Assembly (NCBI RefSeq): GCF_000092905.1
Contig: NC_014098.1
Coordinates: 1,116,001 to 1,180,000, forward strand
From: Kyrpidia tusciae DSM 2912
GTDB taxonomy: Bacteria; Bacillota; Bacilli; Kyrpidiales; Kyrpidiaceae
Length of the DNA: 64,000 nucleotides
Direction of reading: 5' to 3'
In this document: piece by piece, positions 1 to 64,000 of the stretch
Layout: the number at the start of each line of letters is the position of its first letter
Position numbering within the stretch: position 1 is the stretch's first letter
Position numbers and translations under genes: made by a program
The notes under the pieces: model-generated
Told to the model about the DNA's origin: nothing
Seen by the model: only the letters and a program-made list of their open reading frames with translations
Databases searched by the model: none

Positions 1-1
1 A

Positions 2-712
2 AAATACGGTGAGCGGGTCCGGGTGGTCAAAGCGGGGGATTTCAGCATTGAACTGTGCGGAGGGTGCCACGTCCGCCGGACGAGTGAGATCGGGGTATTC
101 AAAATTGTTTCGGAAACGGGGATCGGTTCGGGAGTGCGGCGGATTGAGGCAGTGACGGGTCGCCACGCCTACGCATTTCTGGATTCGCGCCTGAAGGGGT
201 TGGATCGGGCCGCGTCCCTCCTGCGAGTGGCCCCGGCGGATGTGCCGGATAAGTTAGAGCAAGTCCTCGGGGACATGAAAGAGACGGAGCGCGAGCTGGA
301 GTCTTGGCGGGACCGCTGGATCCGCGGCCAGGCTCTGCGGCTGGCGGATCGCGTGACTGACATCCAGGGGGTGCCCGTTGTTGCCGAGGTTGTGGAGGGC
401 GCGACTCCAGACCAGATGAGGCGAATGGTGGACGTGCTGTGGGAGACGATCCACTCCGGAGTCGTGGTGCTCGGGTCCAAACAAGAAGACAAGGTCATGT
501 TCGTGGCGGCGGTATCCCCGGATTGGGTGGCGAAGGGTCTCCACGCCGGACAGTTGGTAAAAGAGGTGGCCGCTGCGGCCGGGGGTGGCGGTGGCGGGAA
601 GCCTGACCTCGCCCAAGCGGGCGGGCGACATCCGGAGAAATTGGCAGAGGCACTTTCCCGGGTGCCGGGGTGGGTGATGCGCCAACGAGGGGCCGGGGCT
701 CGCAGCTGTTAA
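2..712 (+). CDS. alaS: Alanyl-tRNA synthetase, C-terminal part (5' end outside window)
   Basis: The reading frame is open from base 2, so the gene begins left of the window. The visible part carries the end of the AlaRS editing domain: SIELCGGCHV supplies the Cys and His metal ligands, with Cys in place of the commoner Thr in CGGTH. It then runs through a helical linker into the C-terminal DHHA1/C-Ala region, where a Gly-rich stretch is followed by HPEKLAEAL. AlaRS charges tRNA-Ala and clears mischarged Ser and Gly in the cytoplasm. In Bacilli alaS is normally followed directly by the IreB-ruvX-yrzB genes; here an IS607-type element sits between. The last residues (RQRGAGARSC) look slightly longer than a usual AlaRS end, which could reflect the insertion. 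Family certain. Confidence 0.96.
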   Translation, partial: KYGERVRVVKAGDFSIELCGGCHVRRTSEIGVFKIVSETGIGSGVRRIEAVTGRHAYAFLDSRLKGLDRAASLLRVAPADVPDKLEQVLGDMKETERELESWRDRWIRGQALRLADRVTDIQGVPVVAEVVEGATPDQMRRMVDVLWETIHSGVVVLGSKQEDKVMFVAAVSPDWVAKGLHAGQLVKEVAAAAGGGGGGKPDLAQAGGRHPEKLAEALSRVPGWVMRQRGAGARSC

Positions 713-730
713 GTAAAACTTAGATATAGA

Positions 731-759
731 TTGATATTCTTACTCATTTTGTGTAGAAT
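731..759 (+). promoter_or_regulatory. Sigma-A promoter of tnpA, predicted leaderless start
   Basis: TTGATA (731-736) and TAGAAT (754-759) are separated by exactly 17 bp. A start point 6-7 nt after the -10 box falls on the ATG at 766. There is no Shine-Dalgarno sequence before that ATG, so the tnpA message is probably leaderless. Confidence 0.5.
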
Positions 760-765
760 TTGACC

Positions 766-1407
766 ATGAAGGTTCCCATTGGAAAAGCCGCCAAAGAGTT
801 GGGAGTGTCGCCGGAGACGTTGCGCCGCTGGGAAGCGGAAGGAAAGATCCGGGTGGAGCGGACACCTGGAGGTCACCGCCGGTACGATCTTGCCAGCCTT
901 CGCGGATGGTCCCGAAAGGAGCCGGAGCCCAAAGAGCGGATCACGCTCGCCTATGCCCGGGTCTCCAGCCACGACCAGAAAGCGGATTTGGAGAGGCAGG
1001 TGGAGTTGCTGGAGACCTTTTGCGCCGCGAACGGGTGGCGGTTTGAAGTTCTTCGCGATCTGGGTTCCGGGCTGAACTACCACAAACGGGGCCTGCGGGA
1101 ACTCATTCGCCGGATCTGTTCCGGCGAGGTGGGCCGGTTGGTGATCACCCACAAGGACCGCCTGCTTCGTTTCGGGTCGGATTTGGTGTTCTCGCTCTGC
1201 GAGCATTTCGGCACGGAGGTGGTCATCAGGGGTGCCTCGGAAGAGGCAACCTTTGAGGAAGAGCTGGCGCAGGACGTGCTGGAGATCATCACGGTGTTTT
1301 CGGCCCGGCTGTACGGGAGCCGGAGCCGATCGATTAGAGACATCATGAAGACGTTGAGGGAGGCGGCCGATGCCATCCGTCCTGAAAATGCTTCTGGAAG
1401 TGGATGA
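766..1407 (+). CDS. IS607 family serine recombinase (TnpA)
   Basis: 213-residue protein. Residues 1-50 form a MerR-like winged helix (ELGVSPETLRRW, then TPGGHRRY). From about residue 60 there is a serine-resolvase catalytic domain with YARVSSHDQ, whose first Ser (about 67) is the expected nucleophile, and an Arg-rich active-site stretch (HKDRLLRFG). The enzyme cuts and joins DNA through a phosphoserine intermediate and moves the element. ATG 766 is preferred; a TTG six bases upstream is in frame but lies in the promoter. The 3' end overlaps tnpB by 38 bp. Length and domain order are normal for the family, so this gene looks intact although its partner is broken. Confidence 0.9.
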   Translation: MKVPIGKAAKELGVSPETLRRWEAEGKIRVERTPGGHRRYDLASLRGWSRKEPEPKERITLAYARVSSHDQKADLERQVELLETFCAANGWRFEVLRDLGSGLNYHKRGLRELIRRICSGEVGRLVITHKDRLLRFGSDLVFSLCEHFGTEVVIRGASEEATFEEELAQDVLEIITVFSARLYGSRSRSIRDIMKTLREAADAIRPENASGSG

Positions 1408-2744
1408 ACACACGGCGGCGATTCTGGACGGGCAGTCGCGAATCGCCAACTGGCTGTACAACCGCCTGCTGGAGGAAGCGAACGAACTGCGCCGGCGGTT
1501 CCGGCAGACCCAGGACCCGGAAGCGGCCAAGGTGCTGTACACCGAACGCGGCCTGCGGGATCGGGTTCCGGCGCTCAAACAGGAGTATCCGTTCCTGCGG
1601 ACGGTGTATTCGTCCGTGCTGAAGAATGCGGCCCTGCGGCTGAGCGGAGCGATCCGGAAATACCAGAAGGCCCGTCGCGAAAAGGGGGCATCGAGCGTCG
1701 GCTGGCCGAAGTTCCGGTCGTGGAAGCGGGAATGGTTCTCCCTGCAATACGACGAGCCGTGGAAGGGGTACCGGTTGGAGGGCCGGAAGCTGGAGGTGTC
1801 CCTGGGGAAGGTGCTGGACGAAGGAACGGGCAAAGAGAAGCAAGCCCAGGTGACGGCCCGGCTGGCGGAACCCTTGCCCGATTGGTTCGAGGCGGGAATG
1901 GTTCGCCAGCTTCGGATTGTCAAGGAAGGGAAGCTGTTTTACGCGGTCTTCACGGTCAGGCGGCCCGTGCCGGCCCGGCGGTCTGTGGGGCGGGTGATTG
2001 CGATTGACCCGAACCACAAGAACCTGGGCTACGGAGTGGGGACTGACGGGGTGGCGACGGAAATCCAAAACCCGTGGTTTCTCAAGATCCTGGACCGGCG
2101 AATCGACGAAGTGAAGTCCCTTCGGGACCGGTGCAAGAGGAAGTCCGTTCGGGTGGTGAGAGAAGATGGGACGGAGGCGTGGCTGCCTTCGCGGCGGTGG
2201 CGGAAGCTGAACGAGCGGCTGGACGAGCTGTGGCGGGTGCGCCGAGAACAGACGAAAGCGTACCTGCGGACGGTGGCCAACCGGCTGTACCGGGAGTACG
2301 ACGGGGTGTTCGTGGGGGACTATACGCCGCAGGGCGGGGGAATCAGCCGGGGGATGCGCCGGGCGATGAACAACCAGTCGCTCATTGGGCGGTTCAAGGA
2401 AACCCTGGCGTGGGTGGCGGCCCGATCCGGCAAGGTGTACGGCGAGTGGGACGAAGACGGGTCCACCCGCACCTGTCACGTATGCGACTACGAAGTGCCG
2501 GGCGGGATTCCGCCGGAGATTCGGGAGTGGACCTGCCCACATCCGGGACGAGAATTCGTCGATCAATGGACTGGAACAAGTGCTGAAAAACTTGGAGGTG
2601 CCTGGCTCGGGCCGTCTGGGAGACAAAATAGTCGTTACGACCAGGCGGGCTTGGCGGTTCGACGGTCTAGGCGTCAAAGAGATGCCGGGGATCGTCGGCG
2701 GGCGGGTGGGGGATCACGCCGCCGGCCGCCAAGAAATCAAATGA
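1370..2744 (+). pseudogene. tnpB (RNA-guided nuclease of the IS607 element), frameshifted near its 3' end
   Basis: The start at 1370 has a good site (GGGAGG). The first frame encodes a TnpB-like protein with the RuvC-I Asp in IAIDPNHKN, a second RuvC-region motif VGDYTP (Asp where Glu is usual) and one zinc-ribbon pair CHVC. After EWTCP at about 2540 that frame turns into Arg-rich nonsense. The expected continuation is found in another frame: HIRDEN with the third RuvC Asp, then INGLEQVLKNL, running to a stop at 2744. The second CxxC pair is incomplete at the junction. A small deletion that removed one Cys codon and shifted frame explains this. The product would lack a zinc ligand and a catalytic Asp. 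A sequencing error is less likely, because residues are missing as well as frame. Confidence 0.75.
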
Positions 2745-2763
2745 GGGACATGACAGTCCCGAA

Positions 2764-2880
2764 CCCAAATCCTGCGCAAAGTGAGATTTGTGTAGGTTTG
2801 GGAGAGCGGTGTCATGACCCGGGAGTGCTCCGGGCTCTGCCGGCCCCCAACCGGGGGGCGGCAAGCGGCTTTATGGAGGA
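2764..2880 (+). ncRNA. Candidate omega RNA at the 3' end of the IS607 element
   Basis: Three consecutive hairpins follow the ancestral tnpB stop. The first is 2764-2780 with 2787-2802, 16 pairs with three G-U and one bulged T. The second is CCCGGGAG (2818-2825) with CTCCGGG (2828-2834). The third is 2839-2848 with 2853-2862, ten positions with one mismatch. TnpB guide RNAs (omega RNA, reRNA) are transcribed from exactly this position and end at the right end of the element. The structure is seen; the function is inferred. With tnpB broken, the RNA could act only if TnpB is supplied elsewhere. Confidence 0.55.
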
Positions 2881-2979
2881 AAAGGGAAAAAAATGATCAC
2901 CGCAAAAGGAGTCTGCGGCTTTTGAGGCGAATAGAGTAGTTACGAAGAATGGCACACTACGGGGTAAGGAGGGGAGCGC

Positions 2980-3246
2980 ATGCATTCCTCCATGGATGAA
3001 ACGATGCACTTTAACGTGCAGAAGGACGGATCTTCCGCAGTCCGAGAGGCGTTGTTGACGGCGTATGATGCCTTAAAAGAGAAGGGTTACAATCCTCTTC
3101 ATCAGTTGGTGGGGTATCTATTGTCCGGCGATCCGGCGTACATCACCAGTCACCGCGACGCCAGAAACCGCATCCGCCGGTTGGAAAGAGACGAGTTGTT
3201 GGAGGAGTTGGTGCGGACCTATCTGGCGGTGCATCGTCCGGAATGA
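2980..3246 (+). CDS. IreB family regulatory phosphoprotein (DUF965/UPF0297, YrzL-like)
   Basis: 88 residues. The body ([21 protein letters not shown], followed by a DARN motif and [12 protein letters not shown]) is typical of the small cytoplasmic IreB/YrzL family encoded between alaS and ruvX in Firmicutes. In enterococci IreB is a substrate of the Ser/Thr kinase IreK and affects cephalosporin tolerance; the role here is inferred from that family. The start at 2980 has AAGGAGGGG about six bases upstream. The stop overlaps the ruvX start by 4 bp (ATGA), so the two are translationally coupled. Confidence 0.92.
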
Positions 3247-3716
3247 GCCGGATTCTGGGGCTGGACGTCGGACGGGTGCGCATCGGCGTGGCGGTGAGTG
3301 ATCCTCTGGGACTCGTGGCGCAGGGGCTCGAAGTTCTGGCCGTGGACGACGAGGAGTCTGCCTTGGCTCGTATCGAAGGGTTGATCGCCGAGTGGGGCGT
3401 CGAGCGGGTCGTGGTGGGATTGCCCCGGAATATGGATGCATCTCTGGGGGCCCAAGGCCGCTATACGGAGGAATTCGCGGAAAAACTCCGCCATCGCGTG
3501 CGGGTTCCCGTCGATCTGTGGGACGAGCGTCTGACCACCGTCGTGGCCGAGAAGACTTTGATTGATGCGGGGTTGCGAAGGGCCAGGCGCAAGAAGGTCG
3601 TGGACCAGGTGGCGGCGACGGTGTTGCTCCAAAGCTATCTGGACGCTCATCCAGATGAAGGGGGATCAGGATATGGCTTTCGAAGACCGGGAGGACAGAG
3701 TGGTGTTGACGGATGA
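3243..3716 (+). CDS. ruvX: Pre-16S rRNA nuclease / Holliday junction resolvase-like RuvX (YqgF)
   Basis: 157 residues with an RNase H-like fold. The N-terminal strand [17 protein letters not shown] gives the first catalytic Asp, [12 protein letters not shown] is the conserved middle motif, and [12 protein letters not shown] followed by [13 protein letters not shown] gives the remaining acidic residues. YqgF proteins process the 5' end of 16S rRNA; an older proposal is junction resolution. It overlaps the upstream gene by 4 bp and the downstream DUF1292 gene by 44 bp. The last 15 or so residues ([12 protein letters not shown]) lie in that overlap and are probably unstructured. Confidence 0.93.
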
Positions 3717-3948
3717 AGAAGGCGGGGAGCACCCATTTCGGGTGATTGACGTGATCGAGTTGGAAGGGAAGATCTACGCGATTCTCTTGCCTGATGCCGG
3801 GGATGTGGAAGAGGCCGGCGTGGAAGAAGCTGTAATTTTTCGGGTGGAGGAAGACGAGAACGGCGAAGAAGTGCTCTACGACATCGAAGATGATGACGAA
3901 TGGGAGCGGGTGGCGGAGGCCTACAGCCACATGGCCGAGGAGGAATAA
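3673..3948 (+). CDS. DUF1292 protein, YrzB-like
   Basis: 91-residue, very acidic protein ([21 protein letters not shown], then an ILLPDAGD-type core and a C-terminal DIEDDDEWERV). This is the DUF1292 family that follows ruvX in Bacilli. Function unknown. The start at ATG 3673 was chosen because GGGGGATCAGG lies directly before it and because DUF1292 homology begins there. It overlaps ruvX by 44 bp, so the three genes form one operon. Confidence 0.88.
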   Translation: MAFEDREDRVVLTDEEGGEHPFRVIDVIELEGKIYAILLPDAGDVEEAGVEEAVIFRVEEDENGEEVLYDIEDDDEWERVAEAYSHMAEEE

Positions 3949-4109
3949 AGAGGATCGGGCCGTTTCGGGAATTTCCCGGGAAAAGTTCGGGGTGGACAAG
4001 GGCGCGCGGAGCTGGGATGCGCGCCTGTCGTTTGTGACCGAACGACGGAAGGGTAGACGACCGTTGATTTCGGTGCTGAAGGGGGCCGGTTGGAGAAATG
4101 GAGGACCAC

Positions 4110-4619
4110 ATGGGACCGCTAAAACGTTTGAAGTTTTTTAGTGTCCTGCACCGGGCTTATGCGCACCTTGTTCTGGAGCGCATTCGAGAGTATTATGCGG
4201 ATCGGCTTTTGGCCTTAGCGATTTACGGGTCGTATGCCCGCGGAGACAACCGCATGAACTCCGATTTAGATCTATTGATCGTGCTTCGGGGGGCGCCGGG
4301 CCGGCGTGAGCGGATCGAGGAGTTTATCCGGGAAGTTGAAATGTTTTGCGAGCCTCGAGCCCAGGAACTGTATGAACGAGATCATATTCTATGCGAGCTC
4401 TCCCCCATGCTGCTCGTTGAGGAAGAGGCTGCCCAGTTTCAACCGATTTATTCGGATATGGTGGAAAGTTGCGTCATTCTGGTGGATCATAAAGGGTTAT
4501 TGCGTAGGATTTTAGACTCAGTCCAGCGCCTACTGCACGACACCCGGGCACGCAAGGTGCGCCGCAACAACACCTGGGAATGGCAATATGGAACATACTT
4601 GGGGGGGGTGAAACTATGA
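4110..4619 (+). CDS. MNT-type nucleotidyltransferase (antitoxin-like partner of HEPN)
   Basis: 169 residues. GSYARGDNRMNSDLDLLIV gives the minimal nucleotidyltransferase signature GS-x10-DxD, used in family members to transfer AMP or another nucleotide to a partner. The gene overlaps the next one by ATGA, and that one encodes a HEPN protein, so this is a two-gene MNT/HEPN module. In characterised pairs the MNT protein neutralises the HEPN RNase by adding AMP residues. Start 4110 is preferred because GGAGG (4100-4104) sits before it; ATG 4098 overlaps that site. The C-terminal part is longer than in minimal antitoxins. Confidence 0.82.
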   Translation: MGPLKRLKFFSVLHRAYAHLVLERIREYYADRLLALAIYGSYARGDNRMNSDLDLLIVLRGAPGRRERIEEFIREVEMFCEPRAQELYERDHILCELSPMLLVEEEAAQFQPIYSDMVESCVILVDHKGLLRRILDSVQRLLHDTRARKVRRNNTWEWQYGTYLGGVKL

Positions 4620-5065
4620 AACGCGATGATTTGACCCAGGCTTATTTACAAAAAGCAGAGGTGCGGCTCAAGGCACTGGAATTTTTTCGCCATCACGGTG
4701 CTTATTCCGATGTGGTTCGGGAAGCCCAGGAGATGGTGGAGCTGTTGTTAAAAGCAGTCCTCAGGGCGATTGGGGCGGAGGTCCCGAAGATCCACGACGT
4801 GGGTCGCGCCCTGATGATGCATAAAGACCAGCTGCCTGCGGCAATCGTGGATAAGCTGGATCGCCTACGGTTGATCTCCAAACGGTTAAGGAAAGAACGA
4901 GAGCTAAGTTTTTACGGGGCCGAGGACTTTGTTCCGACGGAAGAATATGATGATGCGGACGCCCGTCAAGCTATCGAAGAGGCCACTTTCGTCTACGAAA
5001 CTATCCGGGGGGCTTTTGACGTGGCGGATGATCCGGACACCGATGGACCTCCTCCGCACAAATAA
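4616..5065 (+). CDS. HEPN domain protein (partner of the MNT nucleotidyltransferase)
   Basis: 149-residue, mostly helical protein. KAEVRLKALEFFRHHGAYSD, AQEMVELLLKAVLRAIG and VPKIHDVGRALMMH form the helices of the HEPN domain that co-occurs with MNT proteins; the His in KIHDVG is the conserved position near the usual RNase site. A DDADARQAIEEA helix completes the bundle. The tail is acidic and Pro-rich. Start ATG 4616 overlaps the upstream stop, with a G-run Shine-Dalgarno (GGGGGGGG) before it. Likely a toxin or an RNA-binding effector; activity not shown by sequence alone. Confidence 0.8.
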   Translation: MKRDDLTQAYLQKAEVRLKALEFFRHHGAYSDVVREAQEMVELLLKAVLRAIGAEVPKIHDVGRALMMHKDQLPAAIVDKLDRLRLISKRLRKERELSFYGAEDFVPTEEYDDADARQAIEEATFVYETIRGAFDVADDPDTDGPPPHK

Positions 5066-5096
5066 ACGAAAATCTCTCACGAATCGGACGTGGCGG

Positions 5097-5130
5097 AGCC
5101 CCCCCCCCCCGCAGACGGGAGGGCTTTTTT
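5097..5130 (+). terminator. Intrinsic terminator after the MNT/HEPN pair, with a 12-C run
   Basis: A run of 12 C (5099-5110) pairs with GGGAGGGC (5117-5124) across a short loop, with one A-C mismatch, followed by six T. The long C homopolymer is prone to length change. Confidence 0.6.
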
Positions 5131-5269
5131 GCGGCTTTTCGTACTGCGCCACCCGGGGCATTCCCAACCAGCCGTCCGATCCGCCGGAGTGCAGACGATC
5201 GGTGTTCATGGATGGACGCGAATTCTTCATTGCCGGTACAATGGGGCTGGGGAGGACGAGAAATTGCCA

Positions 5270-7120
5270 ATGAATCCAAATGTGTCATCACCGTATGTGT
5301 TGCTTGATTTTGTCGACGACCGCGGCCGTTGCCGGCGGTTGTTTTTTTCTGATCCGGCCGAGGTGATTGTGGCCGCCCGGCCCGAAGAGGTCCTGCCGGC
5401 CCTCGGGAAAGTGCAACGGGCGGTGCGGGAAGGTCATTGGGTTGCGGGATTGGTTTCCTACGAGGCGGCTTCCGGTTTGGATCCGGCTCTGACAGTACGG
5501 GGTGGACATCAATTGCCCCTCGTGTGGTTTGGGGTGTTCGACAGACCTCCTTCGGCACTGGATCGGTCGGGTATCGTGGGCGAACCTTTTCAGTTGTCTA
5601 ACTGGAGACTGTCTCTTGCCCGGGAGGCATACGACGAGCGGATCCGACGCATCCGTCGGGCGATCGCCGAAGGGGATACATATCAGATCAATTTCACGAT
5701 GCGGCTGCGGGCGTTTTTTGAAGGCGATGAGAGGACGCTGTACGAAACACTGCTGAAAAACCACCCAGTGCCCTACGCGGCCTGCCTACACTTAGGGCGG
5801 TTTCGCGTCCTGTCGATGTCACCGGAGTTGTTCTTTCGGGTCGTGGATCGGCGAATCGTCACCCGGCCGATGAAGGGGACGGCGAAGAGGGGACGTTGGC
5901 CGGAGGAGGACGAACGTCAACGTGTCTGGCTGGCGGGTTCGGAGAAGAACCGGGCCGAAAATGTGATGATTGTCGACCTGTTGCGCAATGACCTGGCACG
6001 GATCGCCAGGACCGGTTCGGTGCGGGTGTCCCGTCTCTTCGAGATCGAACGGTACCGGACCCTCTTCCAGATGACCTCGACGATTACCGCTGATTTGCGG
6101 GACGGCGTTGGGCTTCCGGAGATTTTTTCTTCCCTGTTTCCTTCAGGTTCGGTCACAGGGGCTCCGAAGGTGAGTGCAATGCGGATCATCGCCGATCTGG
6201 AAGAGGAGCCGAGGGAGGCTTATTGTGGGACCGTTGGCTTTGTGAATCCGCAAGGAGAGGCGGTTTTTAATGTGGCGATTCGGACCCTCATCATCGACGG
6301 ACACAACAGGACGGCCGTTTACGGAGCCGGGGGCGGGGTGACATGGGATTCAGGCAGCAGAGAGGAATACGAGGAGGCCTTGGCCAAAGCGGCTTTTCTC
6401 GTTGAACCGCCCGCAGATTTTGCGTTGTTGGAAACGATGCGGCTGGAAAACGGGAGGTATCTGCTGTTGGAGCGGCATCTGGACCGCCTCTTCCGGTCAG
6501 CCGGCTATTTCGACATGCTCGTGGATCGAAGTGAAATTGTCCGGGTGCTGGAACACCATGCACGGCTTCACCCGGGCGAGACTCGCCGGGTGCGGCTGTT
6601 ATTGGGGCAGGATGGCGCCATTCATGTGGAGAGCACTCCTCTCTCCGCTTTGTCGGCGGGGCAGGCCACGTTTGCCGTGCGGCCGGCCGGCCCGGGGAAG
6701 GTTCGCGGGGGCGGAGTCGGCAGGGAGGGGAACGGCTCCATCGCCGCCCCCCTGCCGGTGGCCGTCGCTAAGAAACCAGTTTCCAGCGGAAATTGTTTTT
6801 TGTTCCACAAGACGACCCACAGGTCGTTCTATGAAGAACACCGGGAACCGTTTCCCGACGTGTTCGATGTCTTATTGTGGAATGAGAAAAGGGAGATCAC
6901 GGAATTTACCAACGGCAACGTGGTTTTGGAGGTTGACGGTCGGAAATGCACACCGCCCGTGTCCAGCGGTTTGTTGCCGGGCACCTTTCGGGCGGAGCTG
7001 CTGGACCAGGGAGAGATTGTCGAAGAGTGTCTAACTCTGGATGATCTGGTGCGGGCAGAGCGGATATGGTTCATCAACAGCGTGCGGGGTTGGGTGCCTG
7101 TTCATCTGATAGGCTATTGA
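5270..7120 (+). CDS. pabB: Aminodeoxychorismate synthase component I fused to aminodeoxychorismate lyase (PabB-PabC)
   Basis: 616 residues. The first 375 or so are a chorismate-binding domain: GDTYQINFTMRL, AENVMIVDLLRNDLARI and SGSVTGAPKVSAM are active-site motifs of PabB/TrpE enzymes. A second domain from about residue 390 has ETMRLENGRYLLLERHLDRL, the fold-type IV PLP lysine region HKTTHRSFYEE, and TNGNVVLEV with SSGLLPGTFR, which is PabC. Together they would turn chorismate into 4-aminobenzoate for folate, using ammonia from a PabA glutaminase that is not encoded here. ATG 5270 was chosen because it has GGGAGGACG upstream and because homology starts there; the frame is open further upstream without sense. 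The gene is monocistronic. Confidence 0.9.
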   Translation: MNPNVSSPYVLLDFVDDRGRCRRLFFSDPAEVIVAARPEEVLPALGKVQRAVREGHWVAGLVSYEAASGLDPALTVRGGHQLPLVWFGVFDRPPSALDRSGIVGEPFQLSNWRLSLAREAYDERIRRIRRAIAEGDTYQINFTMRLRAFFEGDERTLYETLLKNHPVPYAACLHLGRFRVLSMSPELFFRVVDRRIVTRPMKGTAKRGRWPEEDERQRVWLAGSEKNRAENVMIVDLLRNDLARIARTGSVRVSRLFEIERYRTLFQMTSTITADLRDGVGLPEIFSSLFPSGSVTGAPKVSAMRIIADLEEEPREAYCGTVGFVNPQGEAVFNVAIRTLIIDGHNRTAVYGAGGGVTWDSGSREEYEEALAKAAFLVEPPADFALLETMRLENGRYLLLERHLDRLFRSAGYFDMLVDRSEIVRVLEHHARLHPGETRRVRLLLGQDGAIHVESTPLSALSAGQATFAVRPAGPGKVRGGGVGREGNGSIAAPLPVAVAKKPVSSGNCFLFHKTTHRSFYEEHREPFPDVFDVLLWNEKREITEFTNGNVVLEVDGRKCTPPVSSGLLPGTFRAELLDQGEIVEECLTLDDLVRAERIWFINSVRGWVPVHLIGY

Positions 7121-7179
7121 GGCAGCTATCCTTGGTATTAGGGCAAAACTACAATGGGAGTGGCCATGGTTAGAAGACC

Positions 7180-7485
7180 GTGCACATGATGGTTTCGCAA
7201 AGGCTCCAAAACCAGATCTTCAGCGAGGGCGCGGGGCCGGACGTGAAGATTATTCCGATCGAGTCTGTGGACAAGGAGGTCATTATGGATCCGGAATACT
7301 TCGAGGAACTGCTTCGGTATAAAGAGGTCGTCGAGCAGGTGATGGACGAGGAAATGGTCCGGCTGGCCGCAGAGCGCAAGGACGATGCAGCGGATATTCC
7401 GTTGGATCGCGTGATTGGAGATAAGTTCGGCTTCGATGAGATCAGGGCCGAAATGGACAGGATTGGGGTGGACGACGAGGAATGA
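7180..7485 (+). CDS. Small acidic protein of unknown function
   Basis: About 100 residues, not recognised. The C-terminal half is acidic and helical (MDPEYFEELLRYKEVVEQVM, then DIPLDRVIGDKFGFDEIRAEMDRI) and loosely recalls antitoxin or adaptor proteins, but no family can be named. Start uncertain: GTG 7180 and ATG 7186 have weak sites, while ATG 7285 has a very strong AAGGAGG and would give 66 residues. Codon use looks coding upstream of 7285 too. Three bases separate its stop from the next small gene, so the two probably form a unit. Confidence 0.5.
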   Translation: MHMMVSQRLQNQIFSEGAGPDVKIIPIESVDKEVIMDPEYFEELLRYKEVVEQVMDEEMVRLAAERKDDAADIPLDRVIGDKFGFDEIRAEMDRIGVDDEE

Positions 7486-7488
7486 GCC

Positions 7489-7710
7489 GTGGACTGGGAC
7501 CGTTTCGACGAAATGCTCGGGCAATGCGGTGTTCGGGTTCGGTTCACGAAGGCTGCGGCCGGCCGGGAACGGGATTCCGCCCACCGGGAACTGGCGCGAC
7601 TGGTAAAAATCAAGAGCAAATCGGCCAATTTGGGCCTGGCGATGGCATTGGGAAGGGTGCGGGAGAAGTGGCAAGAACGCATGAGGAGCTTGGTTCGCAG
7701 CGTGTCCTAA
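7489..7710 (+). CDS. Small basic protein of unknown function
   Basis: 73 residues from a GTG three bases after the previous stop. The protein is basic and helical (VKIKSKSANLGLAMALGRVREKW). No family recognised and no membrane segment. An acidic protein followed by a basic one is compatible with a protein-pair module, but that is only a suggestion. Confidence 0.4.
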   Translation: MDWDRFDEMLGQCGVRVRFTKAAAGRERDSAHRELARLVKIKSKSANLGLAMALGRVREKWQERMRSLVRSVS

Positions 7711-7981
7711 ACGGAACGCGATCGTAGAAGGCGGAGCTCCTGGGCCAGGTAACCAAGAACCTGACCGTGGTTCAGCATGGCCTGAACAACCCAACCTGGG
7801 GAAAAGGGAAAAAGGGACATCGAAAAAGGCTCAATGCGAAGTATACTTAACATGTGCGTATTATTGGGAGTAGAATGATTATATTCCCTGGTTTACTTAT
7901 CGTCTATAATGTTAGTGAATAACGGGTTTGGTTGTAAAGGACTCGCTGTAGGAGTACCCGTTCACCAGGAGGAGGGGCAAC
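7711..7981 (+). other. Intergenic region upstream of the first sigma-54 activator gene
   Basis: No gene seen. A TATAAT (7905-7910) with no good -35 partner is the only promoter-like feature. Short imperfect repeats (CAGGT/ACCTG; GTTCAG/CTGAAC near 7750-7795) lie after the small genes. AGGAGGAGGGG (about 7968-7978) serves the next start. Confidence 0.35.
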
Positions 7982-9955
7982 ATGCAGCAGTACAGTTTTG
8001 CCATCTCTTCTATCCACCAGTTTACGTCTCGAAAGCACGACTTGTATCACCAATGGGAGAAGATGTGTAATCATGAAGAAGTCAGTACGATTCGCCAGGA
8101 AATTAATTCATCCTGGAAAAGGTGTTTATCGAAACGGGTGGATCCACTCCGTCAGCAAGCTCCTGTTGTGTTCACTGAAGCTACGCTGAAACAAAAAAAG
8201 GAAGAAAAATTGGAGCTTTTGCGTCTGGTGGAACCGTATATGGATCAGTTGTATGAGCAATTGGCTGCCGAGGACATATTGGTCATGTTGTCGGATTCAA
8301 ATGGCGTTATTCTTGAAGGGAAAGCCACAGCCAGGGGCTGGTCCATGGTGGAGAAGCTTCATTTTTACCCAGGTGCTGACTGGTCAGAATCGGGAGCGGG
8401 AACGAATGCCGTGGGTACTGCGGTGGCTGAGAGAAAACCGGTTCAAGTGTTTGGTGCCGAGCATTTTTGTCAAGGATGGCATACATGGGTGTGTTCTGCA
8501 GCCCCGATTTTTGATCCTGTAACGGACGAGTTGTTAGGTGTGCTAGATATATCCGGTACCATGGACCGTGTGCAGGCTCACAGTTTGCCTGCGGTTGTCC
8601 ATCAAGTGGACAGGATTCGTCAGGATCTGAGCAGTGCGTTTATGACTCGAGACGTCCCCACCTGGCGTGCGATATCTGACGCATTGGACCAGCCATTAGC
8701 CATATTTGACACAAAGTTGAGGGTGGTTCGGCTAAATGAACGGGCAAGAACTGTCCTCGGACTTCGCGCTGGGTGTACGATTCAAGATTTATTTACAGAA
8801 GACAATGCGTCCAGTCTCGATTCGCTGCACTGGAATACTCCTATACCCGTGACGTTTCGTTCGCTGAAACCCGGAACATGGGTGGCGACCCTTTATCCCT
8901 ATCATGTTGCTAACCGGCTTCTCGGTGGTCTGATCGTGTTTTATCCCATAAAAGTATCGAATAATTCGACTCGGTCGCCGAGCGCGTCGTTTCATATATC
9001 AACTATAATTACCCAAAATAATGAAATGATTCGCCTGATCGAAAAGGCGGGAAAGGCCGCCAGATCCGATATGAACGTACTGTTGGTCGGGGAGACGGGC
9101 GTAGGTAAAGAGATTTTCGCCCGTTCCATTCATGAATCCGGCCCACGAGGTCGCGAACCGTTTGTGCCTGTGAATTGTGGCGCGATTCCTCGAGACCTTC
9201 TTGCCAGTGAGTTGTTCGGTTACGAGCCGGGCGCCTTTACTGGAGCAACAGCCAAGGGGAGACCCGGCAAATTCGTCGCGGCGGACGGTGGAACGATTTT
9301 TCTGGACGAAATCGGCGAGTTGCCGTTAGAGGCCCAGGTCTATCTTCTCCGGGTGCTGGAGGAACGGGCCGTGGTGCCTGTTGGAGGCACTGAACCTCGA
9401 CCTATCGATGTGCGGATTATCGCTGCAACGAACCGAGATCTAGAGGAAGAGATTCAGCGGGGACGATTTCGGGCGGATTTATATTACAGGCTCAATGTGT
9501 TGCGTTTTCGCATTCCCCCTTTGCGAGAGCGTAAAGAAGATATCCCTCTTCTCGTGCGTCACTTCCTGTTAAAATGTGACGACACGGGGATACCATGGGT
9601 TGTCGAAGACGCCGCCATGGACTGTCTCATGCGACACAGTTGGCCGGGGAACGTCAGGCAATTAAAAAACGTTGTCGCGCAGGCCGTATTCAATGCGGAG
9701 GATCATCGGATTCGACTTGAGGATCTACCTCCTGAGCTTGTGCATTCCGCCGATGGAACCACCACTGGATTGACAAAGGATAACAATGAGAGCGCACCCG
9801 TTTCCCGATTCAATTATCGCAAGGTTGTAAACCGGGAAGTTCTTGAGCACGCGTTAAAAATGACGGACGGCAATGTGAGCCGGGCTGCTCGGTTGCTGGG
9901 GGTTTCTCGGATGACGGTTTACAGGAAGGCAAAACAGTACAATTTGTCGACGTAG
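7982..9955 (+). CDS. Sigma-54-dependent activator of the AcoR/AcxR type, for the first carboxylase operon
   Basis: 657 residues. An N-terminal GAF-like sensor carries GADWSESGAGTNAVGTA (about residue 135), characteristic of AcoR-type regulators. The AAA+ domain has Walker A GETGVGKE (about 370), the sigma-54 contact loop GAFTGA (about 416) and FLDEIGELP. A Fis-type helix-turn-helix lies at the C-terminus (VSRAARLLGVSRMTVYRKAKQ). It should bind upstream sites and use ATP to open the sigma-54 promoter at 10077, probably in response to acetone or a related ketone; the effector is inferred from context. It has a strong AGGAGGAGGGG before ATG 7982. A perfect palindrome follows its stop by 3 bp. 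Confidence 0.88.
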   Translation: MQQYSFAISSIHQFTSRKHDLYHQWEKMCNHEEVSTIRQEINSSWKRCLSKRVDPLRQQAPVVFTEATLKQKKEEKLELLRLVEPYMDQLYEQLAAEDILVMLSDSNGVILEGKATARGWSMVEKLHFYPGADWSESGAGTNAVGTAVAERKPVQVFGAEHFCQGWHTWVCSAAPIFDPVTDELLGVLDISGTMDRVQAHSLPAVVHQVDRIRQDLSSAFMTRDVPTWRAISDALDQPLAIFDTKLRVVRLNERARTVLGLRAGCTIQDLFTEDNASSLDSLHWNTPIPVTFRSLKPGTWVATLYPYHVANRLLGGLIVFYPIKVSNNSTRSPSASFHISTIITQNNEMIRLIEKAGKAARSDMNVLLVGETGVGKEIFARSIHESGPRGREPFVPVNCGAIPRDLLASELFGYEPGAFTGATAKGRPGKFVAADGGTIFLDEIGELPLEAQVYLLRVLEERAVVPVGGTEPRPIDVRIIAATNRDLEEEIQRGRFRADLYYRLNVLRFRIPPLRERKEDIPLLVRHFLLKCDDTGIPWVVEDAAMDCLMRHSWPGNVRQLKNVVAQAVFNAEDHRIRLEDLPPELVHSADGTTTGLTKDNNESAPVSRFNYRKVVNREVLEHALKMTDGNVSRAARLLGVSRMTVYRKAKQYNLST

Positions 9956-9957
9956 AT

Positions 9958-9999
9958 GTAACAGGAGTGTCACAGTGGTATCTGTGACACTCCTGTTAC
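9958..9999. promoter_or_regulatory. Perfect 18-bp inverted repeat, candidate activator site
   Basis: 9958-9975 and 9982-9999 are exact inverted repeats (GTAACAGGAGTGTCACAG and its complement) around a 6-bp spacer. It ends 78 bp before the sigma-54 promoter at 10077, the usual place for an enhancer-binding site. No T-run follows on the + strand, so a plain terminator is less likely, although a hairpin in the regulator's transcript could also slow polymerase. Confidence 0.6.
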
Positions 10000-10076
10000 G
10001 TGATAATGTTACATGCAATGTATCGAGAAGAACAAATATGTCGGGGAATCCAGCGATTTCTCCAATGGGCCTCTTG

Positions 10077-10094
10077 TTGGCACGAGAATTGCTT
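10077..10094 (+). promoter_or_regulatory. Sigma-54 promoter of acxABC
   Basis: TTGGCACGAGAATTGCTT matches the -24/-12 consensus (TGGCAC-N5-TTGC) exactly, with GG at 10079-10080 and GC at 10091-10092. It lies 89 bp before the acxA start. Confidence 0.85.
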
Positions 10095-10182
10095 TCTCCA
10101 ATCTGAACAGAAGAGGGCGAAAGAGATTCAGGAGATTGTTCGCCTTCTTTAAACAGAAAATCGTGATTGGAGGAAGGAATGT

Positions 10183-12330
10183 ATGGCCGTTGCAGCAGGG
10201 CCCAAACCCAGAATTCTCGCCATCGATGCCGGCGGAACCATGACCGATACCATATTGGTCAATGAAAAGGGGGAATTTGTGGTCGGCAAGGCACAGTCGA
10301 CGCCTGAGGACGAGTCTGTCGGATTTGTCAATTCGTTGAGAGATGCCCTCCATTATTGGAATGTACCCCTGGAAGAAGGGGTTCCACACCTCGTCTCGGG
10401 CATCTATTCCGGGACGGCCATGCTGAACCGCCTGTTGGAGCGTAAAGGACTGAAATTGGGTCTCCTTGTTACGGCGGGTTTTGAAGATTATCTCCGCATC
10501 GAACGCGGCATCCAGACCTATCTGGGGTATTCCTATTCGGACCGTCTGCACCTTGTGACCCACGTCCATAATACCCCCTTGGTCCCTCGGGATCGGATTT
10601 ATGGCATTCGTGGTCGGATCGACATCTTTGGTGCGGAGCAGATTCCCCTGTACGAGAACGAAGTTCAACAAGCCATCCGGGAACTTCTACAAAAGAATGT
10701 GCAAGGTATATGCATAAATTTCCTACACTCTTATGCCAATCCAGCGCATGAAGAAAAAGCCAAGGCGATTGCGCAAAAGGTGATGGAAGAGTTCGGCGTC
10801 CATGTGCCGTTGTTTCTGTCTTCGGAACTCTATCCCGTTTCCCAAGACTTTGCCAGACTTAATACGGTCTTGGTCGAAGCCTACGCCGCGGAACCCTCTC
10901 GAGGCCAGTTTCAGCGAATTACCCAGAAACTACGCGATCTTGGATCGAAGTTTGAACTTCGGGTGATGGCCTCTCACGGGGGCACCATTTCTACAGAGGC
11001 CAAAGAACTGGCTCGGACCTTGGTGTCGGGTCCCATCGGCGGCGTGGTCGGAGCTCAGTATTTATCTAAGCAACTCGGCTTTGATAACGTCGTGTGTTCG
11101 GATATCGGCGGTACAAGTTTTGACTTAGCCCTCATCACAGGAGGTCAATTTGCGATTCGGACGCAACCCAATATGGCGCGATTTGTTCTCAAGCTGCCAC
11201 TGGTTGAAATCGACTCCGTGGGAGCGGGAACCGGTTCCTTTGTACGGCTCACACCGAGTTCAAAACGGATCGAGATCGGCCCCGACAGTGCCGGCTATCG
11301 CATTGGCGTCTCGAATCCGGACAGCGGCGTAACCACGGTGACGATTAATGATTGCAACGTGGTTCTTGGTTATCTGAATGCCGATAATTTTCTGGGTGGC
11401 GATGTGAAACTCGACCGGCAACGCGCTTACGAGGCGATACAAGAGCAAATCGCGGCCCCGCTTGGCTTGGACGTATATGCGGCGGCAGAAGGCATTGTTT
11501 CTCTCTTTCAGGATCATCTGCGTAATGAAGTGATCTCCCGGGTTCTTGGGAAAGGCTACGCGCCCGAGAATTATCGGCTACTTTCCTATGGTGGAGGCGG
11601 CCCTGTGCATGTGGCCGGTTATACGGCCGGATTAAACTTTCAAGATATTCTCGTCCCGTCTTGGGCGGCCGGGTTTTCGGCTTACGGTTGCGCGTGTGCC
11701 GAGTTCGAATACCGTGCGGATAAGACGGTGCAGGTGGCCGTCGCTCATGCTCAGGCCGATTTCGGTGCATTCGCTTCCGCCATTAATACAGCATGGAGCG
11801 AACTGAAAGAACGGGTAATCGGTGAATTTGCGAAAAGTGGAATCGCCCAGCGGGACATCGAATTTCGCCATCATGTCCGGGTCCAGTATGTGGGCCAACT
11901 GAATGACGTTGAGATCCAAGTCCCATTTGAACGAATTGAAAGCTCAGAACAGGTGCAAACGATTATCGACCGGTTTGAGGAAGCATATTCAAAAATGTAT
12001 TCTCGTTCCGCCCGGTCTCCGGAGCTGGGATACCTGGTTACGACGGCCATTATTACTGGGGTTGCCCCCAGTGAAAAACCGAGTTTGCCTGAAGAACCTG
12101 TTAGTAGGGAGCAGCCGGAGGCAGACGATGTCGAGACGAGGCCCGTATATTACAAAGGTGCTTGGACAACTGCCAATGTGTACAAGATGGAGAAATTGAA
12201 AGCCGGGAACCGAATTCAGGGATTTTCCGTGATCGAATCGCCGAATACCACGTTTGTCGTGCCGACAGGTTACGAGGCGATACTGGATACCCATCGAATT
12301 TTTCACTTGAAACCACCTGTGAGTCATTAA
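10183..12330 (+). CDS. acxA: Acetone carboxylase beta subunit (HyuA-like ATPase)
   Basis: 715 residues, matching the family length of about 717. It starts with an actin-like ATP-binding motif ILAIDAGGTMTDTILV. Further phosphate-binding elements are VVCSDIGGTSFDLALI (about residue 307), DSVGAGTGSFV and SYGGGGPVHVAGY (about 470), the hydantoinase A/acetone carboxylase beta pattern. In acetone carboxylase this subunit uses ATP to phosphorylate acetone (as enol) and bicarbonate, which then combine at the Mn site of alpha to give acetoacetate. Start ATG 10183 follows GGAGGAAGGA. First gene of beta-alpha-gamma, the order seen in the classical acxABC operon, under the sigma-54 promoter. Confidence 0.9.
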   Translation: MAVAAGPKPRILAIDAGGTMTDTILVNEKGEFVVGKAQSTPEDESVGFVNSLRDALHYWNVPLEEGVPHLVSGIYSGTAMLNRLLERKGLKLGLLVTAGFEDYLRIERGIQTYLGYSYSDRLHLVTHVHNTPLVPRDRIYGIRGRIDIFGAEQIPLYENEVQQAIRELLQKNVQGICINFLHSYANPAHEEKAKAIAQKVMEEFGVHVPLFLSSELYPVSQDFARLNTVLVEAYAAEPSRGQFQRITQKLRDLGSKFELRVMASHGGTISTEAKELARTLVSGPIGGVVGAQYLSKQLGFDNVVCSDIGGTSFDLALITGGQFAIRTQPNMARFVLKLPLVEIDSVGAGTGSFVRLTPSSKRIEIGPDSAGYRIGVSNPDSGVTTVTINDCNVVLGYLNADNFLGGDVKLDRQRAYEAIQEQIAAPLGLDVYAAAEGIVSLFQDHLRNEVISRVLGKGYAPENYRLLSYGGGGPVHVAGYTAGLNFQDILVPSWAAGFSAYGCACAEFEYRADKTVQVAVAHAQADFGAFASAINTAWSELKERVIGEFAKSGIAQRDIEFRHHVRVQYVGQLNDVEIQVPFERIESSEQVQTIIDRFEEAYSKMYSRSARSPELGYLVTTAIITGVAPSEKPSLPEEPVSREQPEADDVETRPVYYKGAWTTANVYKMEKLKAGNRIQGFSVIESPNTTFVVPTGYEAILDTHRIFHLKPPVSH

Positions 12331-12382
12331 CAGTCCCTGTGCCGGGATATTTCAAGTTAAACACAAGGAGGAGAAAAAGATT

Positions 12383-14620
12383 ATGGGCGAAGGGTTGAAG
12401 CCGTCCACAGCCGTCCATCCACAGGTCGCAATCGGTTGGGGTGGAAAAACACTCAAGGAGATGCTCGAAGAGTCAGAGCGCGTGTTTAAGGAAACAGGAA
12501 GGTACGCAGGACTGGATCGGCTTTCATTGCGCGAGGAGCATCCTATTCGATATGAGCGCATCTTCTCACTGCTGCGAGGTGGGCTCGTCAATGCCCGAGA
12601 AACAGCATTGAACATCTCAGCGTCTCCGATTGTGAAAGAGATTGGCGAACTTTGTTTCGCGTTATATACACCGGAAGGCGATTCGATTGCGCTCTCCACG
12701 GGCATTATCGTTCATGTCCACACCATGAGTGACGCAATTAAATTCATGATTCGAAACAATTGGGAAGTCAGCCCGGGAATTCGATCAGGTGATATTTTTT
12801 CCAATAATAATTCGATCATTGGAGACGTTCATACTGCTGATGTACACACCATTATTCCGATTTTCTGGGAAGGAGAAATTATCGGCTGGGCGGGTGGAGT
12901 GACTCACGAGATCGATGTGGGTGCGGTGACACCTGGGTCGATGGCGTTTGGACACGAAGACCGATATGGCGATGGGTTGTTGTTGTCCTGCGAAAAAGCG
13001 GGTGAAAATGATGAATTTTACCAGAGCTATCTAAAAAAAGTCAGCGACTCGGTGCGTGCTGAGATGTACTGGGTCTTGGATGAACGCACCCGTTTGGCTG
13101 GTTGCCACATGATTCGTGACCAAGTTTACCGGGTAATTCAGGAAGAAGGCATCGAGACCTATAAACGTTTTATTCGTGAAGTTATCGAAGAGGGACGGCG
13201 AAGCTTTAAGGAACGCGTGAAGGAAGTGACGTTCCCCGGTATCTATGAGTCGCCGAGATTTACGGATGTTCCGTGGAAAGACGATCCTACGGTCTCCCAC
13301 AAAGCTCGAAGAGACACGCTGATGCATGCGCCATTAACGATACAAATCGGCGCAGACGGCGATTTTAACATGTCGTACGAAGGAGCGAACAAATGGGGTT
13401 ATCACTCCTTTAACTGTGCGCCGTCACCCATGCAGGGTGCCTTATGGGTTCAAATGACACAAAGCTTGATTCCGAACGATAAGGTCAACGATGGAGCCTA
13501 TCTGGCGACGTCGCTAAAGCTCCCTTATGGGTCATGGTGCAATCCAGATTATGAAAAAGTCTCCACCACCCTTTCGTGGCATTTCCTGATCCCGGCCTTT
13601 ACAGGGTTGATTCGCAGTTTGGCCCGTGCTTATTACTCCCGGGGTTACCTTGAGGAAATCTCAGCGAGTTTCCCACTGACAGGTAATATCCTGCAGGGCG
13701 GCGGCAAGAATCATTATGGTGTCGAATCTGCGTTTACCAATTTCGAGATGTCATCCGAAGGCACCGGGGCGATGTACTTTAAGGACGGAGAAGATTCCAC
13801 AGCTGCCATGTGGAACCCCGAAGGAGATATGGGTGAGGCGGAGACATGGGAATCACTGGAACCACTTCTATACCTCGGGAGGAGCTTGAAGCCGATGACT
13901 CCTGGTCCCGGAAAGTATCGGGGAGGGGCCGGAATCGAAAGTGTGCGGATGCTGTATCGTACCGATGAACAGACCTTGTTCAATGGACTTGCTGACGGCC
14001 ATGTTTTCGGAAGCGCAGGCATTTTCGGAGGTTATCCGGGTAACGCGGGCTATCGGCACAGTCTGCACGGTACGAACATGAAGGAAATCATCCAAAATCA
14101 ACTGCCTTATCCGACCCGAGATGGTGACCCGGAACATTCGGAAGTGGATGAGGTGATCCGTGCGGAGGAAAACGTGTTTGACAAACACGCCACTGCCGGG
14201 CCCCAGATCTTTCGTGAATATGACATTTACGTGTCTGTCCATCGGGGCGGACCAGGACTCGGAGACGTTCTTGAACGGGATCCGCACTTGGTGGAGAAGG
14301 ATCTGAACGAAGGGTATCTCCTGCCGAGATATGCGGAGTCGATTTACGGGGTTGTTGCGGAACAGTCAGCCGATGGGACATGGAAGGCTGATCTGGAAAA
14401 GACGGCTGCCCGCAGGGAACAGATGCGGAAGGAACGCCTGGCTCGAGCCATACCGGCCGAAGCGTTCCTTGAGCGCGAACGAGATCGCATCTTGCACCGG
14501 GATTTTATTGAACCGGTTCTGGAAATGTATCAGAGCTCGATGGACTTATCCCCGGAGTGGAGAGAGAAATTCTTGAAGTTCTGGGATTTGCCTGAGGATT
14601 TCCGGATGGTCAGCGGCTAA
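12383..14620 (+). CDS. acxB: Acetone carboxylase alpha subunit (HyuB-like, metal-binding)
   Basis: 745 residues of the hydantoinase B / acetone carboxylase alpha family. The conserved segment FSNNNSIIGDVHTADVHTIIP (about residues 140-155) and GWAGGVTHEIDVG contain the His and Asp residues expected to hold the active-site metal. It joins the phosphorylated acetone and carboxy-phosphate to make acetoacetate. ATG 12383 follows AAGGAGGAG. Spacing is 52 bp from acxA and 65 bp to acxC. Together with its neighbours it makes a complete alpha2-beta2-gamma2 enzyme. Confidence 0.9.
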   Translation: MGEGLKPSTAVHPQVAIGWGGKTLKEMLEESERVFKETGRYAGLDRLSLREEHPIRYERIFSLLRGGLVNARETALNISASPIVKEIGELCFALYTPEGDSIALSTGIIVHVHTMSDAIKFMIRNNWEVSPGIRSGDIFSNNNSIIGDVHTADVHTIIPIFWEGEIIGWAGGVTHEIDVGAVTPGSMAFGHEDRYGDGLLLSCEKAGENDEFYQSYLKKVSDSVRAEMYWVLDERTRLAGCHMIRDQVYRVIQEEGIETYKRFIREVIEEGRRSFKERVKEVTFPGIYESPRFTDVPWKDDPTVSHKARRDTLMHAPLTIQIGADGDFNMSYEGANKWGYHSFNCAPSPMQGALWVQMTQSLIPNDKVNDGAYLATSLKLPYGSWCNPDYEKVSTTLSWHFLIPAFTGLIRSLARAYYSRGYLEEISASFPLTGNILQGGGKNHYGVESAFTNFEMSSEGTGAMYFKDGEDSTAAMWNPEGDMGEAETWESLEPLLYLGRSLKPMTPGPGKYRGGAGIESVRMLYRTDEQTLFNGLADGHVFGSAGIFGGYPGNAGYRHSLHGTNMKEIIQNQLPYPTRDGDPEHSEVDEVIRAEENVFDKHATAGPQIFREYDIYVSVHRGGPGLGDVLERDPHLVEKDLNEGYLLPRYAESIYGVVAEQSADGTWKADLEKTAARREQMRKERLARAIPAEAFLERERDRILHRDFIEPVLEMYQSSMDLSPEWREKFLKFWDLPEDFRMVSG

Positions 14621-14685
14621 GAAACTTTTCTGATCGGTGACAGTCATGACGTGTGTAGATCTGAATTGAGGGGAGAGATGAAGCT

Positions 14686-15183
14686 GTGGCTCAATATGAT
14701 CTGGAAACTCTGCGGCAACTCAAACGTGGTGAACTTCCTTTTCATTTGGTTCACGAAATGCAGTCGAGCCATAAGGATTCCGATCGATTTTTTAAAATGT
14801 TGGCCATTGCCCAAGAATCGGTACCTTGGGACGACCGGATTTTATTGCCTTACGCAGAACATCTCTACATTGTGGAAAAGCCGGACAAGAGCCGGGTTGT
14901 CAAGTGTGACTGCGGCCATGAGTTCGGTGATTATCGCCGGAACTGGAAACTAAGTGCCTTGGTCTACGTCCGGGACACCGAGGAAAAGATTAACGAGATC
15001 TACCCGAATATGCTGGGATGTGACCCCGAGTGGATGCACCTAAGGGAGTATATTTGCCCCGGATGCGGCACGCTTCTTGAAGTGGAAGCTGTGCCACCCG
15101 GTTATCCGGTAGTCTTTGATTTCCAACCGGATATCGATACGTTTTATGAAAAGTGGTTAAAGAAACCCCTGAACCGTGAATAA
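14686..15183 (+). CDS. acxC: Acetone carboxylase gamma subunit
   Basis: 165 residues, the usual size (about 168). Two Cys pairs (CDCGHEF near residue 86 and CPGCGTL near 125) make a zinc-ribbon as expected for gamma. The GTG start at 14686 has GAGGGGAGAG about eight bases upstream. Gamma is a small structural subunit needed for the assembled enzyme. It closes the first operon; a hairpin follows about 20 bp after the stop. Confidence 0.88.
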   Translation: MAQYDLETLRQLKRGELPFHLVHEMQSSHKDSDRFFKMLAIAQESVPWDDRILLPYAEHLYIVEKPDKSRVVKCDCGHEFGDYRRNWKLSALVYVRDTEEKINEIYPNMLGCDPEWMHLREYICPGCGTLLEVEAVPPGYPVVFDFQPDIDTFYEKWLKKPLNRE

Positions 15184-15203
15184 ACAAGTGATCGAGGAGC
15201 AAG

Positions 15204-15232
15204 CCTCCTGCAGTGAGTGTTGCTGCAGGAGG
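15204..15232 (+). terminator. 10-bp perfect hairpin between acxC and the acetoacetate-CoA ligase gene
   Basis: CCTCCTGCAG (15204-15213) pairs perfectly with 15223-15232 across a 9-nt loop. Only a weak T stretch follows, so it may be a partial terminator or a processing/stability element. A TATAAT (about 15247) lies downstream and could start a separate ligase transcript. Confidence 0.5.
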
Positions 15233-15311
15233 TGCCTCCTTTGGTCTATAATGTTTATCAAACCCATATCTCCGCGCCAGCGAAAAGGATGCATGTGAAG
15301 GAGGCTCTCTC

Positions 15312-17276
15312 ATGATTTCAGAAGGGGAAATTTTATGGGAACCGTCTACATATTTAAAACAAACCTCTGGAATGTCACAATATATGCATTGGTTGGAGAG
15401 AGAAAAGGGTTTAGTATTCCCTGATTTTTTATCATTGTGGCGTTGGTCTGTGGACGATCTCGAGTCGTTTTGGGCGTCGATATGGGAGTATTTTCAAATA
15501 CAGAGCCCGACCCCCTATACACGGGTGATGGAAGGTCATGAGATGCCTGGGGTTCGGTGGTTCCCCGGCGCTCGTGTCAACTTTGCTCAGCATGTATTCC
15601 GGGGAAGGCCAGGCGATCGACCGGCCTTGTTATTCCAGTCTGAGCATCGCCCCCTTACCATCGTGAGCTGGGACGAACTGTCCCGGTCCGTGGCCTCGGT
15701 GGCCGCTCATCTTCGGGAATACGGCGTCCGGCCGGGGGATCGAGTGGTGGCCTATATGCCGAACCTCCCGGAGACCGTGATTGCTTTTTTGGCCACTGCG
15801 AGCATCGGCGCTGTCTGGTCGAGTTGTTCTCCCGATTTCGGTGCTGTGACGGTAGTGGATCGCTTCAAACAGATCGAACCAAAGGTGCTCTTTGCGGTGG
15901 ATGGGTACCAGTATGGTGGAAAAGTCTATGATCGAACCGAAGTAGTACAGGATCTGCAGCGATCTCTGCCCACATTGGAGAAGACGGTGTTCGTGCCCTA
16001 CATTGGGTTGGACGGGGGCGGGGTGGAGAACGCGGTGATGTGGAACGATATTGTTCGGACACCGGCCGAACTGCATTTTGAACCTGTAGAATTCGAACAC
16101 CCGTTGTGGGTGTTGTATTCTTCGGGTACAACGGGTCACCCCAAGGGAATTGTTCACGGCCACGGAAATATTGTCTTGGAGCTCCTCAAAGTCCACCAAC
16201 TGCATTTTGACGTTCAGCCAGGGGATCGCTTTTTCTGGTTTACCACTACTGGATGGATGATGTGGAATTTCACCGTGGGCGCCCTCTTATCTGGGGCCAC
16301 CATTCTTCTCTACGATGGTCATCCCGGCTATCCCAATCTCGATGTATTGTGGGAATTTGCGGAAAAGACGGGGATGACATCATTTGGAACAAGTGCGGGA
16401 TATATTCAGAGCTGCCTGAAAGCGGGGCTTGAACCGGGTAAGGATCACGACCTTTCAAAGCTGCGGGCGATCGGATCGACGGGGTCGCCGCTGACCATTG
16501 ACGGTTTTGAATGGGTGTATCAAAAGGTTAAAAAGGACATTTGGTTGGCTCCCGGGAGTGGAGGGACAGACGTCTGTACACCCTTTGTCGGTCCCTGTCC
16601 GCTCTTGCCCGTCAAGGCAGGTCTTATGCAGGGACCCATGCTCGGCGTGAAGGCGGAAGCCTACGACGACAACGGTCAACCAATCATCGGTGAAGTAGGA
16701 GAACTGGTGATCACGCGTCCCATGCCTTCCATGCCTTTATACTTCTGGAATGATCCAGAGATGAGCCGGTATCGGGAAAGTTACTTCGAAATGTATCCGG
16801 GCGTATGGCGACATGGGGATTGGATCAAATTCTATGCGGACGGCAGTTGTGTGATCTATGGACGATCGGATTCCACGATCAACCGTCATGGAGTTCGGAT
16901 GGGGACAAGCGAGATTTACCGAGCCGTAGAAGGGTTGGACGAGATTGCTGACAGTTTGGTGGTAGACTTGGAACTACTGGGTCGACCTTCGTGTCTGTCT
17001 TTGTTTGTTGTGTTAAAGCCGGGGGTTGTGATGACGGATCAATTGAAAGCAGCCATTCGAAAGCGGATTCGGGAGACGGTTTCGCCCCGCCACGTGCCGG
17101 ACGAAGTGTACGTGATCGATGAAGTGCCTCGAACACTGAATGGAAAAAAGATGGAAGTTCCAATTCGCAAAATCCTGTTGGGTTACTCTTTGGAGAGAGC
17201 CGTCAACCCTGATTCGATGAGTAATCCCCAATCCCTTAAGTTCTTTATCGAACTGGCGAAACAGTTAAACACCTAA
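15312..17276 (+). CDS. aacS: Acetoacetate-CoA ligase
   Basis: 654 residues, the normal size. This is an ANL-superfamily adenylating enzyme: the P-loop YSSGTTGHPKGIVHGHG lies near residue 273, GRSDSTINRHGVRMGTSEIY is the hinge, and the catalytic Lys is in RTLNGKKMEVP. The N-terminus WFPGARVNFAQHV is typical of acetoacetyl-CoA synthetases rather than acetyl-CoA synthetases. It activates the acetoacetate made by the carboxylase; thiolase would then give two acetyl-CoA. Its location between the two carboxylase operons supports this role. AAGGAGGCTCTC precedes the ATG. Confidence 0.9.
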   Translation: MISEGEILWEPSTYLKQTSGMSQYMHWLEREKGLVFPDFLSLWRWSVDDLESFWASIWEYFQIQSPTPYTRVMEGHEMPGVRWFPGARVNFAQHVFRGRPGDRPALLFQSEHRPLTIVSWDELSRSVASVAAHLREYGVRPGDRVVAYMPNLPETVIAFLATASIGAVWSSCSPDFGAVTVVDRFKQIEPKVLFAVDGYQYGGKVYDRTEVVQDLQRSLPTLEKTVFVPYIGLDGGGVENAVMWNDIVRTPAELHFEPVEFEHPLWVLYSSGTTGHPKGIVHGHGNIVLELLKVHQLHFDVQPGDRFFWFTTTGWMMWNFTVGALLSGATILLYDGHPGYPNLDVLWEFAEKTGMTSFGTSAGYIQSCLKAGLEPGKDHDLSKLRAIGSTGSPLTIDGFEWVYQKVKKDIWLAPGSGGTDVCTPFVGPCPLLPVKAGLMQGPMLGVKAEAYDDNGQPIIGEVGELVITRPMPSMPLYFWNDPEMSRYRESYFEMYPGVWRHGDWIKFYADGSCVIYGRSDSTINRHGVRMGTSEIYRAVEGLDEIADSLVVDLELLGRPSCLSLFVVLKPGVVMTDQLKAAIRKRIRETVSPRHVPDEVYVIDEVPRTLNGKKMEVPIRKILLGYSLERAVNPDSMSNPQSLKFFIELAKQLNT

Positions 17277-17304
17277 GAGGTCACAATCCGAGGTGGTGAT
17301 CGTC

Positions 17305-19254
17305 GTGAATACACCGTTTTCAGATCACCAATTGTCAATTGTGCAGACGGGTGAACAAGTGAATCGATGGGAAGCGTGGGTTAAAGACGGCATTCTTGAT
17401 CCAAAGCTGCGTAAACCGATTAAATCATCTTGGGAGAGGTGTAAAAGCATGGGGGTCGCTTTCAGCACAGATGCGGCCCCTATCCGCATGAAACGCGCCG
17501 AAGTTCAGCATATTTCGTCCTTTTACCGGGAAATGATCGAGGTTGCGTTACCGATAATGAGGTACGTTCAGCGGGAGCATGGTTCTGATCAGGCGGTGGT
17601 CACGTTGAGTGACCACACGGGGCTGCTACTGCAAGTCACGGTTGATAACGATGACTTACTGAAACATGTGAAACATCGACACTTTTTTGAAGGTGCCGAT
17701 TGGAGCGAGAGTGGAGCGGGCACGAACGCCGTCGGGACGGCTGTCATCGAAAAACACCCTGTTCGAGTCATTGGTGCGGAACATTATTGTGCAGGTTGGC
17801 ATGAATGGGCGTGTTCGGCGGTTCCGATTTCCGAGCCTTTAACGGGGACCCTGTTGGGTGTTCTCGACATTACAAGCCGACGTCAGTGGTATGAAACTCA
17901 CAATCTTCCACTCATTCAATGGGCTGCGAATCGAATCGGGCAAGATTTACACAAGAATGCGATTTCGGACGCCTTTTTTGGCCTTGTTCAAGAGTTGGAT
18001 AAGCCTGCGTTTTTATTGAACCGGCACTTGTATGTGACGTGGGCAAATGCCCAGGCGATGGCTGCAGGGATACGTTCGGGCGAACCATTGCCCGTTGTGG
18101 ACGGTCCTCCGGAATTGCTCACCGGGCAAGATCATGGGACATACGTACAAGAATTTAGATTGGGGGAGGGGGATGTACGGACGCTGTTAAAGGTGATTCC
18201 GTACCGATTATGGGGACTGGATTTGGGTGTGTTGTGTCTCATGATGCCAACATCCGGCGGAAAATTTACGGCGAAATCATTTTCGAAGAGCAAGGCGATG
18301 TCCCCGGTCGATTGGACAACCCATTACACGATGGACTCTATAATAGGGAGAACTCCTGTCATACTCGAGGCGAAACGACTTGCCCACAAGGCGGCGAATC
18401 TTTCGGCTCCGGTGTTTCTGGCGGGGGAATCAGGCACAGGGAAAGAGCTTTTTGCTCATGCGATCCACGCTTCGGGACCTCGTCGTTCCGGTCCTTTTGT
18501 AGCTGTCAATTGTGGAACTCTCCAACGAGAATTGGCGGCGAGTGAGCTGTTTGGTTATGAGGAAGGGGCGTTTACGGGCGCAAAAAAGCACGGTCAACGA
18601 GGGAAATTCCTTTTGGCAGACAAAGGGACCATTTTTCTGGACGAAATCGCTGAGTTGCCGATCGATTGCCAAAGTCTATTGTTGCGCGTGCTGGAGGAAG
18701 GGCGAGTAGTTCCCGTTGGTGGAACGCGCCCCATTCACGTAGATGTTCGGGTGATCACTGCTACCCACAAGAACCTGGACCAGGAAGTGCAGAGTGGTCG
18801 GTTCCGAAAAGACTTATTCTATCGTCTGTCAGCTTTATGGATCCGCTTACCCTCCTTGCGGGAACGTTCCGAAGATATCCCACTTCTCGTGGATACGTTT
18901 CTACGGCAATTTGCCAAAGAGATGGGAAGAACCTCCGTCCGACTATCTCCTGAAGCGATGCAACGTCTGACCGAACATTCCTGGCCAGGGAACATTCGAG
19001 AATTGAAAAATGTTCTCCAACGGGCTGTGTTCTTGTGCGATGGCAATGTGATTGAGCCGCGGCACATTTGTCTGGCCGGGCCCTTTGAAAATGCACCGTC
19101 CGTGGATACGGCCAAAAAACGCAGAAGCATCCACCGCTCTCTGGTTGAACAGGCTTTACGAGAGAGCGGTGGAAATGTGACTGAAGCAGCCCAAACCCTG
19201 GGAATTTCCCGAGCAACTATGTACAGGAAAATGAAACTATTCAATTTAATCTAG
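17305..19254 (+). CDS. Second sigma-54-dependent AcoR/AcxR-type activator
   Basis: About 649 residues and a paralogue of the protein at 7982. It has a GAF-like sensor with GADWSESGAGTNAVGTA, an AAA+ domain with Walker A GESGTGKE (about 372), the GAFTGA loop (about 420) and FLDEIAELP, and a Fis-type HTH at the end (VTEAAQTLGISRATMYRKMK). GTG 17305 is preferred because AGGTGGTGATC lies directly upstream; GTG 17293 in the same frame is possible. It follows aacS by less than 30 bp and may be cotranscribed. It presumably activates the sigma-54 promoter at 19371. The HTH differs enough from the first activator to suggest its own site. Confidence 0.87.
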   Translation: MNTPFSDHQLSIVQTGEQVNRWEAWVKDGILDPKLRKPIKSSWERCKSMGVAFSTDAAPIRMKRAEVQHISSFYREMIEVALPIMRYVQREHGSDQAVVTLSDHTGLLLQVTVDNDDLLKHVKHRHFFEGADWSESGAGTNAVGTAVIEKHPVRVIGAEHYCAGWHEWACSAVPISEPLTGTLLGVLDITSRRQWYETHNLPLIQWAANRIGQDLHKNAISDAFFGLVQELDKPAFLLNRHLYVTWANAQAMAAGIRSGEPLPVVDGPPELLTGQDHGTYVQEFRLGEGDVRTLLKVIPYRLWGLDLGVLCLMMPTSGGKFTAKSFSKSKAMSPVDWTTHYTMDSIIGRTPVILEAKRLAHKAANLSAPVFLAGESGTGKELFAHAIHASGPRRSGPFVAVNCGTLQRELAASELFGYEEGAFTGAKKHGQRGKFLLADKGTIFLDEIAELPIDCQSLLLRVLEEGRVVPVGGTRPIHVDVRVITATHKNLDQEVQSGRFRKDLFYRLSALWIRLPSLRERSEDIPLLVDTFLRQFAKEMGRTSVRLSPEAMQRLTEHSWPGNIRELKNVLQRAVFLCDGNVIEPRHICLAGPFENAPSVDTAKKRRSIHRSLVEQALRESGGNVTEAAQTLGISRATMYRKMKLFNLI

Positions 19255-19301
19255 AGGTTTGGGGTATACACGCTGAGCCTCATTGTTGCAAAGCGACAGT
19301 G

Positions 19302-19327
19302 TGAGACAGTGAGACATAAACTGAGAC
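19302..19327 (+). promoter_or_regulatory. Three direct repeats TGAGAC(A), candidate activator site
   Basis: TGAGACA at 19302-19308 and 19310-19316 and TGAGAC at 19322-19327, about 45-70 bp before the sigma-54 promoter. They differ from the palindrome in front of the first operon, which fits separate control by the two activators. Confidence 0.45.
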
Positions 19328-19336
19328 GTTAACCAT

Positions 19337-19355
19337 GCGCCGAGGGCGCTTTTTT
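19337..19355 (+). terminator. Terminator of the second activator gene
   Basis: GCGCC (19337-19341) and GGCGC (19345-19349) form a short stem followed by six T. It lies between the direct repeats and the sigma-54 promoter. Confidence 0.7.
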
Positions 19356-19370
19356 CATGTCTTGTAATCG

Positions 19371-19388
19371 CTGGCACGATAGTTGCTT
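19371..19388 (+). promoter_or_regulatory. Sigma-54 promoter of the second carboxylase operon
   Basis: CTGGCACGATAGTTGCTT is a perfect -24/-12 element (TGGCAC-N5-TTGC), 53 bp before the alpha subunit start. Confidence 0.87.
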
Positions 19389-19440
19389 ATCGTGTCTCTC
19401 GGAACAACAATTCATTGATCAGAACTAGGGAGGGGGAAAA

Positions 19441-21648
19441 ATGGCATTTTCGGTTGGAGCGTCTACTCGAGTGAGTCTGAAACAGTTGGTGCAGGAAGTG
19501 GCTGAACGGACGCGGAACACGGGGCATTATGCCGGTCTCGTCGAATTAGAGTTGCGCGACAAGAATCCCTTTCGGTGGGAAGAAGCCATGACGAAACTGA
19601 TTGCCTCGGCGGTGACCGCCCGGGAGGTGGCTGTTCACATTGCTGCATCGCCGCTCACGCGGAGTCTTGGTGAGACGTGTTTTGCTCTCTTTACCGCGGA
19701 CGGGGATGCGGTCGCGTTATCGACCGGCATTATTGTCCATGTTCACACCATGAGTGAAGACATTAAGCAAATGATCGAGGCGGGCTACGAGGAGTTTCCC
19801 GGGATACGCGAAGGCGACATTTACTCCAATAATGACCCAGCTCTCGGTAACGTGCACACGACAGACATTCATACCTTGGTACCGATTTTCTATCAGGGTG
19901 AGTTGGTGGGCTGGGCGGGCGGGGTGACGCATCAAGTCGATATTGGAGGCGTAACCCCGGGCCACGACATTGTTGCGGCCACGTCTCGCTATGAAGACGG
20001 GCTGTACATGACCAATGAGAAAATCGGGGAACAGGGAAAATTGCTGCCACACTATCTGTTGCGATCAAGGCAAGGGGTGCGAACCCCTCTATACTACGAC
20101 CTGGATGAAAAAGCGCGCATTGCCGGGGCAGAAATGATCAAGCGCGCGGTGATTCAATTTATCGACGAGTACGGATTGGATTTCTATCTTCGTCTGTCCC
20201 GAGAAGTCATTGAGTTCTCTCGTCGGAATTTCCTGGCTCGAGTGAAAGAACGGTTGATACCAGGACGATTTCGTGCAACCGCCTTTGTAGATACCCCTTT
20301 TTCCAAGGAGGCCTGGCAACCTCAAGCTCAGAGGGACACATTGCATCATTTGCCGTTAGAAGTGGTGGTCAAGGCGGACGGAACATTGCGGCTTGACTTT
20401 GAGGGTAACAGCGGTTACGGCCCGTGGGCGTGGAACACTGCGTTGGCTTCCGTCCTTGGGGCATTGTGGGTCGTTCTTTCGCAGATGCTCGGGTACAGTG
20501 AAGTGGTTAATGAGGGATACAATTTGGCCCTTGAGACCTATCGTCCACCGCGCACATGGCTTAACAACAATGAAGTGTACGATTTATCCAGACAAACGCC
20601 TTGGTACCTGACAATTCCGATTTACACGGGATTATATCGGTCGCTTCAACGAGGATTTTTGAGTCGCGGCTATGTGGAAGAAGGGGCGTCCGGGTACGGG
20701 ATGACCGCAGATCCAACCCAAGGGGGAATGGTACTGAGCGGTACGACAGGGGAACCCAAGGGGGTCTATGCACCGATCACGACATTTGAAATTTCCGCCG
20801 TTGGAATGGGTGCTAATGCAACCAGGGACGGCATTGACCACGGTTATGCCATGTGGAACCCCGAGTCGGACATGGGGGACGTTGAGGAGTGGGAGCGGTT
20901 GCAAATGGGCCTGCGTTACCTTTCCCGTCGCATCAAACCGAACAGTGCCGGCTACGGGCGTCGAAGAGGGGGCGCCGGTTTTGAAACGATGGGTTTGTTC
21001 TACGGGGTCGCCGGGGCTCAAGCTTTCAGCTTAAACCAGGGCATGGTGTTTACCAATGCAGGGAACTGCGGTGGCTATCCTGCGTTCGCATCCTATACGT
21101 TGCACGTGAGAAAAACGGATATTGAGCAGTTGTGGCGGAACCATCAACCTTATCCCCAAGGGGACGACCCAGATTCCCCTGAGGTGAACAAACTCCCTTC
21201 TGCAGAGGTCACCCGATTGCCGTACGGCACCTACTACCCTCGACCGTTTGATCAGGGCGACTTGATCTACATGAAATATAACGGTGGCCCGGGATATGGA
21301 GATCCGTTGGAGCGTCCGATTGAGCTGTGCGAAAGGGATCTGAATGACGGGATCTACACGGAACGCATCATGGAAAGCGTTTACGGCATTATAGCATCAC
21401 GGGATCTACATGGAGGATTTGTCGTCGATCGAAAAAAGTCCGAAGTGAAACGGGCGGAGATCCGTCGAACTCGGCGTGAACGTTCGGTGGATTTTGCCGA
21501 ATTTTATCACCGAGAACGAAACCGCGTCCTCAGCGGGGAGCTCACCCCGGTTGTGCGTGCTATGTATGCGGAGTTGGCGGATGTAGGGCCAAGATGGTGG
21601 GAGGAATATCGGGCAGTGTGGCAGTTGCCGGAGGAATTTACCTTATAA
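19441..21648 (+). CDS. Second acetone-carboxylase-type alpha subunit
   Basis: 735 residues, colinear with the protein at 12383. It keeps the metal segment (SNNDPALGNVHTTDIHTLVP and GWAGGVTHQVDIGG), although details differ (GNVHT for GDVHT). It has the GGAGFETMGLFY-type C-terminal region. It should carboxylate acetone or another ketone such as butanone; substrate not readable from sequence. GGGAGGGGG precedes ATG 19441. It is the first gene of an alpha-beta-gamma operon, an order opposite to that of the first set. Confidence 0.85.
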   Translation: MAFSVGASTRVSLKQLVQEVAERTRNTGHYAGLVELELRDKNPFRWEEAMTKLIASAVTAREVAVHIAASPLTRSLGETCFALFTADGDAVALSTGIIVHVHTMSEDIKQMIEAGYEEFPGIREGDIYSNNDPALGNVHTTDIHTLVPIFYQGELVGWAGGVTHQVDIGGVTPGHDIVAATSRYEDGLYMTNEKIGEQGKLLPHYLLRSRQGVRTPLYYDLDEKARIAGAEMIKRAVIQFIDEYGLDFYLRLSREVIEFSRRNFLARVKERLIPGRFRATAFVDTPFSKEAWQPQAQRDTLHHLPLEVVVKADGTLRLDFEGNSGYGPWAWNTALASVLGALWVVLSQMLGYSEVVNEGYNLALETYRPPRTWLNNNEVYDLSRQTPWYLTIPIYTGLYRSLQRGFLSRGYVEEGASGYGMTADPTQGGMVLSGTTGEPKGVYAPITTFEISAVGMGANATRDGIDHGYAMWNPESDMGDVEEWERLQMGLRYLSRRIKPNSAGYGRRRGGAGFETMGLFYGVAGAQAFSLNQGMVFTNAGNCGGYPAFASYTLHVRKTDIEQLWRNHQPYPQGDDPDSPEVNKLPSAEVTRLPYGTYYPRPFDQGDLIYMKYNGGPGYGDPLERPIELCERDLNDGIYTERIMESVYGIIASRDLHGGFVVDRKKSEVKRAEIRRTRRERSVDFAEFYHRERNRVLSGELTPVVRAMYAELADVGPRWWEEYRAVWQLPEEFTL

Positions 21649-21688
21649 TATCTGGTTCAAGCCATTCTTCTCGAAAGGAGGAAGTTGT

Positions 21689-23980
21689 ATGACCCAACGT
21701 CAAACGCGAATCTTGGCCATTGACACCGGTGGCACGATGACCGACACGATACTGATCGATACCAATGGCCAGTTTGTGGTGGGTAAAGCGCAAACCACCC
21801 CTGACGCGGTTTCCAAAGGGATCATGGAGTCTTTAAAAGATGCGGCGGGCCAGTGGGATATAAACCTTCAAGAGGCCGTGTCGGGATTAGAATTGGTCGT
21901 ATACACTGGAACGTTAATGCTGAACCGTGTGGTGAGCCGGACCGGTATGGCACCTTTGGGGGTTTTGACCAGTTCCGGCTTTGAAGATACACTACGGTTT
22001 GGCCGGGCGCGACAGTCTTGGCATCATTTGTCCCTCCCAGAACGACTGCATGCGGTGTCCCACTTTCATCCGGATCCTCTCGTAAGCCGAGATTTTATCA
22101 AAGGGGTGCGGGAGCGGGTCCTCCAAACGGGTCAAGTGATGATCCCCCTCTATGAAGAGGATGTGCGTGAGGCAACCTTGGACCTTTTGGATCGGGGCGC
22201 TAGAGCGATTATCATCTGCTATTTGAATTCTTTCGTCAATCCGTCTCACGAAATCCGTACCGCGGAAATCGTCAGCGACATACTGAAGGAGCGGGGGATG
22301 CAGATCCCAGTGTTTCTCTCTCACCGGGTACACCCGATCTTGGGGGAGGCGGGAAGGCTGAACGCTGTGGTGATTCAGGTTTACGCGGCGGAACCGTCCC
22401 GGGATCAGTTGAGAGATCTTGAGGGTACGTTCAGGGATCAAGGCAGCCATGCGGGAGTACGGCTACTGACTAACTATGGCACCACGGTTTCCACTGCTTA
22501 CGATCAACTGATTCATACCGTGAATTCGGGCCCGACGGGCGGCATCATCGGGGCCCAGTTTCTCGGGAGCGTTTATGATCTCAAGTACCTAATTGCGACG
22601 GATGTAGGCGGGACGACTTTCGACGTCGGAGCGGTGATCAATGGACAGATTGTACTTCGGGATTCGGGAATCATCGATCAGTTTTGGGTAAATACACCGA
22701 TGGTAGCGGTCGATTCAATTGGTTCCGGTACCGGATCGTTTGTCCGGGTGGATCCGGTTACCCAACGGGTTCGCCTCGGTCCCGACAGTGCGGGGTACCG
22801 TGTGGGGGTGTGTTGGCCCGAAGGTGGGGTCGACACCGTAACCGTTAACGATGCCAACCTCATTCTCGGGTATCTAAATCCGGATAACTTTCTGGGTGGC
22901 CAGGTAAAATTGGATCGGGAGCGAGCGACGCGGCTGTTCAAGGAGCAAATCGCGGACCGTCTGGGTATCGATGTATTCGAAGCGGCTTGGGGAGTTCACA
23001 ACCTGGCCAATCTCACGCTCAAGCTTCATTTGCAACAGGTCATGCTCGGAATGGGATTCGGACCAGAGGTATTTCATCTCGTTGGATATGGGGGTGGAGG
23101 TCCCCTTCACGCCATTGGGTACACCCATGGTCTGGACCTGGCCGGAGTGATGATTCCAACCTGGGCCCCGGGCTTTTCCGCGTTCGGTGCGGCTTGCGGG
23201 GAATATGGTGTACGACAGGAAATTTCCACGGATATTTTTGTGCCACCTCCACCGGGTGTAGATCCCACTGGAATCGCGTTGCAGATCATGCGTGGTGCTT
23301 ACGATACCTTACCTCCTGATGTCAAGGGCAATGTCGATGAACAGTTAGCCCAAGGTCTGCGGTTGGAAGCCGCCATGAGAGGTGTGTTGAATCAGGTCGC
23401 GCTGGACCAGCTGAGCCGAGCGTGGAGTTCTCTGAAAGGCCAGATTGAGCTGGAAGCCTCTCGGGAGGGTCTGGATCCGACTCGATTGCGTTTTGTGTTT
23501 GGTGCGCGGATGCGCTACGCCGGTATGTTGGATGATCTGGAAGTACAGACTGGGGCCCCAGAGATCAAACCGGAAACTCTCTCTGAATTGGCGGAGCAAT
23601 TCGAAGTGAGTTTTGACAAGGTATATGCCCGGGCAGCTCGGAGCACCGAGTTTGGGTACCAAATTACTCGGGCTGTAGTCACGGGGTATTACGAAAGTGT
23701 AAGGCCCACTGTGCCGGAAGAGTCGTTGGACGGTGAAACACCGGCGCAAGGCTGTCGAAAAGACCACAGACCGATATTTTGGAACGGCACCTGGCATGAG
23801 TCGGATGTATATGAAATGGATCGGGTTCGGGCAGGGAATGTGTTGACAGGTCCGTGTTTGGTGGAGTCGCCCGCGACGACTATTCTAGTTCCGCCGGAGT
23901 ATCGGCTTTATATGGACCGCCGACGGGTGTTCTGGGTGGTCCGGCCCGGCGAGGATGTAGCGATGTATAAGGGAAGGTGA
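21689..23980 (+). CDS. Second acetone-carboxylase-type beta subunit, with an extra segment
   Basis: 763 residues with the same ATPase motifs as AcxA: ILAIDTGGTMTDTILI, LIATDVGGTTFDVGAVI, DSIGSGTGSFVRV and GYGGGGPLHAIGY. It is about 48 residues longer than its paralogue, and most of the extra length lies after GEYGVRQEISTD, in a segment with VPPPPGVDP and DTLPPDVKGNVDEQLAQG (about residues 515-560). That segment is close to the region that joins the other subunits in the known enzyme, so it could bear on specificity or assembly. Start ATG 21689 has AAAGGAGGAAG. Its stop is 4 bp before the gamma gene. Confidence 0.85.
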   Translation: MTQRQTRILAIDTGGTMTDTILIDTNGQFVVGKAQTTPDAVSKGIMESLKDAAGQWDINLQEAVSGLELVVYTGTLMLNRVVSRTGMAPLGVLTSSGFEDTLRFGRARQSWHHLSLPERLHAVSHFHPDPLVSRDFIKGVRERVLQTGQVMIPLYEEDVREATLDLLDRGARAIIICYLNSFVNPSHEIRTAEIVSDILKERGMQIPVFLSHRVHPILGEAGRLNAVVIQVYAAEPSRDQLRDLEGTFRDQGSHAGVRLLTNYGTTVSTAYDQLIHTVNSGPTGGIIGAQFLGSVYDLKYLIATDVGGTTFDVGAVINGQIVLRDSGIIDQFWVNTPMVAVDSIGSGTGSFVRVDPVTQRVRLGPDSAGYRVGVCWPEGGVDTVTVNDANLILGYLNPDNFLGGQVKLDRERATRLFKEQIADRLGIDVFEAAWGVHNLANLTLKLHLQQVMLGMGFGPEVFHLVGYGGGGPLHAIGYTHGLDLAGVMIPTWAPGFSAFGAACGEYGVRQEISTDIFVPPPPGVDPTGIALQIMRGAYDTLPPDVKGNVDEQLAQGLRLEAAMRGVLNQVALDQLSRAWSSLKGQIELEASREGLDPTRLRFVFGARMRYAGMLDDLEVQTGAPEIKPETLSELAEQFEVSFDKVYARAARSTEFGYQITRAVVTGYYESVRPTVPEESLDGETPAQGCRKDHRPIFWNGTWHESDVYEMDRVRAGNVLTGPCLVESPATTILVPPEYRLYMDRRRVFWVVRPGEDVAMYKGR

Positions 23981-23984
23981 GATC

Positions 23985-24557
23985 ATGGCGGTCAGTCGTG
24001 AGAAAATCCAGCGAATTGCCGATATGCTGGAGGGACGAATTTCTACCCAGGAGCTGTTTCGGGTGATCGCGGGACAGAAGGACCCCGAAGCCTTTGATGC
24101 GTTGGTGGCGTATTTTCAGGAGAAGGTGCCCTGGACTGAGCGTGTGATTCTTCCGCTTTCCGATCACCTTTGCATCGTGTCCAAGACTGAAGGAACAAAG
24201 AAAAAAGCGATTGTGAAATGTACCTGCGGATACGAATTCGAGGACTATCGTGTGAATTGGAAAGTGAAGGCGAGAGTTTATGTCCGCGAGTCATCGGAGG
24301 AATTTCACGAAATTTATCCCCAGTATATGCATGCTGAACCAGGTTGGCAGGTTTTGAGGGAGTATTATTGTCCTGGTTGCCTTACTTTGCTTGAGGTCGA
24401 GGCGGTCCCGGTTGGATATCCTCCTACTTTTGACGCTCTACCTGACATTCAAACCCTTTACAGAGATTGGCTTAGACGCGAATTGCCTGTGGACGATCAT
24501 ACATTTGAAGACCTGACGGCGGACTATGTGAAAACACATTTCACTGTAAATCACTGA
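23985..24557 (+). CDS. Second acetone-carboxylase-type gamma subunit
   Basis: 190 residues, about 25 longer than the first gamma, with an added C-terminal tail (VDDHTFEDLTADYVKTHF). Cys pairs CTCGYEF and CPGCLTL form the zinc-ribbon; the residue after the last Cys is Leu instead of Gly. GGGAAGGTGAGATC gives a strong site before ATG 23985. Last gene of the second operon, followed by a strong terminator. Confidence 0.85.
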   Translation: MAVSREKIQRIADMLEGRISTQELFRVIAGQKDPEAFDALVAYFQEKVPWTERVILPLSDHLCIVSKTEGTKKKAIVKCTCGYEFEDYRVNWKVKARVYVRESSEEFHEIYPQYMHAEPGWQVLREYYCPGCLTLLEVEAVPVGYPPTFDALPDIQTLYRDWLRRELPVDDHTFEDLTADYVKTHFTVNH

Positions 24558-24605
24558 AAACAAGAAGCATTGGATGGGTTGCCGACAAAATCTTGACTCA
24601 GGGTT

Positions 24606-24633
24606 AAACGGGCGGTGAGGCTGCCGCCCGTTT
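24606..24633. terminator. Bidirectional terminator between the carboxylase operon and the leftward LysM genes
   Basis: AAACGGGCGG (24606-24615) pairs perfectly with CCGCCCGTTT (24624-24633); T-rich on the + side, and the A-start gives a short T run on the other strand. Confidence 0.8.
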
Positions 24634-24639
24634 GTCTGA

Positions 24640-24837
24640 TTACATGCCTGGGTAAAACCACGAGGTCGGCAGGAGAAAGGTCCACGGGGCGGTTATAACT
24701 GCCAAGGTGGCCGATAATTTGGTCCGGGTAACCTTTTCCGCGACGATGCGCTTAAACGTGAAAAAGTAATTCAGCGCGTAAATGCACAGGGCGGAGAGAA
24801 TGGGTGCCTGCTGCAACGGTGAGGTCACGGCAGACAA
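24640..24837 (-). CDS. Possible small membrane protein
   Basis: 65 residues from a TTG, or fewer from a downstream GTG. Two hydrophobic stretches (ILSALCIYALNYFFTF and LSATLAVITAPWTFLL) flank a basic loop (KRIVAEKVTRTK), which would suit a two-helix membrane protein. It overlaps the end of the LysM gene by 13 bp and ends just before the terminator. No clear ribosome site and no family recognised. The hydrophobic pattern argues for a real gene, the poor start against. Confidence 0.35.
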   Translation of the reverse strand: MSAVTSPLQQAPILSALCIYALNYFFTFKRIVAEKVTRTKLSATLAVITAPWTFLLPTSWFYPGM

Positions 24838-25334
24838 ATCGTCTGTCCGATGAGCAGGGCCTCGGGACGAACGTGGGGATTCATCCTCATCAAAGCGTCG
24901 ACTGAAATATTAAACCGTTGGGCAATGGAGTAAAAGGTGTCGCCGGGCTGAACGATATAGCGGTGGGGACAGGTGACCGGCGGAACGGCGAGGGGGATGC
25001 AGATGATCTGCCCCACTCGCAGGTGGTAGGGATCGATCCCCGGGTTTGCCTCAATGAGATCGGCCAAGGAAACGTTGAAAAATTGTGCAATGGCAGCCAG
25101 GGTGTCCCCGGGGCGGATGGTGTAGTAATTTCCTTCTGGGCACGCCGGGTAGATGGGCTGATGAGGGATGCAGAGCTGTTGTCCGATGCGAAGATGGTAC
25201 GGGTCGACGAAGGGATTGGCCGAGATGATGGCACCGACGGTGGTCCGATAACGCTGGGCCAAGTGATACAGCGTATCACCCGGCCTCACAAAATAAGGAA
25301 ACGTTCGCGGTGGACAGGGCCTGAGGGCATTCAT
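24825..25334 (-). CDS. Protein with three LysM domains
   Basis: 169 residues made almost only of three LysM repeats: YFVRPGDTLYHLAQRY, YTIRPGDTLAAIAQFF and YIVQPGDTFYSIAQRF, each ending in an IGQ.(I/L)C(I/L)P-type motif. LysM binds peptidoglycan or chitin-like glycans. No signal peptide or catalytic domain is visible, which resembles the LysM proteins of spore coats or surfaces (for example SafA-like or YaaH-type modules). The start MNALRPCPP at 25334 has AAGAGGTGG upstream; a longer frame to 25394 lacks a site. Confidence 0.85.
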   Translation of the reverse strand: MNALRPCPPRTFPYFVRPGDTLYHLAQRYRTTVGAIISANPFVDPYHLRIGQQLCIPHQPIYPACPEGNYYTIRPGDTLAAIAQFFNVSLADLIEANPGIDPYHLRVGQIICIPLAVPPVTCPHRYIVQPGDTFYSIAQRFNISVDALMRMNPHVRPEALLIGQTICLP

Positions 25335-25415
25335 CGGCGGTTTTCCACCTCTTGTCACCGGAAATTTGCCCCATTGTATGCGAATCCGGCCCAAGGTGTG
25401 CGGCTGTCCCCCAGG

Positions 25416-27221
25416 TTAACGTGTGTTCGCGCCGGATACAGCGGCATGGAGAGTCTGCGCCTTTCCCGTTTTGAGATCTTGCAACAACTGCCTCAGATGT
25501 CCCACCACTTCCTGGGATGCCCGTTCCAGATCCGCCAAGCGGCTTCGCGCCTTAGCCTTTTCCCCCGCCAGGATGAGCCGGTGAATCTCCTCCGCGAGCC
25601 GATGCACCTGGATGTGGGGTTCTTCAATGGCCCGGAAAGAATCCATGGAGGACAAGGGCGACCGATTCCGGGCCTGTTCGTACCACTGTCCCAGGCGGCA
25701 CCGGCGATGATCGAGCAACTCTTTTTCATCGATCACATGGTAACCGAGGATCATGTTGTACAACCACCATTTCCACAGCAGGTGCTCCGTAATGACCACG
25801 CGGACCAGCTGCGCGTCTTCCAAACGAGGGATGTTGCCAATGAGTTCGAGGCGCAGGCGATTGGCTTGAACACTGGTTTCATGGATCTGATTTCCGATCC
25901 GGTTCGCCTCATCATCGGTGCGGGCCACATCGCCCAGGACGTGATCGATGCGCGCAGCGATGTCATCGGTGGCCGCAGCCTGTTCCTCGGTGGTCGCCGC
26001 TACTTCATTGAAAAACTCCGCCATGTGTCCCACCTGGCTGACAATCTCCTCAAGGGTCCGGAGCGCATCCCGGGATTGCGCCACCCGGAGGCCGAGGTTG
26101 TCGACGACCTGGTCAGCCAACTCCCGAACGACCCGGGTTTCCCGTTGCACTTGTTCCACAGTCCCCGCGATCCGATGAATCGACTCCTTCGTCTGATCGG
26201 CCAGGGTGCGCACCTCGGAGGCAACGACCGCAAATCCCCGACCGTGATCTCCAGCCCGAGCCGCCTCGATAGCCGCGTTCAGGGCCAAGAGGTTCGTCTG
26301 ATCGGCGATCTTGCGGATGAGACTGGCGATGTGGGAAATATCCTCGGCAGCGTTCGATAATCCGACGATCTTCTCCCGGGCGGCTTTGAACGACTCCCCC
26401 AGATCTGTCATACCCTGGAGGGATTCCTGAATGACGCGGCGGCCGGATTCCACATGGTGAATCACTTGGTCGGAATAGTCGGCGACCCGGCTAGCCTGTT
26501 GGGCGACCTCTCGAATGGATGCCGTCAGTTGTTCGGCGGCGGCGCTGATCCCTTCTGCGTGGTTTTTTGACGTCGCAGACGCCTCCAGGATGTTCGCCGT
26601 TCCGTCAATCTTCAGAATCGACTCCATAATGCCCGAGATGTGATCGATGAACCGGAACTCGGTCTCCTCCTCGTAGGCTTCGAGAATCAACTGCATGTCA
26701 AAGGAGATCACTTTTAACACAGAAAGCAAGATGTCAGCCAATTGGTCCGGCTTTCTGGAATGACTATGTACCAATCGCGGGATGAGATGCTCGTAAAGTC
26801 TTATATAGGAGGCGATGTACCATTTGGCGGGGAGATGGACTTGACTGTGAATCCGTCCGATCGCTCGGCGGGTGTTGACGAAGTTATCATCAAAGTCTTC
26901 TATTGAAAATAAATTTGTAAAATAATGAACAAATGTCCCCGTCAGTTGTTCCCGGTTGCTGTGGCGGTCCATGATCGCTTGCAACTCCGGGATCTCTTCA
27001 ATTCGATCATAATGCTCTGCAGCCACCTCGTGGACAACAGCCTTGATGTCACTTTTCAAAGCCCGCACCGTTTCCAAGTCCCGTGCGGACAAATGGAGAA
27101 ATGTTAACTGATCGGTAACTTCAGGAGCTGATTGGATCTCCGATTTCTTGCCCGTCCGAGTTGGTTCCTGTGGCCCTTTCCCTCTCCACTTTGCCCGATC
27201 GATCACCCGAAAGCCCCCCAT
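25416..27221 (-). CDS. hemAT: Globin-coupled chemoreceptor (HemAT-type) with C-terminal CZB domain
   Basis: 601 residues without a membrane segment, so cytoplasmic. A sensor globin (about 35-190) has the proximal His in IGRIHSQV (H125) and the following PAKWYIASY. The MCP signalling domain (about 200-460) includes the hairpin tip ADQTNLLALNAAIEAARAG. The C-terminus carries a chemoreceptor zinc-binding (CZB) domain: HLLWKWWLYNMI, DHRRCRLGQWY with the HxxC pair, and PHIQVHRLAEEI. The protein should pass O2 (haem) and possibly zinc or hypochlorite signals to CheA. HemAT in B. subtilis lacks the CZB part. No che genes are nearby. Start poorly defined, since no strong site precedes it. Confidence 0.88.
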   Translation of the reverse strand: MGGFRVIDRAKWRGKGPQEPTRTGKKSEIQSAPEVTDQLTFLHLSARDLETVRALKSDIKAVVHEVAAEHYDRIEEIPELQAIMDRHSNREQLTGTFVHYFTNLFSIEDFDDNFVNTRRAIGRIHSQVHLPAKWYIASYIRLYEHLIPRLVHSHSRKPDQLADILLSVLKVISFDMQLILEAYEEETEFRFIDHISGIMESILKIDGTANILEASATSKNHAEGISAAAEQLTASIREVAQQASRVADYSDQVIHHVESGRRVIQESLQGMTDLGESFKAAREKIVGLSNAAEDISHIASLIRKIADQTNLLALNAAIEAARAGDHGRGFAVVASEVRTLADQTKESIHRIAGTVEQVQRETRVVRELADQVVDNLGLRVAQSRDALRTLEEIVSQVGHMAEFFNEVAATTEEQAAATDDIAARIDHVLGDVARTDDEANRIGNQIHETSVQANRLRLELIGNIPRLEDAQLVRVVITEHLLWKWWLYNMILGYHVIDEKELLDHRRCRLGQWYEQARNRSPLSSMDSFRAIEEPHIQVHRLAEEIHRLILAGEKAKARSRLADLERASQEVVGHLRQLLQDLKTGKAQTLHAAVSGANTR

Positions 27222-27322
27222 ACCACAATCACAATCGTTGTTTGAATTATTTTATCGTGAAAAGTTATGGTGGTCAATGTCTCAGGGGTTCATGTCCAGC
27301 CGTAGGTCGGTTTTCGGCGTTA

Positions 27323-27352
27323 TTGACGTTTCCGTAAACGTTATGTTAGAAT
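27323..27352 (+). promoter_or_regulatory. Promoter with MerR-family operator in the spacer
   Basis: TTGACG (27323-27328) and TAGAAT (27347-27352) are 18 bp apart. An inverted repeat ACGTTT-CCGT-AAACGT occupies 27326-27341, overlapping the -35 box and entering the spacer. MerR-type activators act at promoters with long spacers, and LiuR-like members of acyl-CoA operons bind ACGTWWACGT-like repeats. It therefore fits autoregulation by the MerR protein encoded 40 bp downstream. Confidence 0.65.
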
Positions 27353-27391
27353 CGACACCAGAACAATGTGACAGTCCAGGGGGAATGATCG

Positions 27392-27787
27392 GTGTCCCGG
27401 CAGTATACGATCTCGGATCTGGCCCAGATGTACGACACCACCACCCGTACCATCCGTTATTACGAGGAATTGGGATTACTGCGTCCGGAGCGGGAAGGTT
27501 CTCGGCGGGTGTATTCCGAACGGGATCGGGTCAGGCTGCAACTCATTCTGCGGGGGCGGCGACTGGGTTTTCACTTGGACGAGATTCAGGAGTTGCTCGA
27601 TTTGTACGATCTCGATCCCACCGAAGTGTATCAGCTGCGGGAGGTGATTCGAAAAGGGGACGAGAAGTTGGCCCAGATCGAGGCACAGATTCGGGATCTT
27701 GAGGCGATTCGCGAAGAGTTGCTGGATTTGCGGGCGAGGATGGAGCGCCTGCTTGCCGAAAAAATCCGGGGAGGAGCGGAATCATGA
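27392..27787 (+). CDS. MerR family regulator (LiuR-like by context)
   Basis: 131 residues: an N-terminal winged helix (YTISDLAQMYDTTTRTIRYYE, RPEREGSRRVYSERD) and a long coiled dimer helix (EAQIRDLEAIREELLDLRARM). There are no Cys clusters, so it is not a metal sensor. Its ATGA stop overlaps the acyl-CoA dehydrogenase start, so it leads a four-gene operon. By analogy with LiuR it probably responds to an acyl-CoA or free acid substrate. GTG start with CAGGGGGA upstream. Confidence 0.85.
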   Translation: MSRQYTISDLAQMYDTTTRTIRYYEELGLLRPEREGSRRVYSERDRVRLQLILRGRRLGFHLDEIQELLDLYDLDPTEVYQLREVIRKGDEKLAQIEAQIRDLEAIREELLDLRARMERLLAEKIRGGAES

Positions 27788-29403
27788 GGCATCAGTCCTA
27801 TGCGTACGGCCTCAACCATTGGTTGGAGGATCGAGATCTGCAGGTGATTTTGTCGCACTATTGGCCTTCTTGGAAAGAGTACGCGCCCGAACTGGAATCC
27901 TTTGGTGCGTTGGCGGGCACCGATGTGTATGAAGCGATCTACCACATCGATCACGATGCGCCCCCGGTGTTCGTGATGCACGACCTAGACGGGAGGCGGG
28001 TGGATCGGGTTCGCCTGTCCCCGGTGGAGACGCGATTGCTCAAAGAGATCGCCCCGATGAATCGCGTCCCCTATGAGGGTGGAGGGTGGCATCACCACTA
28101 CGCGCTCGGATATCTTCTGGCGGATCCGGGGCTGTACTGTGTGATCACCATCACCGGTCAAACAGCTTATGCGATCCACAAGTACGCCCCGGCGCACGCG
28201 GAGTGGAAAGAAAAGCTCTTGGCGGGGGAGATGTTCGGCGCCACTTGGATGACTGAAAACCAGGGGGGCAGCGACCTGGGGGCCAACACCACCGTGGCCC
28301 GACCGGACGGAGAGGTGTGGCGGCTGACAGGGGATAAATATTTTGCCAGTGGTGCCGGATTGACCGATGTCGCCATCGTGACGGCCCGGCCGGAAGGGGC
28401 TCCGGCGGGGCCAAAGGGACTGGCCCTGTTTCTCGTCCCCCGGCTCAACCGGGCCGGCGAACTGAATTATCGGGTCAGGCGCCTGAAGGACAAGAGTGCC
28501 ACCCGGGCGGTACCTTCCGGGGAAGTGGAATTGGAGAATAGCGAGGCGTATCTCGTCGGCCGGGCGGAGCAAGGGATCTATTATACTTTGGAGAATCTCA
28601 CGGTCTCCCGGCTGGCGAACGCCGTGGCGGGCATGGGCATCGCCAAAAAAGCGCATCTCGAGGTGATGGAGCGGGTTCGCCGGCGTCACTCCTTCGGCCG
28701 GGCCCTGCAGGACCACCCCTTGGTCCGACGAGACCTTGTGGACATGGCCGTCCGACTGGTCGGGGGAACGGTCCTGGGCTTTCACGCCGTGGAGGCTTTT
28801 CAGCGGGCATGGCACGAGCGACCGCCCTATTCCCCGGCGTACCACTACGCCAGGTTCCTCAGCCATTTGGCGAAAAATCGCACGGCCGACCACGCGGCGG
28901 AGATCACGCGGCTGGCGATGGAACTGTTCGGAGGCCTGGGGTTCCTGGAGGAATACGCTGTGGCCCGGTGGCACCGGGAGGCGCTGATCACGCCGATTTG
29001 GGAAGGGCCGAGCAATATCCAGGCCTTGGATCTTCTGGAGACGGTGCAAAAGAAGAATGCCCATGAAGGATTTTTGGCAGAATTTATCCCAATCCTGGAA
29101 AAGGTGGGGACGGTCGAGGCCGGATGGGCGAGGGAAACGATCGAGAAGGTGTTTACAGATGCGGCGGGGCTGAACCCTGAAGAGCTGCAATGGTATGCCA
29201 AACACTGGGTGGTCCAGATGGCTGACGCCGCTCAGGTGGCGCTGCTGTACCGGTTGGCGGAGACCGGCGGTGAGCGGTACAGCCGGTTGGCGACGCTGTA
29301 TGCCCATCGCTTCTTGCGGGGCGAGGAGTATCCCGCCTGGGCGTTGCAGGAACCTCAGGTGTGGGGAGGTGCAGCCCAGTATGAAGAAGCTCGTCGTTCA
29401 TGA
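27784..29403 (+). CDS. Acyl-CoA dehydrogenase of the AidB-like subgroup
   Basis: 539 residues, longer than standard acyl-CoA dehydrogenases (about 380) and close to AidB (about 541). ATWMTENQGGSDLGANTT is the FAD-contacting loop, RRHSFGRALQDHPLVRRDL and AMELFGGLGFLEEY are the conserved C-terminal helices, and the catalytic-base helix ends in ITPIWEGPSNIQALD. The GG-H-HHYALGYLLADPG stretch is AidB-like. Likely oxidises an acyl-CoA; AidB itself is linked to alkylation damage, but the neighbouring ligase and thioesterase favour fatty or branched acyl-CoA metabolism. Confidence 0.83.
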   Translation: MRHQSYAYGLNHWLEDRDLQVILSHYWPSWKEYAPELESFGALAGTDVYEAIYHIDHDAPPVFVMHDLDGRRVDRVRLSPVETRLLKEIAPMNRVPYEGGGWHHHYALGYLLADPGLYCVITITGQTAYAIHKYAPAHAEWKEKLLAGEMFGATWMTENQGGSDLGANTTVARPDGEVWRLTGDKYFASGAGLTDVAIVTARPEGAPAGPKGLALFLVPRLNRAGELNYRVRRLKDKSATRAVPSGEVELENSEAYLVGRAEQGIYYTLENLTVSRLANAVAGMGIAKKAHLEVMERVRRRHSFGRALQDHPLVRRDLVDMAVRLVGGTVLGFHAVEAFQRAWHERPPYSPAYHYARFLSHLAKNRTADHAAEITRLAMELFGGLGFLEEYAVARWHREALITPIWEGPSNIQALDLLETVQKKNAHEGFLAEFIPILEKVGTVEAGWARETIEKVFTDAAGLNPEELQWYAKHWVVQMADAAQVALLYRLAETGGERYSRLATLYAHRFLRGEEYPAWALQEPQVWGGAAQYEEARRS

Positions 29404-30949
29404 ACTGCTGCGGCACACGCTGCTCAGCCGTCCGGAGTCGGAGATTGTCAGCGGGGACGTACGGCTCCCCTATGCCCAGATGTACGATCGGGTGGTGCGG
29501 CTGGCGGATCGCCTGGGGCGCATGGGCGTCGGCCGGGGGACGGTGGTCGGGGTGCTGGACGTGAACAGCCATCGGTATCTGGAGCTCCACTATGCGTTAT
29601 CCATGCTGGGTGCGGTGATTCATACTTTGAATTTTCGCCTGGCCGCTGAGGATCTTGCCTATACCATCCGGCATGCCGAAGACGAGTGGATTTTCGCGTG
29701 GGAAGGGTTTGCTGAGGCGGTCCGGCCGTTGAGATCGACCGTTTCCCGGTGGGTGTGGATGGGAGACGGGGCTGATCCGGAAGACGGTGCTCTCACCTAT
29801 GAGGCGTTGGTGGCCGAGGGGCGCCTGGTGGAGCCGGACGGGGCGGATAGGATTGATGAGGCTGATCCGTATTCGATTTTTTATACCACGGGGACCACGG
29901 GGCGGCCCAAGGGATTGATGTATCGGCATCGTGATGTTATCCTGGCCTCGTTGCAAATCGCCCACCATCTCGCTTTGTATCGGACGGGTGCGTCGGTGGG
30001 GACCGGCGACGTGTTTATGCCCTTGATTCCATTTTTCCATATTCACGGTTGGGGATCGGCGATATTCGTTCCCTATCTGGGGGCGAAGCTGGTGCTTCCC
30101 GGCCGGGCGGGTCCTGCGGAACAGCTTGCGCTGATTCGTCGCGAAGGGGTGACTTGGAGCAACATGGTCCCCACTCAAATGCAAATGCTGTTGGATGCGG
30201 CGGGGGACGAGCCTTTGGGGCTCAAGGTTTTGACCGGTGGGAGTCCGCTTTCTTCGGGTCTCGCCCAGGCGGCCCGGGATCGGGGTGTAACCTACAGTTT
30301 GATCTATGGCGGTTCGGATCAGTTGGGGGCGAGCATTTCGGTGGTTCCTGAACATGTGGACCCGACTTCCGCGGAGGCCGGTCGGATTCTGGCCACCCGC
30401 ACCCGGCCTCTTCCTATGGTGGAAATCGAGGTGCGCGACCGAGAGGGGTTGGCCGTTCCCCGGGACGGAAAAACCATCGGCGAGGTGTGGGTGCGCAGCC
30501 CTTGGTTGCCCCAGGGATACTACAACGATCCGGAGAGAACCCGGGAGAGTTATGTAGATGGCTGGTTCCGCAGCGGGGATCTTGCCGTTTTGGAAGACGA
30601 TGGGACTTTATATGTGGTGGATCGGGAAAAAGATGCGGTCAAAAGCGGCGGGGAATGGATCCCTTGTGGAGTGTTGGAAAGTTTACTGTCCGAACACCCA
30701 AAGGTCATTGAAGCCGTGGTGGTGGCAAAACCGGACGAGCGATGGGGGGAACGGCCGCTGGCGGTGATTCGGCCCCGGACGCCGATCTCCCCCGAGGAAT
30801 TGCGAGCTTACCTCGGGGGACTGGTCGATGCCGGAAAGCTCACTAAGTTCTGGGTGCCAGATGATTTCGTGTTTCTCGACAACCTGCCGGTGACCAGTGC
30901 GGGGAAAGTTCATAAAGTCTCTCTGCGAAAGATGTTGGGGCTCGCCTGA
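29381..30949 (+). CDS. Fatty-acyl-CoA ligase (AMP-forming)
   Basis: About 522 residues of the ANL family: P-loop YTTGTTGRPKGLMYRH (about 170), YGGSDQLG, the hinge WFRSGDLAVLEDDGTLYVVDREKD, and the C-terminal Lys in VTSAGKVHKVSL. Similar to medium- or long-chain acyl-CoA synthetases. ATG 29381 has GGGGAGGTG upstream and overlaps the dehydrogenase by 23 bp; the open frame further upstream is a shadow. Third gene of the MerR-led operon, giving substrate for the dehydrogenase. Confidence 0.87.
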   Translation: MKKLVVHELLRHTLLSRPESEIVSGDVRLPYAQMYDRVVRLADRLGRMGVGRGTVVGVLDVNSHRYLELHYALSMLGAVIHTLNFRLAAEDLAYTIRHAEDEWIFAWEGFAEAVRPLRSTVSRWVWMGDGADPEDGALTYEALVAEGRLVEPDGADRIDEADPYSIFYTTGTTGRPKGLMYRHRDVILASLQIAHHLALYRTGASVGTGDVFMPLIPFFHIHGWGSAIFVPYLGAKLVLPGRAGPAEQLALIRREGVTWSNMVPTQMQMLLDAAGDEPLGLKVLTGGSPLSSGLAQAARDRGVTYSLIYGGSDQLGASISVVPEHVDPTSAEAGRILATRTRPLPMVEIEVRDREGLAVPRDGKTIGEVWVRSPWLPQGYYNDPERTRESYVDGWFRSGDLAVLEDDGTLYVVDREKDAVKSGGEWIPCGVLESLLSEHPKVIEAVVVAKPDERWGERPLAVIRPRTPISPEELRAYLGGLVDAGKLTKFWVPDDFVFLDNLPVTSAGKVHKVSLRKMLGLA

Positions 30950-30966
30950 AAGGAGTGGAGTCGTCT

Positions 30967-31767
30967 TTGGCTGACATTGGCTTATCTGATAGCGTTTTTA
31001 TCGTGAAAGAGAACACCGTCTACCCGACTGAACTGGCGCGGGGGCCCTGGGATCCCAATGCCCAACATGGCGGTGCTCCGGCAGGTCTGTTTGCCCAGCT
31101 CATCGAAAGGGCGGCAGAACCCCAGCGGGTGGTTCGCCTCACGGTGGAACTCCTGCGTCCAGTACCGCTGTGTCCTCTAACCTACCACGTGACGGGGGCG
31201 GCGGGACGCAGCGTTGGCCGCTGGACGGCCTCCTTGTCTGCCGGCGACCGGGAGGTGGCCCGGGCTTACGCCCTGACGGGCAGGATCGACCCGGAAGGGG
31301 TGATCCTGTCCCGGGCGGATGAGGGTGAACCGAATGACCAGCTTCCGTTCCCTGAAAACGGGCCGGCCTTTCGGATACCGGGGATGCCCGAACAGCGCTC
31401 ATTCTACTGTACGGCGATGGAGGCGCGGCTGGTGACGGGCAGCGTGACGGAGCCGGGTCCGGCGGCGGTGTGGTTCCGGCTGCGCCATCCGTTGACCAAT
31501 GGAGAGCCTCTGACCCCCATGGGGCGTGCGGCGGCTTCGGCAGATTTTGGAAACGGCATCAGCTGGGTGTTGCCCTTTGACCAGTACGTGTACACCAATG
31601 CCGACCTCACCGTTTCCCTTTTTCGCATGCCCATGGGAGAATGGATCGGCGTCGATGCTAGAACCAGGATTGATCTACCGGGAATCGGTGTAACATCCAC
31701 AAAATTGTACGATCGCCAGGGCCTGGTGGGTTTCGCCCATCAGACCCTCGTGGTTTGCCGGCGCTAA
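30967..31767 (+). CDS. Thioesterase family protein (double hot-dog, TesB-like)
   Basis: 266 residues. GPWDPNAQHGGAPAGLFAQLIE and RLTVELLRPVP in the N-terminal half and ADFGNGISWVLPFDQYVYTNADLT in the C-terminal half match the acyl-CoA thioesterase family with two hot-dog domains. It would free CoA from acyl-CoA. TTG 30967 is chosen because AAAGGAGTGG lies 7-11 bases upstream; GTG 30955 lies inside that site. Last gene of the MerR operon. Confidence 0.78.
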   Translation: MADIGLSDSVFIVKENTVYPTELARGPWDPNAQHGGAPAGLFAQLIERAAEPQRVVRLTVELLRPVPLCPLTYHVTGAAGRSVGRWTASLSAGDREVARAYALTGRIDPEGVILSRADEGEPNDQLPFPENGPAFRIPGMPEQRSFYCTAMEARLVTGSVTEPGPAAVWFRLRHPLTNGEPLTPMGRAAASADFGNGISWVLPFDQYVYTNADLTVSLFRMPMGEWIGVDARTRIDLPGIGVTSTKLYDRQGLVGFAHQTLVVCRR

Positions 31768-31869
31768 GCTTAGGATACTAATGGGTGATCGAATTCGGAT
31801 CGGACAAGGCAGTTTTGACGTTGATCGACGTGTAAACGGGGGTTGACCTTGATCCACGAGGTTCCCTTT

Positions 31870-31974
31870 TTAAAACCGGCGCAGCCGTTTGTTGACCAAG
31901 GCCGAGCGATTGAGGCCCCTGGATACCGTGGTGGTGGAAACCCCTGCCCGTTCCGCCACCTGGCGGATGGTGAC
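31870..31974 (-). pseudogene. Stump of a LacI-family regulator (HTH only)
   Basis: On the minus strand, VTIRQVAERAGVSTTTVSRG and then LNRSALVNKRLRRF read as the first two helices and hinge start of a LacI-family DNA-binding domain. A stop precedes the first codon and another ends it after about 34 codons; the ligand-binding domain is gone. It sits in an otherwise empty 340-bp gap between two convergent genes. Confidence 0.65.
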
Positions 31975-32108
31975 TCAGGGATTGCCCGACGGCGGGGGCC
32001 GGGGGCGGCAGGGAGTGGAGTTCTAAAGAGGGCGAGCCGCTCCCTGCCCTGTCGCCCTTTGTACCGGTCGGCATGTTACGACAATGGAGATGGGTTCACA
32101 ACGCAGGG

Positions 32109-33884
32109 TCATAGACCCTTTTGGGCTGGCGATGTTTCGCTGGTCTTCGCGATTTCCCGAAGGTGTTGGAGCCCCACCCGGGTGCAGAAGTCTCCGAAAC
32201 GTTCCCCGGGACGGCGATGGCGTTGAAACGCCACGAGCAGCGGCCGCAAGACATTCACCAGTTCCTCGTAAGGAACTAAGGTCTCGTAGAGAGAGGCAAG
32301 CCGGGTTCCCACCGAATCTCCGCCCACCCAGATGTCGTATCGCCCGGGGCTCCGACCCACCAGTCCAATGTCCCCCACGTAGGGCCTGGCACAGCCGTTC
32401 GGGCAGCCGGTCATGCGGACGCTGAGGGGTTCGTCAGCCAGGCCGACTTCGGCCAGGGTTTGTTGCAACTTTTCGAGAAGCCCTGGAAGCGCTCGTTCTG
32501 ATTCCGCCACCGCCAGTCCGCAGGTGGGTAGGGCGACACAGGACATGGCGAGGCGCTGGACCGGAGGCAACTCTTCCGCCAAAGGAACACCGAATTGGTG
32601 AAGCACCTTCGAAATTTCTGTTCTCACTCCGGGATCAAGGCCAGTGAGAAGAAGGTTTTGCTCGGGAGTAAGGCGAATCCCCGGTCGGTAACGACTGACG
32701 ATTTCCCTCAGTGCCGTCTTCATCCGAAACGATCCCGTATCTCGAATGCGGCCGCTGGGGATGAAAATCCCCAACCATCCTCTTCCATCCCCCTGATCAT
32801 GCCAGCCCAGGTGATCATTTGTATTTTTCCAGTGCAAGGGACGTGCTGGGAGCAACTCCCATCCCAAGCGTTGCTCGACCTCGTGCCGAAACCATTCTAA
32901 CCCCCGGTTGTCCAGGAGGTATTTTAGGCGAGCCTGTTTGCGATCAGAGCGGTTTCCATAATCTCGCTGGACCGAGACCACCGCCCGGGCCAGGGGGATG
33001 ATTTGGTCGGGGGTTACAAACCCCAGAGGGGTGGCTAACCGCGGGTAAGTATCGGGCCGGGAAGCGGTTCGCCCCATTCCGCCACCCACCAACACGGTGA
33101 AACCCTCCAGGTGCTCTTTGGTGCCGTGGGCGACCAAGCCGAGGTCGTTGGTGTACACATCCACACAATTGTCCCCTTCAATGGCCAAAGCCACTTTGAA
33201 CTTGCGCGGAAGATACGTTTGACCGTAGAGAGGCTCAACGGGATCGGCCACCTCAGCACCCGCGCTCACCGGCTGGGAGGTGCCGTATATTTCCGCACCT
33301 GCCTCGTCGGCACCGACGTCCACCCGCTGGCCGTCCAGCCAGATTTCGTGGTAGGCGGGCGTCTTCGCCGACAGGGCGTCCGCCAAACTTTTGAGGACAT
33401 TTTCCAACTCCCGCCGAAAAGGGGTGTTAAGGGGCGCCGGGCACAGAATGATGTTCCGAACCTGATCGCCACATCCTCCCAGAGTCGTGACCAACTGTTC
33501 GTTGATCGACCGAATGGTTTTTTTGAGATTGCCCTTCAGAACTCCGTGCCACTGGAACGTTTGGCGGGTGGTGATTCGCAGGCTTCCTTGTCCATAACGG
33601 TCACTGAGTTCGTCGAACACCAGATAGGCCTCCGGGGTGACGATGCCCCCCGGGATCCGGGCCCGGATCATCATCTGGTGGTGTGGTTCTTGGCCTTGCT
33701 TTTTCAATTGCGGGCGCAGATCCCGGTCGTCTTGTTGATAAATACCGTGGAATTTTAGAATCTCTCGGTTCTCATCCGAGAAGGAGGCAGTGTTTTCGGC
33801 CAACTCTGAAGCGATGGTGCCCCGAAGATAATCGCTGCGGGCTTTTATCGTTTCATTCTTGGTGGGGGAATGGGAGTCGCTCAT
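32109..33884 (-). CDS. cysI: Sulfite reductase hemoprotein (assimilatory, CysI-like)
   Basis: 591 residues. N-terminal LRGTIASEL, then RQTFQWHGVLKGNLK; siroheme/4Fe-4S ligands occur in SCVALPTCGLAVAESER and MTGCPNGCARPY (C-x5-C and C-x3-C). This is the siroheme subunit that reduces sulfite to sulfide with six electrons. No flavoprotein (CysJ) is adjacent, so its electron donor is encoded elsewhere, or it uses ferredoxin. Start MSDSHSPT (33884) is preferred; AAGAAGGCGATGAG precedes it. The frame extends upstream to 33938, but that region contains the promoter. Confidence 0.9.
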   Translation of the reverse strand: MSDSHSPTKNETIKARSDYLRGTIASELAENTASFSDENREILKFHGIYQQDDRDLRPQLKKQGQEPHHQMMIRARIPGGIVTPEAYLVFDELSDRYGQGSLRITTRQTFQWHGVLKGNLKKTIRSINEQLVTTLGGCGDQVRNIILCPAPLNTPFRRELENVLKSLADALSAKTPAYHEIWLDGQRVDVGADEAGAEIYGTSQPVSAGAEVADPVEPLYGQTYLPRKFKVALAIEGDNCVDVYTNDLGLVAHGTKEHLEGFTVLVGGGMGRTASRPDTYPRLATPLGFVTPDQIIPLARAVVSVQRDYGNRSDRKQARLKYLLDNRGLEWFRHEVEQRLGWELLPARPLHWKNTNDHLGWHDQGDGRGWLGIFIPSGRIRDTGSFRMKTALREIVSRYRPGIRLTPEQNLLLTGLDPGVRTEISKVLHQFGVPLAEELPPVQRLAMSCVALPTCGLAVAESERALPGLLEKLQQTLAEVGLADEPLSVRMTGCPNGCARPYVGDIGLVGRSPGRYDIWVGGDSVGTRLASLYETLVPYEELVNVLRPLLVAFQRHRRPGERFGDFCTRVGLQHLREIAKTSETSPAQKGL

Positions 33885-33929
33885 CTCATCGCCTTCTTTC
33901 TCATTGGGAATGTCATCGATTCGGATTGG

Positions 33930-33958
33930 ATTATACATAAATTCCGGGTAATTATCAA
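33930..33958 (-). promoter_or_regulatory. Sigma-A promoter of cysI
   Basis: On the minus strand TTGATA (33958-33953) and TATAAT (33935-33930) are separated by 17 bp, a near-consensus promoter 45 bp before the chosen start. Confidence 0.75.
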
Positions 33959-34066
33959 TATCAGGGCTGTTAACTTGGTATTTTCGATAAAAAAATAACG
34001 AAGGATTGTCTTCGTTCCCATGTACTAGATCTGCGGGCTGGGTCCGTCGTGGTTTGGGACACCCCG

Positions 34067-34094
34067 TTTACAGGTGCAACGGATTGTGTATAGA
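34067..34094 (+). promoter_or_regulatory. Probable promoter of the GNAT-acyl-CoA synthetase gene
   Basis: TTTACA (34067-34072), 16-bp spacer, TATAGA (34089-34094). A short frame MAGMEMAESVT with a GGAGG site lies at about 34156-34191, just before the gene. Confidence 0.45.
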
Positions 34095-34238
34095 ATACTT
34101 ATAGATGAAATTTGCACTTACTGAAGGTCGGCCTTCCCGTGATGGAGGTGTGGGGATGGCCGGGATGGAAATGGCCGAATCTGTTACATAGGGATGGCGA
34201 AAGACGGGTGGACGACAGGCCGAAAGGGTGGGATACGG

Positions 34239-36965
34239 ATGGCGAAGGACGATGGCATGCGGGCGGGGTCAAGGGCTGAATATGTGGAACCGCTTATACC
34301 CCAGGATGCTCCGGGGGCAGGCCGGGTGATCCTCCGGGATGGCCGGACGGCCCTACTCCGGTCGGTGGACGGGATGGATGACAGATTACGGGCGTTCGTG
34401 CGCCGGGAGACGGGCGATGTCCGATTGCAGCGGCTGTTCGGCGTCGAAGATGGGGCCGACGGGTCCGGGGCACGGACCCTTCTCGGGGTCTTTCAGGGGG
34501 ACAGGGATGAGCACGGTCTCATCGCTGTGGGGGGGTGGTTTCAGTCCGACCTCTCGAAGCCGTCGGCAGAGGTGGGGTTTTTGGTCCGGAAAGACAAGCG
34601 GGGACTGGGTCTTGGCACGATCTTGCTGGAACAGCTGGCGCTGATGGCGCTTCGGCGGGGCCTGGACTTTTTCACTGCGACGGTGGACCCGGACAATTGC
34701 GAGATGCTGCAGGTGTTTCAAGACAGTGGGTTTGAAATCAAGACGGAGGAAAAAGGTGCTCCATTGCGCCTGGGTTTTGCCATTCGCCCGAACCGCCGCA
34801 GTGTGGAAGGGGCAGAGAGGCGGGAGCGAATCGCCACCGTCGCCTCCCTTCGGCCCTTTTTTCAACCCAAGAGCGTCGCGGTGATCGGTGCTTCGAGGAA
34901 TCCGGACGCCATCGGGAGGCGGATCTTTGAGTATCTGTTGATGAATCGTTTTGAAGGCCCGGTTTATCCCGTCAATCCCTCCGCCAGGGTCGTCGGCTCA
35001 GTGCCGGCCTACCCATCGGTGTCGGCACTTCCGGAGAAGGTGGATCTGGCGGTGATTGCGGTCCCCCGAGATGCGGTGATCCCCACTGTTGAAGAGTGCG
35101 GGCGGGCGGGGGTTCGGGCGGTGGTGGTCATCACAGCGGGATTCGCCGAAACGGGAGCCGAGGGTCGGGCCATGCAGGCTCAGTTGATCGAAACGGCCCG
35201 GGGTTATGGGATGCGGGTCGTGGGGCCGAATTGCCTCGGGCTCTTGAACGCATATCCGAAGATTCGCTTGAACGCCAGTTTCTCGCCGATTTTCCCACCC
35301 TATGGTCCGGTGTCCATGTCTTCTCAAAGCGGAGCTTTGGGGATCGCCATTTTGCAATATGCGGCGGAGATGGGACTCGGCATGTCGAATTTTGTCAGTG
35401 TGGGGAACAAAGCGGACGTTTCAGGGAATGATCTTCTGGAGTATTGGGAAGAGGATCCGAACACCGGGTTGATCCTTCTGTACCTGGAGTCCTTTGGCAA
35501 CCCCCGCCGGTTCTCCCGGATCGCCCGGCGGGTGGGACGGAAAAAGCCAGTGCTCGTGGTGAAAAGCGGGCGGACGGAAGTGGGGCACCGGGCGGCGGGG
35601 TCACACACGGCGGCTTTGGCGGCGAACGAGACGATGGTGGACGCCCTATTCGAACAAGCCGGGGTGATCCGAGCGGACACTTTGGAAGAGATGTTCGACA
35701 TCGCGGCATTGCTGGCATACCAGCCGCTGCCTGCCGGGAAACGGATCGCGGTGGTCACGAACGCCGGAGGGCCGGGAATTTTGGCGGCCGACGTTCTGGC
35801 GGGCATGGGGTTAAGCCTGCCCGAAACCTCTCCGGAGTTGCAGAAGAGGTTGGGCGAGGTGCTGCCAGCCACGGCGAGCCGCAGGAATCCCATCGACATG
35901 ATTGCCTCGGCCACGGCGGACCAGTATCGACGAGTCCTCGAAGAAATCCTGGCCAGTCCCGAATACGATGCGGTCATTGTGATTTTCCTTCCGGTGGGAC
36001 TGACCGCAACGGAAGAGGTCGCCCAGAACATCACCGATGCCCTGGGAACGATGCGTGACCGAGGGATTTTAAAACCTGTGGCCACGGTGCTGATGGGCCA
36101 GAGCGTGCCCGCCGCCCTCCGGGTCGGGGACATGTTGATCCCGAATTATCGCTTCCCCGAGGGTGCCGCCCGGGCTCTGGCCCGGGCCTACCGATACGCG
36201 GTGTGGCGCGCTACCCCGGAGGGAATCATTCCTGATTTTGATGATCTCGATGTTGACCGGGCCCGGGCGTTGATCAAAGAACAACTGGCTGCTGGTGCCA
36301 GTTGGCTGGACCCCGGGACAATCGCCGATCTTTTCACCTGTTTCGGCCTGCCCTGGGCCGGGGGCCGGGTGGCGGCAACGCCGGAAGAGGCGGCGGCGCT
36401 GGCTCGGGAGATCGGCTTTCCAGTCGTGGTGAAAATGGTCTCCCGCACGCTCCTCCATAAATCGGAATGGGGCGGGGTGGTGCTTGGACTGACGGACGGG
36501 GAGGCCGTCCGTGCCGCTTGCCAGGGTATCCGTGAGCGGCTTGCCCAGGCCGGAAGGGAGAATGAGTTGGACGGGTTCCTGGTGCAGCCGATGATTCAGG
36601 GTGGGGTGGAACTGATGGTGGGGGTGACCACCGATCCCCAGTTCGGCCCGCTGATCGCTTTCGGTCTCGGAGGGATTTACGTCGAAGTGCTTCGGGATGT
36701 GGTGTTTCGGGTCACGCCCCTGACAGATCGCGGGGCCAGGGAGATGGTCCGGGGCATCCGGGGCTATCGGCTGCTTGAAGGTTACCGGGGTCATGCCGCG
36801 GCCGATATTCCGGCGGTGGAGGACCTGCTCCTCCGCCTGTCCCGCATGGTGGAGGAGTTGCCCGAAGTGGTGGAGCTCGACCTCAACCCGGTGATGGCCC
36901 TGGAGCCCGGCCGGGGGTGCCGAATTGTGGACGCCCGGGTGCGGGTCGCCCGGGCCAGTCGGTAA
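34239..36965 (+). CDS. GNAT acetyltransferase fused to NDP-forming acyl-CoA synthetase (Pat-like)
   Basis: 908 residues. An N-terminal GNAT domain (about 1-165; VRKDKRGLGLGTILLEQLAL is the acetyl-CoA pyrophosphate loop) precedes a full ADP-forming acyl-CoA synthetase part: CoA-binding (VAVIGASRNPDAIGRRI), the phospho-His region (RAAGSHTAAL) and a C-terminal ATP-grasp domain (FPVVVKMVSRTLLHKSEWGG). In Salmonella Pat the GNAT domain is C-terminal and the enzyme acetylates acetyl-CoA synthetase. Here the domain order is reversed, as in some Gram-positive and actinobacterial versions. The His is kept, so synthetase activity is not excluded. Start 34239 follows AAAGGGTGGG; ATG 34194 is in frame. 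Confidence 0.85.
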   Translation: MAKDDGMRAGSRAEYVEPLIPQDAPGAGRVILRDGRTALLRSVDGMDDRLRAFVRRETGDVRLQRLFGVEDGADGSGARTLLGVFQGDRDEHGLIAVGGWFQSDLSKPSAEVGFLVRKDKRGLGLGTILLEQLALMALRRGLDFFTATVDPDNCEMLQVFQDSGFEIKTEEKGAPLRLGFAIRPNRRSVEGAERRERIATVASLRPFFQPKSVAVIGASRNPDAIGRRIFEYLLMNRFEGPVYPVNPSARVVGSVPAYPSVSALPEKVDLAVIAVPRDAVIPTVEECGRAGVRAVVVITAGFAETGAEGRAMQAQLIETARGYGMRVVGPNCLGLLNAYPKIRLNASFSPIFPPYGPVSMSSQSGALGIAILQYAAEMGLGMSNFVSVGNKADVSGNDLLEYWEEDPNTGLILLYLESFGNPRRFSRIARRVGRKKPVLVVKSGRTEVGHRAAGSHTAALAANETMVDALFEQAGVIRADTLEEMFDIAALLAYQPLPAGKRIAVVTNAGGPGILAADVLAGMGLSLPETSPELQKRLGEVLPATASRRNPIDMIASATADQYRRVLEEILASPEYDAVIVIFLPVGLTATEEVAQNITDALGTMRDRGILKPVATVLMGQSVPAALRVGDMLIPNYRFPEGAARALARAYRYAVWRATPEGIIPDFDDLDVDRARALIKEQLAAGASWLDPGTIADLFTCFGLPWAGGRVAATPEEAAALAREIGFPVVVKMVSRTLLHKSEWGGVVLGLTDGEAVRAACQGIRERLAQAGRENELDGFLVQPMIQGGVELMVGVTTDPQFGPLIAFGLGGIYVEVLRDVVFRVTPLTDRGAREMVRGIRGYRLLEGYRGHAAADIPAVEDLLLRLSRMVEELPEVVELDLNPVMALEPGRGCRIVDARVRVARASR

Positions 36966-37238
36966 TCATCGCCGAATGGTGAACGTTTGATCGGTCAAGG
37001 GCACATCCAGGGACCTGATTTCCACGAGGTCCACCCGGGATCCGGGTGGGCCTTTTTTGACGGCGCGGACAAAGGCTTCCATAGCCTCCGCGGAGCCCGC
37101 GGCGTTGATTTCCACGGTACCCTCGGGATGATTTCGCACCCATCCGCGGATGTTGAGGTTGGCGGCCTGTCTCGCGGTGTAGGCGCGAAACCCCACGCCC
37201 TGGACTTTGCCATGGACCACGAGGTGTTGGTGAATCAT
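36966..37238 (-). CDS. acyP: Acylphosphatase
   Basis: 90 residues. VHGKVQGVGFRAYTARQAA carries the catalytic Arg, and IRGWVRNHPEGTVEI the catalytic Asn. It hydrolyses acyl phosphates such as carbamoyl or acetyl phosphate. Start 37238 follows GGGAGGGTCATACGG. Convergent with, and abutting, the synthetase gene. Confidence 0.92.
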   Translation of the reverse strand: MIHQHLVVHGKVQGVGFRAYTARQAANLNIRGWVRNHPEGTVEINAAGSAEAMEAFVRAVKKGPPGSRVDLVEIRSLDVPLTDQTFTIRR

Positions 37239-37360
37239 CCGTATGACCCTCCCTACCTCAAATTTTCGGGGTGCCGGTGATAACGACGGTTCGGAATTCT
37301 TTCCCAAATCCTCCTCTGATCTTATAATACAGGTACGCGCTTTGGAAGGGGAGAGGCGGC

Positions 37361-37891
37361 ATGCAAATGCTCTTCAGCCACCTATGGGCGGCGGTGGGTG
37401 ATGGGTGGACGATCCTTTTTACGGCCATCCGGGTCACCGTGGTGTATGTTGTGCTCCTGGGTGTCCTCCGCTGGATGGGGCGACGTCTTCTCGGGCAGAT
37501 GACCCCCTTTGATCTGGTGACTCTCCTTCTGCTGTCCAACGCTGTACAAAATGCGATGATCGGCCCGGATAATTCGCTGGTCGGCGGCCTCCTCGGGGCA
37601 TTGATTCTGTTGGCCTGGAACCGGGTGATCAGCCGCCGGACGAAGCTTCGGCGGTTTTTTGAAGGGGCCCCCGTTGTGTTGATCACCCGGGGCCGGGTGG
37701 TAGAGGAACATCTTCGCCGGGAAGGGATCGATCTGGAGGAGCTTCTTGCGGCCTTGAGGGAGCACGGGGTGGACCGGATCGACGCTGTGGATGCGGCTGT
37801 TTTGGAGATGGACGGCACCATCTCGGTTATCCCGCAAAGTTCGCCGACGATCCACCGGTTGCGCAAGGTGCGTTCCAGTCGCAATCGGTAG
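37361..37891 (+). CDS. DUF421 membrane protein (YetF/YkjA-like)
   Basis: 176 residues. Two to three N-terminal membrane helices (VTVVYVVLLGVLRWMG, DLVTLLLLSNAVQNAMI, LLGALILLAW) precede a soluble domain with VVLITRGRVVEEHLRREGID and DAVLEMDGTISVIP. The family is common in spore-forming Bacilli and has no settled function; some members affect spore permeability. GGAAGGGGAG lies before the ATG. Confidence 0.85.
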   Translation: MQMLFSHLWAAVGDGWTILFTAIRVTVVYVVLLGVLRWMGRRLLGQMTPFDLVTLLLLSNAVQNAMIGPDNSLVGGLLGALILLAWNRVISRRTKLRRFFEGAPVVLITRGRVVEEHLRREGIDLEELLAALREHGVDRIDAVDAAVLEMDGTISVIPQSSPTIHRLRKVRSSRNR

Positions 37892-38376
37892 GTGAAGATA
37901 GATTTCGCAGTTCCATTTTCAACCCAGTCTTCACGGGTTGACGTCGCTGTTGTTGGTTTTCCTAGGGGGCCCGGGAAAATGTTGGTGGGGATTCTGCTCG
38001 ACCTGCTGCCGATTGCCGCTGGCGTTCTGGTACGGCCCTCGCTACTCGTTGCAATCCTTGTGACGGGAAGAATGTAGAACATATCTTGTATTGTCAACTA
38101 AACTGTCAAAATCCCAGGGTGTCTGTTCCCGGGATTATTTTAAAGGTCATATTTTTCGAACAAATATCAAAAAGGGGTGGCTTTGCCCGGTTTCCATTGA
38201 CCCAGACCAGAACAGCCCGGCTTCACACTTGGTGACTTACCGGCCTGTTTGTTAGGATAAAGAGAGAGTGGTTCCGTGTACTGAACCGGCGAGATGGCGC
38301 CCGGTGGAATAGGAGAATCGAAAGTGAACACGGCAACCAACCGCCTCGGCGGGCGTTCGGAAAGGATGAGAGGGAC
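37892..38376. other. 485-bp gap, no convincing gene
   Basis: The only clear element is a hairpin AATCCC/GGGATT (38110-38136) followed by an AT-rich stretch, probably the end of the DUF421 transcript. A 61-codon frame at 37892 lacks a ribosome site and is not called. Confidence 0.5.
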
Positions 38377-39204
38377 ATGGAAACGAGGAATATGGCGTTG
38401 GTGCTCCAGGTCGCGGAGCGGGCGGCGGAGGCGGCGGGGGAGTTGATCCGGCAGTGGTCCGGCCGGCCGGAGGTGGTGGATACGAAAAGCGGGCCGCACG
38501 ATTTGGTGACCGAGATGGATCGGCGGTGCGAAAGTGTCATTCGGAAAACGATCGAGGAAGCTTTCCCGGGTGATTTTATCCTGGGAGAGGAAACGGTGGC
38601 CCAATATGGCGGGACAGGGGCTGTTCTTGAGGCCGGTCATGATGACCTATGGGTGGTGGATCCCATCGACGGCACGACCAATTTCGTCGCGGGGATCCCC
38701 TTTTGTTCTGTGTCCATAGCCTACGCGCACCGGGGCATCCTGGAGGTGGGGATGGTCTATCACCCGTACCTGAAAGAAACGTTCAGTGCGGTTCGGAGCG
38801 GTGGGGCCTTTTTGAACGGCCGACCGATCCGAGTTTCATCCGCCTCGACCCTGTCCGAGAGCGTCCTCGGGACCGGTTTTCCTTCAGGAGAACACGCCCG
38901 GGCGGTAAACACCAAAGGGATGGTGGATCTGGTCCCTCGGTGTCGAAACATCCGGACGCTGGGGTCCGCCGCTTTGCACTTGGCTTACGTGGCCTGTGGC
39001 CGGTTGACGGGGTTTTGGGAAACTCATCTAAATCCCTGGGACATGGCAGCAGGGGCCCTGCTTGTCCAGGAAGCAGGTGGCCAAGTCACAGATATCGAAG
39101 GGCGTCCGTATACATTAGAGGTCAGGCACGTGGTGGGCACAAACGGCCTCATTCACGGCGAACTTCTCGGCCGGTTAAAAGGGGCCATGGCGGCGGAAAT
39201 TTAG
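38377..39204 (+). CDS. Inositol monophosphatase family protein
   Basis: 275 residues. VTEMDRRCE, GEET, DPIDGTTNFVAGIPF and WDMAAGALLVQEAGG are the metal and substrate motifs of the Mg-dependent IMPase/SuhB family. Substrates may be inositol phosphate, fructose-1,6-bisphosphate, NADP or histidinol phosphate; sequence alone does not decide. GGATGAGAGG precedes the ATG. Confidence 0.88.
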   Translation: METRNMALVLQVAERAAEAAGELIRQWSGRPEVVDTKSGPHDLVTEMDRRCESVIRKTIEEAFPGDFILGEETVAQYGGTGAVLEAGHDDLWVVDPIDGTTNFVAGIPFCSVSIAYAHRGILEVGMVYHPYLKETFSAVRSGGAFLNGRPIRVSSASTLSESVLGTGFPSGEHARAVNTKGMVDLVPRCRNIRTLGSAALHLAYVACGRLTGFWETHLNPWDMAAGALLVQEAGGQVTDIEGRPYTLEVRHVVGTNGLIHGELLGRLKGAMAAEI

Positions 39205-39280
39205 AGGTCCAAGTCGAAAAGTACGATGGGAAGGTACAATAATCATAAAGAGAGAGACGGGCCGCGAAGGAGGGATGAAG

Positions 39281-40087
39281 ATGGCGATCGGATTGGCGCT
39301 AGGGGGCGGGGCGGTTCGAGGGCTTGCCCATATCGGCGTGCTCAAGGTCCTGAAACGTCGCGGGATCCCGGTGGATTTTATCGCCGGCACCAGCATCGGG
39401 GGAGCGGTGGGCGGCCTTGTGGCGGCGGGAATCGATATCGAAGAAATCGAGGATTTTATCCTGTCCCGGCGGTGGTACCGGCTGGTGGACGTCGGGGTGG
39501 GAAAAGGCGGGATTTTGTCGGGAAATCGGCTTCGGGGCGCCCTGGTGGAACTCATGAAGCAAAAAGGGCTCGATAACATGCGCATCGAGCAGTTGCCCAT
39601 TCCCTTCCGGGCTGTGTCGGTGGATTTGGTTACCGGTAAACCCTTTGTATGGGAGCGGGGGAGGCTGATTCTCGCCATCCGGGCCACCACATCGATCCCG
39701 GGGATTTTCGCACCGGTGGCGTATAAGGGCATGGTCCTGGTGGACGGAGGAGTTTTGAACAACCTGCCGGCGGATTTGGTGCGCCAGGCGGGGGTGGACC
39801 GGGTGATCGCCGTGGATGTGGAGCGGGAGCACGAGACCCGGGAGCCGCGGAACATGCTGGAGGTGCTGTACCGCTCGTACACGATCATGTCCGTGGCTTT
39901 GCGCCGGTCGAATCTCCGCTACGCCGACTTGGTGCTTCGTCCGGAGGTGGGGCGGATCCTGGCTCTGGACGTCACGAAAATGAAAGAATGCGTGGATGCG
40001 GGGGAGCAGGAGGCGGAACGCCACATTGAGGAGATCCGGGGTTGGGTTTCTCAACCCCTTTGTCCCAGTCGGCCGAGCCCGGTATAA
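39281..40087 (+). CDS. Patatin-like phospholipase family protein
   Basis: 268 residues. Oxyanion hole GLALGGGAVRGLAHIG, nucleophile GTSIGG (GxSxG) and Asp partner in VDGGVLNNLPADLV define the Ser-Asp dyad hydrolase family (RssA/YlbK-like). It may hydrolyse membrane lipids. ATG 39281 has AAGGAGG seven bases upstream; ATG 39275 is too near that site. Confidence 0.9.
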   Translation: MAIGLALGGGAVRGLAHIGVLKVLKRRGIPVDFIAGTSIGGAVGGLVAAGIDIEEIEDFILSRRWYRLVDVGVGKGGILSGNRLRGALVELMKQKGLDNMRIEQLPIPFRAVSVDLVTGKPFVWERGRLILAIRATTSIPGIFAPVAYKGMVLVDGGVLNNLPADLVRQAGVDRVIAVDVEREHETREPRNMLEVLYRSYTIMSVALRRSNLRYADLVLRPEVGRILALDVTKMKECVDAGEQEAERHIEEIRGWVSQPLCPSRPSPV

Positions 40088-40115
40088 TTGGGAGGGCAGA
40101 TGAGAGGACGGGAGG

Positions 40116-41159
40116 GTGAGACCGTTGATCCGACCCGCCGTAAAAAAGGCGCTGGCGGCCGCCGTTGCGGGGTTGATCATCGCTGCCGGTGTTGGCGGTT
40201 GGGCCTGGTTTCGGCCCACGGCCGCGGGAGCCCCGGTGGTGGTGGTCATTCGTCCGGGGTCGTCAGTGAGCGATATCGCCGATGAGTTGCAGCGGGCCGG
40301 ACTGGTACGTCATGCGTCGGCATTCCAGGTTTACGTATGGGGCAGGCGATTGGCCCCGCAGTTGAAAGCTGGGCGGTATCAGTTTGTCCCCGGGACAAGC
40401 ATTCCGACCTTGGCTTGGGCCATTGCTGAAGGCAAAGTGAGCCCGGATACGGTAAGGGTCACGATACCTGAGGGATTCACGGTTGAGAAAATCGCCGACC
40501 TCCTGCAAGCTCAAGGAGTGTGTTCGAAAGCGGAATTTCTACGCGAAGTGGACCACGGTCAGTTCAACGGGGCGATTCTCGCCTCCATTCCCAAAGGGGC
40601 ACCGATGCAACATCGGCTGGAAGGGTATTTGTTTCCTGATACCTATTTTTGGGAAAAACACAGCCCGGCCCATCAGGTGATTCAAGATATGATTGACAAC
40701 CTGGCCGCTCACATTCCCCAGGACTGGATTCGGACGGCAGAGGCCAGGGGGGAGAGCTGGCACGCGGTGATGACGGTGGCCTCGATGGTGGAGCGGGAAG
40801 CGAAAGTCCCGGCGGAGCGCCCGCAGATAGCCGGAGTGATTTATAATCGTTTGCGCAGCCGGCCGCCGATGCCTTTACAGGTGGATGCGACGGTGGAGTA
40901 TGCGGTGGGTTATAAACCGGTGTTGACCTATCAAGATCTCGAGGTGGACAGCCCGTTCAATACCTATATCCACATCGGATTGCCTCCAGGTCCTATCGCG
41001 AATCCGGGATTAGATTCGATCCGGGCCGCCGTTTTTCCGGCGACAAACGATTACTATTACTATGTTGCAAAAGGGGATGGATCCGGAGCGCATTATTTTG
41101 CGCGGACCTATGCGGAACATCTTCAGAATGAGGAGAAGGCCCAGGGATCTTCGCCATAG
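40116..41159 (+). CDS. mltG: Endolytic transglycosylase MltG
   Basis: 347 residues. One N-terminal membrane helix (about 10-32), a LysM-like subdomain (VVIRPGSSVSDIADELQRAG) and the YceG domain with LEGYLFPDTYF, the catalytic Glu in SMVEREAKV and VDATVEYAVG. MltG cuts nascent peptidoglycan at the membrane and sets strand length. GTG start with ACGGGAGG upstream. It is followed at a short distance by udk, an arrangement seen in other Bacilli. Confidence 0.92.
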   Translation: MRPLIRPAVKKALAAAVAGLIIAAGVGGWAWFRPTAAGAPVVVVIRPGSSVSDIADELQRAGLVRHASAFQVYVWGRRLAPQLKAGRYQFVPGTSIPTLAWAIAEGKVSPDTVRVTIPEGFTVEKIADLLQAQGVCSKAEFLREVDHGQFNGAILASIPKGAPMQHRLEGYLFPDTYFWEKHSPAHQVIQDMIDNLAAHIPQDWIRTAEARGESWHAVMTVASMVEREAKVPAERPQIAGVIYNRLRSRPPMPLQVDATVEYAVGYKPVLTYQDLEVDSPFNTYIHIGLPPGPIANPGLDSIRAAVFPATNDYYYYVAKGDGSGAHYFARTYAEHLQNEEKAQGSSP

Positions 41160-41275
41160 CCCGGGGACTGGCAAAGTGAGGGCATAGGATGAAAAAAGAG
41201 TCGTATATGTCTGCACATCCGGGAATGAGGGAGGGAACGAAGACAGGGGAGCACCGCCGACCAGGGAGGGCGGAA

Positions 41276-41938
41276 ATGCGGTCACCGGGCCCTGGGCCCA
41301 AGCGGAGGCGGCCGGTGCTGATCGGGATCGCCGGGGGGACCGGATCGGGGAAGTCGACCGTGGCCCGGGCCATCGCCCGGCATATTCACAGGAGAAACTT
41401 GGCCATCGTTGAACAAGACGCGTACTATCGCGATCAAAGCCATTTGCCATTAGAAGAGCGTAAGCGGGTAAACTACGACCATCCGGATGCCTTCGACAGT
41501 GACCTGCTGTTCGACCACGTCTGCAAACTTTTGCGGAGGCAGCCCATCGAGAAACCCGTGTACTCCTTTGAGCAGCACGTTCGCCTTCCGGAGACGGTTC
41601 ATGTGGAGGCCCGGGACGTCATTGTGTTGGAGGGGATCCTCGTACTGGACGATAAACGGCTAAGGGATTTGATGGACATTAAGATCTATGTGGACACCGA
41701 TCCCGACGTCCGGGTGATCCGGCGCATTTTGCGGGATATTCGCTACCGGGGCCGAACCATTGAGGCGGTCATCCATCAATATCTCACGGTGGTGCGCCCG
41801 ATGCACCTGGAGTTTGTCGAGCCGACGAAGCGGTACGCCGACCTGATTATCCCCGAAGGCGGCCGGAATGAGGTGGCGGTGGACATTCTGGTGGCCAAGA
41901 TTCGCTCCATGATCGGCCGGATCGATTCCCGCTGTTAG
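41276..41938 (+). CDS. udk: Uridine kinase
   Basis: 220 residues. P-loop [12 protein letters not shown], then [13 protein letters not shown] and [13 protein letters not shown] are the nucleoside-binding motifs; [22 protein letters not shown] is the lid. It phosphorylates uridine and cytidine in pyrimidine salvage. ATG 41276 was selected because GGGAGGGCGG precedes it and the length fits the family (about 210); a start at 41189 would add 29 unusual residues. Confidence 0.93.
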
Positions 41939-41983
41939 TCGTGGGTCAGATCGGCCGCGGTATCCATCCTTGGGCCGGAGGCG

Positions 41984-43504
41984 TTGTTCGTGGCTTCGCG
42001 ACTCGTTAGAGCTCGGCGGGGGGCGACGCTCGCCATCGCGGGGCTTGTTGCCCTGGCGCTTTTTGGATTCGGATTCATTTCGCTCGCTCCTTATTGGATC
42101 GATCTCTTTCGTCCGGCACCGATGCCGCCCGTGGTGGACGAAAGGGATTTTGGCGATCGGATCATGTACATAGCTCCGCACCCGGACGATGAGTCCTTGG
42201 GCGGAGGAGGGCTGATCCAACGGCTTGTGGCCCAGGGGAAGCAGGTCTTCGTCGTGTTCATGACGGTGGGGGATGGTTACCGGCGAGCGGCGGAAGAAGC
42301 TTTTCATGTATTCCCCGCCACGCCCGCGGACCTGAGGCGGCTGGGGGTTTTTCGTCACGGCGAAGCGTTGGCGGCCCTTCGGCGTCTGGGGGTATCTTCG
42401 GAGAATGTCGTATTCTTTGGCTTCCCGGACGGGGGCCTTTCGCCGATGTGGGAGGTTCATTGGTCTGACGATGACCCGGTCCGGGGACCCAACGGCGCCA
42501 CCCGGGCGCCGTACCCTTTCGCCTATCAGCCGGATCGACCGTACAGTGGCAGCGCTGCGGTGGCGAAGTTGGAGGCGGTTTTGCAACGGTTTCAGCCCAC
42601 AGATGTGGTTTATCCGGATCCTTTTGATCAGCATCCGGACCACCTGGCGACCTCGGCCTTTGTGGTGTATACCCTGGCCAAATTGCAACAGCAAGTGAGG
42701 GAGTGGACGTATCTCGTCCACCGGGGCGATTACCCAGTGCCCTGGACCTATGAGCCAAAATGGGCGTTACTGCCACCGAATTCCTTGGTTGCCGTCGGGG
42801 TGCACTGGCTGGCTTTCCCCCTTCGCGATGAGGAGGAGGCGGGCAAATATGCCGGCATCTCGCAGCACGTTTCCCAAGTGCGGACCATTGGCCCTTTTTT
42901 GCGGGCTTTCGTGCGGAGAAATGAACTTTTCGGCCGAATCGACACGCCGGTTCTCCGATCGGTGGCGGGTTTTGACCCGATGGGGGACGCCCGGGCCAGT
43001 GCGGCGGCAGGAGCGCCGAGGGAGCGCACTTGGAGTTTCATTGGCTCTGGCAGATCCGGAAACCGGGCTGAACCAGCCCCCTTGGCGCCTTATACCGTGG
43101 TGCTCGATGCGGTGGGGGATACGCTTCATCGGGAGTGGGAGGGATCCGCGGATCTTCGGGCGGTGGCATCGGTGCGCAGCGGCGGACGGTGGTACATCGG
43201 CATCCAGACCCGCAGGCGGATTGATCCGGCTGTCTCCTACGAGCTTCACCTGCGTCTGTTTCAAAAGGCGGGAGTGGGGAGAGTTGATGTTTCTGTGCGG
43301 GGCGGGGTGCCCAGGGTTCTGCCAGGATCTGCGCCATGGGATACGTTTGCCCCCGATGCCAGGGTTCTCGGTGATGTGTTGTGGCTTTCGTTTCCGGATG
43401 CGCGGCTTGCGGACACCCGAAGCTGGATGGTGGGGGTGGAGACCCAGGTGGCCGGTCACCTGGTAGATCACACTCCTTGGCGCCTGATTCGCGTTGCCTT
43501 CTAA
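41984..43504 (+). CDS. PIG-L/LmbE-family deacetylase with membrane anchor and large C-terminal part
   Basis: About 506 residues. A single hydrophobic helix near the N-terminus (ATLAIAGLVALALFGFG) may anchor or export it. The zinc deacetylase motifs are IAPHPDDESLGGGG and DPFDQHPDHLATS. The region after about residue 330 is beta-rich and not recognised. Family members deacetylate GlcNAc-linked compounds (mycothiol or bacillithiol precursors, cell-wall sugars); an outer-face location suggests a wall sugar substrate. TTG start with GGAGGCG upstream; GTG 41990 is an alternative. Confidence 0.82.
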   Translation: MFVASRLVRARRGATLAIAGLVALALFGFGFISLAPYWIDLFRPAPMPPVVDERDFGDRIMYIAPHPDDESLGGGGLIQRLVAQGKQVFVVFMTVGDGYRRAAEEAFHVFPATPADLRRLGVFRHGEALAALRRLGVSSENVVFFGFPDGGLSPMWEVHWSDDDPVRGPNGATRAPYPFAYQPDRPYSGSAAVAKLEAVLQRFQPTDVVYPDPFDQHPDHLATSAFVVYTLAKLQQQVREWTYLVHRGDYPVPWTYEPKWALLPPNSLVAVGVHWLAFPLRDEEEAGKYAGISQHVSQVRTIGPFLRAFVRRNELFGRIDTPVLRSVAGFDPMGDARASAAAGAPRERTWSFIGSGRSGNRAEPAPLAPYTVVLDAVGDTLHREWEGSADLRAVASVRSGGRWYIGIQTRRRIDPAVSYELHLRLFQKAGVGRVDVSVRGGVPRVLPGSAPWDTFAPDARVLGDVLWLSFPDARLADTRSWMVGVETQVAGHLVDHTPWRLIRVAF

Positions 43505-43639
43505 ATGGACATGGTAGATGATGGCTCCCATAAGCATAAATGGGCAGAGTTCTTGGCATAGTAATTCAGTGCTGATCTTTAGACGAGACTTGGTGGGGTA
43601 ATGCGGGGCAAACGTGCAAGGCGGCAAAAAGAAAAACAA

Positions 43640-43709
43640 CAGAAGAAAAACATCAGAAGAAAAACATCAGAAGAAAAACATCAGAAGAAAAACATCAGAA
43701 GAAAAACAT
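43640..43709 (+). repeat. Five perfect copies of a 14-bp tandem repeat
   Basis: CAGAAGAAAAACAT is repeated five times without change. It lies exactly where GerA homology starts, so it marks the scar of the lost gene part. Because the unit is not a multiple of three, gain or loss of a copy shifts frame. Confidence 0.95.
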
Positions 43710-43913
43710 CAGTTGGTTTCGCTGCGGTCCTTCGGGGTGCCGTATCTGTCCCCCCTTGCTCCCATCATGTGGCCGGACATCCAGGATGTCTTCACGAGGC
43801 CACCGTCGTGGCAGATGCGCCAGCGTCCAAAAACCATGGAGCCGGTGGATTCCATTCGGAGCGCGGAGATCCCGAGGCCCCTGCCGGGTCAGTCGGAACA
43901 AGATCCTCTCTGA
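43710..43913 (+). pseudogene. C-terminal stump of a GerA-type spore germination protein
   Basis: The frame VSLRSFGVPYLSPLAPIMWP, then DIQDVFTRPPSWQMRQRP, is the characteristic last 65 residues of GerA-family (GerKA/GerBA) receptor subunits. All preceding domains are missing and replaced by the 14-bp repeat tract. The stop (43911-43913) lies just before the gerB frame, as in an intact receptor operon. Confidence 0.8.
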
Positions 43914-43949
43914 AAGATGACGGTCGAGAATTCTGGAGGGCTTGTGTCT

Positions 43950-45020
43950 ATGCAACAATTGTCCCGCGTGCAGTTCATCATGGTGAGCATCTGGGTTTTT
44001 CTGGGCACTGGATTTTTGACATTACCGTTTACCATCGGACAATTCACTGTGCGGGATGCTTGGATCGTCCCTTTGCTTTTTGTGCCTCAGGGGTTGATCG
44101 TGGCCGGGGTGATCACTTTGTTCCGACGGACCTTCCCGGGGCAATCGCTGGTGCAAGGCTGTCACACGGCTTTCGGCCCGTTTCGGGGAAAAATTCCGAG
44201 TTTGTGGTTCCTGATCATGACACTTGTCGTCGAATGTTTCGTTCTTCGCGAAGTGGGCCTGTTTTTGACTGCCACGATCCTGCCTTCGACCCCAGAATAC
44301 GTTGTGGATATGGTGTTTATGATTCCCGTTGGGTACGCGGTGTATCAAGGGGTGGAAGTAATCGGGAGAATGGGGGAAACCATCACGCCCATCGGGATGG
44401 GCATTACGCTGCTCATGTCGTTGCTCTCGATGCAATATGCGGATCTTTCCCACTATCATCCTGTTTTGGCGGACGGTTGGACCCCTGTTCTGCGGGGCAG
44501 TGTGGTAGTCTGGATGTACGCGTGGCTGTTGATGTTTGTCCTGCAACTGGGCGGAGCGGTTCAACGAGTGGGGAAAGATCTTCTGATGGTCGTGTTGATC
44601 ATTACGTTGGGAGGGTTTATCGCCGAACCGACCATTACTATGATTTTGGGGCCGAGTGCGGCTTATACTCTTTATCCGATCTTGGAGGTGGTGCGGACCA
44701 TTCGGATTGCCGATTTTCTGGAGCGTTTGGATACGTTTTACGTGATCGGGATCATCGCCGGTATCTTTCTGCAGTGTTCTTTGATTCACTACGCTTTTGC
44801 AACCGGCGTCGGTCAATGGATCGGGCTGAGGAACTATCGTCCTGTCGTGTGGAGCGGCGCAGCGCTGGTCTGGGCGGGCAGTATTTTTTTCATACGGGAT
44901 GAAGCGATGTTTTTGGACTATGTTAGGTATGTCGGCTGGGGGTACCTCACACTGACGGGGATTGGCATTCCGAGTTTGGCCGTTGTCGTCCACCGGTGGC
45001 ATCGGCGCCGCAAAGCATGA
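43950..45020 (+). CDS. GerB-type germinant receptor permease (GerKB/GerAB family)
   Basis: 356 residues with about ten hydrophobic helices, of the APC-like endospore germination permease family (N-terminus LSRVQFIMVSIWVFLGTGFL; internal LYPILEVVRTI). It normally binds germinant with partner A and C subunits in the spore inner membrane. Here the A gene is a stump and no gerC follows, so the protein is orphaned. ATG 43950 follows GGAGGG; the frame is open from 43917. Confidence 0.85.
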   Translation: MQQLSRVQFIMVSIWVFLGTGFLTLPFTIGQFTVRDAWIVPLLFVPQGLIVAGVITLFRRTFPGQSLVQGCHTAFGPFRGKIPSLWFLIMTLVVECFVLREVGLFLTATILPSTPEYVVDMVFMIPVGYAVYQGVEVIGRMGETITPIGMGITLLMSLLSMQYADLSHYHPVLADGWTPVLRGSVVVWMYAWLLMFVLQLGGAVQRVGKDLLMVVLIITLGGFIAEPTITMILGPSAAYTLYPILEVVRTIRIADFLERLDTFYVIGIIAGIFLQCSLIHYAFATGVGQWIGLRNYRPVVWSGAALVWAGSIFFIRDEAMFLDYVRYVGWGYLTLTGIGIPSLAVVVHRWHRRRKA

Positions 45021-45090
45021 TCCCCTCATGCCCGGCTCCTGTCCACCGGATGCCACCGGTGTCGCTATCCGTTTCGATGAGCGGCGGAAC

Positions 45091-46895
45091 TTATTCCACG
45101 TTGATGAACGTGACCAAACCGCCCATAGAGGCCATTCGGTGGGCGGATCCATCTCCCGCCTCACTGGGATTGACGGTGTGGTCGAGAATATGGCAGTGGA
45201 ACATCCATTGCCCGGGGTTGTCCGCCGTGAACGCGATATCCGCCGTTTGGGCGGGGCCCAGGCTGATGGTGTTGGCCCGTTCTGGTTGCGACAGCGAATT
45301 GCCGTCCTTGGCCACAATGTCAAACGTATACCCGTGCAGGTGCATGACGTGAAATTCCTCGGCGCTGGCGTTCACAAGGCGCAGAAGAACGCGGTCCCCG
45401 CGATGCACGGTGAGCGTGGGGGCCTCAGGAAAAGCCTTGCCATTTAGGGCGAAGACATTTTCCTCCTCACTCCCGCCAACTTTAAAACTCGATATCTCGT
45501 ACACGGCATCGACGTCGTAGGGTGGAGTTGTGGAGGACTGACGCGGATCGATAACGATCACTCCATGAAGACCCATATCCATCTGAAAATCGTCGTTCAC
45601 GTGGGTGTGGTACAGGTGTGTTCCGATCATTTGATCCGTCACGGTAAATCGATAGGTGTATGAACCGCCCGGTGGAATCTCCGGCTGGGTTCCGACGGTT
45701 CCCGAGCCCGTGGCCATCTGTGGCACGCCATCCATCGCATTGGGAACAGCCAGCCCATGCAAATGCAGAGTGGTCGGCTGGGGAAGATCGTTCTTCAATA
45801 CAATGGCCACTTTGTCTCCCACTCGGACTCGGATGAGGGGCCCGGGCACCGTGTGATTGTATCCCCATGCGTCGATGGTGGCACCGGGGTAGAGCTTCCA
45901 GGGAAACACGGACGCCGTCAGATCGTATTCCTTTGTACCATCGGGCAGGACTTTGGGACTTAGGGCCTCCTCGTGCAACAGCTGGTTGGCCGCCTGCCGT
46001 TGTCGTGCGTTCTCCTCGGCCGAAATCGGGGCTACAGCTCCGGTTTTGGCTGCTGTGGCCGGCAGTACATCGCCATCCGGTTCCCGAAGGGCGTGCTCCT
46101 CTTTAGCTTCGCCTCCCTGGGCGGCGTCTGCCACCACTTCGGTTCCCCACCCGAGGCCAAAGCCGATCGCCAAGGCGGCCATAATAAGTTTTTGGGCCGT
46201 TTCCTTGCGCACGGCAAACAGGAGTTCTTTCACTACGTAGAGGATCGCTCCTCCGGCCATGGCGAGAACGAAGATGGACACGAACTCGGAGGTCCACAGA
46301 CTGCCCAACAACGTCCCGACAAAGGTTAGGCCGCCGCCGATCGCTCCCAAAAGGAGAATGGAAGCCCAGGACAGGCGCTCTCCTGTTCGGGTCGAGGCGC
46401 CGACGATCCCGAACCCCTCGGTGGCGTTGTGGAGGGCAAAACCGATGACCAGACCGATGGCCAAGGCAGTTTTGCCTGTGGCGAACGATTGGCCGATGGC
46501 CAGCCCTTCGCTGAAGTTGTGCAGCCCGATCCCGGCGGCTGTCATGTAAGCCAGGCGAGTCCCACTTTCTCGCAATCCCCGCTCAAGCCACTTCTCTTGG
46601 ATGGCCGCCAAGCCGACCAGGCCGATGAGCAGCCCAACCATCAACAAGAGGACATTGGCGATCGCGCCCCCCGCCGACCCCGCCCCCTCAACGGCAGATT
46701 GGACGGTGCCGGCTGTATCCCCCGCCGCTTCACCGAGAATCTCCACCAGCAGATAAACCAGGATTCCGGCGGAGAGAGCATACTGAGAATCGCCCGAACC
46801 TTGCTGTTAAGGCCGCTCAGGCGCCCGAGGGGCAGTCCGATATAAATGGTTCCACCCGCAATGAGACCCAGAAGCACCAGTTGCCAGTGATTCAT
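45091..46895 (-). pseudogene. ZIP metal transporter fused to multicopper oxidase, frameshifted near the N-terminus
   Basis: ATG 46895 has CGGAGGTG upstream and starts MNHWQLVLLGLIAGGTIYIG, a first ZIP helix, continuing to AILSML. A GAGAGA run (46772-46777) adds two bases; in the other frame the protein goes on as AGILVYLLVEILGEA. The ZIP part has HNFSEGLAIG and HNATEGFGIV, metal-site helices. After a linker (about residue 235 of the long frame) come two cupredoxin domains with all copper ligands: HLHG, HTH, HVMHLHG and HCHILDH. An internal GTG at 46746 could still give a 551-residue product that lacks the first helices. Whether the slip is fixed, phase-variable or an assembly error cannot be told here. 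Confidence 0.8.
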
Positions 46896-46921
46896 GAGGC
46901 ACCTCCGAACGATAAATGGAT

Positions 46922-46936
46922 TGAGAATGATTATCA
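46922..46936 (-). promoter_or_regulatory. Fur-like box upstream of the ZIP-oxidase gene
   Basis: TGAGAATGATTATCA matches the 7-1-7 Fur consensus TGATAATNATTATCA at 14 of 15 positions. It lies 27 bp upstream of the ATG at 46895, a position that would block transcription. The match is better to Fur than to PerR or Zur. Confidence 0.7.
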
Positions 46937-46979
46937 TGAAGTCCTGTCATATCATAAGACAATAGGTAAGTTATACTAA

Positions 46980-47330
46980 AATCGGTGGCGGGATCACGGG
47001 CCAAGGGCGAGAATTGTGCCGAGTGGCCGAGCGGCTACGCCTGGCGCTCGTCGGGGAGCAGCCGATAGGACCTCTCGCTTCGGTTTACGCGGTACAGGAA
47101 TGGGGCAGATGCGGGAGCACTCCGGCTTCGCCTGACGACCTACGCAAAAAATAGACCTGCATAAACCTGTTGAGCGATCACTCATGCTAGCGGGGGGGCA
47201 TACTTGCAATTGTATGTGGCGACAAGCGAGCTGGGCCTGAATCATGAACTTTTATGTCTGATAAGTCTTTGCTCGTTGTTTCAGGCCGGAGAAGAAGCGG
47301 TGACCCGGAACCTTTTTCCTCTCATTCGTT
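46980..47330. other. 350-bp gap without a gene
   Basis: Nothing certain. 47019-47056 resembles the D-arm of tRNA-Ser but does not fold into a tRNA. Confidence 0.4.
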
Positions 47331-47507
47331 GTGATAGCTTCTGAAGGCCGTCTCAGCGTCTGGGAAACGATCCAACATCGGATGAGGGAACTGTTCCCGT
47401 ATGCCATTGGAGTCGTGAATGAGATGTTTGTGGGAAACAAACCATACCCGTTTGGGTTGGACCGTGAAGAAATTGTGCAATATGCGCGACTCAGGCGTCA
47501 ACTTTGA
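47331..47507 (+). CDS. Short unidentified coding fragment
   Basis: 58 codons including a natural-looking segment (HRMRELFPYAIGVVNEMFVG, then PYPFGLDREEIVQYARLRRQL) but no Shine-Dalgarno. It looks like the C-terminal end of a larger protein. Family not recognised. Probably a remnant. Confidence 0.3.
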   Translation: MIASEGRLSVWETIQHRMRELFPYAIGVVNEMFVGNKPYPFGLDREEIVQYARLRRQL

Positions 47508-47547
47508 TCACTGAAACCCATTGTCCGCGAACTGAGCAATCGGCGTT

Positions 47548-47896
47548 TTACTCTCGTTCGGGAACATACACTCGCCTGTTGCCCATCACCTTGACGGGCT
47601 CCGTGAACCGCTCTCCCGGGCGCAGCTCGTCCACCGTTTTTTGAATGGCCCCCATGCGGGAATCCAGTAGGTCGATGTAACATAGGGCTGCTGCCTCGGG
47701 TAACTGCGGTTCGACAGGTGAACCAAATTCTTTCTTCTCGTGGTGCGCAGCGATCAAGTGCTGCAGAAGGGTGACCGTCTTGCCTTCGATGCCCAGTTCC
47801 CGGGCAGCGTTTTCTACCATTTAGAATCCTCTGGACAATGTGACCCAGCAGCTTCCTTTCCACCGTGTAGTCCGAGTAGAAGGCACTCCGAAACAA
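47548..47896 (-). pseudogene. C-terminal fragment of a YhaM-type 3'-5' exoribonuclease (HD domain)
   Basis: Minus strand: SDYTVERKLLGHIVQRI in one frame, then LGIEGKTVTLLQHLIAAHHE and KKEFGSPVEPQLPEAAAL in the next. This is the end of the HD domain of YhaM/CBF1-like RNases. The N-terminal OB domain and the first HD motif are missing, and a frameshift lies near 47821. Confidence 0.65.
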
Positions 47897-47901
47897 AAGG
47901 C

Positions 47902-48174
47902 ATGACCTATGGTTTTTTGGGTGTGTTGGGATTCAGTCTCACATTGCCAGCTTCGCGGTTTGCAATGCCTGTTTTCGGTCCAACTGTCGTGGGGCCTGGA
48001 AGAGCTCTCATGGCTGCCCTGATTGCCGGCTTGGTGCTTTGGCTTCGTCGCGAACGAATTCCCGAGGGTAGGCAATGGTGGGGGCTATGTAATGTTGCAT
48101 TTGGAGCCATTCTGGCGTTTCCCTATCTTTCGGCGTGGGCCATGGACCGTTTGCCGGAGTACCTTGTCCCATGA
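47902..48174 (+). pseudogene. N-terminal fragment of an EamA/DMT-family transporter
   Basis: 90 residues: YGFLGVLGFSLTLPASRFAM, GPGRALMAALIAGLVLWLRR, FGAILAFPYLSAWAM. These are the first three helices of a ten-helix drug/metabolite transporter. The frame stops at 48174, with no transporter sequence after it. Confidence 0.65.
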
Positions 48175-48178
48175 CAAT

Positions 48179-48436
48179 ATGCAATCGAACGATCTGAAGA
48201 GTTTTGAAAAGACCCCTTGGCTCTTTGTGTTTACCAGCCAAGGCGTGGATCATTTCCGGGTGGTCATTCCGGACGGCGACTTGGCTGTCAATGACGAGCT
48301 TGCCGATGTGTACTGGGACATCTTTGACCGTTATCCGGATTACGATTTTGTGATCAGCCGATTCCGAGCAGTTACTTTGACAATTCGTCGGTGCTTTTTT
48401 CCGCTGAGGAAGTGCCGCTTGCGAGGGGGTTCGTAG
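48179..48436 (+). CDS. Unidentified small protein or remnant
   Basis: 85 codons. The first 58 or so look protein-like (TPWLFVFTSQGVDHFRVVIP, DELADVYWDIFDRYPDYDFV); the basic end looks random, which suggests a frameshift. No ribosome site. Not recognised. Confidence 0.3.
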   Translation: MQSNDLKSFEKTPWLFVFTSQGVDHFRVVIPDGDLAVNDELADVYWDIFDRYPDYDFVISRFRAVTLTIRRCFFPLRKCRLRGGS

Positions 48437-48446
48437 AAAAGTTTTC

Positions 48447-48462
48447 GCCTCCTTCGGGAGGC
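48447..48462. terminator. UUCG hairpin
   Basis: GCCTCC-TTCG-GGAGGC; a very stable tetraloop hairpin 58 bp beyond the end of the leftward XRE-HEPN-MNT operon. No long T-run on either side, so termination is uncertain. Confidence 0.4.
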
Positions 48463-48519
48463 CCCGAGAGGAGGCGGTCCTGACAGGTCCGCGATGATAC
48501 CGTCTCTCTTTGCAAGTTG

Positions 48520-48843
48520 TTAATGCCTCTTGTAGACGCATTTTCCCGTCCGCCGTATTTCCGCGCCCAAAATCTCGGTCTCGAAGTCCTCGCGAGTAAA
48601 CCCGTGGATTTGAATCGGCGCCTCGATGTCCCACACGGCTTTGGCTAGGGCACTCACGGCGGCCGGGTAGTCTTCCGCGAAACGCGGCGACACGACGGCT
48701 AGATCGATGTCGCTGTTTTCGTGCGGCGTGCCGTTCGCGTACGAACCGAACAGCCAAACCTCTTCGATGTCCGGCGCGGACGGCAGGGTTTTCTCCAAGT
48801 ACTCTTGAACAGCCTGGTTCACTTGATCCGCTGTGTACACCAT
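48520..48843 (-). CDS. MNT-type nucleotidyltransferase, third gene of the XRE-HEPN-MNT operon
   Basis: 107 residues. EEVWLFGSYANGTPHENSDIDLAVV gives GS-x9-10-DxD of the minimal nucleotidyltransferase fold. It overlaps the HEPN gene by 25 bp. In characterised MNT/HEPN pairs this enzyme AMPylates and silences the HEPN RNase. It is unlike the first NTase at 4110, so the two pairs are separate acquisitions. Confidence 0.85.
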   Translation of the reverse strand: MVYTADQVNQAVQEYLEKTLPSAPDIEEVWLFGSYANGTPHENSDIDLAVVSPRFAEDYPAAVSALAKAVWDIEAPIQIHGFTREDFETEILGAEIRRTGKCVYKRH

Positions 48844-49334
48844 TGGATAAACCCACTCGCTTTCTCCAGGATTTCTTCAAAACGGGAATCGGGTGTTCGG
48901 GCAAGGATTTTCGCCCGTTCCGCCGGATACCTTCCTTCGATTTCATACACGTTGAGCATGAGCAGAAATTCTCGCTGATCTTGAGTCGTATGTAGTCCTG
49001 CGCGTTTAGCCAACTCCACGAGATTGTGGATCTTTGGAGGCACTTCATGGGTGTTCTGCGCGACGAGAGACTTTATGGCCTTTTCAACGGCCAAGTGTGC
49101 AAAGAAAGCGGATTCTAGTTTTCGCTTTCCAGCGCGTTTTAGGAAATACGCGGTCGAAATGTCTTCATACGCTTCCTGGATCCAATATCGAACATCTTTA
49201 CGGGCGATTTGAGAAATGTCCTTGTACGGAATGTGCTTGGCGCACGTGGGACCTACGCCACGGTCAATGCTTTCTTTTGAACGCAAAGGCTTACGGCATA
49301 CCCGGCACCGAATCGGTTTGTCCATTTTCATCAT
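48819..49334 (-). CDS. HEPN protein with N-terminal DUF6011-like zinc finger
   Basis: 171 residues. An N-terminal treble-Cys segment (CRVCRKPLRSKESIDRGVGPTC, read here as two CxxC-like groups at about 10-13 and 31) precedes a HEPN domain: WIQEAYEDISTAYFLKRAG, AHLAVEKAIKSLVAQ and PPKIHNLVELAKRAG. The zinc finger is normally found alone or on phage and mobile-element proteins; its fusion to HEPN is unusual and might target RNA or DNA. The gene overlaps xre by 44 bp and MNT by 25 bp, giving tight coupling. Confidence 0.82.
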   Translation of the reverse strand: MMKMDKPIRCRVCRKPLRSKESIDRGVGPTCAKHIPYKDISQIARKDVRYWIQEAYEDISTAYFLKRAGKRKLESAFFAHLAVEKAIKSLVAQNTHEVPPKIHNLVELAKRAGLHTTQDQREFLLMLNVYEIEGRYPAERAKILARTPDSRFEEILEKASGFIQWCTQRIK

Positions 49335-49545
49335 TCACCTTGTCGCCGGGAATCCATTCGATCAAGTCTCCAACTTGGCACCGATAAAGCGAGCAAAGCT
49401 TCTCGATGGTTTCATACCGAATGGCGTCGTTGGTTTCGTGATACAGGCGATGCAACGTTGCTCGACTAAGTCCTGTCAAACGATGGACATCGGTAAGTGA
49501 ATGCTTATGCTTGCCCATGAGTTTGGAGAGGTGGCATTTGATCAT
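49291..49545 (-). CDS. XRE-family regulator (YozG-like), autoregulator of the HEPN/MNT operon
   Basis: 84 residues with one Cro/C1 helix-turn-helix (SLTDVHRLTGLSRATLHRLY and ETIEKLCSLYRCQVGDLIEW). It is the first gene of the leftward operon. A palindrome lies between the -35 and -10 boxes of its promoter, so it most likely represses its own operon. Confidence 0.87.
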   Translation of the reverse strand: MIKCHLSKLMGKHKHSLTDVHRLTGLSRATLHRLYHETNDAIRYETIEKLCSLYRCQVGDLIEWIPGDKVNDENGQTDSVPGMP

Positions 49546-49572
49546 CTTCTGTTCATCACCCCGACGATACTA

Positions 49573-49601
49573 ATTGTATCGTAAACGATACAAAATGTCA
49601 A
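49573..49601 (-). promoter_or_regulatory. Promoter of xre-HEPN-MNT with operator between the -35 and -10
   Basis: Minus strand: TTGACA (49601-49596), 17 bp, TACAAT (49578-49573). TTGTATCG-N4-CGATACAA (49574-49593) is an 8-bp perfect inverted repeat inside it. A further half site CGATAC lies at 49565-49570 on the + strand. Confidence 0.85.
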
Positions 49602-49678
49602 ATAACGAGATATCAATGAGGACGACACGCGGCAAGGTTCTTCCGTTCCCCCTATAGGCCGAAAGGAGTTGGCGTCCA

Positions 49679-49850
49679 TGAACACGCAGGAAATCGAAAA
49701 GAAAGCCGAATTCCTCCGCCAGCAGCTCGGCGGCCTGATCTTCGCTTTCCCGATCAATGAGGAGGATCCGTATCCCAGGTATGCTGTCACACTCTAAACG
49801 GATGACGGGTTCCAGACGTTCCCCGAGCCGCTTGACTTTCTTCAAAAAAT
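49679..49850 (+). pseudogene. Small gene with an in-frame stop
   Basis: GAAAGGAGTTGGCGTCC is a strong site before ATG 49679. The frame reads MNTQEIEKKAEFLRQQLGG, FAFPINEEDPYPRYAVTL, stop (TAA about 49796), then TDDGFQTFPEPLDFLQKIQ to the terminator. The sense continues after the stop, so it is probably a broken small gene of unknown family. Confidence 0.4.
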
Positions 49851-49852
49851 TC

Positions 49853-49882
49853 AGAGCGGGAGACGGTGGTGCCTCCCGCTCT
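49853..49882. terminator. 10-bp hairpin terminator
   Basis: AGAGCGGGAG (49853-49862) pairs perfectly with CTCCCGCTCT (49873-49882). Serves the + strand remnant and possibly the leftward stalk-domain gene. Confidence 0.65.
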
Positions 49883-49924
49883 GTTCTCGTCTGATCGCGA
49901 GGGTTAGTCTATGAAATCACAGAC

Positions 49925-50644
49925 CTAGACCCATACCGGGGTCGGATCATTAGGCCGTGGATAAATCTCGACCCAATGGCCGTTCGGGCACGTATTCAAA
50001 TACGGTTCGAAATGACCGCCTGTCCATGTTCCAAAGACCGGTTTTAGGTTGGGCGAGCCGGATTGATCTGCGGGCACGTTGAACAGTATCCAGACCCTGG
50101 TGGATTCAGAGGGAGCCAAGCTGCCAGAGGCAGGTTCTCCCTTCTGAGAGACGATCTTGCCTTCAATCCGGGTGGAAGAGTCCTTGGAACCGGCGTCTCC
50201 CAGCCAGATGTGAGCCTGGCCGAGGTCATAGGGTTTCTTGCTGTTGTTGGTGATGGTGCTTATGACAGAAACCGTAGCGGTTGGGGCGGGTTTGGCGGTT
50301 TTGTCCTCGATGTCCGCAAAAACCCCTTGTATTGTGTAAGTGATTCCCTCGGGAGTGGTAAAACTGTGCGCGCAGGTTTGTTTGTTGCTCTTAAGGAGCG
50401 CTGTCTGGTTTTGGGCGTCCCATGAGACCTGCAAACCCAATGCTTCCGCCAGGGCGCGCACGGGCAGGAGGGTGCGTCCTTCCAGGATCACAGCGGGAAC
50501 GTCCGCCTTGATCTCTTTTCCGTCAAGCACCACCCGAGTTGTCTGAAGTCCGTGGAACAGGGGGGCTGCCGCCGAAGCGGCCCCGCCGACCAAGAGCGCC
50601 AGTATCGCTGTTGCCCCAATCCACAATTTCCAGAAACGTTTCAC
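49925..50644 (-). CDS. Secreted protein with copper amine oxidase-like N-terminal (stalk) domain
   Basis: 239 residues. Signal peptide (KRFWKLWIGATAILALLVGGAASA) followed by the stalk domain VVLDGKEIKADVPAVILEGR then TLLPVRALAEALG, the module seen on many Bacilli surface proteins. A beta-sandwich-like region follows (ATVSVISTITNNSKKPYDLG, APSESTRVWILFNVP). No catalytic motif. GTG 50644 follows GGAGGGATGA. Confidence 0.82.
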   Translation of the reverse strand: MKRFWKLWIGATAILALLVGGAASAAAPLFHGLQTTRVVLDGKEIKADVPAVILEGRTLLPVRALAEALGLQVSWDAQNQTALLKSNKQTCAHSFTTPEGITYTIQGVFADIEDKTAKPAPTATVSVISTITNNSKKPYDLGQAHIWLGDAGSKDSSTRIEGKIVSQKGEPASGSLAPSESTRVWILFNVPADQSGSPNLKPVFGTWTGGHFEPYLNTCPNGHWVEIYPRPNDPTPVWV

Positions 50645-51132
50645 CAATCATCCCTCCACTTTTCAAGTTAGGTTTTCAGTCAGGCAAGATGTTCCTATTA
50701 ACTGGGTGTTTTTTGTTTGAGTGTCGGCATGTCCTCACCCCCTAAAGTCCGGTCTATATCTTTAGACGTCTTCACTCGCCGATTTGTTCCGGAAAATTAT
50801 AACAATATGTTTTTGCGGTAACCAAAGGAATCCCTGAATTTTTTCGCGGAAAGCTGTACCGGTTCGATTATCCCGGGCCGGTGGTCGACTTGAGGGTGAA
50901 GGGTGCGGTCCGGGGCTGAGGGATCAGGGAAGAAAAACGAAGAAATATTATGATCTGGGACGCGCAGGAGGCTCTCAGAGACGCTTTCGGACTCGGGTGG
51001 CTATCATCCTATTACCCAGGGTATGAAAGCGCGCCCTCAGGCCTCCCTGAGTCCCCCTTCCATTCAAAAACTCAAAAATCAACGTAATTCAACTGATAAC
51101 AAGTTGTATAATTTAAGTTAGGTGATGTCCCC
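50645..51132. other. 488-bp gap between divergent genes
   Basis: Leftward promoter: TATAAT (50801-50796) and TTGGTT (50825-50820) with an 18-bp spacer. Rightward TATAAT (51107-51112) lies 20 bp before the RHH gene; CAACT...AGTTG flanks it upstream. No gene seen in between. Confidence 0.5.
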
Positions 51133-51402
51133 ATGCGGAAAGTCCAACGGACCATTCAATTTGATGCTGGCCTTGCGGAACAGATTCAAAGGTTGTCTGA
51201 GATGGAAGGGCGTTCATTCAGTGGCATGGTCAATTGGATCTGTGCGCGGTATTTGGAGGGTAGCCATGAAATCCTGTCGCGCTTGCGGGGGAAAAGTGAG
51301 GGTCATGAGCAAGGAGCAGGAGATCATTCGGCAGTGGATCGAGGAAATGAAAGCGAACGCGAAGGAACACATACAACGCAAGAGCCGAGATCCCGCGGAT
51401 GA
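51133..51402 (+). CDS. Ribbon-helix-helix (Arc/CopG-like) protein
   Basis: 89 residues. MRKVQRTIQFDAGLAEQIQR and MEGRSFSGMVNWICARYLEG form an RHH DNA-binding fold. The tail after residue 48 overlaps the next gene in another frame and looks like its shadow, so the true protein may be shorter or frameshifted. Confidence 0.6.
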   Translation: MRKVQRTIQFDAGLAEQIQRLSEMEGRSFSGMVNWICARYLEGSHEILSRLRGKSEGHEQGAGDHSAVDRGNESEREGTHTTQEPRSRG

Positions 51403-51529
51403 ATTTGAAAGCGGAGCCGTATCGGCCTATTACGAAATGATCAGCTCTTTGCAAAATCTGCTCAAAAGATTCGGGCTTGAACTTCAGGAGTACGTTTTGG
51501 ATTTCGACCCGGACAGGGAGCTTTTGTGA
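51266..51529 (+). CDS. Small zinc-ribbon/helical protein overlapping the RHH gene
   Basis: 87 residues from ATG 51266, with GGAGGG about eight bases upstream. CRACGGK gives one Cys pair, then helices EIIRQWIEEMKANAKEHIQR and YEMISSLQNLLKRFG. Family not recognised. The 137-bp overlap with the RHH frame is long; either the pair is truly overlapping or the RHH gene has lost its end. Confidence 0.55.
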   Translation: MKSCRACGGKVRVMSKEQEIIRQWIEEMKANAKEHIQRKSRDPADEFESGAVSAYYEMISSLQNLLKRFGLELQEYVLDFDPDRELL

Positions 51530-51605
51530 GCCCTGTTGCAAGCCCAAGAACTTCTGCCCGAAAGCCGCGGTCCCGGACTATACTGAAGACAGGGCATGGT
51601 GAAAC

Positions 51606-52440
51606 ATGAACATATCCCGGAACTCGAACGACATTGTTGCGAGGCATTTGACCGGCGCAGTGCCGAAAAGGGCGCTGGAGGCGATTGGCATTCATAATGC
51701 CAATGTCGTGCGGGCTCTTTCGGCGGATCTGCCGAAGGTCGAGGTGTGGCAGGAGTTGGCGGACATCCTGTTGGAGCTTGAGGACGGTCGCCTTCTGCAC
51801 CTGGAGTTTCAGTCAACGAAAGAGCCGACGCTGTATCGGTTTTTTGCGTTATGATGCCGCGATTGCCGAGAAATACCGACGAAAGGTCCGAACGGTGGTT
51901 CTGTATCCTTGAGAAGTCCGGGAAGCGCCGGAGGAGTTGGATGCCGGAACCATCCGGTACAGGATCGAGAATTTGTACTTGAACCGGATGGACGGTGACG
52001 GGGCTTTGGAGACGTTACAAAGGCACTTGGCGGCGCACGAGTGGACGGAATCCGACCGGGTGCGGCTGGCGTTTGCGTTTCACATGCACTTTACCAACCG
52101 GTCGCGGGATGAGGCGTTTTCGGAGATCGTGGATCTGGTTCAGCGTTTGCCGCGCAGGGATGAGCAGAACTATGTTGCAGCGTTGATTCTGGGCTTCAGT
52201 GGTCGGATTTTGACGGACGAACAGATGGAGAGGTTGAAGGGGGTGTTGAGCATGACCGATCTGCTGAAGGCCATTGAGCAGGAAGCGTTGGAGAAGGGGT
52301 TGCAACAGGGGCGGCAGGAAGAAAAGCGGGAAGTTGCCGAGCGGATGTTTAAGCGCGGCGCGTCGGTGGCGGACGTGGTGGAGATCACGGGTCTTTCTGA
52401 AGCCGAGGCCGAAGAGATTCGCCGGAAGGCATTGCAGTGA
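51606..52440 (+). pseudogene. Rpn-family (RpnA/YhgA-like) recombination-promoting nuclease, broken twice
   Basis: The N-terminal part has NDIVARHLTGAVPKRALEAI and DLPKVEVWQELADILLEL, then LHLEFQSTKEP, the PD-(D/E)XK-like nuclease core. At a six-T run (51840-51845) the frame shifts; it continues YDAAIAEKYRRKVRTVVLYP, then an in-frame TGA (51911-51913), then DAGTIRYRIENLYLNRMDG to 52440. The C-terminal helices (KGLQQGRQEEKREVAERM, SVADVVEITGLSEAEAEEI) are complete. Confidence 0.75.
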
Positions 52441-52460
52441 AGATGAGCAGTTCTCCCGGT

Positions 52461-52490
52461 CCTCTCTCTTTGCGGAGAGGATTTTTGTTT
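52461..52490 (+). terminator. Terminator after the Rpn pseudogene
   Basis: CCTCTC (52461-52466) with GAGAGG (52475-52480), followed by ATTTTTGTTTT. Confidence 0.75.
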
Positions 52491-52497
52491 TCCGGAA

Positions 52498-52612
52498 CTG
52501 GTTTGCAAGAGGAACCAGGGATTTGGTCGAATGCCCCGTGCATGTGGTGGCCGTGGATTCCTTGCGCCCGGAGATTCGGGCTGTCGTGATGGGCGAGGCG
52601 GTGGAGTTGTGA
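52498..52612 (+). pseudogene. C-terminal tail of an MNT-type nucleotidyltransferase
   Basis: WFARGTRDLVECPVHVVAVD and SLRPEIRAVVMGEAVEL, then a stop, resemble the end of MNT/MNT-like nucleotidyltransferases (VD-L---LRPE-R--V--EAV-L). Nothing upstream belongs to it. Confidence 0.45.
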
Positions 52613-52720
52613 AGAGGCAAAAACAATTGCCCTCTCCCGCTTGTTTGGGAAAGGGCGGTTGGTAGATGTCCTGAGCATCGTCAGCTTGGTCGCAAGGCAT
52701 TGATGCTCTAACTTCCGGTT

Positions 52721-52745
52721 CCTGACGAGCCGCAACCTCGTCAGG
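52721..52745. terminator. 9-bp hairpin downstream of the truncated haemoglobin gene
   Basis: CCTGACGAG (52721-52729) and CTCGTCAGG (52737-52745), loop 7 nt. It could end the leftward nir transcript; no long T-run. Confidence 0.45.
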
Positions 52746-52808
52746 GGCTTTGATGATACTGGGTAGGGTTTTAGCACTGTCCATGCGCGAAATGCGTGCG
52801 TTCGCCTG

Positions 52809-53198
52809 TCAGAATGGCCGTGACACCTCGTTCAACGCGCTTCTTCCACGTTCCACGATGTCCGATCGCAACGGAGCCAATTTTTGCGCCACTGTGTCGA
52901 TGTCTGCTTCCACCACTCCGTGTTCCCTTAGAGAATCGATCAACAATTCCACTATCGCCTCGAAATGTTCGTTCTGAATACCGAGTCCCTCATGCGCCTT
53001 TCGCATGCTCCGGCCGGTGTACTCCGGACCTCCCGCGGCGAACGAGATGAACAGCGTCTGATGTCGGCGCTGTTTTTCCATGTCTGTGTTGGCAAAGAAG
53101 TGGCGGACGCGGGGATCGGCCAAGACTTTGTCGTAAAAGGTATCGACGACCTTTCCAATCCCTTCTTTTCCCCCGAGGCGTTCGTACAACGTCGACAT
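52809..53198 (-). CDS. Truncated haemoglobin (group I-like)
   Basis: 129 residues. MSTLYERLGGKEGIGKVVD, VRHFFANTDMEKQRRHQ, FAAGGPEYTGRSMRKAHEGL with the proximal His. The family binds O2 and NO and often detoxifies NO. It is the last gene of nirB-nirD-trHb, which fits removal of NO formed from nitrite. ATG 53198 follows GGGAGGACA. Confidence 0.87.
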   Translation of the reverse strand: MSTLYERLGGKEGIGKVVDTFYDKVLADPRVRHFFANTDMEKQRRHQTLFISFAAGGPEYTGRSMRKAHEGLGIQNEHFEAIVELLIDSLREHGVVEADIDTVAQKLAPLRSDIVERGRSALNEVSRPF

Positions 53199-53243
53199 GT
53201 TCCATGTCCTCCCTCTCAATCTTGTTTGGATTCGATCATCCGA

Positions 53244-53582
53244 TCAGCCCGAGGAGACCGGCATCTCTTCGGACAGAACGAGAAAGACTTGGTCCCCTTC
53301 CACCATCACCGGGAAGGTACGGACACAACCTTCATCCGGGGGTTCGGCACGACCGGTGGCGAGGTTGATTTTCCAGTCGTGAAACGGACAGAAAACGGAC
53401 GTTCCACAAACGATCCCTTCGGCCAGCGGCCCCCCTTTGTGGGGACAGCGGTTTTCCACCGCGTAGACGTCCCCCGACGGGAGCCGGAACAGCGCCACTT
53501 CCAGCTCTCCCAGCCGGACCATCTGTCCCAGTTGAACCGGCAAGTCAGACACACGGGCTACCGAGACTTTTTTCATCGCCAT
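53244..53582 (-). CDS. nirD: Nitrite reductase small subunit (NirD/NasE, Rieske)
   Basis: 112 residues. Rieske 2Fe-2S ligands are in NRCPHKGGPLAEG and VFCPFHDWKI (C-x-H ... C-x2-H). It works with NirB to reduce nitrite to ammonium with NADH. Start 53582 follows GGGAGGAAAAT; the longer frame lacks a site. It lies 45 bp from nirB. Confidence 0.9.
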   Translation of the reverse strand: MAMKKVSVARVSDLPVQLGQMVRLGELEVALFRLPSGDVYAVENRCPHKGGPLAEGIVCGTSVFCPFHDWKINLATGRAEPPDEGCVRTFPVMVEGDQVFLVLSEEMPVSSG

Positions 53583-53627
53583 ATTTTCCTCCCTCATACC
53601 TGCGTTGTGACCACAAGCAGCACGCAA

Positions 53628-56048
53628 TTACGGTGCGACGGGGATCTCCTGATACAGCCGCTGGAGTTCTGGACTCTCCGCCACCGTCTTCCACGGGTCC
53701 GTCGTAACCGCCAGGGCCTGTTCCAGTCGTTTGACGAGGGCCGACCGTTGCTGAGGATCGAGGATCACCTGGCGAATGCCATCCAGCCCCACCCGTTCCA
53801 CCCATTGAGAGGTTCGTTCGCCGTAGTGGGCGGTTTCGCGGTAATACTGCAGATAGGCGCCGGCGATTTCCAGAACTTCTTCTTCGGTGATCACCTTGCA
53901 CAGCAGGTCCGCTTTTCGGACGTGAACCCCGCCGTTGCCGCCGACGTAGATTTCCCAGCCGCCCTCAATGCCCACCACTCCAAGGTCCTTGACGGTGGCT
54001 TCGGCGCAGTTTCGGGGGCATCCGGAGACGGCCATTTTGACTTTGGCGGGGGTGTTGAGGCGTTCAAATCGTTTCTCGATTTGAATGCCCATGCCAATGG
54101 AGTTTTGGGTTCCGAATCGGCAGAAATCCGTTCCCACACAGGTTTTGACGGTGCGGATGGCCTTGCCGTAAGCGTAGCCCGAGGGCATGCCCAAGTCCTC
54201 CCATATGCGGGGCAGATCCTGCTTACCCACTCCAAGCAGATCGATGCGCTGTCCTCCCGTGATTTTGACCATTTTCACACCGTATTTTTCGGCGACCTCG
54301 GCGATGCGCCTCAACTCGCCGGGAGTCGTCACCCCTCCGTACATCCGGGGCACGACCGAATAGGTCCCGTCTTTTTGAATGTTGGCGTGGAGCCGCTCGT
54401 TGACGAACCGAGAAGCGGGGTCGTCGGCGTGTTCCTCGGGCCACAGCATACTGAGGTAGTAATTCAGGGCGGGCCGGCATTTGGAGCAACCGTCGGGATT
54501 GGCCCATCCGAGGACGTTCATCACTTCTTTCACGTTGGTCAGGTGTTTGGCCCGGATCTCTTCGATCAGCACTTCCCGGCTCAACGTCGTGCAGGGACAG
54601 ATCCCTTGGGCGCCGGCTGAGGGGACGTCGCTCCCGAGGACCGATTCGAGGATCTGCTGGACCAGGGAACGGCATCCTCCGCAGGACCGGGAAGCATGGG
54701 TCGCGGCCTTGATTTCTTCCACCGTTTTGAGGCCGTACTCTTCGATGGCGTGGACGATGGCGCCCTTTGTTACGCCGTTGCATCCGCAGACGATCTCATC
54801 CGCGCTCATGCCGGTAACAGGGGAACCCGTCGCAGCAGACGGGGAAGCTGCCGGAACGGACAGCAACGACCAGATGTCTCCCGGGGAGACCTCCACTCCT
54901 TCCCGGATCCAGTTCACCAGCCGGGTGGTTTCCCGGGTGTCGCCGAACAGGACCGCGCCGGTCACTTTGCCGCCGCGAACCAAGACCTTTTTATAAATAC
55001 CTTCCATTTCATCGTGGATCCGCACGGCCCGGGTGTCCGGGCCGTCCAGGAACTCGCCGGCGGAGAAGACATCCACCCCGGAGACTTTGAGCTTCGTGGC
55101 GGTCACCGAACCCGTGTAGGGGGCTGGGGTACGGCCGCACAGGCTGAGGGCCAAGACCCGGGCCTGTTCGTAAAGCGGCTGAACCAGGCCGTACACGACC
55201 CCCCGATGCTCCGCGCATTCCCCGACCGCATAGACGTTGGGCTCGCTGGTCCGGAGCTCATCGTCGACGACAATTCCCCGATTGACCGCGATCCCGGCTT
55301 CTTTGGCCAAAGCGGTGTTGGGACGGATGCCGACCGCCATGACCACCAGGTCGGCCGGCTCTTCAGTGCCGTCGGAGAACCGCACCCCGGTGACGCGACG
55401 GTCTCCAAGGATTTCCGCCGTCTGTTTCTCCATCAAAAAGCGCATGCCCTGCCTCTCGAGCTCTGCCTGCAGCATCTTGGAAGCTGTGGGATCGAGCTGG
55501 CGTTCCATCAGACAATCGAAGAGGTGAACGACGCTCACGTCCATGGACAAATGGAGGAGCCCCCGGGCCGCCTCGAGCCCGAGAAGACCTCCGCCGATCA
55601 CGACCGCCTTGGAATACGTTTTGGATGCCTCGATCATGGTGCGGCAGTCCTCGATGTTCCGGAAGGCGATCACGCCCTCTTTGTCGGATCCCGGCACCGG
55701 CAAGAGGATCGGCAGCGAACCCGTGGCCAGGATCAATTCGTCGTACGGTTCTTCGATGCCTGTGGAGGTACACACGCGTTTGTTCGGGATGTCGATCCGG
55801 CTGACCGGGTGACCGGTGTAGAGAGTAATGCCGTGCTGCTCGTACCAGGACCAGTCATTGAGGACGATGTCCTGAAGGCGGGTATCGCCCGCCAGTACCG
55901 AAGACAACAAAATCCGATTGTAATTGGGATGCGGCTCGGCGCCGAAAACGATGATATCGAAAGCTTCCGGGTCTGCCGCCAGTATCTCCTCGATGCAACG
56001 GATGCCCGCCATCCCATTGCCGACGAGGACCAGTTTCTTCTTGGACAT
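53628..56048 (-). CDS. nirB: Nitrite reductase large subunit (NirB/NasD)
   Basis: 806 residues, as in NasD. FAD motif LVLVGNGMAGIRCIEEIL, NAD motif VVIGGGLLGLEAARGL, a BFD-like 2Fe-2S domain (CGCNGVTKGAIVHAIEEYG with SCGGCRSLVQQIL), the ferredoxin-like half-domains, and siroheme/4Fe-4S ligands CVGTDFCRFGTQNS and SGCPRNCAEA. It catalyses the six-electron reduction of nitrite to ammonium. MSKKKLVL at 56048 has AAGGGAGG before it; upstream starts overlap that site. Transcribed divergently from nasC. Confidence 0.93.
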   Translation of the reverse strand: MSKKKLVLVGNGMAGIRCIEEILAADPEAFDIIVFGAEPHPNYNRILLSSVLAGDTRLQDIVLNDWSWYEQHGITLYTGHPVSRIDIPNKRVCTSTGIEEPYDELILATGSLPILLPVPGSDKEGVIAFRNIEDCRTMIEASKTYSKAVVIGGGLLGLEAARGLLHLSMDVSVVHLFDCLMERQLDPTASKMLQAELERQGMRFLMEKQTAEILGDRRVTGVRFSDGTEEPADLVVMAVGIRPNTALAKEAGIAVNRGIVVDDELRTSEPNVYAVGECAEHRGVVYGLVQPLYEQARVLALSLCGRTPAPYTGSVTATKLKVSGVDVFSAGEFLDGPDTRAVRIHDEMEGIYKKVLVRGGKVTGAVLFGDTRETTRLVNWIREGVEVSPGDIWSLLSVPAASPSAATGSPVTGMSADEIVCGCNGVTKGAIVHAIEEYGLKTVEEIKAATHASRSCGGCRSLVQQILESVLGSDVPSAGAQGICPCTTLSREVLIEEIRAKHLTNVKEVMNVLGWANPDGCSKCRPALNYYLSMLWPEEHADDPASRFVNERLHANIQKDGTYSVVPRMYGGVTTPGELRRIAEVAEKYGVKMVKITGGQRIDLLGVGKQDLPRIWEDLGMPSGYAYGKAIRTVKTCVGTDFCRFGTQNSIGMGIQIEKRFERLNTPAKVKMAVSGCPRNCAEATVKDLGVVGIEGGWEIYVGGNGGVHVRKADLLCKVITEEEVLEIAGAYLQYYRETAHYGERTSQWVERVGLDGIRQVILDPQQRSALVKRLEQALAVTTDPWKTVAESPELQRLYQEIPVAP

Positions 56049-56221
56049 GTCGTTCATCCTCCCTTTGAGCAAACGTCCGCATGCGGGCGCGGCGAAGGAG
56101 CTGTCGCAACTTACTGAACGCAGGCGTGAACATGGCAGAACGGCAAAAAGAGACAAAGCCTCACCGATGGAGGCTTCTTTGCCAAATGAACGTCTCCGTT
56201 GACGTTTGCCTGTCGTGTTAT

Positions 56222-56250
56222 ATTATATAATCTGTTATGTTTAATGACAA
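56222..56250 (-). promoter_or_regulatory. nirB promoter overlapped by a GlnR/TnrA-type site
   Basis: Minus strand: TTGTCA (56250-56245), 17 bp, TATAAT (56227-56222). TGTCATTAAACATAACA (56249-56233) fits TGTNA-N7-TNACA of GlnR/TnrA exactly. It covers the -35 box and most of the spacer, a position typical of repression. Confidence 0.65.
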
Positions 56251-56344
56251 TACCGTTCCTTGCTATTTTACTTGTAATGATATTGACCAATATACGATAG
56301 GTTTATTATCATTAATGACGAAGCTGTAAGGAACAACTTCTGGG

Positions 56345-56408
56345 TGGCGGTCAATGGGGACCGCTAGTTGGCAATGAGGCCTCTGTCTGCATGGCGGAGG
56401 CCTTTTTT
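56345..56408 (+). promoter_or_regulatory. ANTAR-type antitermination leader with two AxxGxx hexaloop hairpins and a terminator
   Basis: Hairpin P1: TGGCGGTC (56345-56352) with GACCGCTA (56359-56366), loop AATGGG. Hairpin P2: GGC (56370-56372) with GCC (56379-56381), loop AATGAG. Both six-base loops have A at position 1 and G at position 4, the hallmark of RNAs bound by ANTAR proteins. An intrinsic terminator follows (56377-56387 with 56393-56403, then T6 to 56408), and its 5' arm overlaps P2, so the two exclude each other. The nasC start is 21 bp beyond. Confidence 0.75.
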
Positions 56409-56428
56409 CGGGAAGGGAGTGGAGTGCA

Positions 56429-58594
56429 ATGGAGGGCGACTCCGGGGTTCGCAGTCATTGTTGTTTTTGCAGTATGCAGTGTGCCGTCCGACTGGAGGCG
56501 AAGCCGTCGGGGGAGGGGCTGGACCTCAGGCCGGACCCGGGTTTTCCGGTGGCCGGAGGAAGACTGTGCCAGAAAGGGTTTCACGCCCATCTTCATGTGA
56601 GCCATCCCGAGCGCTTGACGACGCCGTTGGTGCGCCGCCGGGGCGGTTTCGCAGCTGTCAGTTGGGCGCAGGCGCTGGAGGAAGCGGCCGCGCGCCTGCA
56701 GTCCATCCAAGGGCGGTACGGAGCCGGGGCCGTGGGCGTGTTCGGCGGCGGTTCCTTGACCAATGAAACCGCGTACTTGTTAGGAAAGTTTGCGCGAGTT
56801 GCCCTTCGAACCCCGTTCATCGATTACAACGGACGCTATTGCATGTCTTCGGCGGCTGCGGCCATGAACCGCTCCTTCGGCTTGGATCGCGGGCTCACCA
56901 ATCCCCTGGACGATATCCCGGCCGCAGACATCATTTTGCTGGTCGGAGCCAATGTGGCGGAATGCCAGCCCACGATGATGTCCTATTTTCGCCGCGCGCA
57001 AAAAAGAGGGGGACGGCTGGTGGTCATCGACCCGCGGGAGACGGCGACGGCCCGGGTGGCCGATGTGCATCTCCGGATTCGTCCCGGCACCGACTGGATT
57101 TTGATGAACGGCCTTCTGCGGGCGATGATCGCCGAAGGTTGGATCGACGAGGATTTCATCGCCCGCCGCACTTCTGGTTTTGAAGCGGTGCGGGAAGCGG
57201 CGGCGCCTTACACTCCGGAAAGGGTGGAGGCGAGGACGGGGGTCCCGGCCGGCGTGGTCGTCGATCTGGCCCGGCAATTCTCCCTGGCGCCCCGGGGAAT
57301 GATCTTCACGGCCCGGGGCGTCGAGCAACAGGTCCGCGGTGTCGACAATGTGCAGGCGTGCATCAACCTCATCTTGGCGACCGGAAAGATCGGGCGGCCC
57401 GGCTGCGGGTTTGGCGCGATCACCGGCCAGGGGAACGGACAGGGGGGGCGGGAGCACGGGCAAAAAGCCGATCAGCTTCCGGGGTATCGGTCGATTGAAG
57501 ATCCCGCCGCCCGTCGGCACGTGGCCCGGGTGTGGGGCGTGGATGAAAGGGATTTGCCGGGCCCGGGAACGTCCGCTTTTGAAATGTTTCAGCAGATGAC
57601 GGCCGGGCGCATCCGCGGCCTGTTGATCCTGGGATCCAATCCCGTGGCGTCAAGCCCGCATCGCTCGTTGGTCCGCCGAGCTCTCGCCTCCCTGGATACG
57701 CTGGTGGTCATCGACATTCTTCCTTCGGAGACGGCGCGGATGGCGGATATCCTCCTTCCGGGGAGCGCTTGGACGGAACAGGAAGGAACCACGACCAATC
57801 TGGAAGGGCGCGTGATCCTGCGCAGGCAGGCGACCTCTCCGCCCGGGCGGGCGCGGCTGGACTGGAGGATCCTGTGCGATCTGGCGGCAGCCCTCGGGAA
57901 GGGACGGCACTTTTCCTATTCCTGTGCGGAAGAGATCTTCCACGAGTTGCGCCGGGCGAGCGCCGGGGGAGAGGCGGATTATTTCGGGATCACCTATGAA
58001 CGGATCGAACGGGAAAATGGAGTGTTCTGGCCCTGTCCGGACCTGGACCGGCCCGGGCAAGCCCGGCTCTTTGCCGACCGTTTCGCTCATCCGGACGGCA
58101 GGGCCCGGTTCTTCCCCGTTTCGGAGGAGGGACGGCGACCGGAACAACCCGACATGGAATATCCCTTTTACTTGACCACGGGACGGGTGGTGGATCATTA
58201 CCTCACGGGCACCCAGACGCGGAGGACGGAGCGGCTCGTGCGGCGGACTCCCGGTCCGTATGTGGAAATCCACCCGGAAACAGCGGCGGCGTTCGGGATT
58301 GGCGACGGAGAACGGGTGCGGCTGCGGACGCGGAGGGGAAAGGCGGAGTATCCGGCGAAGGTCACCGACCGGATCCGCCCGGACACCTTGTTTGTACCCT
58401 GCCACTGGGAAGGGGACGAGTGTGTCAATCAATTGACGGACGACCGTCTTGATCCCATATCTCGGATGCCTTCGTTCAAATGCTGTGCCGCGGCGTTGGA
58501 GAAGGTCGGGGCGGAACATACGACATCGAAGGGAGAGGATGTCCATGCGTTTTCAGGACTTCGCGAAGAGCGGTCATCTGCCCACTCTGTTTAG
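56429..58594 (+). CDS. nasC: Assimilatory nitrate reductase catalytic subunit (NasC/NasA type)
   Basis: 721 residues. An N-terminal 4Fe-4S site (CCFCSMQCAV with GGRLCQKG) is followed by molybdopterin domains of the DMSO reductase family (IDYNGRYCMSSAAAA, GRPGCGFGAITGQGNGQGG) and a C-terminal dinucleotide-binding domain (LTTGRVVDHYLTGTQTRR). It reduces nitrate to nitrite in the cytoplasm. No NasB-type FAD subunit is adjacent. Its 3' end overlaps the transporter by 50 bp. Control: ANTAR leader 21 bp upstream. Confidence 0.9.
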   Translation: MEGDSGVRSHCCFCSMQCAVRLEAKPSGEGLDLRPDPGFPVAGGRLCQKGFHAHLHVSHPERLTTPLVRRRGGFAAVSWAQALEEAAARLQSIQGRYGAGAVGVFGGGSLTNETAYLLGKFARVALRTPFIDYNGRYCMSSAAAAMNRSFGLDRGLTNPLDDIPAADIILLVGANVAECQPTMMSYFRRAQKRGGRLVVIDPRETATARVADVHLRIRPGTDWILMNGLLRAMIAEGWIDEDFIARRTSGFEAVREAAAPYTPERVEARTGVPAGVVVDLARQFSLAPRGMIFTARGVEQQVRGVDNVQACINLILATGKIGRPGCGFGAITGQGNGQGGREHGQKADQLPGYRSIEDPAARRHVARVWGVDERDLPGPGTSAFEMFQQMTAGRIRGLLILGSNPVASSPHRSLVRRALASLDTLVVIDILPSETARMADILLPGSAWTEQEGTTTNLEGRVILRRQATSPPGRARLDWRILCDLAAALGKGRHFSYSCAEEIFHELRRASAGGEADYFGITYERIERENGVFWPCPDLDRPGQARLFADRFAHPDGRARFFPVSEEGRRPEQPDMEYPFYLTTGRVVDHYLTGTQTRRTERLVRRTPGPYVEIHPETAAAFGIGDGERVRLRTRRGKAEYPAKVTDRIRPDTLFVPCHWEGDECVNQLTDDRLDPISRMPSFKCCAAALEKVGAEHTTSKGEDVHAFSGLREERSSAHSV

Positions 58595-59747
58595 TTCTTT
58601 TCTGTATTTCGACGCGAGCTTTATGATTTGGGTGCTCCTCGGAGCCCTGGGGACGTTCGTGGCCAGCGATTTTCAGCTGACACCCGGACAGAAGGGACTG
58701 CTGGTCGCTGTTCCGACGCTGGCCGGCAGTGGGTTTCGGATCATTCTCGGCTGGGCGGAGACGAAATTTGGCGGGAAACGAACGGCTTTAGCGGGGATTG
58801 TGGTGTCCATGATTCCTCTCCTGTGGGGATGGTTGTCTGCCGGTCAAGTATGGGAATTGTACGCAGTCGGCATTTTGCTCGGCGTTGCCGGCGCCAGCTT
58901 TGCGGTGGCCCTGCCCATGGCGAGCCGCTGGTTTCCACCCCAGTATCAAGGGTTGGTGATGGGCATCGCCGGGGCCGGCAACAGCGGCACTCTGCTCGCC
59001 ACCCTGTTTGGTCCGAGATTGGCCCAGAGTTTCGGTTGGCACGCGGTGTTCGGCTTCGCCGTGATTCCCATGATCGTGACGTTCTTTGTCGTGTTGGCCC
59101 TGGCGAAGGAGGCCTCCCGGCCGGGGGGTGCCGGCCTGGACAAGGGGATGTACCGGGCGGCGCTCAGGCGCCGGGACACGTGGGCGCTCTGTGCTCTATA
59201 CAGCCTGACCTTCGGCGGGTTTGTGGGTTTTTCGAATTACCTGGGTATTTTCTTTCATGACCAGTACGGCGTGAGTAAAGTGGCGGCCGGGGAACTCCAA
59301 ACGCTCGTGGTGGCGGCGGGAAGCTTTCTCCGTCCCGTCGGGGGCTATATCGCCGATCGCATCGGGGGAACCCGATTTCTCATCGGGTTGTTCGCGGCAG
59401 GAACGATCTTGTGTTTTGTCGCGTCACAATTCTTGCCGCTGGCCTTTGAAGTGGCTGTGTTTTTCTTCCTAATGGGCTGTCTGGGAATGGGAAACGGTGC
59501 GGTGTTTCAGGTTGTGCCGGTCCGGATGAAAGAGCTGGTGGGGGTGGCCACTGGAATGATTGGCGCCGCGGGCGGTGTCGGCGGATTTCTGCTGCCTTCG
59601 ATTCTCGGCGGCCTGAAGGGGGTGACGGGCACTTACGCGACAGGACTGACTGTTTTTGTCCTCGCTCTGGCCGTTGGAGCGGGAATGGCCGCGATTCTGC
59701 GAGTGCGGTGGCGGAAGTGGGGCCATTCCCTGCAACTGCAGATTTGA
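58545..59747 (+). CDS. Nitrate/nitrite transporter (MFS, NarK/NasA family)
   Basis: 400 residues, 12 hydrophobic helices. The nitrate signature regions are GIAGAGNSGTLLATLFGPRL in helix 5 and GAAGGVGGFLLPSILGG in helix 11. Start ATG 58545 follows GGGAGAGG; ATG 58539 is adjacent to that site. It imports nitrate for NasC and is coupled to it by overlap. Followed by a terminator. Confidence 0.9.
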   Translation: MRFQDFAKSGHLPTLFSSFLYFDASFMIWVLLGALGTFVASDFQLTPGQKGLLVAVPTLAGSGFRIILGWAETKFGGKRTALAGIVVSMIPLLWGWLSAGQVWELYAVGILLGVAGASFAVALPMASRWFPPQYQGLVMGIAGAGNSGTLLATLFGPRLAQSFGWHAVFGFAVIPMIVTFFVVLALAKEASRPGGAGLDKGMYRAALRRRDTWALCALYSLTFGGFVGFSNYLGIFFHDQYGVSKVAAGELQTLVVAAGSFLRPVGGYIADRIGGTRFLIGLFAAGTILCFVASQFLPLAFEVAVFFFLMGCLGMGNGAVFQVVPVRMKELVGVATGMIGAAGGVGGFLLPSILGGLKGVTGTYATGLTVFVLALAVGAGMAAILRVRWRKWGHSLQLQI

Positions 59748-59764
59748 TGATGAGGACAACCGGG

Positions 59765-59796
59765 GGGAGAAGAACGCCTTCTCCCTTTTCTTTTTT
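59765..59796 (+). terminator. Terminator after the nitrate transporter gene
   Basis: GGGAGAAG (59765-59772) with CTTCTCCC (59778-59785), loop 5, followed by a T-rich tract (TTTTCTTTTTT). Confidence 0.85.
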
Positions 59797-59806
59797 GTCC
59801 GATATA

Positions 59807-59835
59807 TTGACGTTATGAGTGATGTATTTTATCGT
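59807..59835 (+). promoter_or_regulatory. Promoter of the ANTAR regulator gene
   Basis: TTGACG (59807-59812), 17 bp, TATCGT (59830-59835). It lies between the terminator and the ANTAR gene, so the regulator can be made independently of its target operon. Confidence 0.5.
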
Positions 59836-59899
59836 AAGTATCAACAAAACATCAAAAACCAGTCCGGGAAAAGCGGCGGTCTTCCGGGAGCTGAAAGGA

Positions 59900-60493
59900 A
59901 TGAGGCGCGTGGTCGAACGGAGTTCGACATGTGTCGGTCGTCTGGCTGTGGCGGGGGACGAGAAGCGCGTGAACCGGGTGGCCCGGTGGCTGGCACGGTG
60001 CGGATATGCCGTCGTTGTTGGTGTTCTCCCTTCGGACGGGATGGATGCCTTGGTGTGGGTTTGTTCAGGCCGGCCGGATGGAAATTCGGACGGAGAAAAG
60101 AAAGCTGAGTGGGCCCCCTGTGTACCCCTTCTGTTGGTGCCCTGCGGGGAAGCGTGCCTTTCTCACCTTCCTCCCTGCGCGGTCGACGGCATCCTCGAAG
60201 TCGGCGGCACACCTGTTGGAGTGTCGTTAATTTTGGAGCTGGCGAAGCGGCATTTTTCGCTGAAAGGAAAACAACGGGAATCGGCCGATCCGGTGATCCG
60301 GAAGAGTTTGGACAAACAAGTCGTCGACCAAGCGAAAAGGCGGATCATGGCTCGGTTCGGATTCGAAGAGCCTGAGGCGTACAGAATCTTGAGAACGGAG
60401 GCCATGCGCCAGAGAAAGACCATTGCCGACATCGCCCGGGCGGTTCTCGATGCCGGGCTGGATATTTCCGTACATGGAGGTGAAATTCCGTGA
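59900..60493 (+). CDS. ANTAR-domain antiterminator with degenerate receiver domain
   Basis: 197 residues. The C-terminal 60 carry an ANTAR RNA-binding domain: DQAKRRIMARFGFEEPEAYR then ILRTEAMRQRKTIADIARAV. The N-terminal part follows a receiver fold (RLAVAGDEKRVNRVARWL, DALVWVCSGRPDG, AVDGILEVGGTPVGVSLILE), but the phospho-accepting Asp and the conserved Lys are absent, so it is probably not phosphorylated. It is close in layout to NasT. The likely target is the hairpin leader of nasC. ATG 59900 is preferred because the longer frame from 59819 runs through the promoter. It overlaps the next gene by 4 bp. Confidence 0.82.
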   Translation: MRRVVERSSTCVGRLAVAGDEKRVNRVARWLARCGYAVVVGVLPSDGMDALVWVCSGRPDGNSDGEKKAEWAPCVPLLLVPCGEACLSHLPPCAVDGILEVGGTPVGVSLILELAKRHFSLKGKQRESADPVIRKSLDKQVVDQAKRRIMARFGFEEPEAYRILRTEAMRQRKTIADIARAVLDAGLDISVHGGEIP

Positions 60494-61539
60494 CGGAGAC
60501 ATGGAGTATCCATGAATTGATTCACAAGGTGGGACGAGGGGGGAGAGGCGCCCGGGATCTCACCCGGGACGAAGCTCGTCATATGGCGGAGCGGATGTAT
60601 CGCCGGGACCTGACCGACGCCCAACTCGGGGCTTTTCTGCTGGCGGAGCGGATGAAGGGGGAGACGGCGGAGGAAGTGCACGCGTTCATCGAGACTTGGC
60701 GTGCGCACGCGCCCTCGTGGCCCGCGCATCTTCTCCCGGAAGCCCTGGACGTCGCCGGGGGATACGACGGCCGCACAAAGACCTTTTGCGCTTCCGTGGC
60801 GGCGGCGGTTCTCGCCGCGGATCTGGGCGTGAAGCAGTTCCTCCACGGATCCCTGCCACTGCCTCCCAAATACGGACTGACCGTCGGTGAAGTGCTGAGC
60901 GCTTTGCGGGTTTCGGCCGTCAGGGCGGAGAGCCATGCAGATCGCCATGTGCGGGTCGGCATCGTGTTTCTGGACACGGAGAGTTGGCTTTCCCCGTTGG
61001 CGGAACTGCGATCGGTTCGGGAACAACTCGGTCTGCGCACATTCATCCACAGCGTCGAGAAGTTGATCAATCCCGGACGCTCAGAGTACCGGATCGTGGG
61101 GGCCTTTCACAGACCTGCGTTCGAACGGTACGCCGCCGTGTGTGAGTTGGATGGAGTTCGAAGGTGCGTCCTGATTCAAGGGGTGGAGGGTTCAGAAGAT
61201 CCTTATCCCAACCGGGCGACTTCGGTCTATGTGTTCGACGGACATCGATGGAACATAGAGGCCTTCGATCCCCGGCCCTACGGCCTTGAAGCGGATCCAA
61301 CTTGTCCGCCTGACGCCGACCTGCAGGCGCGGTATACCGAATCGGTGTTGGCGGGGGAAAAGAGTTCCTATGCGCGATGGGCGGTGTGGAGCGCCGCAGT
61401 ACGGCTGTTTGCCCGGGGCGCTGCGGTGTCCTTGGACGAGGCGGTGGAACGGGTGCGCGACCATTGGCGCACCGGCCGGGCGGAAGGAAGATTGAAGCAG
61501 TGGCAACATTCGGAGTGGCTGGCTCCGCATGCGGGATAA
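60490..61539 (+). CDS. TrpD2-like protein (YbiB-type, anthranilate phosphoribosyltransferase fold)
   Basis: 349 residues. DLTRDEARHMAERMYRRDLTD, GAFLLAERMKGETAEEVHAF and GYDGRTKTFCASVAAAVLAA match the TrpD2/YbiB branch, which has the TrpD fold but lacks the GTGGD motif for PRPP. E. coli YbiB binds nucleic acid without sequence preference. It is coupled to the ANTAR gene (GTGA overlap, GGAGGTG upstream). Link to nitrogen control is only by position. Confidence 0.8.
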   Translation: MTETWSIHELIHKVGRGGRGARDLTRDEARHMAERMYRRDLTDAQLGAFLLAERMKGETAEEVHAFIETWRAHAPSWPAHLLPEALDVAGGYDGRTKTFCASVAAAVLAADLGVKQFLHGSLPLPPKYGLTVGEVLSALRVSAVRAESHADRHVRVGIVFLDTESWLSPLAELRSVREQLGLRTFIHSVEKLINPGRSEYRIVGAFHRPAFERYAAVCELDGVRRCVLIQGVEGSEDPYPNRATSVYVFDGHRWNIEAFDPRPYGLEADPTCPPDADLQARYTESVLAGEKSSYARWAVWSAAVRLFARGAAVSLDEAVERVRDHWRTGRAEGRLKQWQHSEWLAPHAG

Positions 61540-61546
61540 ACGGCTG

Positions 61547-62731
61547 TCACGATCCACCGGCTGTTTCCGCTTCCTTCACCGCCCGCTGGGCCAATGAGTG
61601 AATCACCATGTCATCCATCGGGGGATTGTGAAGACCGAAGCGCACATCCCGGTACATGCGTTGAAGCGGGTGAGAGAGGGCAAGACCGTGTGCGCCGACC
61701 ACCCGCATCGCTTTGTCCACCACGGACAGGGCCGTCTGAACTGCATAGGTTTTCACGGCCCCCAATTCGGGTTCCAAATACGCAGGATCGTCAGGCCGGG
61801 CGTCCCACCGCTCAGCGACCGCATACAAATAGTGTCTGGCCGCCGACAGTTCCAGTTCCATCTGACCGAGCCATTGCTGAACGTTCGGCGTGTACAAAAT
61901 CGGATGATTCAACGTGTTGGGTTGGTAGGAAGCCGCGAACTTCAATGCTTCCTCCCGAGCCGCCAGCGCGATGCCCAGATAACAGGCGGGAATGAACAAC
62001 AGATACGGGCTGGCTGTACCCTGATGACGGCTGGCCTTGACGTACACAAGAGCTTCCGCGGGCAATCTGACCCCGTCAAGGACCAGATCGTGGCTGGATG
62101 TTCCGCGCATTCCGACCATGTTCCAGGTCGGATCAATCCTCACCCCCGGCGTCTCACGCTGGACGAGAAATTCCGCATGTTCCTCCGTGCCTTCAATCGT
62201 TGCCGTAACGATAAAATAGTCCACCACAGGGGCCAGGGTCGTGAACGTCTTGCGGCCGCGAAGTTCGTAACCGTCCTGTTTCCGTATTGCGACCGTCTGC
62301 GGCTTCCCGCCCCGGGACGGACTGCCGGTCGCACGTTCTGTCGCCGCACGGTTCACAAGTGCTCCCTTTTCCACGACCTCCTTGCAAAGCTGCCGGAAGA
62401 CGGCATCCGGCCACGAGCGTTTCTCCCTCAAATCGTAAATGATGCCCAAATGCCATCCGATCCCCAATGCGATCGACGCATCCCCTTGCGCCAAACGTTC
62501 CTGGTAGAGCACCCATTCATAAAGGCCGATCCCGAGTCCCCCCCATTCGCGAGGTACTGTGAACGCGGGATAGTGGATCGCTTTTAGGGCTTCGATCGCT
62601 GCAAGGGAGAGTTGATTCCGCTCGTCGGCGACGTGTGCGTCAACCGCCAGCCGATCGGACAATCGGCCGATTTGCGAAAGTCGTTCCCTTTGGAGAGGTG
62701 TTTTTGCAAAATAGTCGCGAATCGTGCCCAT
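61547..62731 (-). CDS. Acyl-CoA dehydrogenase family protein
   Basis: 394 residues. VPREWGGLGIGLYEWVLYQE, ATERATGSPSRGG (loop that normally reads TEP-GS), GRKTFTTLAPVVDYFIVTA, GMRGTSSHDLVLDGVRLP and RVVGAHGLALSHPLQRMYRD are all in family order. The Thr-rich GRKTFTT segment resembles acyl-CoA dehydrogenases near SfnB/DszC-type flavoproteins, so a desulfurisation or monooxygenase-type role is possible. MGTIRDYF at 62731 follows GAGGAGGTGA. Confidence 0.8.
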   Translation of the reverse strand: MGTIRDYFAKTPLQRERLSQIGRLSDRLAVDAHVADERNQLSLAAIEALKAIHYPAFTVPREWGGLGIGLYEWVLYQERLAQGDASIALGIGWHLGIIYDLREKRSWPDAVFRQLCKEVVEKGALVNRAATERATGSPSRGGKPQTVAIRKQDGYELRGRKTFTTLAPVVDYFIVTATIEGTEEHAEFLVQRETPGVRIDPTWNMVGMRGTSSHDLVLDGVRLPAEALVYVKASRHQGTASPYLLFIPACYLGIALAAREEALKFAASYQPNTLNHPILYTPNVQQWLGQMELELSAARHYLYAVAERWDARPDDPAYLEPELGAVKTYAVQTALSVVDKAMRVVGAHGLALSHPLQRMYRDVRFGLHNPPMDDMVIHSLAQRAVKEAETAGGS

Positions 62732-62946
62732 CCGGCTCACCTCCTCGCCTCACCGTCATCCATGTTCATTTTACCAGAGAGCGTTTTCTTTTTGCTGTCT
62801 GCGTGTTGATTTTCTCTTGCTGCCGCAACTTTGTGGACCCTTTTGTTTTCCCCCTGGATACGCGATAGAGTGAGCGTGCAATGTGAGAATTCAGGACTTG
62901 ACCAAAGATTGGCCAACTGGAAGTTCAAAGGTGAGGAGGCGCCGGG

Positions 62947-63048
62947 ATGCCCGTTTATGATGTGCTTGAAACGCCGGTCGGAACGGTCCGGGTGGTGGTG
63001 GATCGGGCGAGAGTGAGCCGGGTGACGCTGACCGAGGAAAATTGGTAA
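62947..63048 (+). pseudogene. N-terminal stump of methylated-DNA-cysteine methyltransferase (Ogt-like)
   Basis: ATG 62947 has GAGGAGGCG upstream. The 33 codons read MPVYDVLETPVGTVRVVVD, then RARVSRVTLTEENW and stops (TAATAA). They match the first strands of Ogt/AdaB proteins. The catalytic PCHR domain is absent. Confidence 0.5.
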
Positions 63049-63196
63049 TAAATGGTACTGATAGTTGCCGGAATATCTGTCTAAACCTATCCAGAAACCG
63101 TTGTTGGCCTGACCTTTGTCTTCTTCCTTCCGGAAGGGAGCCGCCCTCCCTCCCAAAAGGAGAGAGAGCATGCATTTTACGGGTCCCATTATAGCA

Positions 63197-63223
63197 GTCA
63201 AGGGGGCTTTTTGCCCCCTTGAC
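63197..63223. terminator. 11-bp perfect hairpin next to the yhfH stop
   Basis: GTCAAGGGGGC (63197-63207) and GCCCCCTTGAC (63213-63223), loop T5/A5. It lies 3 bp beyond the yhfH stop. Confidence 0.65.
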
Positions 63224-63226
63224 TCG

Positions 63227-63364
63227 TTATTCCTCGGCCTGCACGTGGTTGATGCAGTGTTCACACTCAGTGGCATAGGATTCGCATTGTTCTTCAAATT
63301 CCTTCCCACACACAGTACACTGTTTCTTTGGGATTTTCGTATAAAATTCCATCACCGCGATCAT
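63227..63364 (-). CDS. yhfH: YhfH-like small zinc protein
   Basis: 45 residues: MEFYTKIPKKQCTVCGKEFE, then a CEHC pair near the end. Two CxxC pairs make a zinc-ribbon; the small YhfH family is typical of Bacilli. ATG 63364 follows GGAGGGG. Function unknown. Confidence 0.75.
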   Translation of the reverse strand: MIAVMEFYTKIPKKQCTVCGKEFEEQCESYATECEHCINHVQAEE

Positions 63365-63410
63365 CTTGGTCCCCTCCGGTCGTTCTCTTTTGTTGACTGT
63401 AGTATAACAC

Positions 63411-63429
63411 CGTCGAAGAGATTCGTAAA
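63411..63429 (-). promoter_or_regulatory. Promoter of yhfH
   Basis: Minus strand: TTTACG (63429-63424 region) and TATACT (63416-63411 region). If both hexamers are taken on the minus strand, the spacer is short of 17 bp, so only the -10 (TATACT) is well supported. Confidence 0.3.
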
Positions 63430-63593
63430 GTGTAGTACAACAGAAAAACCCGCCCAAATCTGTGACGATTCCGTGGCATCAGGGCCGCGGCTACGGGCCA
63501 GGCTGGCTATTAAAACTTTTGCGGTCCAGAAGGTCCGATGTCGATTTGCTGGCGGTATGTTGATCTGATGGAGGAGCTTGTGCAGAAAAAGGG

Positions 63594-63762
63594 ATGCCCG
63601 CAAAACTTACGGACCGTCGGCTTCTCGGCGTGGCAGACTGGATCCACCGCCGCGGCGGGGTTGCGACGTCACGGGATGTCCAAACAAACAAGGTGGCTGG
63701 AGGGAAAAAACGCCGAGGAAGCGAAGCAGCTTCTTCATGTGATGAGGGCGCCTGTCCGCCAG
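63594..63762 (+). pseudogene. Fragment resembling the end of a primase/helicase-like phage protein
   Basis: LTDRRLLGVADWIHRRGGVA and TSRDVQTNKVAGG in one frame continue after an A6 run (about 63707-63712) as KNAEEAKQLLHVM in another. This resembles the C-terminal winged-helix end (TSRD-Q--KVAG-----A--LL) of DUF3987-type replication proteins. Weak and short; a remnant at best. Confidence 0.3.
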
Positions 63763-63841
63763 GTCACCCCCCTGCCTGCCCCGCATATACATAAACCGGA
63801 GCCTTTTCGCGCCGGGTTCCCAGGGGACGGGAGGTGGTCCG

Positions 63842-64000
63842 GTGGCCGGATTGACGGCGCTGTTGGCCCTGTTGGTGCGGGAGATTGCCCTGTTTGTCTC
63901 CTATATCAAGAATAGTGCGTTTCCCCATCCACTGTCTGAAGAAGAAGAAGAACAATACCTAAAACAGATGGCCGAGGGAGACGAACGGGCGCGCAACCTG
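63842..64000 (+). CDS. sigK: Sporulation sigma factor SigK, 5' part (continues beyond window)
   Basis: The frame from GTG 63842 reads VAGLTALLALLVREIALFVS, a short hydrophobic pro-sequence-like leader, then FPHPLSEEEEEQYLKQMAEG and DERARNL, the start of region 1.2/2 of sigma-K. GGGAGGT lies six bases upstream. SigK is the late mother-cell sigma factor. The frame is open at the window edge; in some Bacilli sigK is split by a skin element, which cannot be checked here. Confidence 0.88.
   Translation, partial: MAGLTALLALLVREIALFVSYIKNSAFPHPLSEEEEEQYLKQMAEGDERARNL

Follow-up and report, generated by a model that had tools for sequence, protein, structure and literature searches.

Does the locus at 45,091–46,895 encode a single protein in which a ZIP metal permease is joined to a multicopper oxidase (MCO) and, if so, what would such a chain do? 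We addressed this question in a 64,000-nt stretch of the Kyrpidia tusciae DSM 2912 genome (NC_014098.1, positions 1,116,001 to 1,180,000; hereafter, the window, to which all positions refer unless stated otherwise). A sequence-only reading of this DNA had described one reading unit under a Fur-like box, linking a ZIP permease to a two-cupredoxin MCO with all copper ligands retained, and had likened its logic to the Fet3–Ftr1 pair of yeast. Below, G000 denotes the window genome and G001 and G002 denote two Kyrpidia relatives.

The window gene is split between two registers

The interval 45091–46895 comprises 1,805 nt, which is indivisible by 3, and the proposed single reading unit did not survive inspection of the deposited sequence, which holds two registers (Table 1). 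The frame from ATG 46895 is ZIP-like for 39 codons and then departs from the ZIP register; its residues 1–41 share 78% and 88% identity with the two Kyrpidia relatives. DNA alignment with G001 and G002 placed two extra bases of the window at the CTCTCT run. Judged against the helices of an intact relative (L005, from G001), the open reading frame (ORF) starting at GTG 46746 lacks transmembrane helix (TM) 1 and about half of TM2. The break thus leaves the window frame short of the eight helices of a ZIP, all of which are present in L005.

Table 1 Features of the locus in the window
Feature	Position	Strand	Basis
ZIP gene start: ATG at 46895 and 39 codons (TM1 and first part of TM2), in a different register from the remainder	46779..46895	-	Frame reading, DNA alignment
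CTCTCT run with 2-base frame break	46773..46778	-	DNA alignment with G001 and G002
Open frame of 551 aa from the listed GTG: remaining ZIP, linker, two-domain multicopper oxidase	45091..46746	-	ORF list, Pfam
In-frame ZIP portion, residues 1–212, with HNFSEG and HNATEG metal-site motifs	46111..46746	-	Pfam, alignment
Linker between ZIP and oxidase (boundaries approximate)	45961..46110	-	pLDDT <50 at the matching part of an intact relative
Cupredoxin domain 1: trinuclear-site His 328, 330, 380, 382; no T1 Cys (boundary approximate)	45502..45960	-	Pfam, alignment
Cupredoxin domain 2: T1 His466, Cys518, His523, probably Met541; trinuclear-site His 469, 471, 517, 519 (boundary approximate)	45094..45501	-	Pfam, alignment
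Fur-like operator (putative), upstream of ZIP start	46922..46936		Pattern scan

The frame shift may reflect slippage, recent mutation or an error in sequencing, and, as the deposited gene is broken near its start, its expression in K. tusciae could be off. That the gene is a decaying pseudogene or in a slippage-controlled OFF state, which would reveal little about K. tusciae itself and is compatible with the family-level reading developed below, seems to us a real possibility on which we would nevertheless not bet. Ka/Ks between the window and G001 is 0.117 for the ZIP part, no higher than the 0.137 between the intact G001 and G002 genes, which suggests constraint until recently without long free drift; the MCO part also appears constrained (0.071 and 0.050, respectively). 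Codon change rates thus give no support to prolonged decay, and a sequencing error is a possible source of the break. Leaning the other way are the two surplus bases of the CT run close to the start, Leu140 in the window ZIP, where 47/47 aligned relatives have Pro, and changes in 4/78 ZIP columns otherwise invariant among ZIP–MCO proteins, compared with 1/75 in L005 (6/80 in L025 and 5/79 in L007).

The surroundings of the locus offered several further observations. A second copy of positions 43714–45238, 81% identical, lies at G000:C1:2113000–2119500 (L119). The duplicated stretch covers a gene for a spore-germination permease (PF03845, 114 bits) and its surroundings but, of the oxidase gene, the tail alone, which explains why the genome has a further MCO fragment, interrupted by a stop at 2116018. 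A short in-frame repeat, KTSEEKHQKKNIRR, lies at the start of a listed ORF (43600–43700), and no tRNA was found near 47000. In G001 and G002, the fusion (L115, L116) is divergent from genes that we take to be electron-transfer flavoprotein-like; none of these lies within the window, so the fusion gene is placed elsewhere in K. tusciae than in its two relatives.

The oxidase carries its T1 copper site in domain 2 only

Pfam analysis of the 551-aa ORF identified a Zip domain (PF02535, residues 64–197, 41.1 bits, curated cut-off 35.1), Cu-oxidase_3 (PF07732, residues 291–403, 122.5 bits) and Cu-oxidase_2 (PF07731, residues 425–524, 108.8 bits). Zip scores of relatives fell on either side of the cut-off (34.9 bits for L005, 35.5 for L042, 36.8 for L024, 36.7 for L007 and 34.7 for L026). 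ZIP metal sites are marked in TM4 and TM5 by the motif HNxxEG ... [HQ]NxxEG, and the H-N-E residues of both helices are retained in the window and in 47/47 aligned relatives.

The catalytic copper ligands that can be judged from sequence are complete in the window, with eight trinuclear-site histidines and the T1 His, Cys and His, and Met541 is a possible axial T1 ligand. These trinuclear histidines and T1 residues are conserved in 6/6 ZIP–MCO and 41/41 MCO–ZIP rows, except for one Gln at a His in one row. The earlier claim of a full ligand set therefore stands for the judgeable residues, with the correction that the T1 site is confined to domain 2. In domain 1, Thr381 occupies the would-be T1 Cys position, which is Thr or Ser in 47/47 fusion relatives. 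Because the T1 site is missing from domain 1 and present in domain 2, the window oxidase is, by its ligand pattern, a type B two-domain MCO. In the text available of PMC13151041, type B enzymes are those with T1 in their C-terminal cupredoxin, one such two-domain MCO forms a trimer with its T1 sites facing a central tunnel, and Fe2+ is among the substrates oxidized by the characterized enzyme. By analogy with its class, the fusion oxidase would likewise form trimers, our own models being of single chains.

Intact one-frame fusions occur in two domain orders

To place the window gene among its relatives, we examined 102 loci for ZIP and MCO in one frame. The order ZIP then MCO occurred in eight (counting the frame of the window and one duplicate) and the order MCO then ZIP in 43, of which 41 were kept as intact. 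Left out before the counts were duplicates (L001 of the window, L006 of L027 and L009 of L031), L033, cut at a contig end, and L064, with a split frame. Intact ZIP–MCO genes (L005 in G001, L006 or L027 in G002, L007 in G052, and L024, L025 and L026) thus come from six distinct genomes: G001, G002, G052, Alicyclobacillus acidiphilus, A. cellulosilyticus and a Deinococcales metagenome-assembled genome (MAG). Together with the 41 intact MCO–ZIP loci, they rule out the fusion as an assembly or sequence error. The sequence-only reading had offered homologues encoding two separate proteins, with the fusion arising from sequence error, as its own refutation; the outcome was the reverse, the irregularity breaking a fusion that homologues keep. 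Its architecture claim accordingly stands for the family, with intact one-frame fusions found by the search it had suggested, and fails for the window copy, which is not one open frame.

Within the class of the window genome, a one-frame match over both parts was found in 5/398 genomes, the window's shortened frame included. In our Eremiobacterota sample, 113/148 genomes had any match and 65/148 had a match covering ≥500 of 621 residues, 64 of them without an internal stop (G198 has one). No conserved neighbors or operon emerged in Eremiobacterota, the largest flanking cluster comprising seven loci (43 loci given, L030 and L064 skipped). One MCO–ZIP locus, L038, is titled Rhodospirillales, a label that we suspect to reflect misbinning.

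Related arrangements short of a full fusion were also recorded. A. herbarius (L031/L118) has an intact 311-aa ZIP followed, in another frame, by an MCO remnant lacking ~200 residues; the oxidase alone appears to have been lost, suggesting that ZIP and MCO need not remain together. Alicyclobacillaceae often carry a neighboring pair of two-domain MCO genes that are unfused and of the type closest to the ZIP–MCO oxidase (G032, G214, G228, G242, G264, G286, G350, G359, G457, G475 and G537), and the search found no ZIP match beside these pairs in the 11 genomes. Other C-terminal domains are joined to ZIPs of the same subfamily: a single cupredoxin in L094 (Deltaproteobacteria, 69 bits), a weak match to a cupredoxin in L101 (Obscuribacterales, 21.9 bits) and, in L081, L095 and L096 (Omnitrophota), an unnamed domain marked by HGPRHGG, with no Pfam match for that of L096.

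The two orders arose separately

In a ZIP tree of 80 rows, ZIP–MCO rows clustered with the unfused L032 and L011 (support 0.999), while 41/41 MCO–ZIP rows formed one clade (support 1.0) on the opposite side, with unfused ZIPs lying between. Forcing the fused rows together cost 83.75 log-likelihood units (approximately unbiased (AU) test, p 7.1e-8, on 50/80 rows with every fourth MCO–ZIP row taken). The MCO tree, in which the A. cellulosilyticus fusion was entered as unfused (L133), grouped ZIP–MCO oxidases with unfused Alicyclobacillaceae oxidases (0.999), away from the MCO–ZIP clade (1.0). A single ancient fusion with a later swap of order is therefore rejected for the ZIP half by the AU test and is not favored by the MCO tree. 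On these phylogenies, the ZIP/MCO fusion arose at least twice, in opposite domain orders. Since both trees and the AU test separate the fusions, the coupling was fixed and selected at least twice.

The oxidase is predicted to lie outside in both orders

Of the 43 MCO–ZIP frames, 42 have a signal-like hydrophobic stretch N-terminal of the MCO (the split frame L064 is the exception), and up to eight hydrophobic segments follow the MCO, as judged by Kyte–Doolittle hydropathy only. The model of L005 (mean pLDDT 86.8) shows eight helical segments, a linker at <50 and then the cupredoxins; that of L042 (mean pLDDT 80.6) shows a signal-like helix, the cupredoxins and then the ZIP helices. Both termini of ZIPs, as in BbZIP, lie outside. 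For this reason, and given the predicted helices and signal peptides, the oxidase should be extracytoplasmic in both domain orders, which is the result of the topology prediction that had been proposed as a check.

Comparison of the L005 model with solved structures supported the fold of two-domain MCOs, the best matches being 3gdc (Z 31.1), 2zwn (Z 31.0) and 3g5w (Z 30.8); 2zwn and 3g5w have their T1 Cys in domain 1. The fold search also matched Fet3p (1zpu, E 3.4e-19). Its lists were filled by MCO chains and scarcely covered ZIP folds. In sequence, the ZIP half gave a weak match to BbZIP (5tsa and others; E about 0.015), with the TM4 and TM5 metal residues aligned. TM5 of the fusion carries a His where BbZIP has Gln, and BbZIP has no oxidase domain.

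Putative operators connect the fusion to iron genes

Fur sites follow a 7-1-7 pattern. The Fur-like box noted in the sequence-only reading was confirmed by a pattern scan as a 15-mer, TGATAATCATTCTCA (minus strand), with one mismatch to TGATAATNATTATCA, lying 26 bases upstream of ATG 46895; 0.01 such matches are expected per shuffled window. The window genome has Fur-family genes, in keeping with a Fur-box-like putative operator near the fusion start. The sequence TGATAATNATTNTCA has exactly two sites in G000 (a single 3,384,766-base contig), one at the fusion gene and one ~21 bases before an imelysin-domain gene (131.7 bits) that is followed by a Dyp-peroxidase gene; we take these two to be EfeO and EfeB. 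A scan for sigma-70-like promoters upstream of the fusion found none.

A different element, the palindrome TTGACTN4TAGTCA, stands directly before the start of the fusion in G001 and G002 and of the ZIP gene in A. herbarius (G049), with degenerate forms in A. acidiphilus and A. cellulosilyticus. Its exact form matched six times in seven genomes, compared with two matches of a reversed control pattern. Three of the six sites are at fusion or ZIP genes. The other three, all in Alicyclobacillus, comprise two located ~30 bases ahead of FTR1-like genes, which scored 24.6 and 29.3 bits (cut-off 25.3, narrowly missed by one of them), and one preceding a SufC-like ABC gene; Pfam there gave ABC_tran and a general ATPase only, and the stretch behind the palindrome presumably encodes SufC, SufD and SufS. 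Assigning one regulator to the palindrome failed, since the Fur and DtxR families are both present in 7/7 genomes.

The fusion gene of G052 and a gene for an FTR1 permease (121.7 bits) are transcribed divergently, with Fur-like sequences, read by eye, at both sides of the intergenic region; the other flank of the fusion holds genes for an ArsR-type regulator and a heavy-metal ATPase. The Fur-like pattern matched at four further places in this genome, which we weigh neither for nor against iron. FTR1 was found in 0/148 Eremiobacterota genomes, with positive controls in 4/14. This absence fits a replacement of FTR1 by the fusion, yet it constitutes no specific correlation, because the 148 genomes include those with and without the fusion. 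Overall, the putative operators and iron-gene neighbors support a link between expression of the fusion gene and the iron regulon.

Comparison with known oxidase–permease systems

The nearest known system is the archaeal MCO1 and ZIP gene pair. In ammonia-oxidizing archaea, MCO1 adjoins a ZIP permease in most genomes, as stated in the available parts of PMC5767755 and PMC5817080. The accessible text of PMC7785015 proposes Fet3-like uptake for this pair with copper as the metal (Cu+ to Cu2+, then ZIP) and reports that copper limitation raises MCO1 and the neighboring ZIP-type permease (log2 FC 0.81 and 1.33). We located such a pair in Nitrosarchaeum (L125), where the MCO frame ends at 770 and the ZIP frame begins at 760 on the same strand; another Nitrosarchaeum ZIP, L076, was rejected as the partner, its flanks holding no MCO. 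The archaeal system shares with the fusion a two-domain MCO beside a ZIP-type permease and a proposal of oxidation with uptake. It differs, as far as these sources go, in consisting of two proteins, in its link to copper limitation, in a ZIP that is only distantly alike and in its T1 Cys, which in L125 lies in domain 1 (YHCH), with no Cys in domain 2.

Yeast Fet3–Ftr1 likewise couples an extracytoplasmic MCO to a permease, and its Fet3p is matched in fold by the fusion oxidase. Fet3, however, is a separate protein of three domains and Ftr1 is not a ZIP; the permease half of the fusion matches Zip, not FTR1 (PF03239). Bacterial EfeUOB/FTR1 systems combine iron-regulated extracytoplasmic oxidation with a permease, and the EfeO/EfeB-like pair of K. 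tusciae bears the Fur-like pattern of the fusion, although these systems use other protein families and several subunits. Known type B two-domain MCOs (such as C. japonicus MCO and small laccase) share the ligand pattern and the C-terminal-only T1 site but are, in the available text of PMC13151041, soluble exported trimers, whereas the fusion oxidase is joined to a permease. No ZIP–MCO fusion was described in the literature searched, which omits most subscription papers, and PMC3192119 mentions neither a fusion nor a permease. The statement that no characterized example exists thus holds for the fusion itself and needs qualifying for its logic, the archaeal pair having already been given a Fet3-like role with copper (PMC7785015, in the text available).

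Proposed function and alternatives

We propose that the gene family encodes a single-chain oxidase-permease, in which a two-domain MCO of type B is attached, on the outside of the membrane, to an eight-helix ZIP importer. The oxidase would transfer electrons to O2 from a metal in its reduced state, with Fe2+ the likeliest donor; the oxidized ion would be presented to the attached ZIP and brought into the cell, with expression linked to the iron regulon. We give about even odds (roughly 0.5) to this reading of the family as a single-chain, iron-regulon-tied oxidase-permease that couples oxidation to the uptake of a metal, most likely iron. Functional coupling is argued by two independent fusions in opposite orders, both predicted to be extracytoplasmic; metal identity, transport direction and hand-over between the domains are what we infer. 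Of the suggested parallel to Fet3–Ftr1, oxidation plus uptake under iron control gains from the intact fusions, the second fusion, the predicted topology and the iron-gene promoters, with iron as the favored metal. Several observations count against the proposal. ZIPs generally import divalent ions, and the chief chemical difficulty is that a ferroxidase yields Fe3+. Two-domain MCOs are trimers, which may or may not suit the oligomeric state of a ZIP. Eremiobacterota show no conserved neighbors, the window copy is frame-broken and the A. herbarius MCO has decayed. Iron in particular is weakened by variation of the operator among relatives, by the small palindrome count and by the link of archaeal MCO1–ZIP to copper limitation (PMC7785015, available text). 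A more specific version, which we rate as less likely than not, envisages a new importer class in which each ZIP is fed by its own oxidase: a type B MCO trimer, its T1 sites facing a central tunnel, would cap the mouths of the ZIPs and channel newly oxidized Fe3+ into a ZIP that accepts it. Such a class would replace FTR1 in a phylum in which none was found, and would have arisen at least twice in opposite orders.

The clash between Fe3+ and the usual divalent ZIP cargo keeps a copper reading alive, in which the oxidase makes Cu2+ from Cu+ and the ZIP imports it, or the two parts together handle copper, in line with the proposal for archaeal MCO1–ZIP. ZIP chemistry, which favors divalent ions, would suit this version, and a same-subfamily ZIP with a single cupredoxin exists (L094). 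The archaeal pair, of the kind seen in L125, rises under copper limitation (PMC7785015, available text), but its MCO has the T1 Cys in domain 1 rather than in domain 2 as in the fusion, and the operators and neighbors in Bacillota are of iron type, not copper type; we consider copper rather unlikely. Coupling itself is denied if the ZIP only anchors the MCO, which would detoxify Fe2+ or Cu+ at the membrane, and imports Zn2+ or Mn2+ independently. The intact ZIP beside a decayed MCO in A. herbarius would agree with such a protective oxidase, as would the frequent occurrence, in the same family, of ZIPs and of type B MCO pairs that are not fused; two independent opposite-order fusions, both predicted to be extracytoplasmic, argue instead for coupling, and iron-starvation-type operators suit uptake better than detoxification, which makes this account unlikely in our view. 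Manganese, with the MCO oxidizing Mn2+ and the palindrome serving as an MntR site, appears improbable: G000–G002 each have one DtxR-family gene, of a weaker-scoring sort, and two of these genomes carry the palindrome, but in Alicyclobacillus this palindrome stands before FTR1-like and SufC-like genes, and the window bears a Fur-like box.

In the known cases of oxidase-coupled metal uptake, FTR1 is partnered by Fet3-like or Efe proteins. If the proposed coupling of oxidation to uptake is true, a ZIP as the permease half would upset the usual view that ZIPs handle ready divalent ions only. A single chain that evolved twice would be a clean object for studying direct hand-over of an oxidized ion, and the fusion makes the published proposal for archaeal MCO1–ZIP testable in culturable bacteria.

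Follow-up and report, generated by a model that had tools for sequence, protein, structure and literature searches.

We analysed a window of 64,000 nucleotides (the whole stretch of DNA, with positions counted from its first letter) from Kyrpidia tusciae, a hot-spring bacterium. Genome-wide searches covered a single contig of 3,384,766 bp. Two divergent operons for nitrate assimilation lie in the window, nirBD on the minus strand and nasC-narK on the plus strand, the latter followed by a separate unit of two genes:

53244-53627, minus: nirD, nitrite reductase small subunit (profile match)
53628-56048, minus: nirB, nitrite reductase large subunit (TIGR02374, 1053 bits, above cut-off)
56429-58594, plus: nasC-like gene, assimilatory nitrate reductase catalytic subunit (NasC model best match, 976 bits, cut-off 1100)
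58539-59747, plus: NarK-type nitrate/nitrite MFS transporter gene (271 bits, under the cut-off of 311.7)
59762-59795, plus: intrinsic terminator after narK, which sets the ANTAR unit apart
59807-59835, plus: weak promoter-like site before the ANTAR gene (TTGACG-17-TATCGT)
59900-60493, plus: gene for a nas-type ANTAR antiterminator that has a degenerate (pseudo-) receiver and an ANTAR domain
60490-61539, plus: gene of the TrpD2/YbiB family, with a 4-nt overlap at the stop codon of the ANTAR gene

Since NasC and NarK both score under the curated cut-offs, these two names rest on context and best match. In two other Kyrpidia genomes we found no nas cluster, only a NasC paralogue (35% identical) that K. 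tusciae has too.

Two leaders in the nirB-nasC gap

The gap between the divergent operons holds a promoter and a leader structure for each of them:

56145-56177, minus: nirB leader intrinsic terminator, overlapping P2 (AAGCCTC...GAGGCTT, broken T-tract)
56172-56183, minus: nirB leader P2 (GGC-AAAGAA-GCC)
56189-56206, minus: nirB leader P1, 6 bp stem, hexaloop AACGGA (AACGTC-AACGGA-GACGTT)
56222-56250, minus: sigma-A-like promoter of nirB, near-perfect, 11/12 (TTGTCA-17-TATAAT)
56233-56249, strand not assigned: GlnR/TnrA-type box TGTNAN7TNACA, overlapping the nirB promoter
56283-56312, plus: sigma-A-like promoter of nasC from a consensus scan (TTGACC-18-TATCAT)
56345-56366, plus: nasC leader P1, 8 bp stem, hexaloop AATGGG (A1, G4), with covariation
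56370-56381, plus: nasC leader P2 (GGC-AATGAG-GCC)
56376-56408, plus: nasC leader intrinsic terminator, 12 bp stem, 5-nt loop, T6, with P2 overlapping its 5' arm

The whole nasC leader spans 56345-56408, with a distance of 33 bp between the promoter-like site and P1. Its two hairpins, with the loops AATGGG and AATGAG (A at position 1, G at position 4) in the order P1-P2, are exactly as an earlier sequence-only reading had described them, and the overlap of P2 with the 5' arm of a strong terminator was borne out as well, the terminator stem (56376-56387 with 56393-56404, T-run 56403-56408) beginning in the P2 loop. The terminator also lies before nasC as described, with 20 nt between it and the ATG at 56429 instead of the reported 21 bp. 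Three P2 loop bases and the entire P2 3' arm are shared by the terminator stem, and P2 and terminator are therefore mutually exclusive. Calculated folding energies are -21.8 kcal/mol for the terminator, -13.1 kcal/mol for P1 and about -3.9 kcal/mol for P2, so that P2 would need a protein to win. Folded from 56335, the leader lies 4.4 standard deviations below shuffled sequences.

That reading had recognised an ANTAR-controlled leader at this cluster and overlooked a second one, located on the minus strand in front of nirB. The nirB leader (56206-56145) starts about 16 nt past its promoter and ends in a weak terminator (-10.8 kcal/mol, shuffle z -1.4). Both leaders combine the features of dual-hexaloop ANTAR targets, namely two hairpins with 6-nt loops carrying A1 and G4, and a P2 that overlaps a terminator ahead of the gene; as this arrangement precedes nasC and nirB alike, both divergent operons bear the same switch. 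We searched with a descriptor of two hairpins with stems of 3 bp or more, 6-nt loops with A1 and G4, and a P2-overlapping terminator; the final scanner permits long linkers and long terminators, a version restricted to short terminator loops having overlooked the leaders of relatives. On both strands of the window there were only two matches, both lying in the 380 nt between nirB and nasC; dinucleotide shuffles of this gap matched in 0 of 3000 cases. A covariance model whose training set included both leaders gave them scores of 38.2 and 36.4 bits; the next match in the genome reached 15.3 bits, and no third leader site emerges from this model. When both window leaders were left out of the training (model R2) and every window position was scored, they still ranked first and second, weakly, with 16.1 and 11.3 bits against 9.1 bits for the next position; a quick genome-wide pass with R2 did not list either of them. 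In Rfam no ANTAR-like family matched, either at the gathering score or with E values up to 5, and the matches to PyrR, the Thr leader and other families were rejected as scoring at chance level.

Conservation of the leaders in Bacilli

Profile searches for ANTAR proteins in 151 and then 399 Bacilli genomes delineated a distinct nas-type group, with scores of at least 140 bits compared to about 120 bits or less for the remaining ANTARs. The genes of this nas-type group mostly adjoin nirB, narK or nasC. Of 84 upstream regions leading a nas operon in loci with a nas-type ANTAR gene, 78 carried the P1-P2-terminator arrangement with A1/G4 loops. With loop positions 1 and 4 relabelled, 14 of the 15 alternative classes yielded no match and the remaining class a single one, while shuffled controls of the related upstream regions yielded 0/880. 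Descriptor matches were concentrated before nas genes (96 of 103 in 1.54 Mb), and no motif was found in the nirB loci of ANTAR-negative Bacilli (0/11). At the level of whole genomes the covariance model gave matches in 17/22 nas-ANTAR genomes and in 0/9 controls. Four named loci were overlooked by the scanner, three of which (L233, L262, L263) are recovered by the covariance model.

Covariation of P1 and P2 in orthologous leaders had been named beforehand as a check on the antitermination reading. P1 passed it, as 6 of 7 base pairs show changes on both sides and the stems differ widely among relatives; P2 is invariant (GGC/GCC) across 37 distinct related leaders and hence yields no covariation signal. 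Over the whole structure 98.6% of paired cells are complementary in a model-fitted alignment, with which unfitted alignments agree, versus 83.3% after shuffling and 30-46% with the partner slid by 1-3 columns. The covariation in P1 and the fact that the motif tracks the presence of the nas-type ANTAR gene support ANTAR antitermination as proposed, and the circuit first described turned out to be incomplete, in that it has two leaders and an adjoining trpD2 and forms a recurrent module. Dozens of Bacilli, Paenibacillus for the most part, have the same arrangement of ANTAR gene and leaders, nearly always with a second gene beside it.

The ANTAR protein and the neighbouring TrpD2 gene

The ANTAR gene starts with the ATG at 59900, and its ANTAR domain is encoded at about 60314-60448. 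The presence of such a gene in the nas cluster, already noticed from the sequence, is confirmed by a Pfam match (PF03861, 53.1 bits, cut-off 27.3), the only ANTAR match above cut-off in the genome. An AlphaFold model built with 31 sequences (pLDDT 86) comprises a receiver-like domain together with a long helix and the helix bundle of ANTAR. Its best structural matches are AmiR (1qo0, Z 12.4) and EutV (Z 12.1) over 173-174 residues, clearly ahead of receiver-only structures at about Z 9.5 or lower; in the AmiR alignment (174 residues, rmsd 5.1) the pseudo-receiver is likewise joined to ANTAR via a long helix. Identity to other nas-type ANTARs is just about 17-26%; the conserved surface Ala and aromatic residues are kept (A145, A160, Y161, A168, A179). 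The RNA contacts of EutV include Arg142, Lys143, Lys147, Lys149, Glu160, Tyr164, Arg168, Arg175 and Arg177 (PMC8934654). Lys149, Glu160, Tyr164, Arg168 and Arg175 align with K146, E157, Y161, R165 and R172 of the K. tusciae protein and Arg142 with K139, while Lys143, Lys147 and Arg177 are without counterparts in the alignment.

The receiver carries V at both the phospho-Asp and the Lys column, so that the loss of these residues reported earlier holds here, and it holds across the clade: the DxxMP signature occurs in 0/31 proteins of the nas-type set and in 8/8 EutV-like ANTARs of the same class. The protein thus lacks the phosphorylatable receiver of the EutV type, and phosphorylation was rejected as the input, in line with the earlier suggestion that the signal arrives by another route. 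Nitrate sensing through a NIT domain was rejected too, as ANTAR is the sole domain match in the protein.

The downstream gene is probably co-transcribed with the ANTAR gene. Its product is closer to YbiB than to TrpD, the best PDB matches being YbiB structures (7y3p, 4muo, 8bfr) ahead of any TrpD. A second homologue at C1:1734656 (30% identical) is likely the true trpD, and the TrpD2/YbiB-family gene does not belong to tryptophan synthesis. A protein search of genome contigs with the ANTAR sequence returned no relatives, probably because this sequence is too divergent; the TrpD2 profile worked and gave 80 TrpD2 loci from GTDB genomes, mostly Paenibacillus, plus Cohnella, Fontibacillus, Halalkalibacter and others. 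A nas-type ANTAR gene is present in 75 of these 80 loci and lies directly upstream of TrpD2 in 72 of the 75, with gaps of -4 to +44 nt. Nas genes occur in 73 of the 80, with a leader in 69 of the 73, and no leader was found in the TrpD2 loci without ANTAR. As these loci were picked by TrpD2, the 151-genome set is the less biased test. There TrpD2 is present in 16/16 genomes with a nas-type ANTAR versus 12/135 others, counts in which relatives are not independent. Among nirB-positive, ANTAR-negative genomes TrpD2 is present in 1/11.

In the 75 ANTAR loci we found no third conserved regulatory gene such as NasS or a kinase. Together with the adjacency and the co-occurrence in the independent 151-genome set, this makes TrpD2 the leading guess for a signal-sensing partner, which would keep the ANTAR protein inactive and then free or activate it on binding a ligand; the near-absence of TrpD2 from nirB-positive genomes lacking ANTAR and the structural proximity to AmiR, itself under the control of a bound protein, point the same way. 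We regard this refinement as tentative, because TrpD2 also occurs apart from ANTAR, with 12 genomes holding it without a nas-type ANTAR, one locus (L187) in which it lies next to nirB with no ANTAR gene, and three loci (L183-L185) in which it adjoins siroheme genes. The co-occurrence is moreover mainly seen in Paenibacillaceae, with counts that ignore phylogeny, and for YbiB of E. coli binding to nucleic acids and to ObgE is described (PMC10123104), hence TrpD2 could act in another manner. That the ligand is nitrate, nitrite or a nitrogen metabolite, with TrpD2 standing in for NasS or AmiC, is put forward just as tentatively. If true, TrpD2 would be a third kind of ANTAR input, in which a YbiB-like protein of phosphoribosyltransferase fold replaces NasS or AmiC; it would provide a NasS-free nitrate switch for Paenibacillus-type Bacilli and a function for an orphan family, tied here to a regulator in need of a new input after the loss of its phosphorylation site.

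A probable two-target antitermination circuit and its alternatives

We consider it very probable that the locus is a two-target ANTAR antitermination circuit dedicated to nitrate assimilation and covering both divergent operons. A single RNA-binding protein would thus probably switch on both operons by blocking early termination. The nasC-narK and nirBD transcripts would begin near P1, followed by P2 and then by the terminator that shares P2 bases. By default, judging from the folding energies, the terminator should win and transcription would halt before the genes. By analogy to EutV, NasR and NasT, the active ANTAR protein would bind the A1/G4 hexaloops, being recruited at P1, and hold P2 until the polymerase has cleared the U-tract. 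With the phospho-Asp and the Lys gone from the receiver, the activity of the ANTAR protein is not set by phosphorylation, and a bound partner or ligand would have to free it; the sole conserved partner gene is trpD2, directly downstream. The anatomy and its conservation, the covariation in P1, the co-occurrence with ANTAR genes and the predicted protein fold are computed results, and we infer RNA binding, read-through, a response to nitrate and the partner.

The GlnR/TnrA-type box at the promoter probably adds control by nitrogen status. The box overlapping the nirB promoter is the single match in the window and is not rare by itself; of 78 related leaders, 70 have such a box no more than 150 nt upstream of P1, compared to 0.72 expected from mononucleotide shuffling. 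In Paenibacillus polymyxa GlnR binds the nasA-nasD1 gap and nasD2 (nasA and nasD promoters), and the main text of that study treats nas control via GlnR with ANTAR or antitermination unmentioned (PMC9948412). These boxes and the GlnR binding in P. polymyxa would also suit an ANTAR protein without an input of its own, constitutively active, with nitrogen control exerted by GlnR/TnrA at the promoters. We hold this to be unlikely, as conserved terminators would be pointless under a constitutive antiterminator and the receiver-like domain is kept and predicted to be well folded. For the two-target circuit, the position of the boxes suggests instead that nitrogen status controls initiation, with termination answering to a second signal.

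The mechanism itself is not new, since antitermination by ANTAR proteins at dual hexaloops is established (PMC3369931, PMC8934654), it governs nas genes in Proteobacteria (PMC3795266), and the main text of the survey by Ramesh et al. 2012 predicts ANTAR targets before nitrate/nitrite transporter and nitrite reductase genes, covering Gram-positive regulons such as that of Desulfotomaculum acetoxidans (PMC3369931). This main text names neither Kyrpidia tusciae nor Paenibacillus; its supplementary tables may list some of the leaders described here (PMC3369931). In the open-access literature we found no description of the Bacilli nas module with a pseudo-receiver ANTAR and TrpD2, no linked NasS, twin divergent leaders and GlnR boxes. 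What appears to be new are the twin leaders, the ANTAR-TrpD2 pair without a conserved NasS or kinase gene, and the predicted GlnR/TnrA-type boxes before most of the leaders.

With NasS-NasT of Paracoccus, Azotobacter and Bradyrhizobium, in which NasT receives its input by partner release and not from a kinase, the circuit shares a receiver-like plus ANTAR protein on nas leader RNA, binding here being presumed by analogy (PMC3795266). It differs in that no nasS is conserved adjoining ANTAR in the 75 loci, where a TrpD2-family gene is found instead, in the lost receiver signature, and in having two leaders in one divergent intergenic gap. A NasS-like cytoplasmic nitrate-binding protein encoded elsewhere in the genome could control the ANTAR protein in the same way, and five NMT1_2-family matches in the genome and the precedent of NasT (PMC3795266) speak for it; we judge it improbable, as three of the five look like lipoprotein-like exported binding proteins, no NMT1_2 gene lies in the window and none is conserved by ANTAR in the 75 loci. 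The genes neighbouring 59900 likewise gave no match to a NasS-type family.

The NasR/nasF leader of Klebsiella resembles ours in serving a nitrate assimilation operon and in its dual A1/G4 hexaloops and overlapping terminator. Klebsiella NasR senses nitrate itself through its NIT domain, for which the K. tusciae protein has no match. EutV of Enterococcus and other Firmicutes agrees in fold, in most RNA-contact residues and in the P1-P2-terminator order. It is phosphorylated by EutW, whereas here the phospho-Asp and Lys are gone, no kinase is linked and the target genes differ. AmiR-AmiC of Pseudomonas provides the best structural match, with a pseudo-receiver plus ANTAR and an input that is presumably a bound protein; it acts on amide instead of nitrate genes, and no AmiC-like neighbour was seen here. 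A reading of the leaders as plain attenuators or strong terminators that work without ANTAR, with incidental hexaloops, fits the ability of the terminators to fold unaided and is highly improbable in view of the loop-class test (78 versus 0-1), the absence of the motif from ANTAR-negative nirB loci and the covariation in P1.

The two-target circuit would constitute a second layer of control besides GlnR, specific to nitrate genes, with defined predicted RNA sites in dozens of genomes, which makes it immediately testable in tractable strains, for example P. polymyxa.

Leader architecture in the comparison Bacilli

In some leaders the P1 and P2 hairpins are separated by 54–64 nt, with the linker partly occupied by an apparent additional hairpin. 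These leaders (L-numbers denote loci of the comparison sets) are:

L038, 10881–10990
L071, 9376–9240
L152, 5440
L197

For EutV, in contrast, in vitro work (PMC8934654) showed that antitermination was lost once the linker was made 20 nt longer. Two readings of the long-linker leaders follow: their insert folds compactly, or their spacing rules are unlike those of EutV.

Two P2-terminator modules in succession, about 100 nt apart, appear to be present in the narK leaders of P. plantarum, P. oryzisoli, P. sedimenti and P. validus (L191, L210, L200 and L258). Such leaders would place two switches in series on a single transcript.

TrpD2 and ANTAR genes in other contexts

In G001, another Kyrpidia genome, the sole match to nasC was a 35% paralogue, no close homologue being present, and TrpD2 was not found; its ANTAR protein (locus L056) keeps an intact receiver signature. 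The nas-ANTAR-TrpD2 set seems to have been gained or lost inside the genus. TrpD2 may also have a role in nitrite or sulfite metabolism independent of ANTAR, because TrpD2 genes without the nas-type ANTAR adjoin siroheme synthase genes (L183, L184 and L185) or, in genome G022 (L187), nirBD-nasC.

ANTAR genes besides the nas type adjoin glnA or amtB (L045, L046 and L048; L041, L049, L157 and L180), and several of them are without a canonical receiver. At L045 a P2-like hexaloop fused with a terminator is located upstream of glnA.

Other genes in the window

48520–49334, minus strand: HEPN-domain gene (Pfam) adjoining a small nucleotidyltransferase-like ORF (recognized by sequence only)
52809–53219, minus strand: truncated bacterial globin gene, immediately 3' of nirD

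The first two look like a HEPN-MNT toxin-antitoxin pair. The globin gene is probably cotranscribed with nirD, and its product may handle nitric oxide arising in nitrite reduction.
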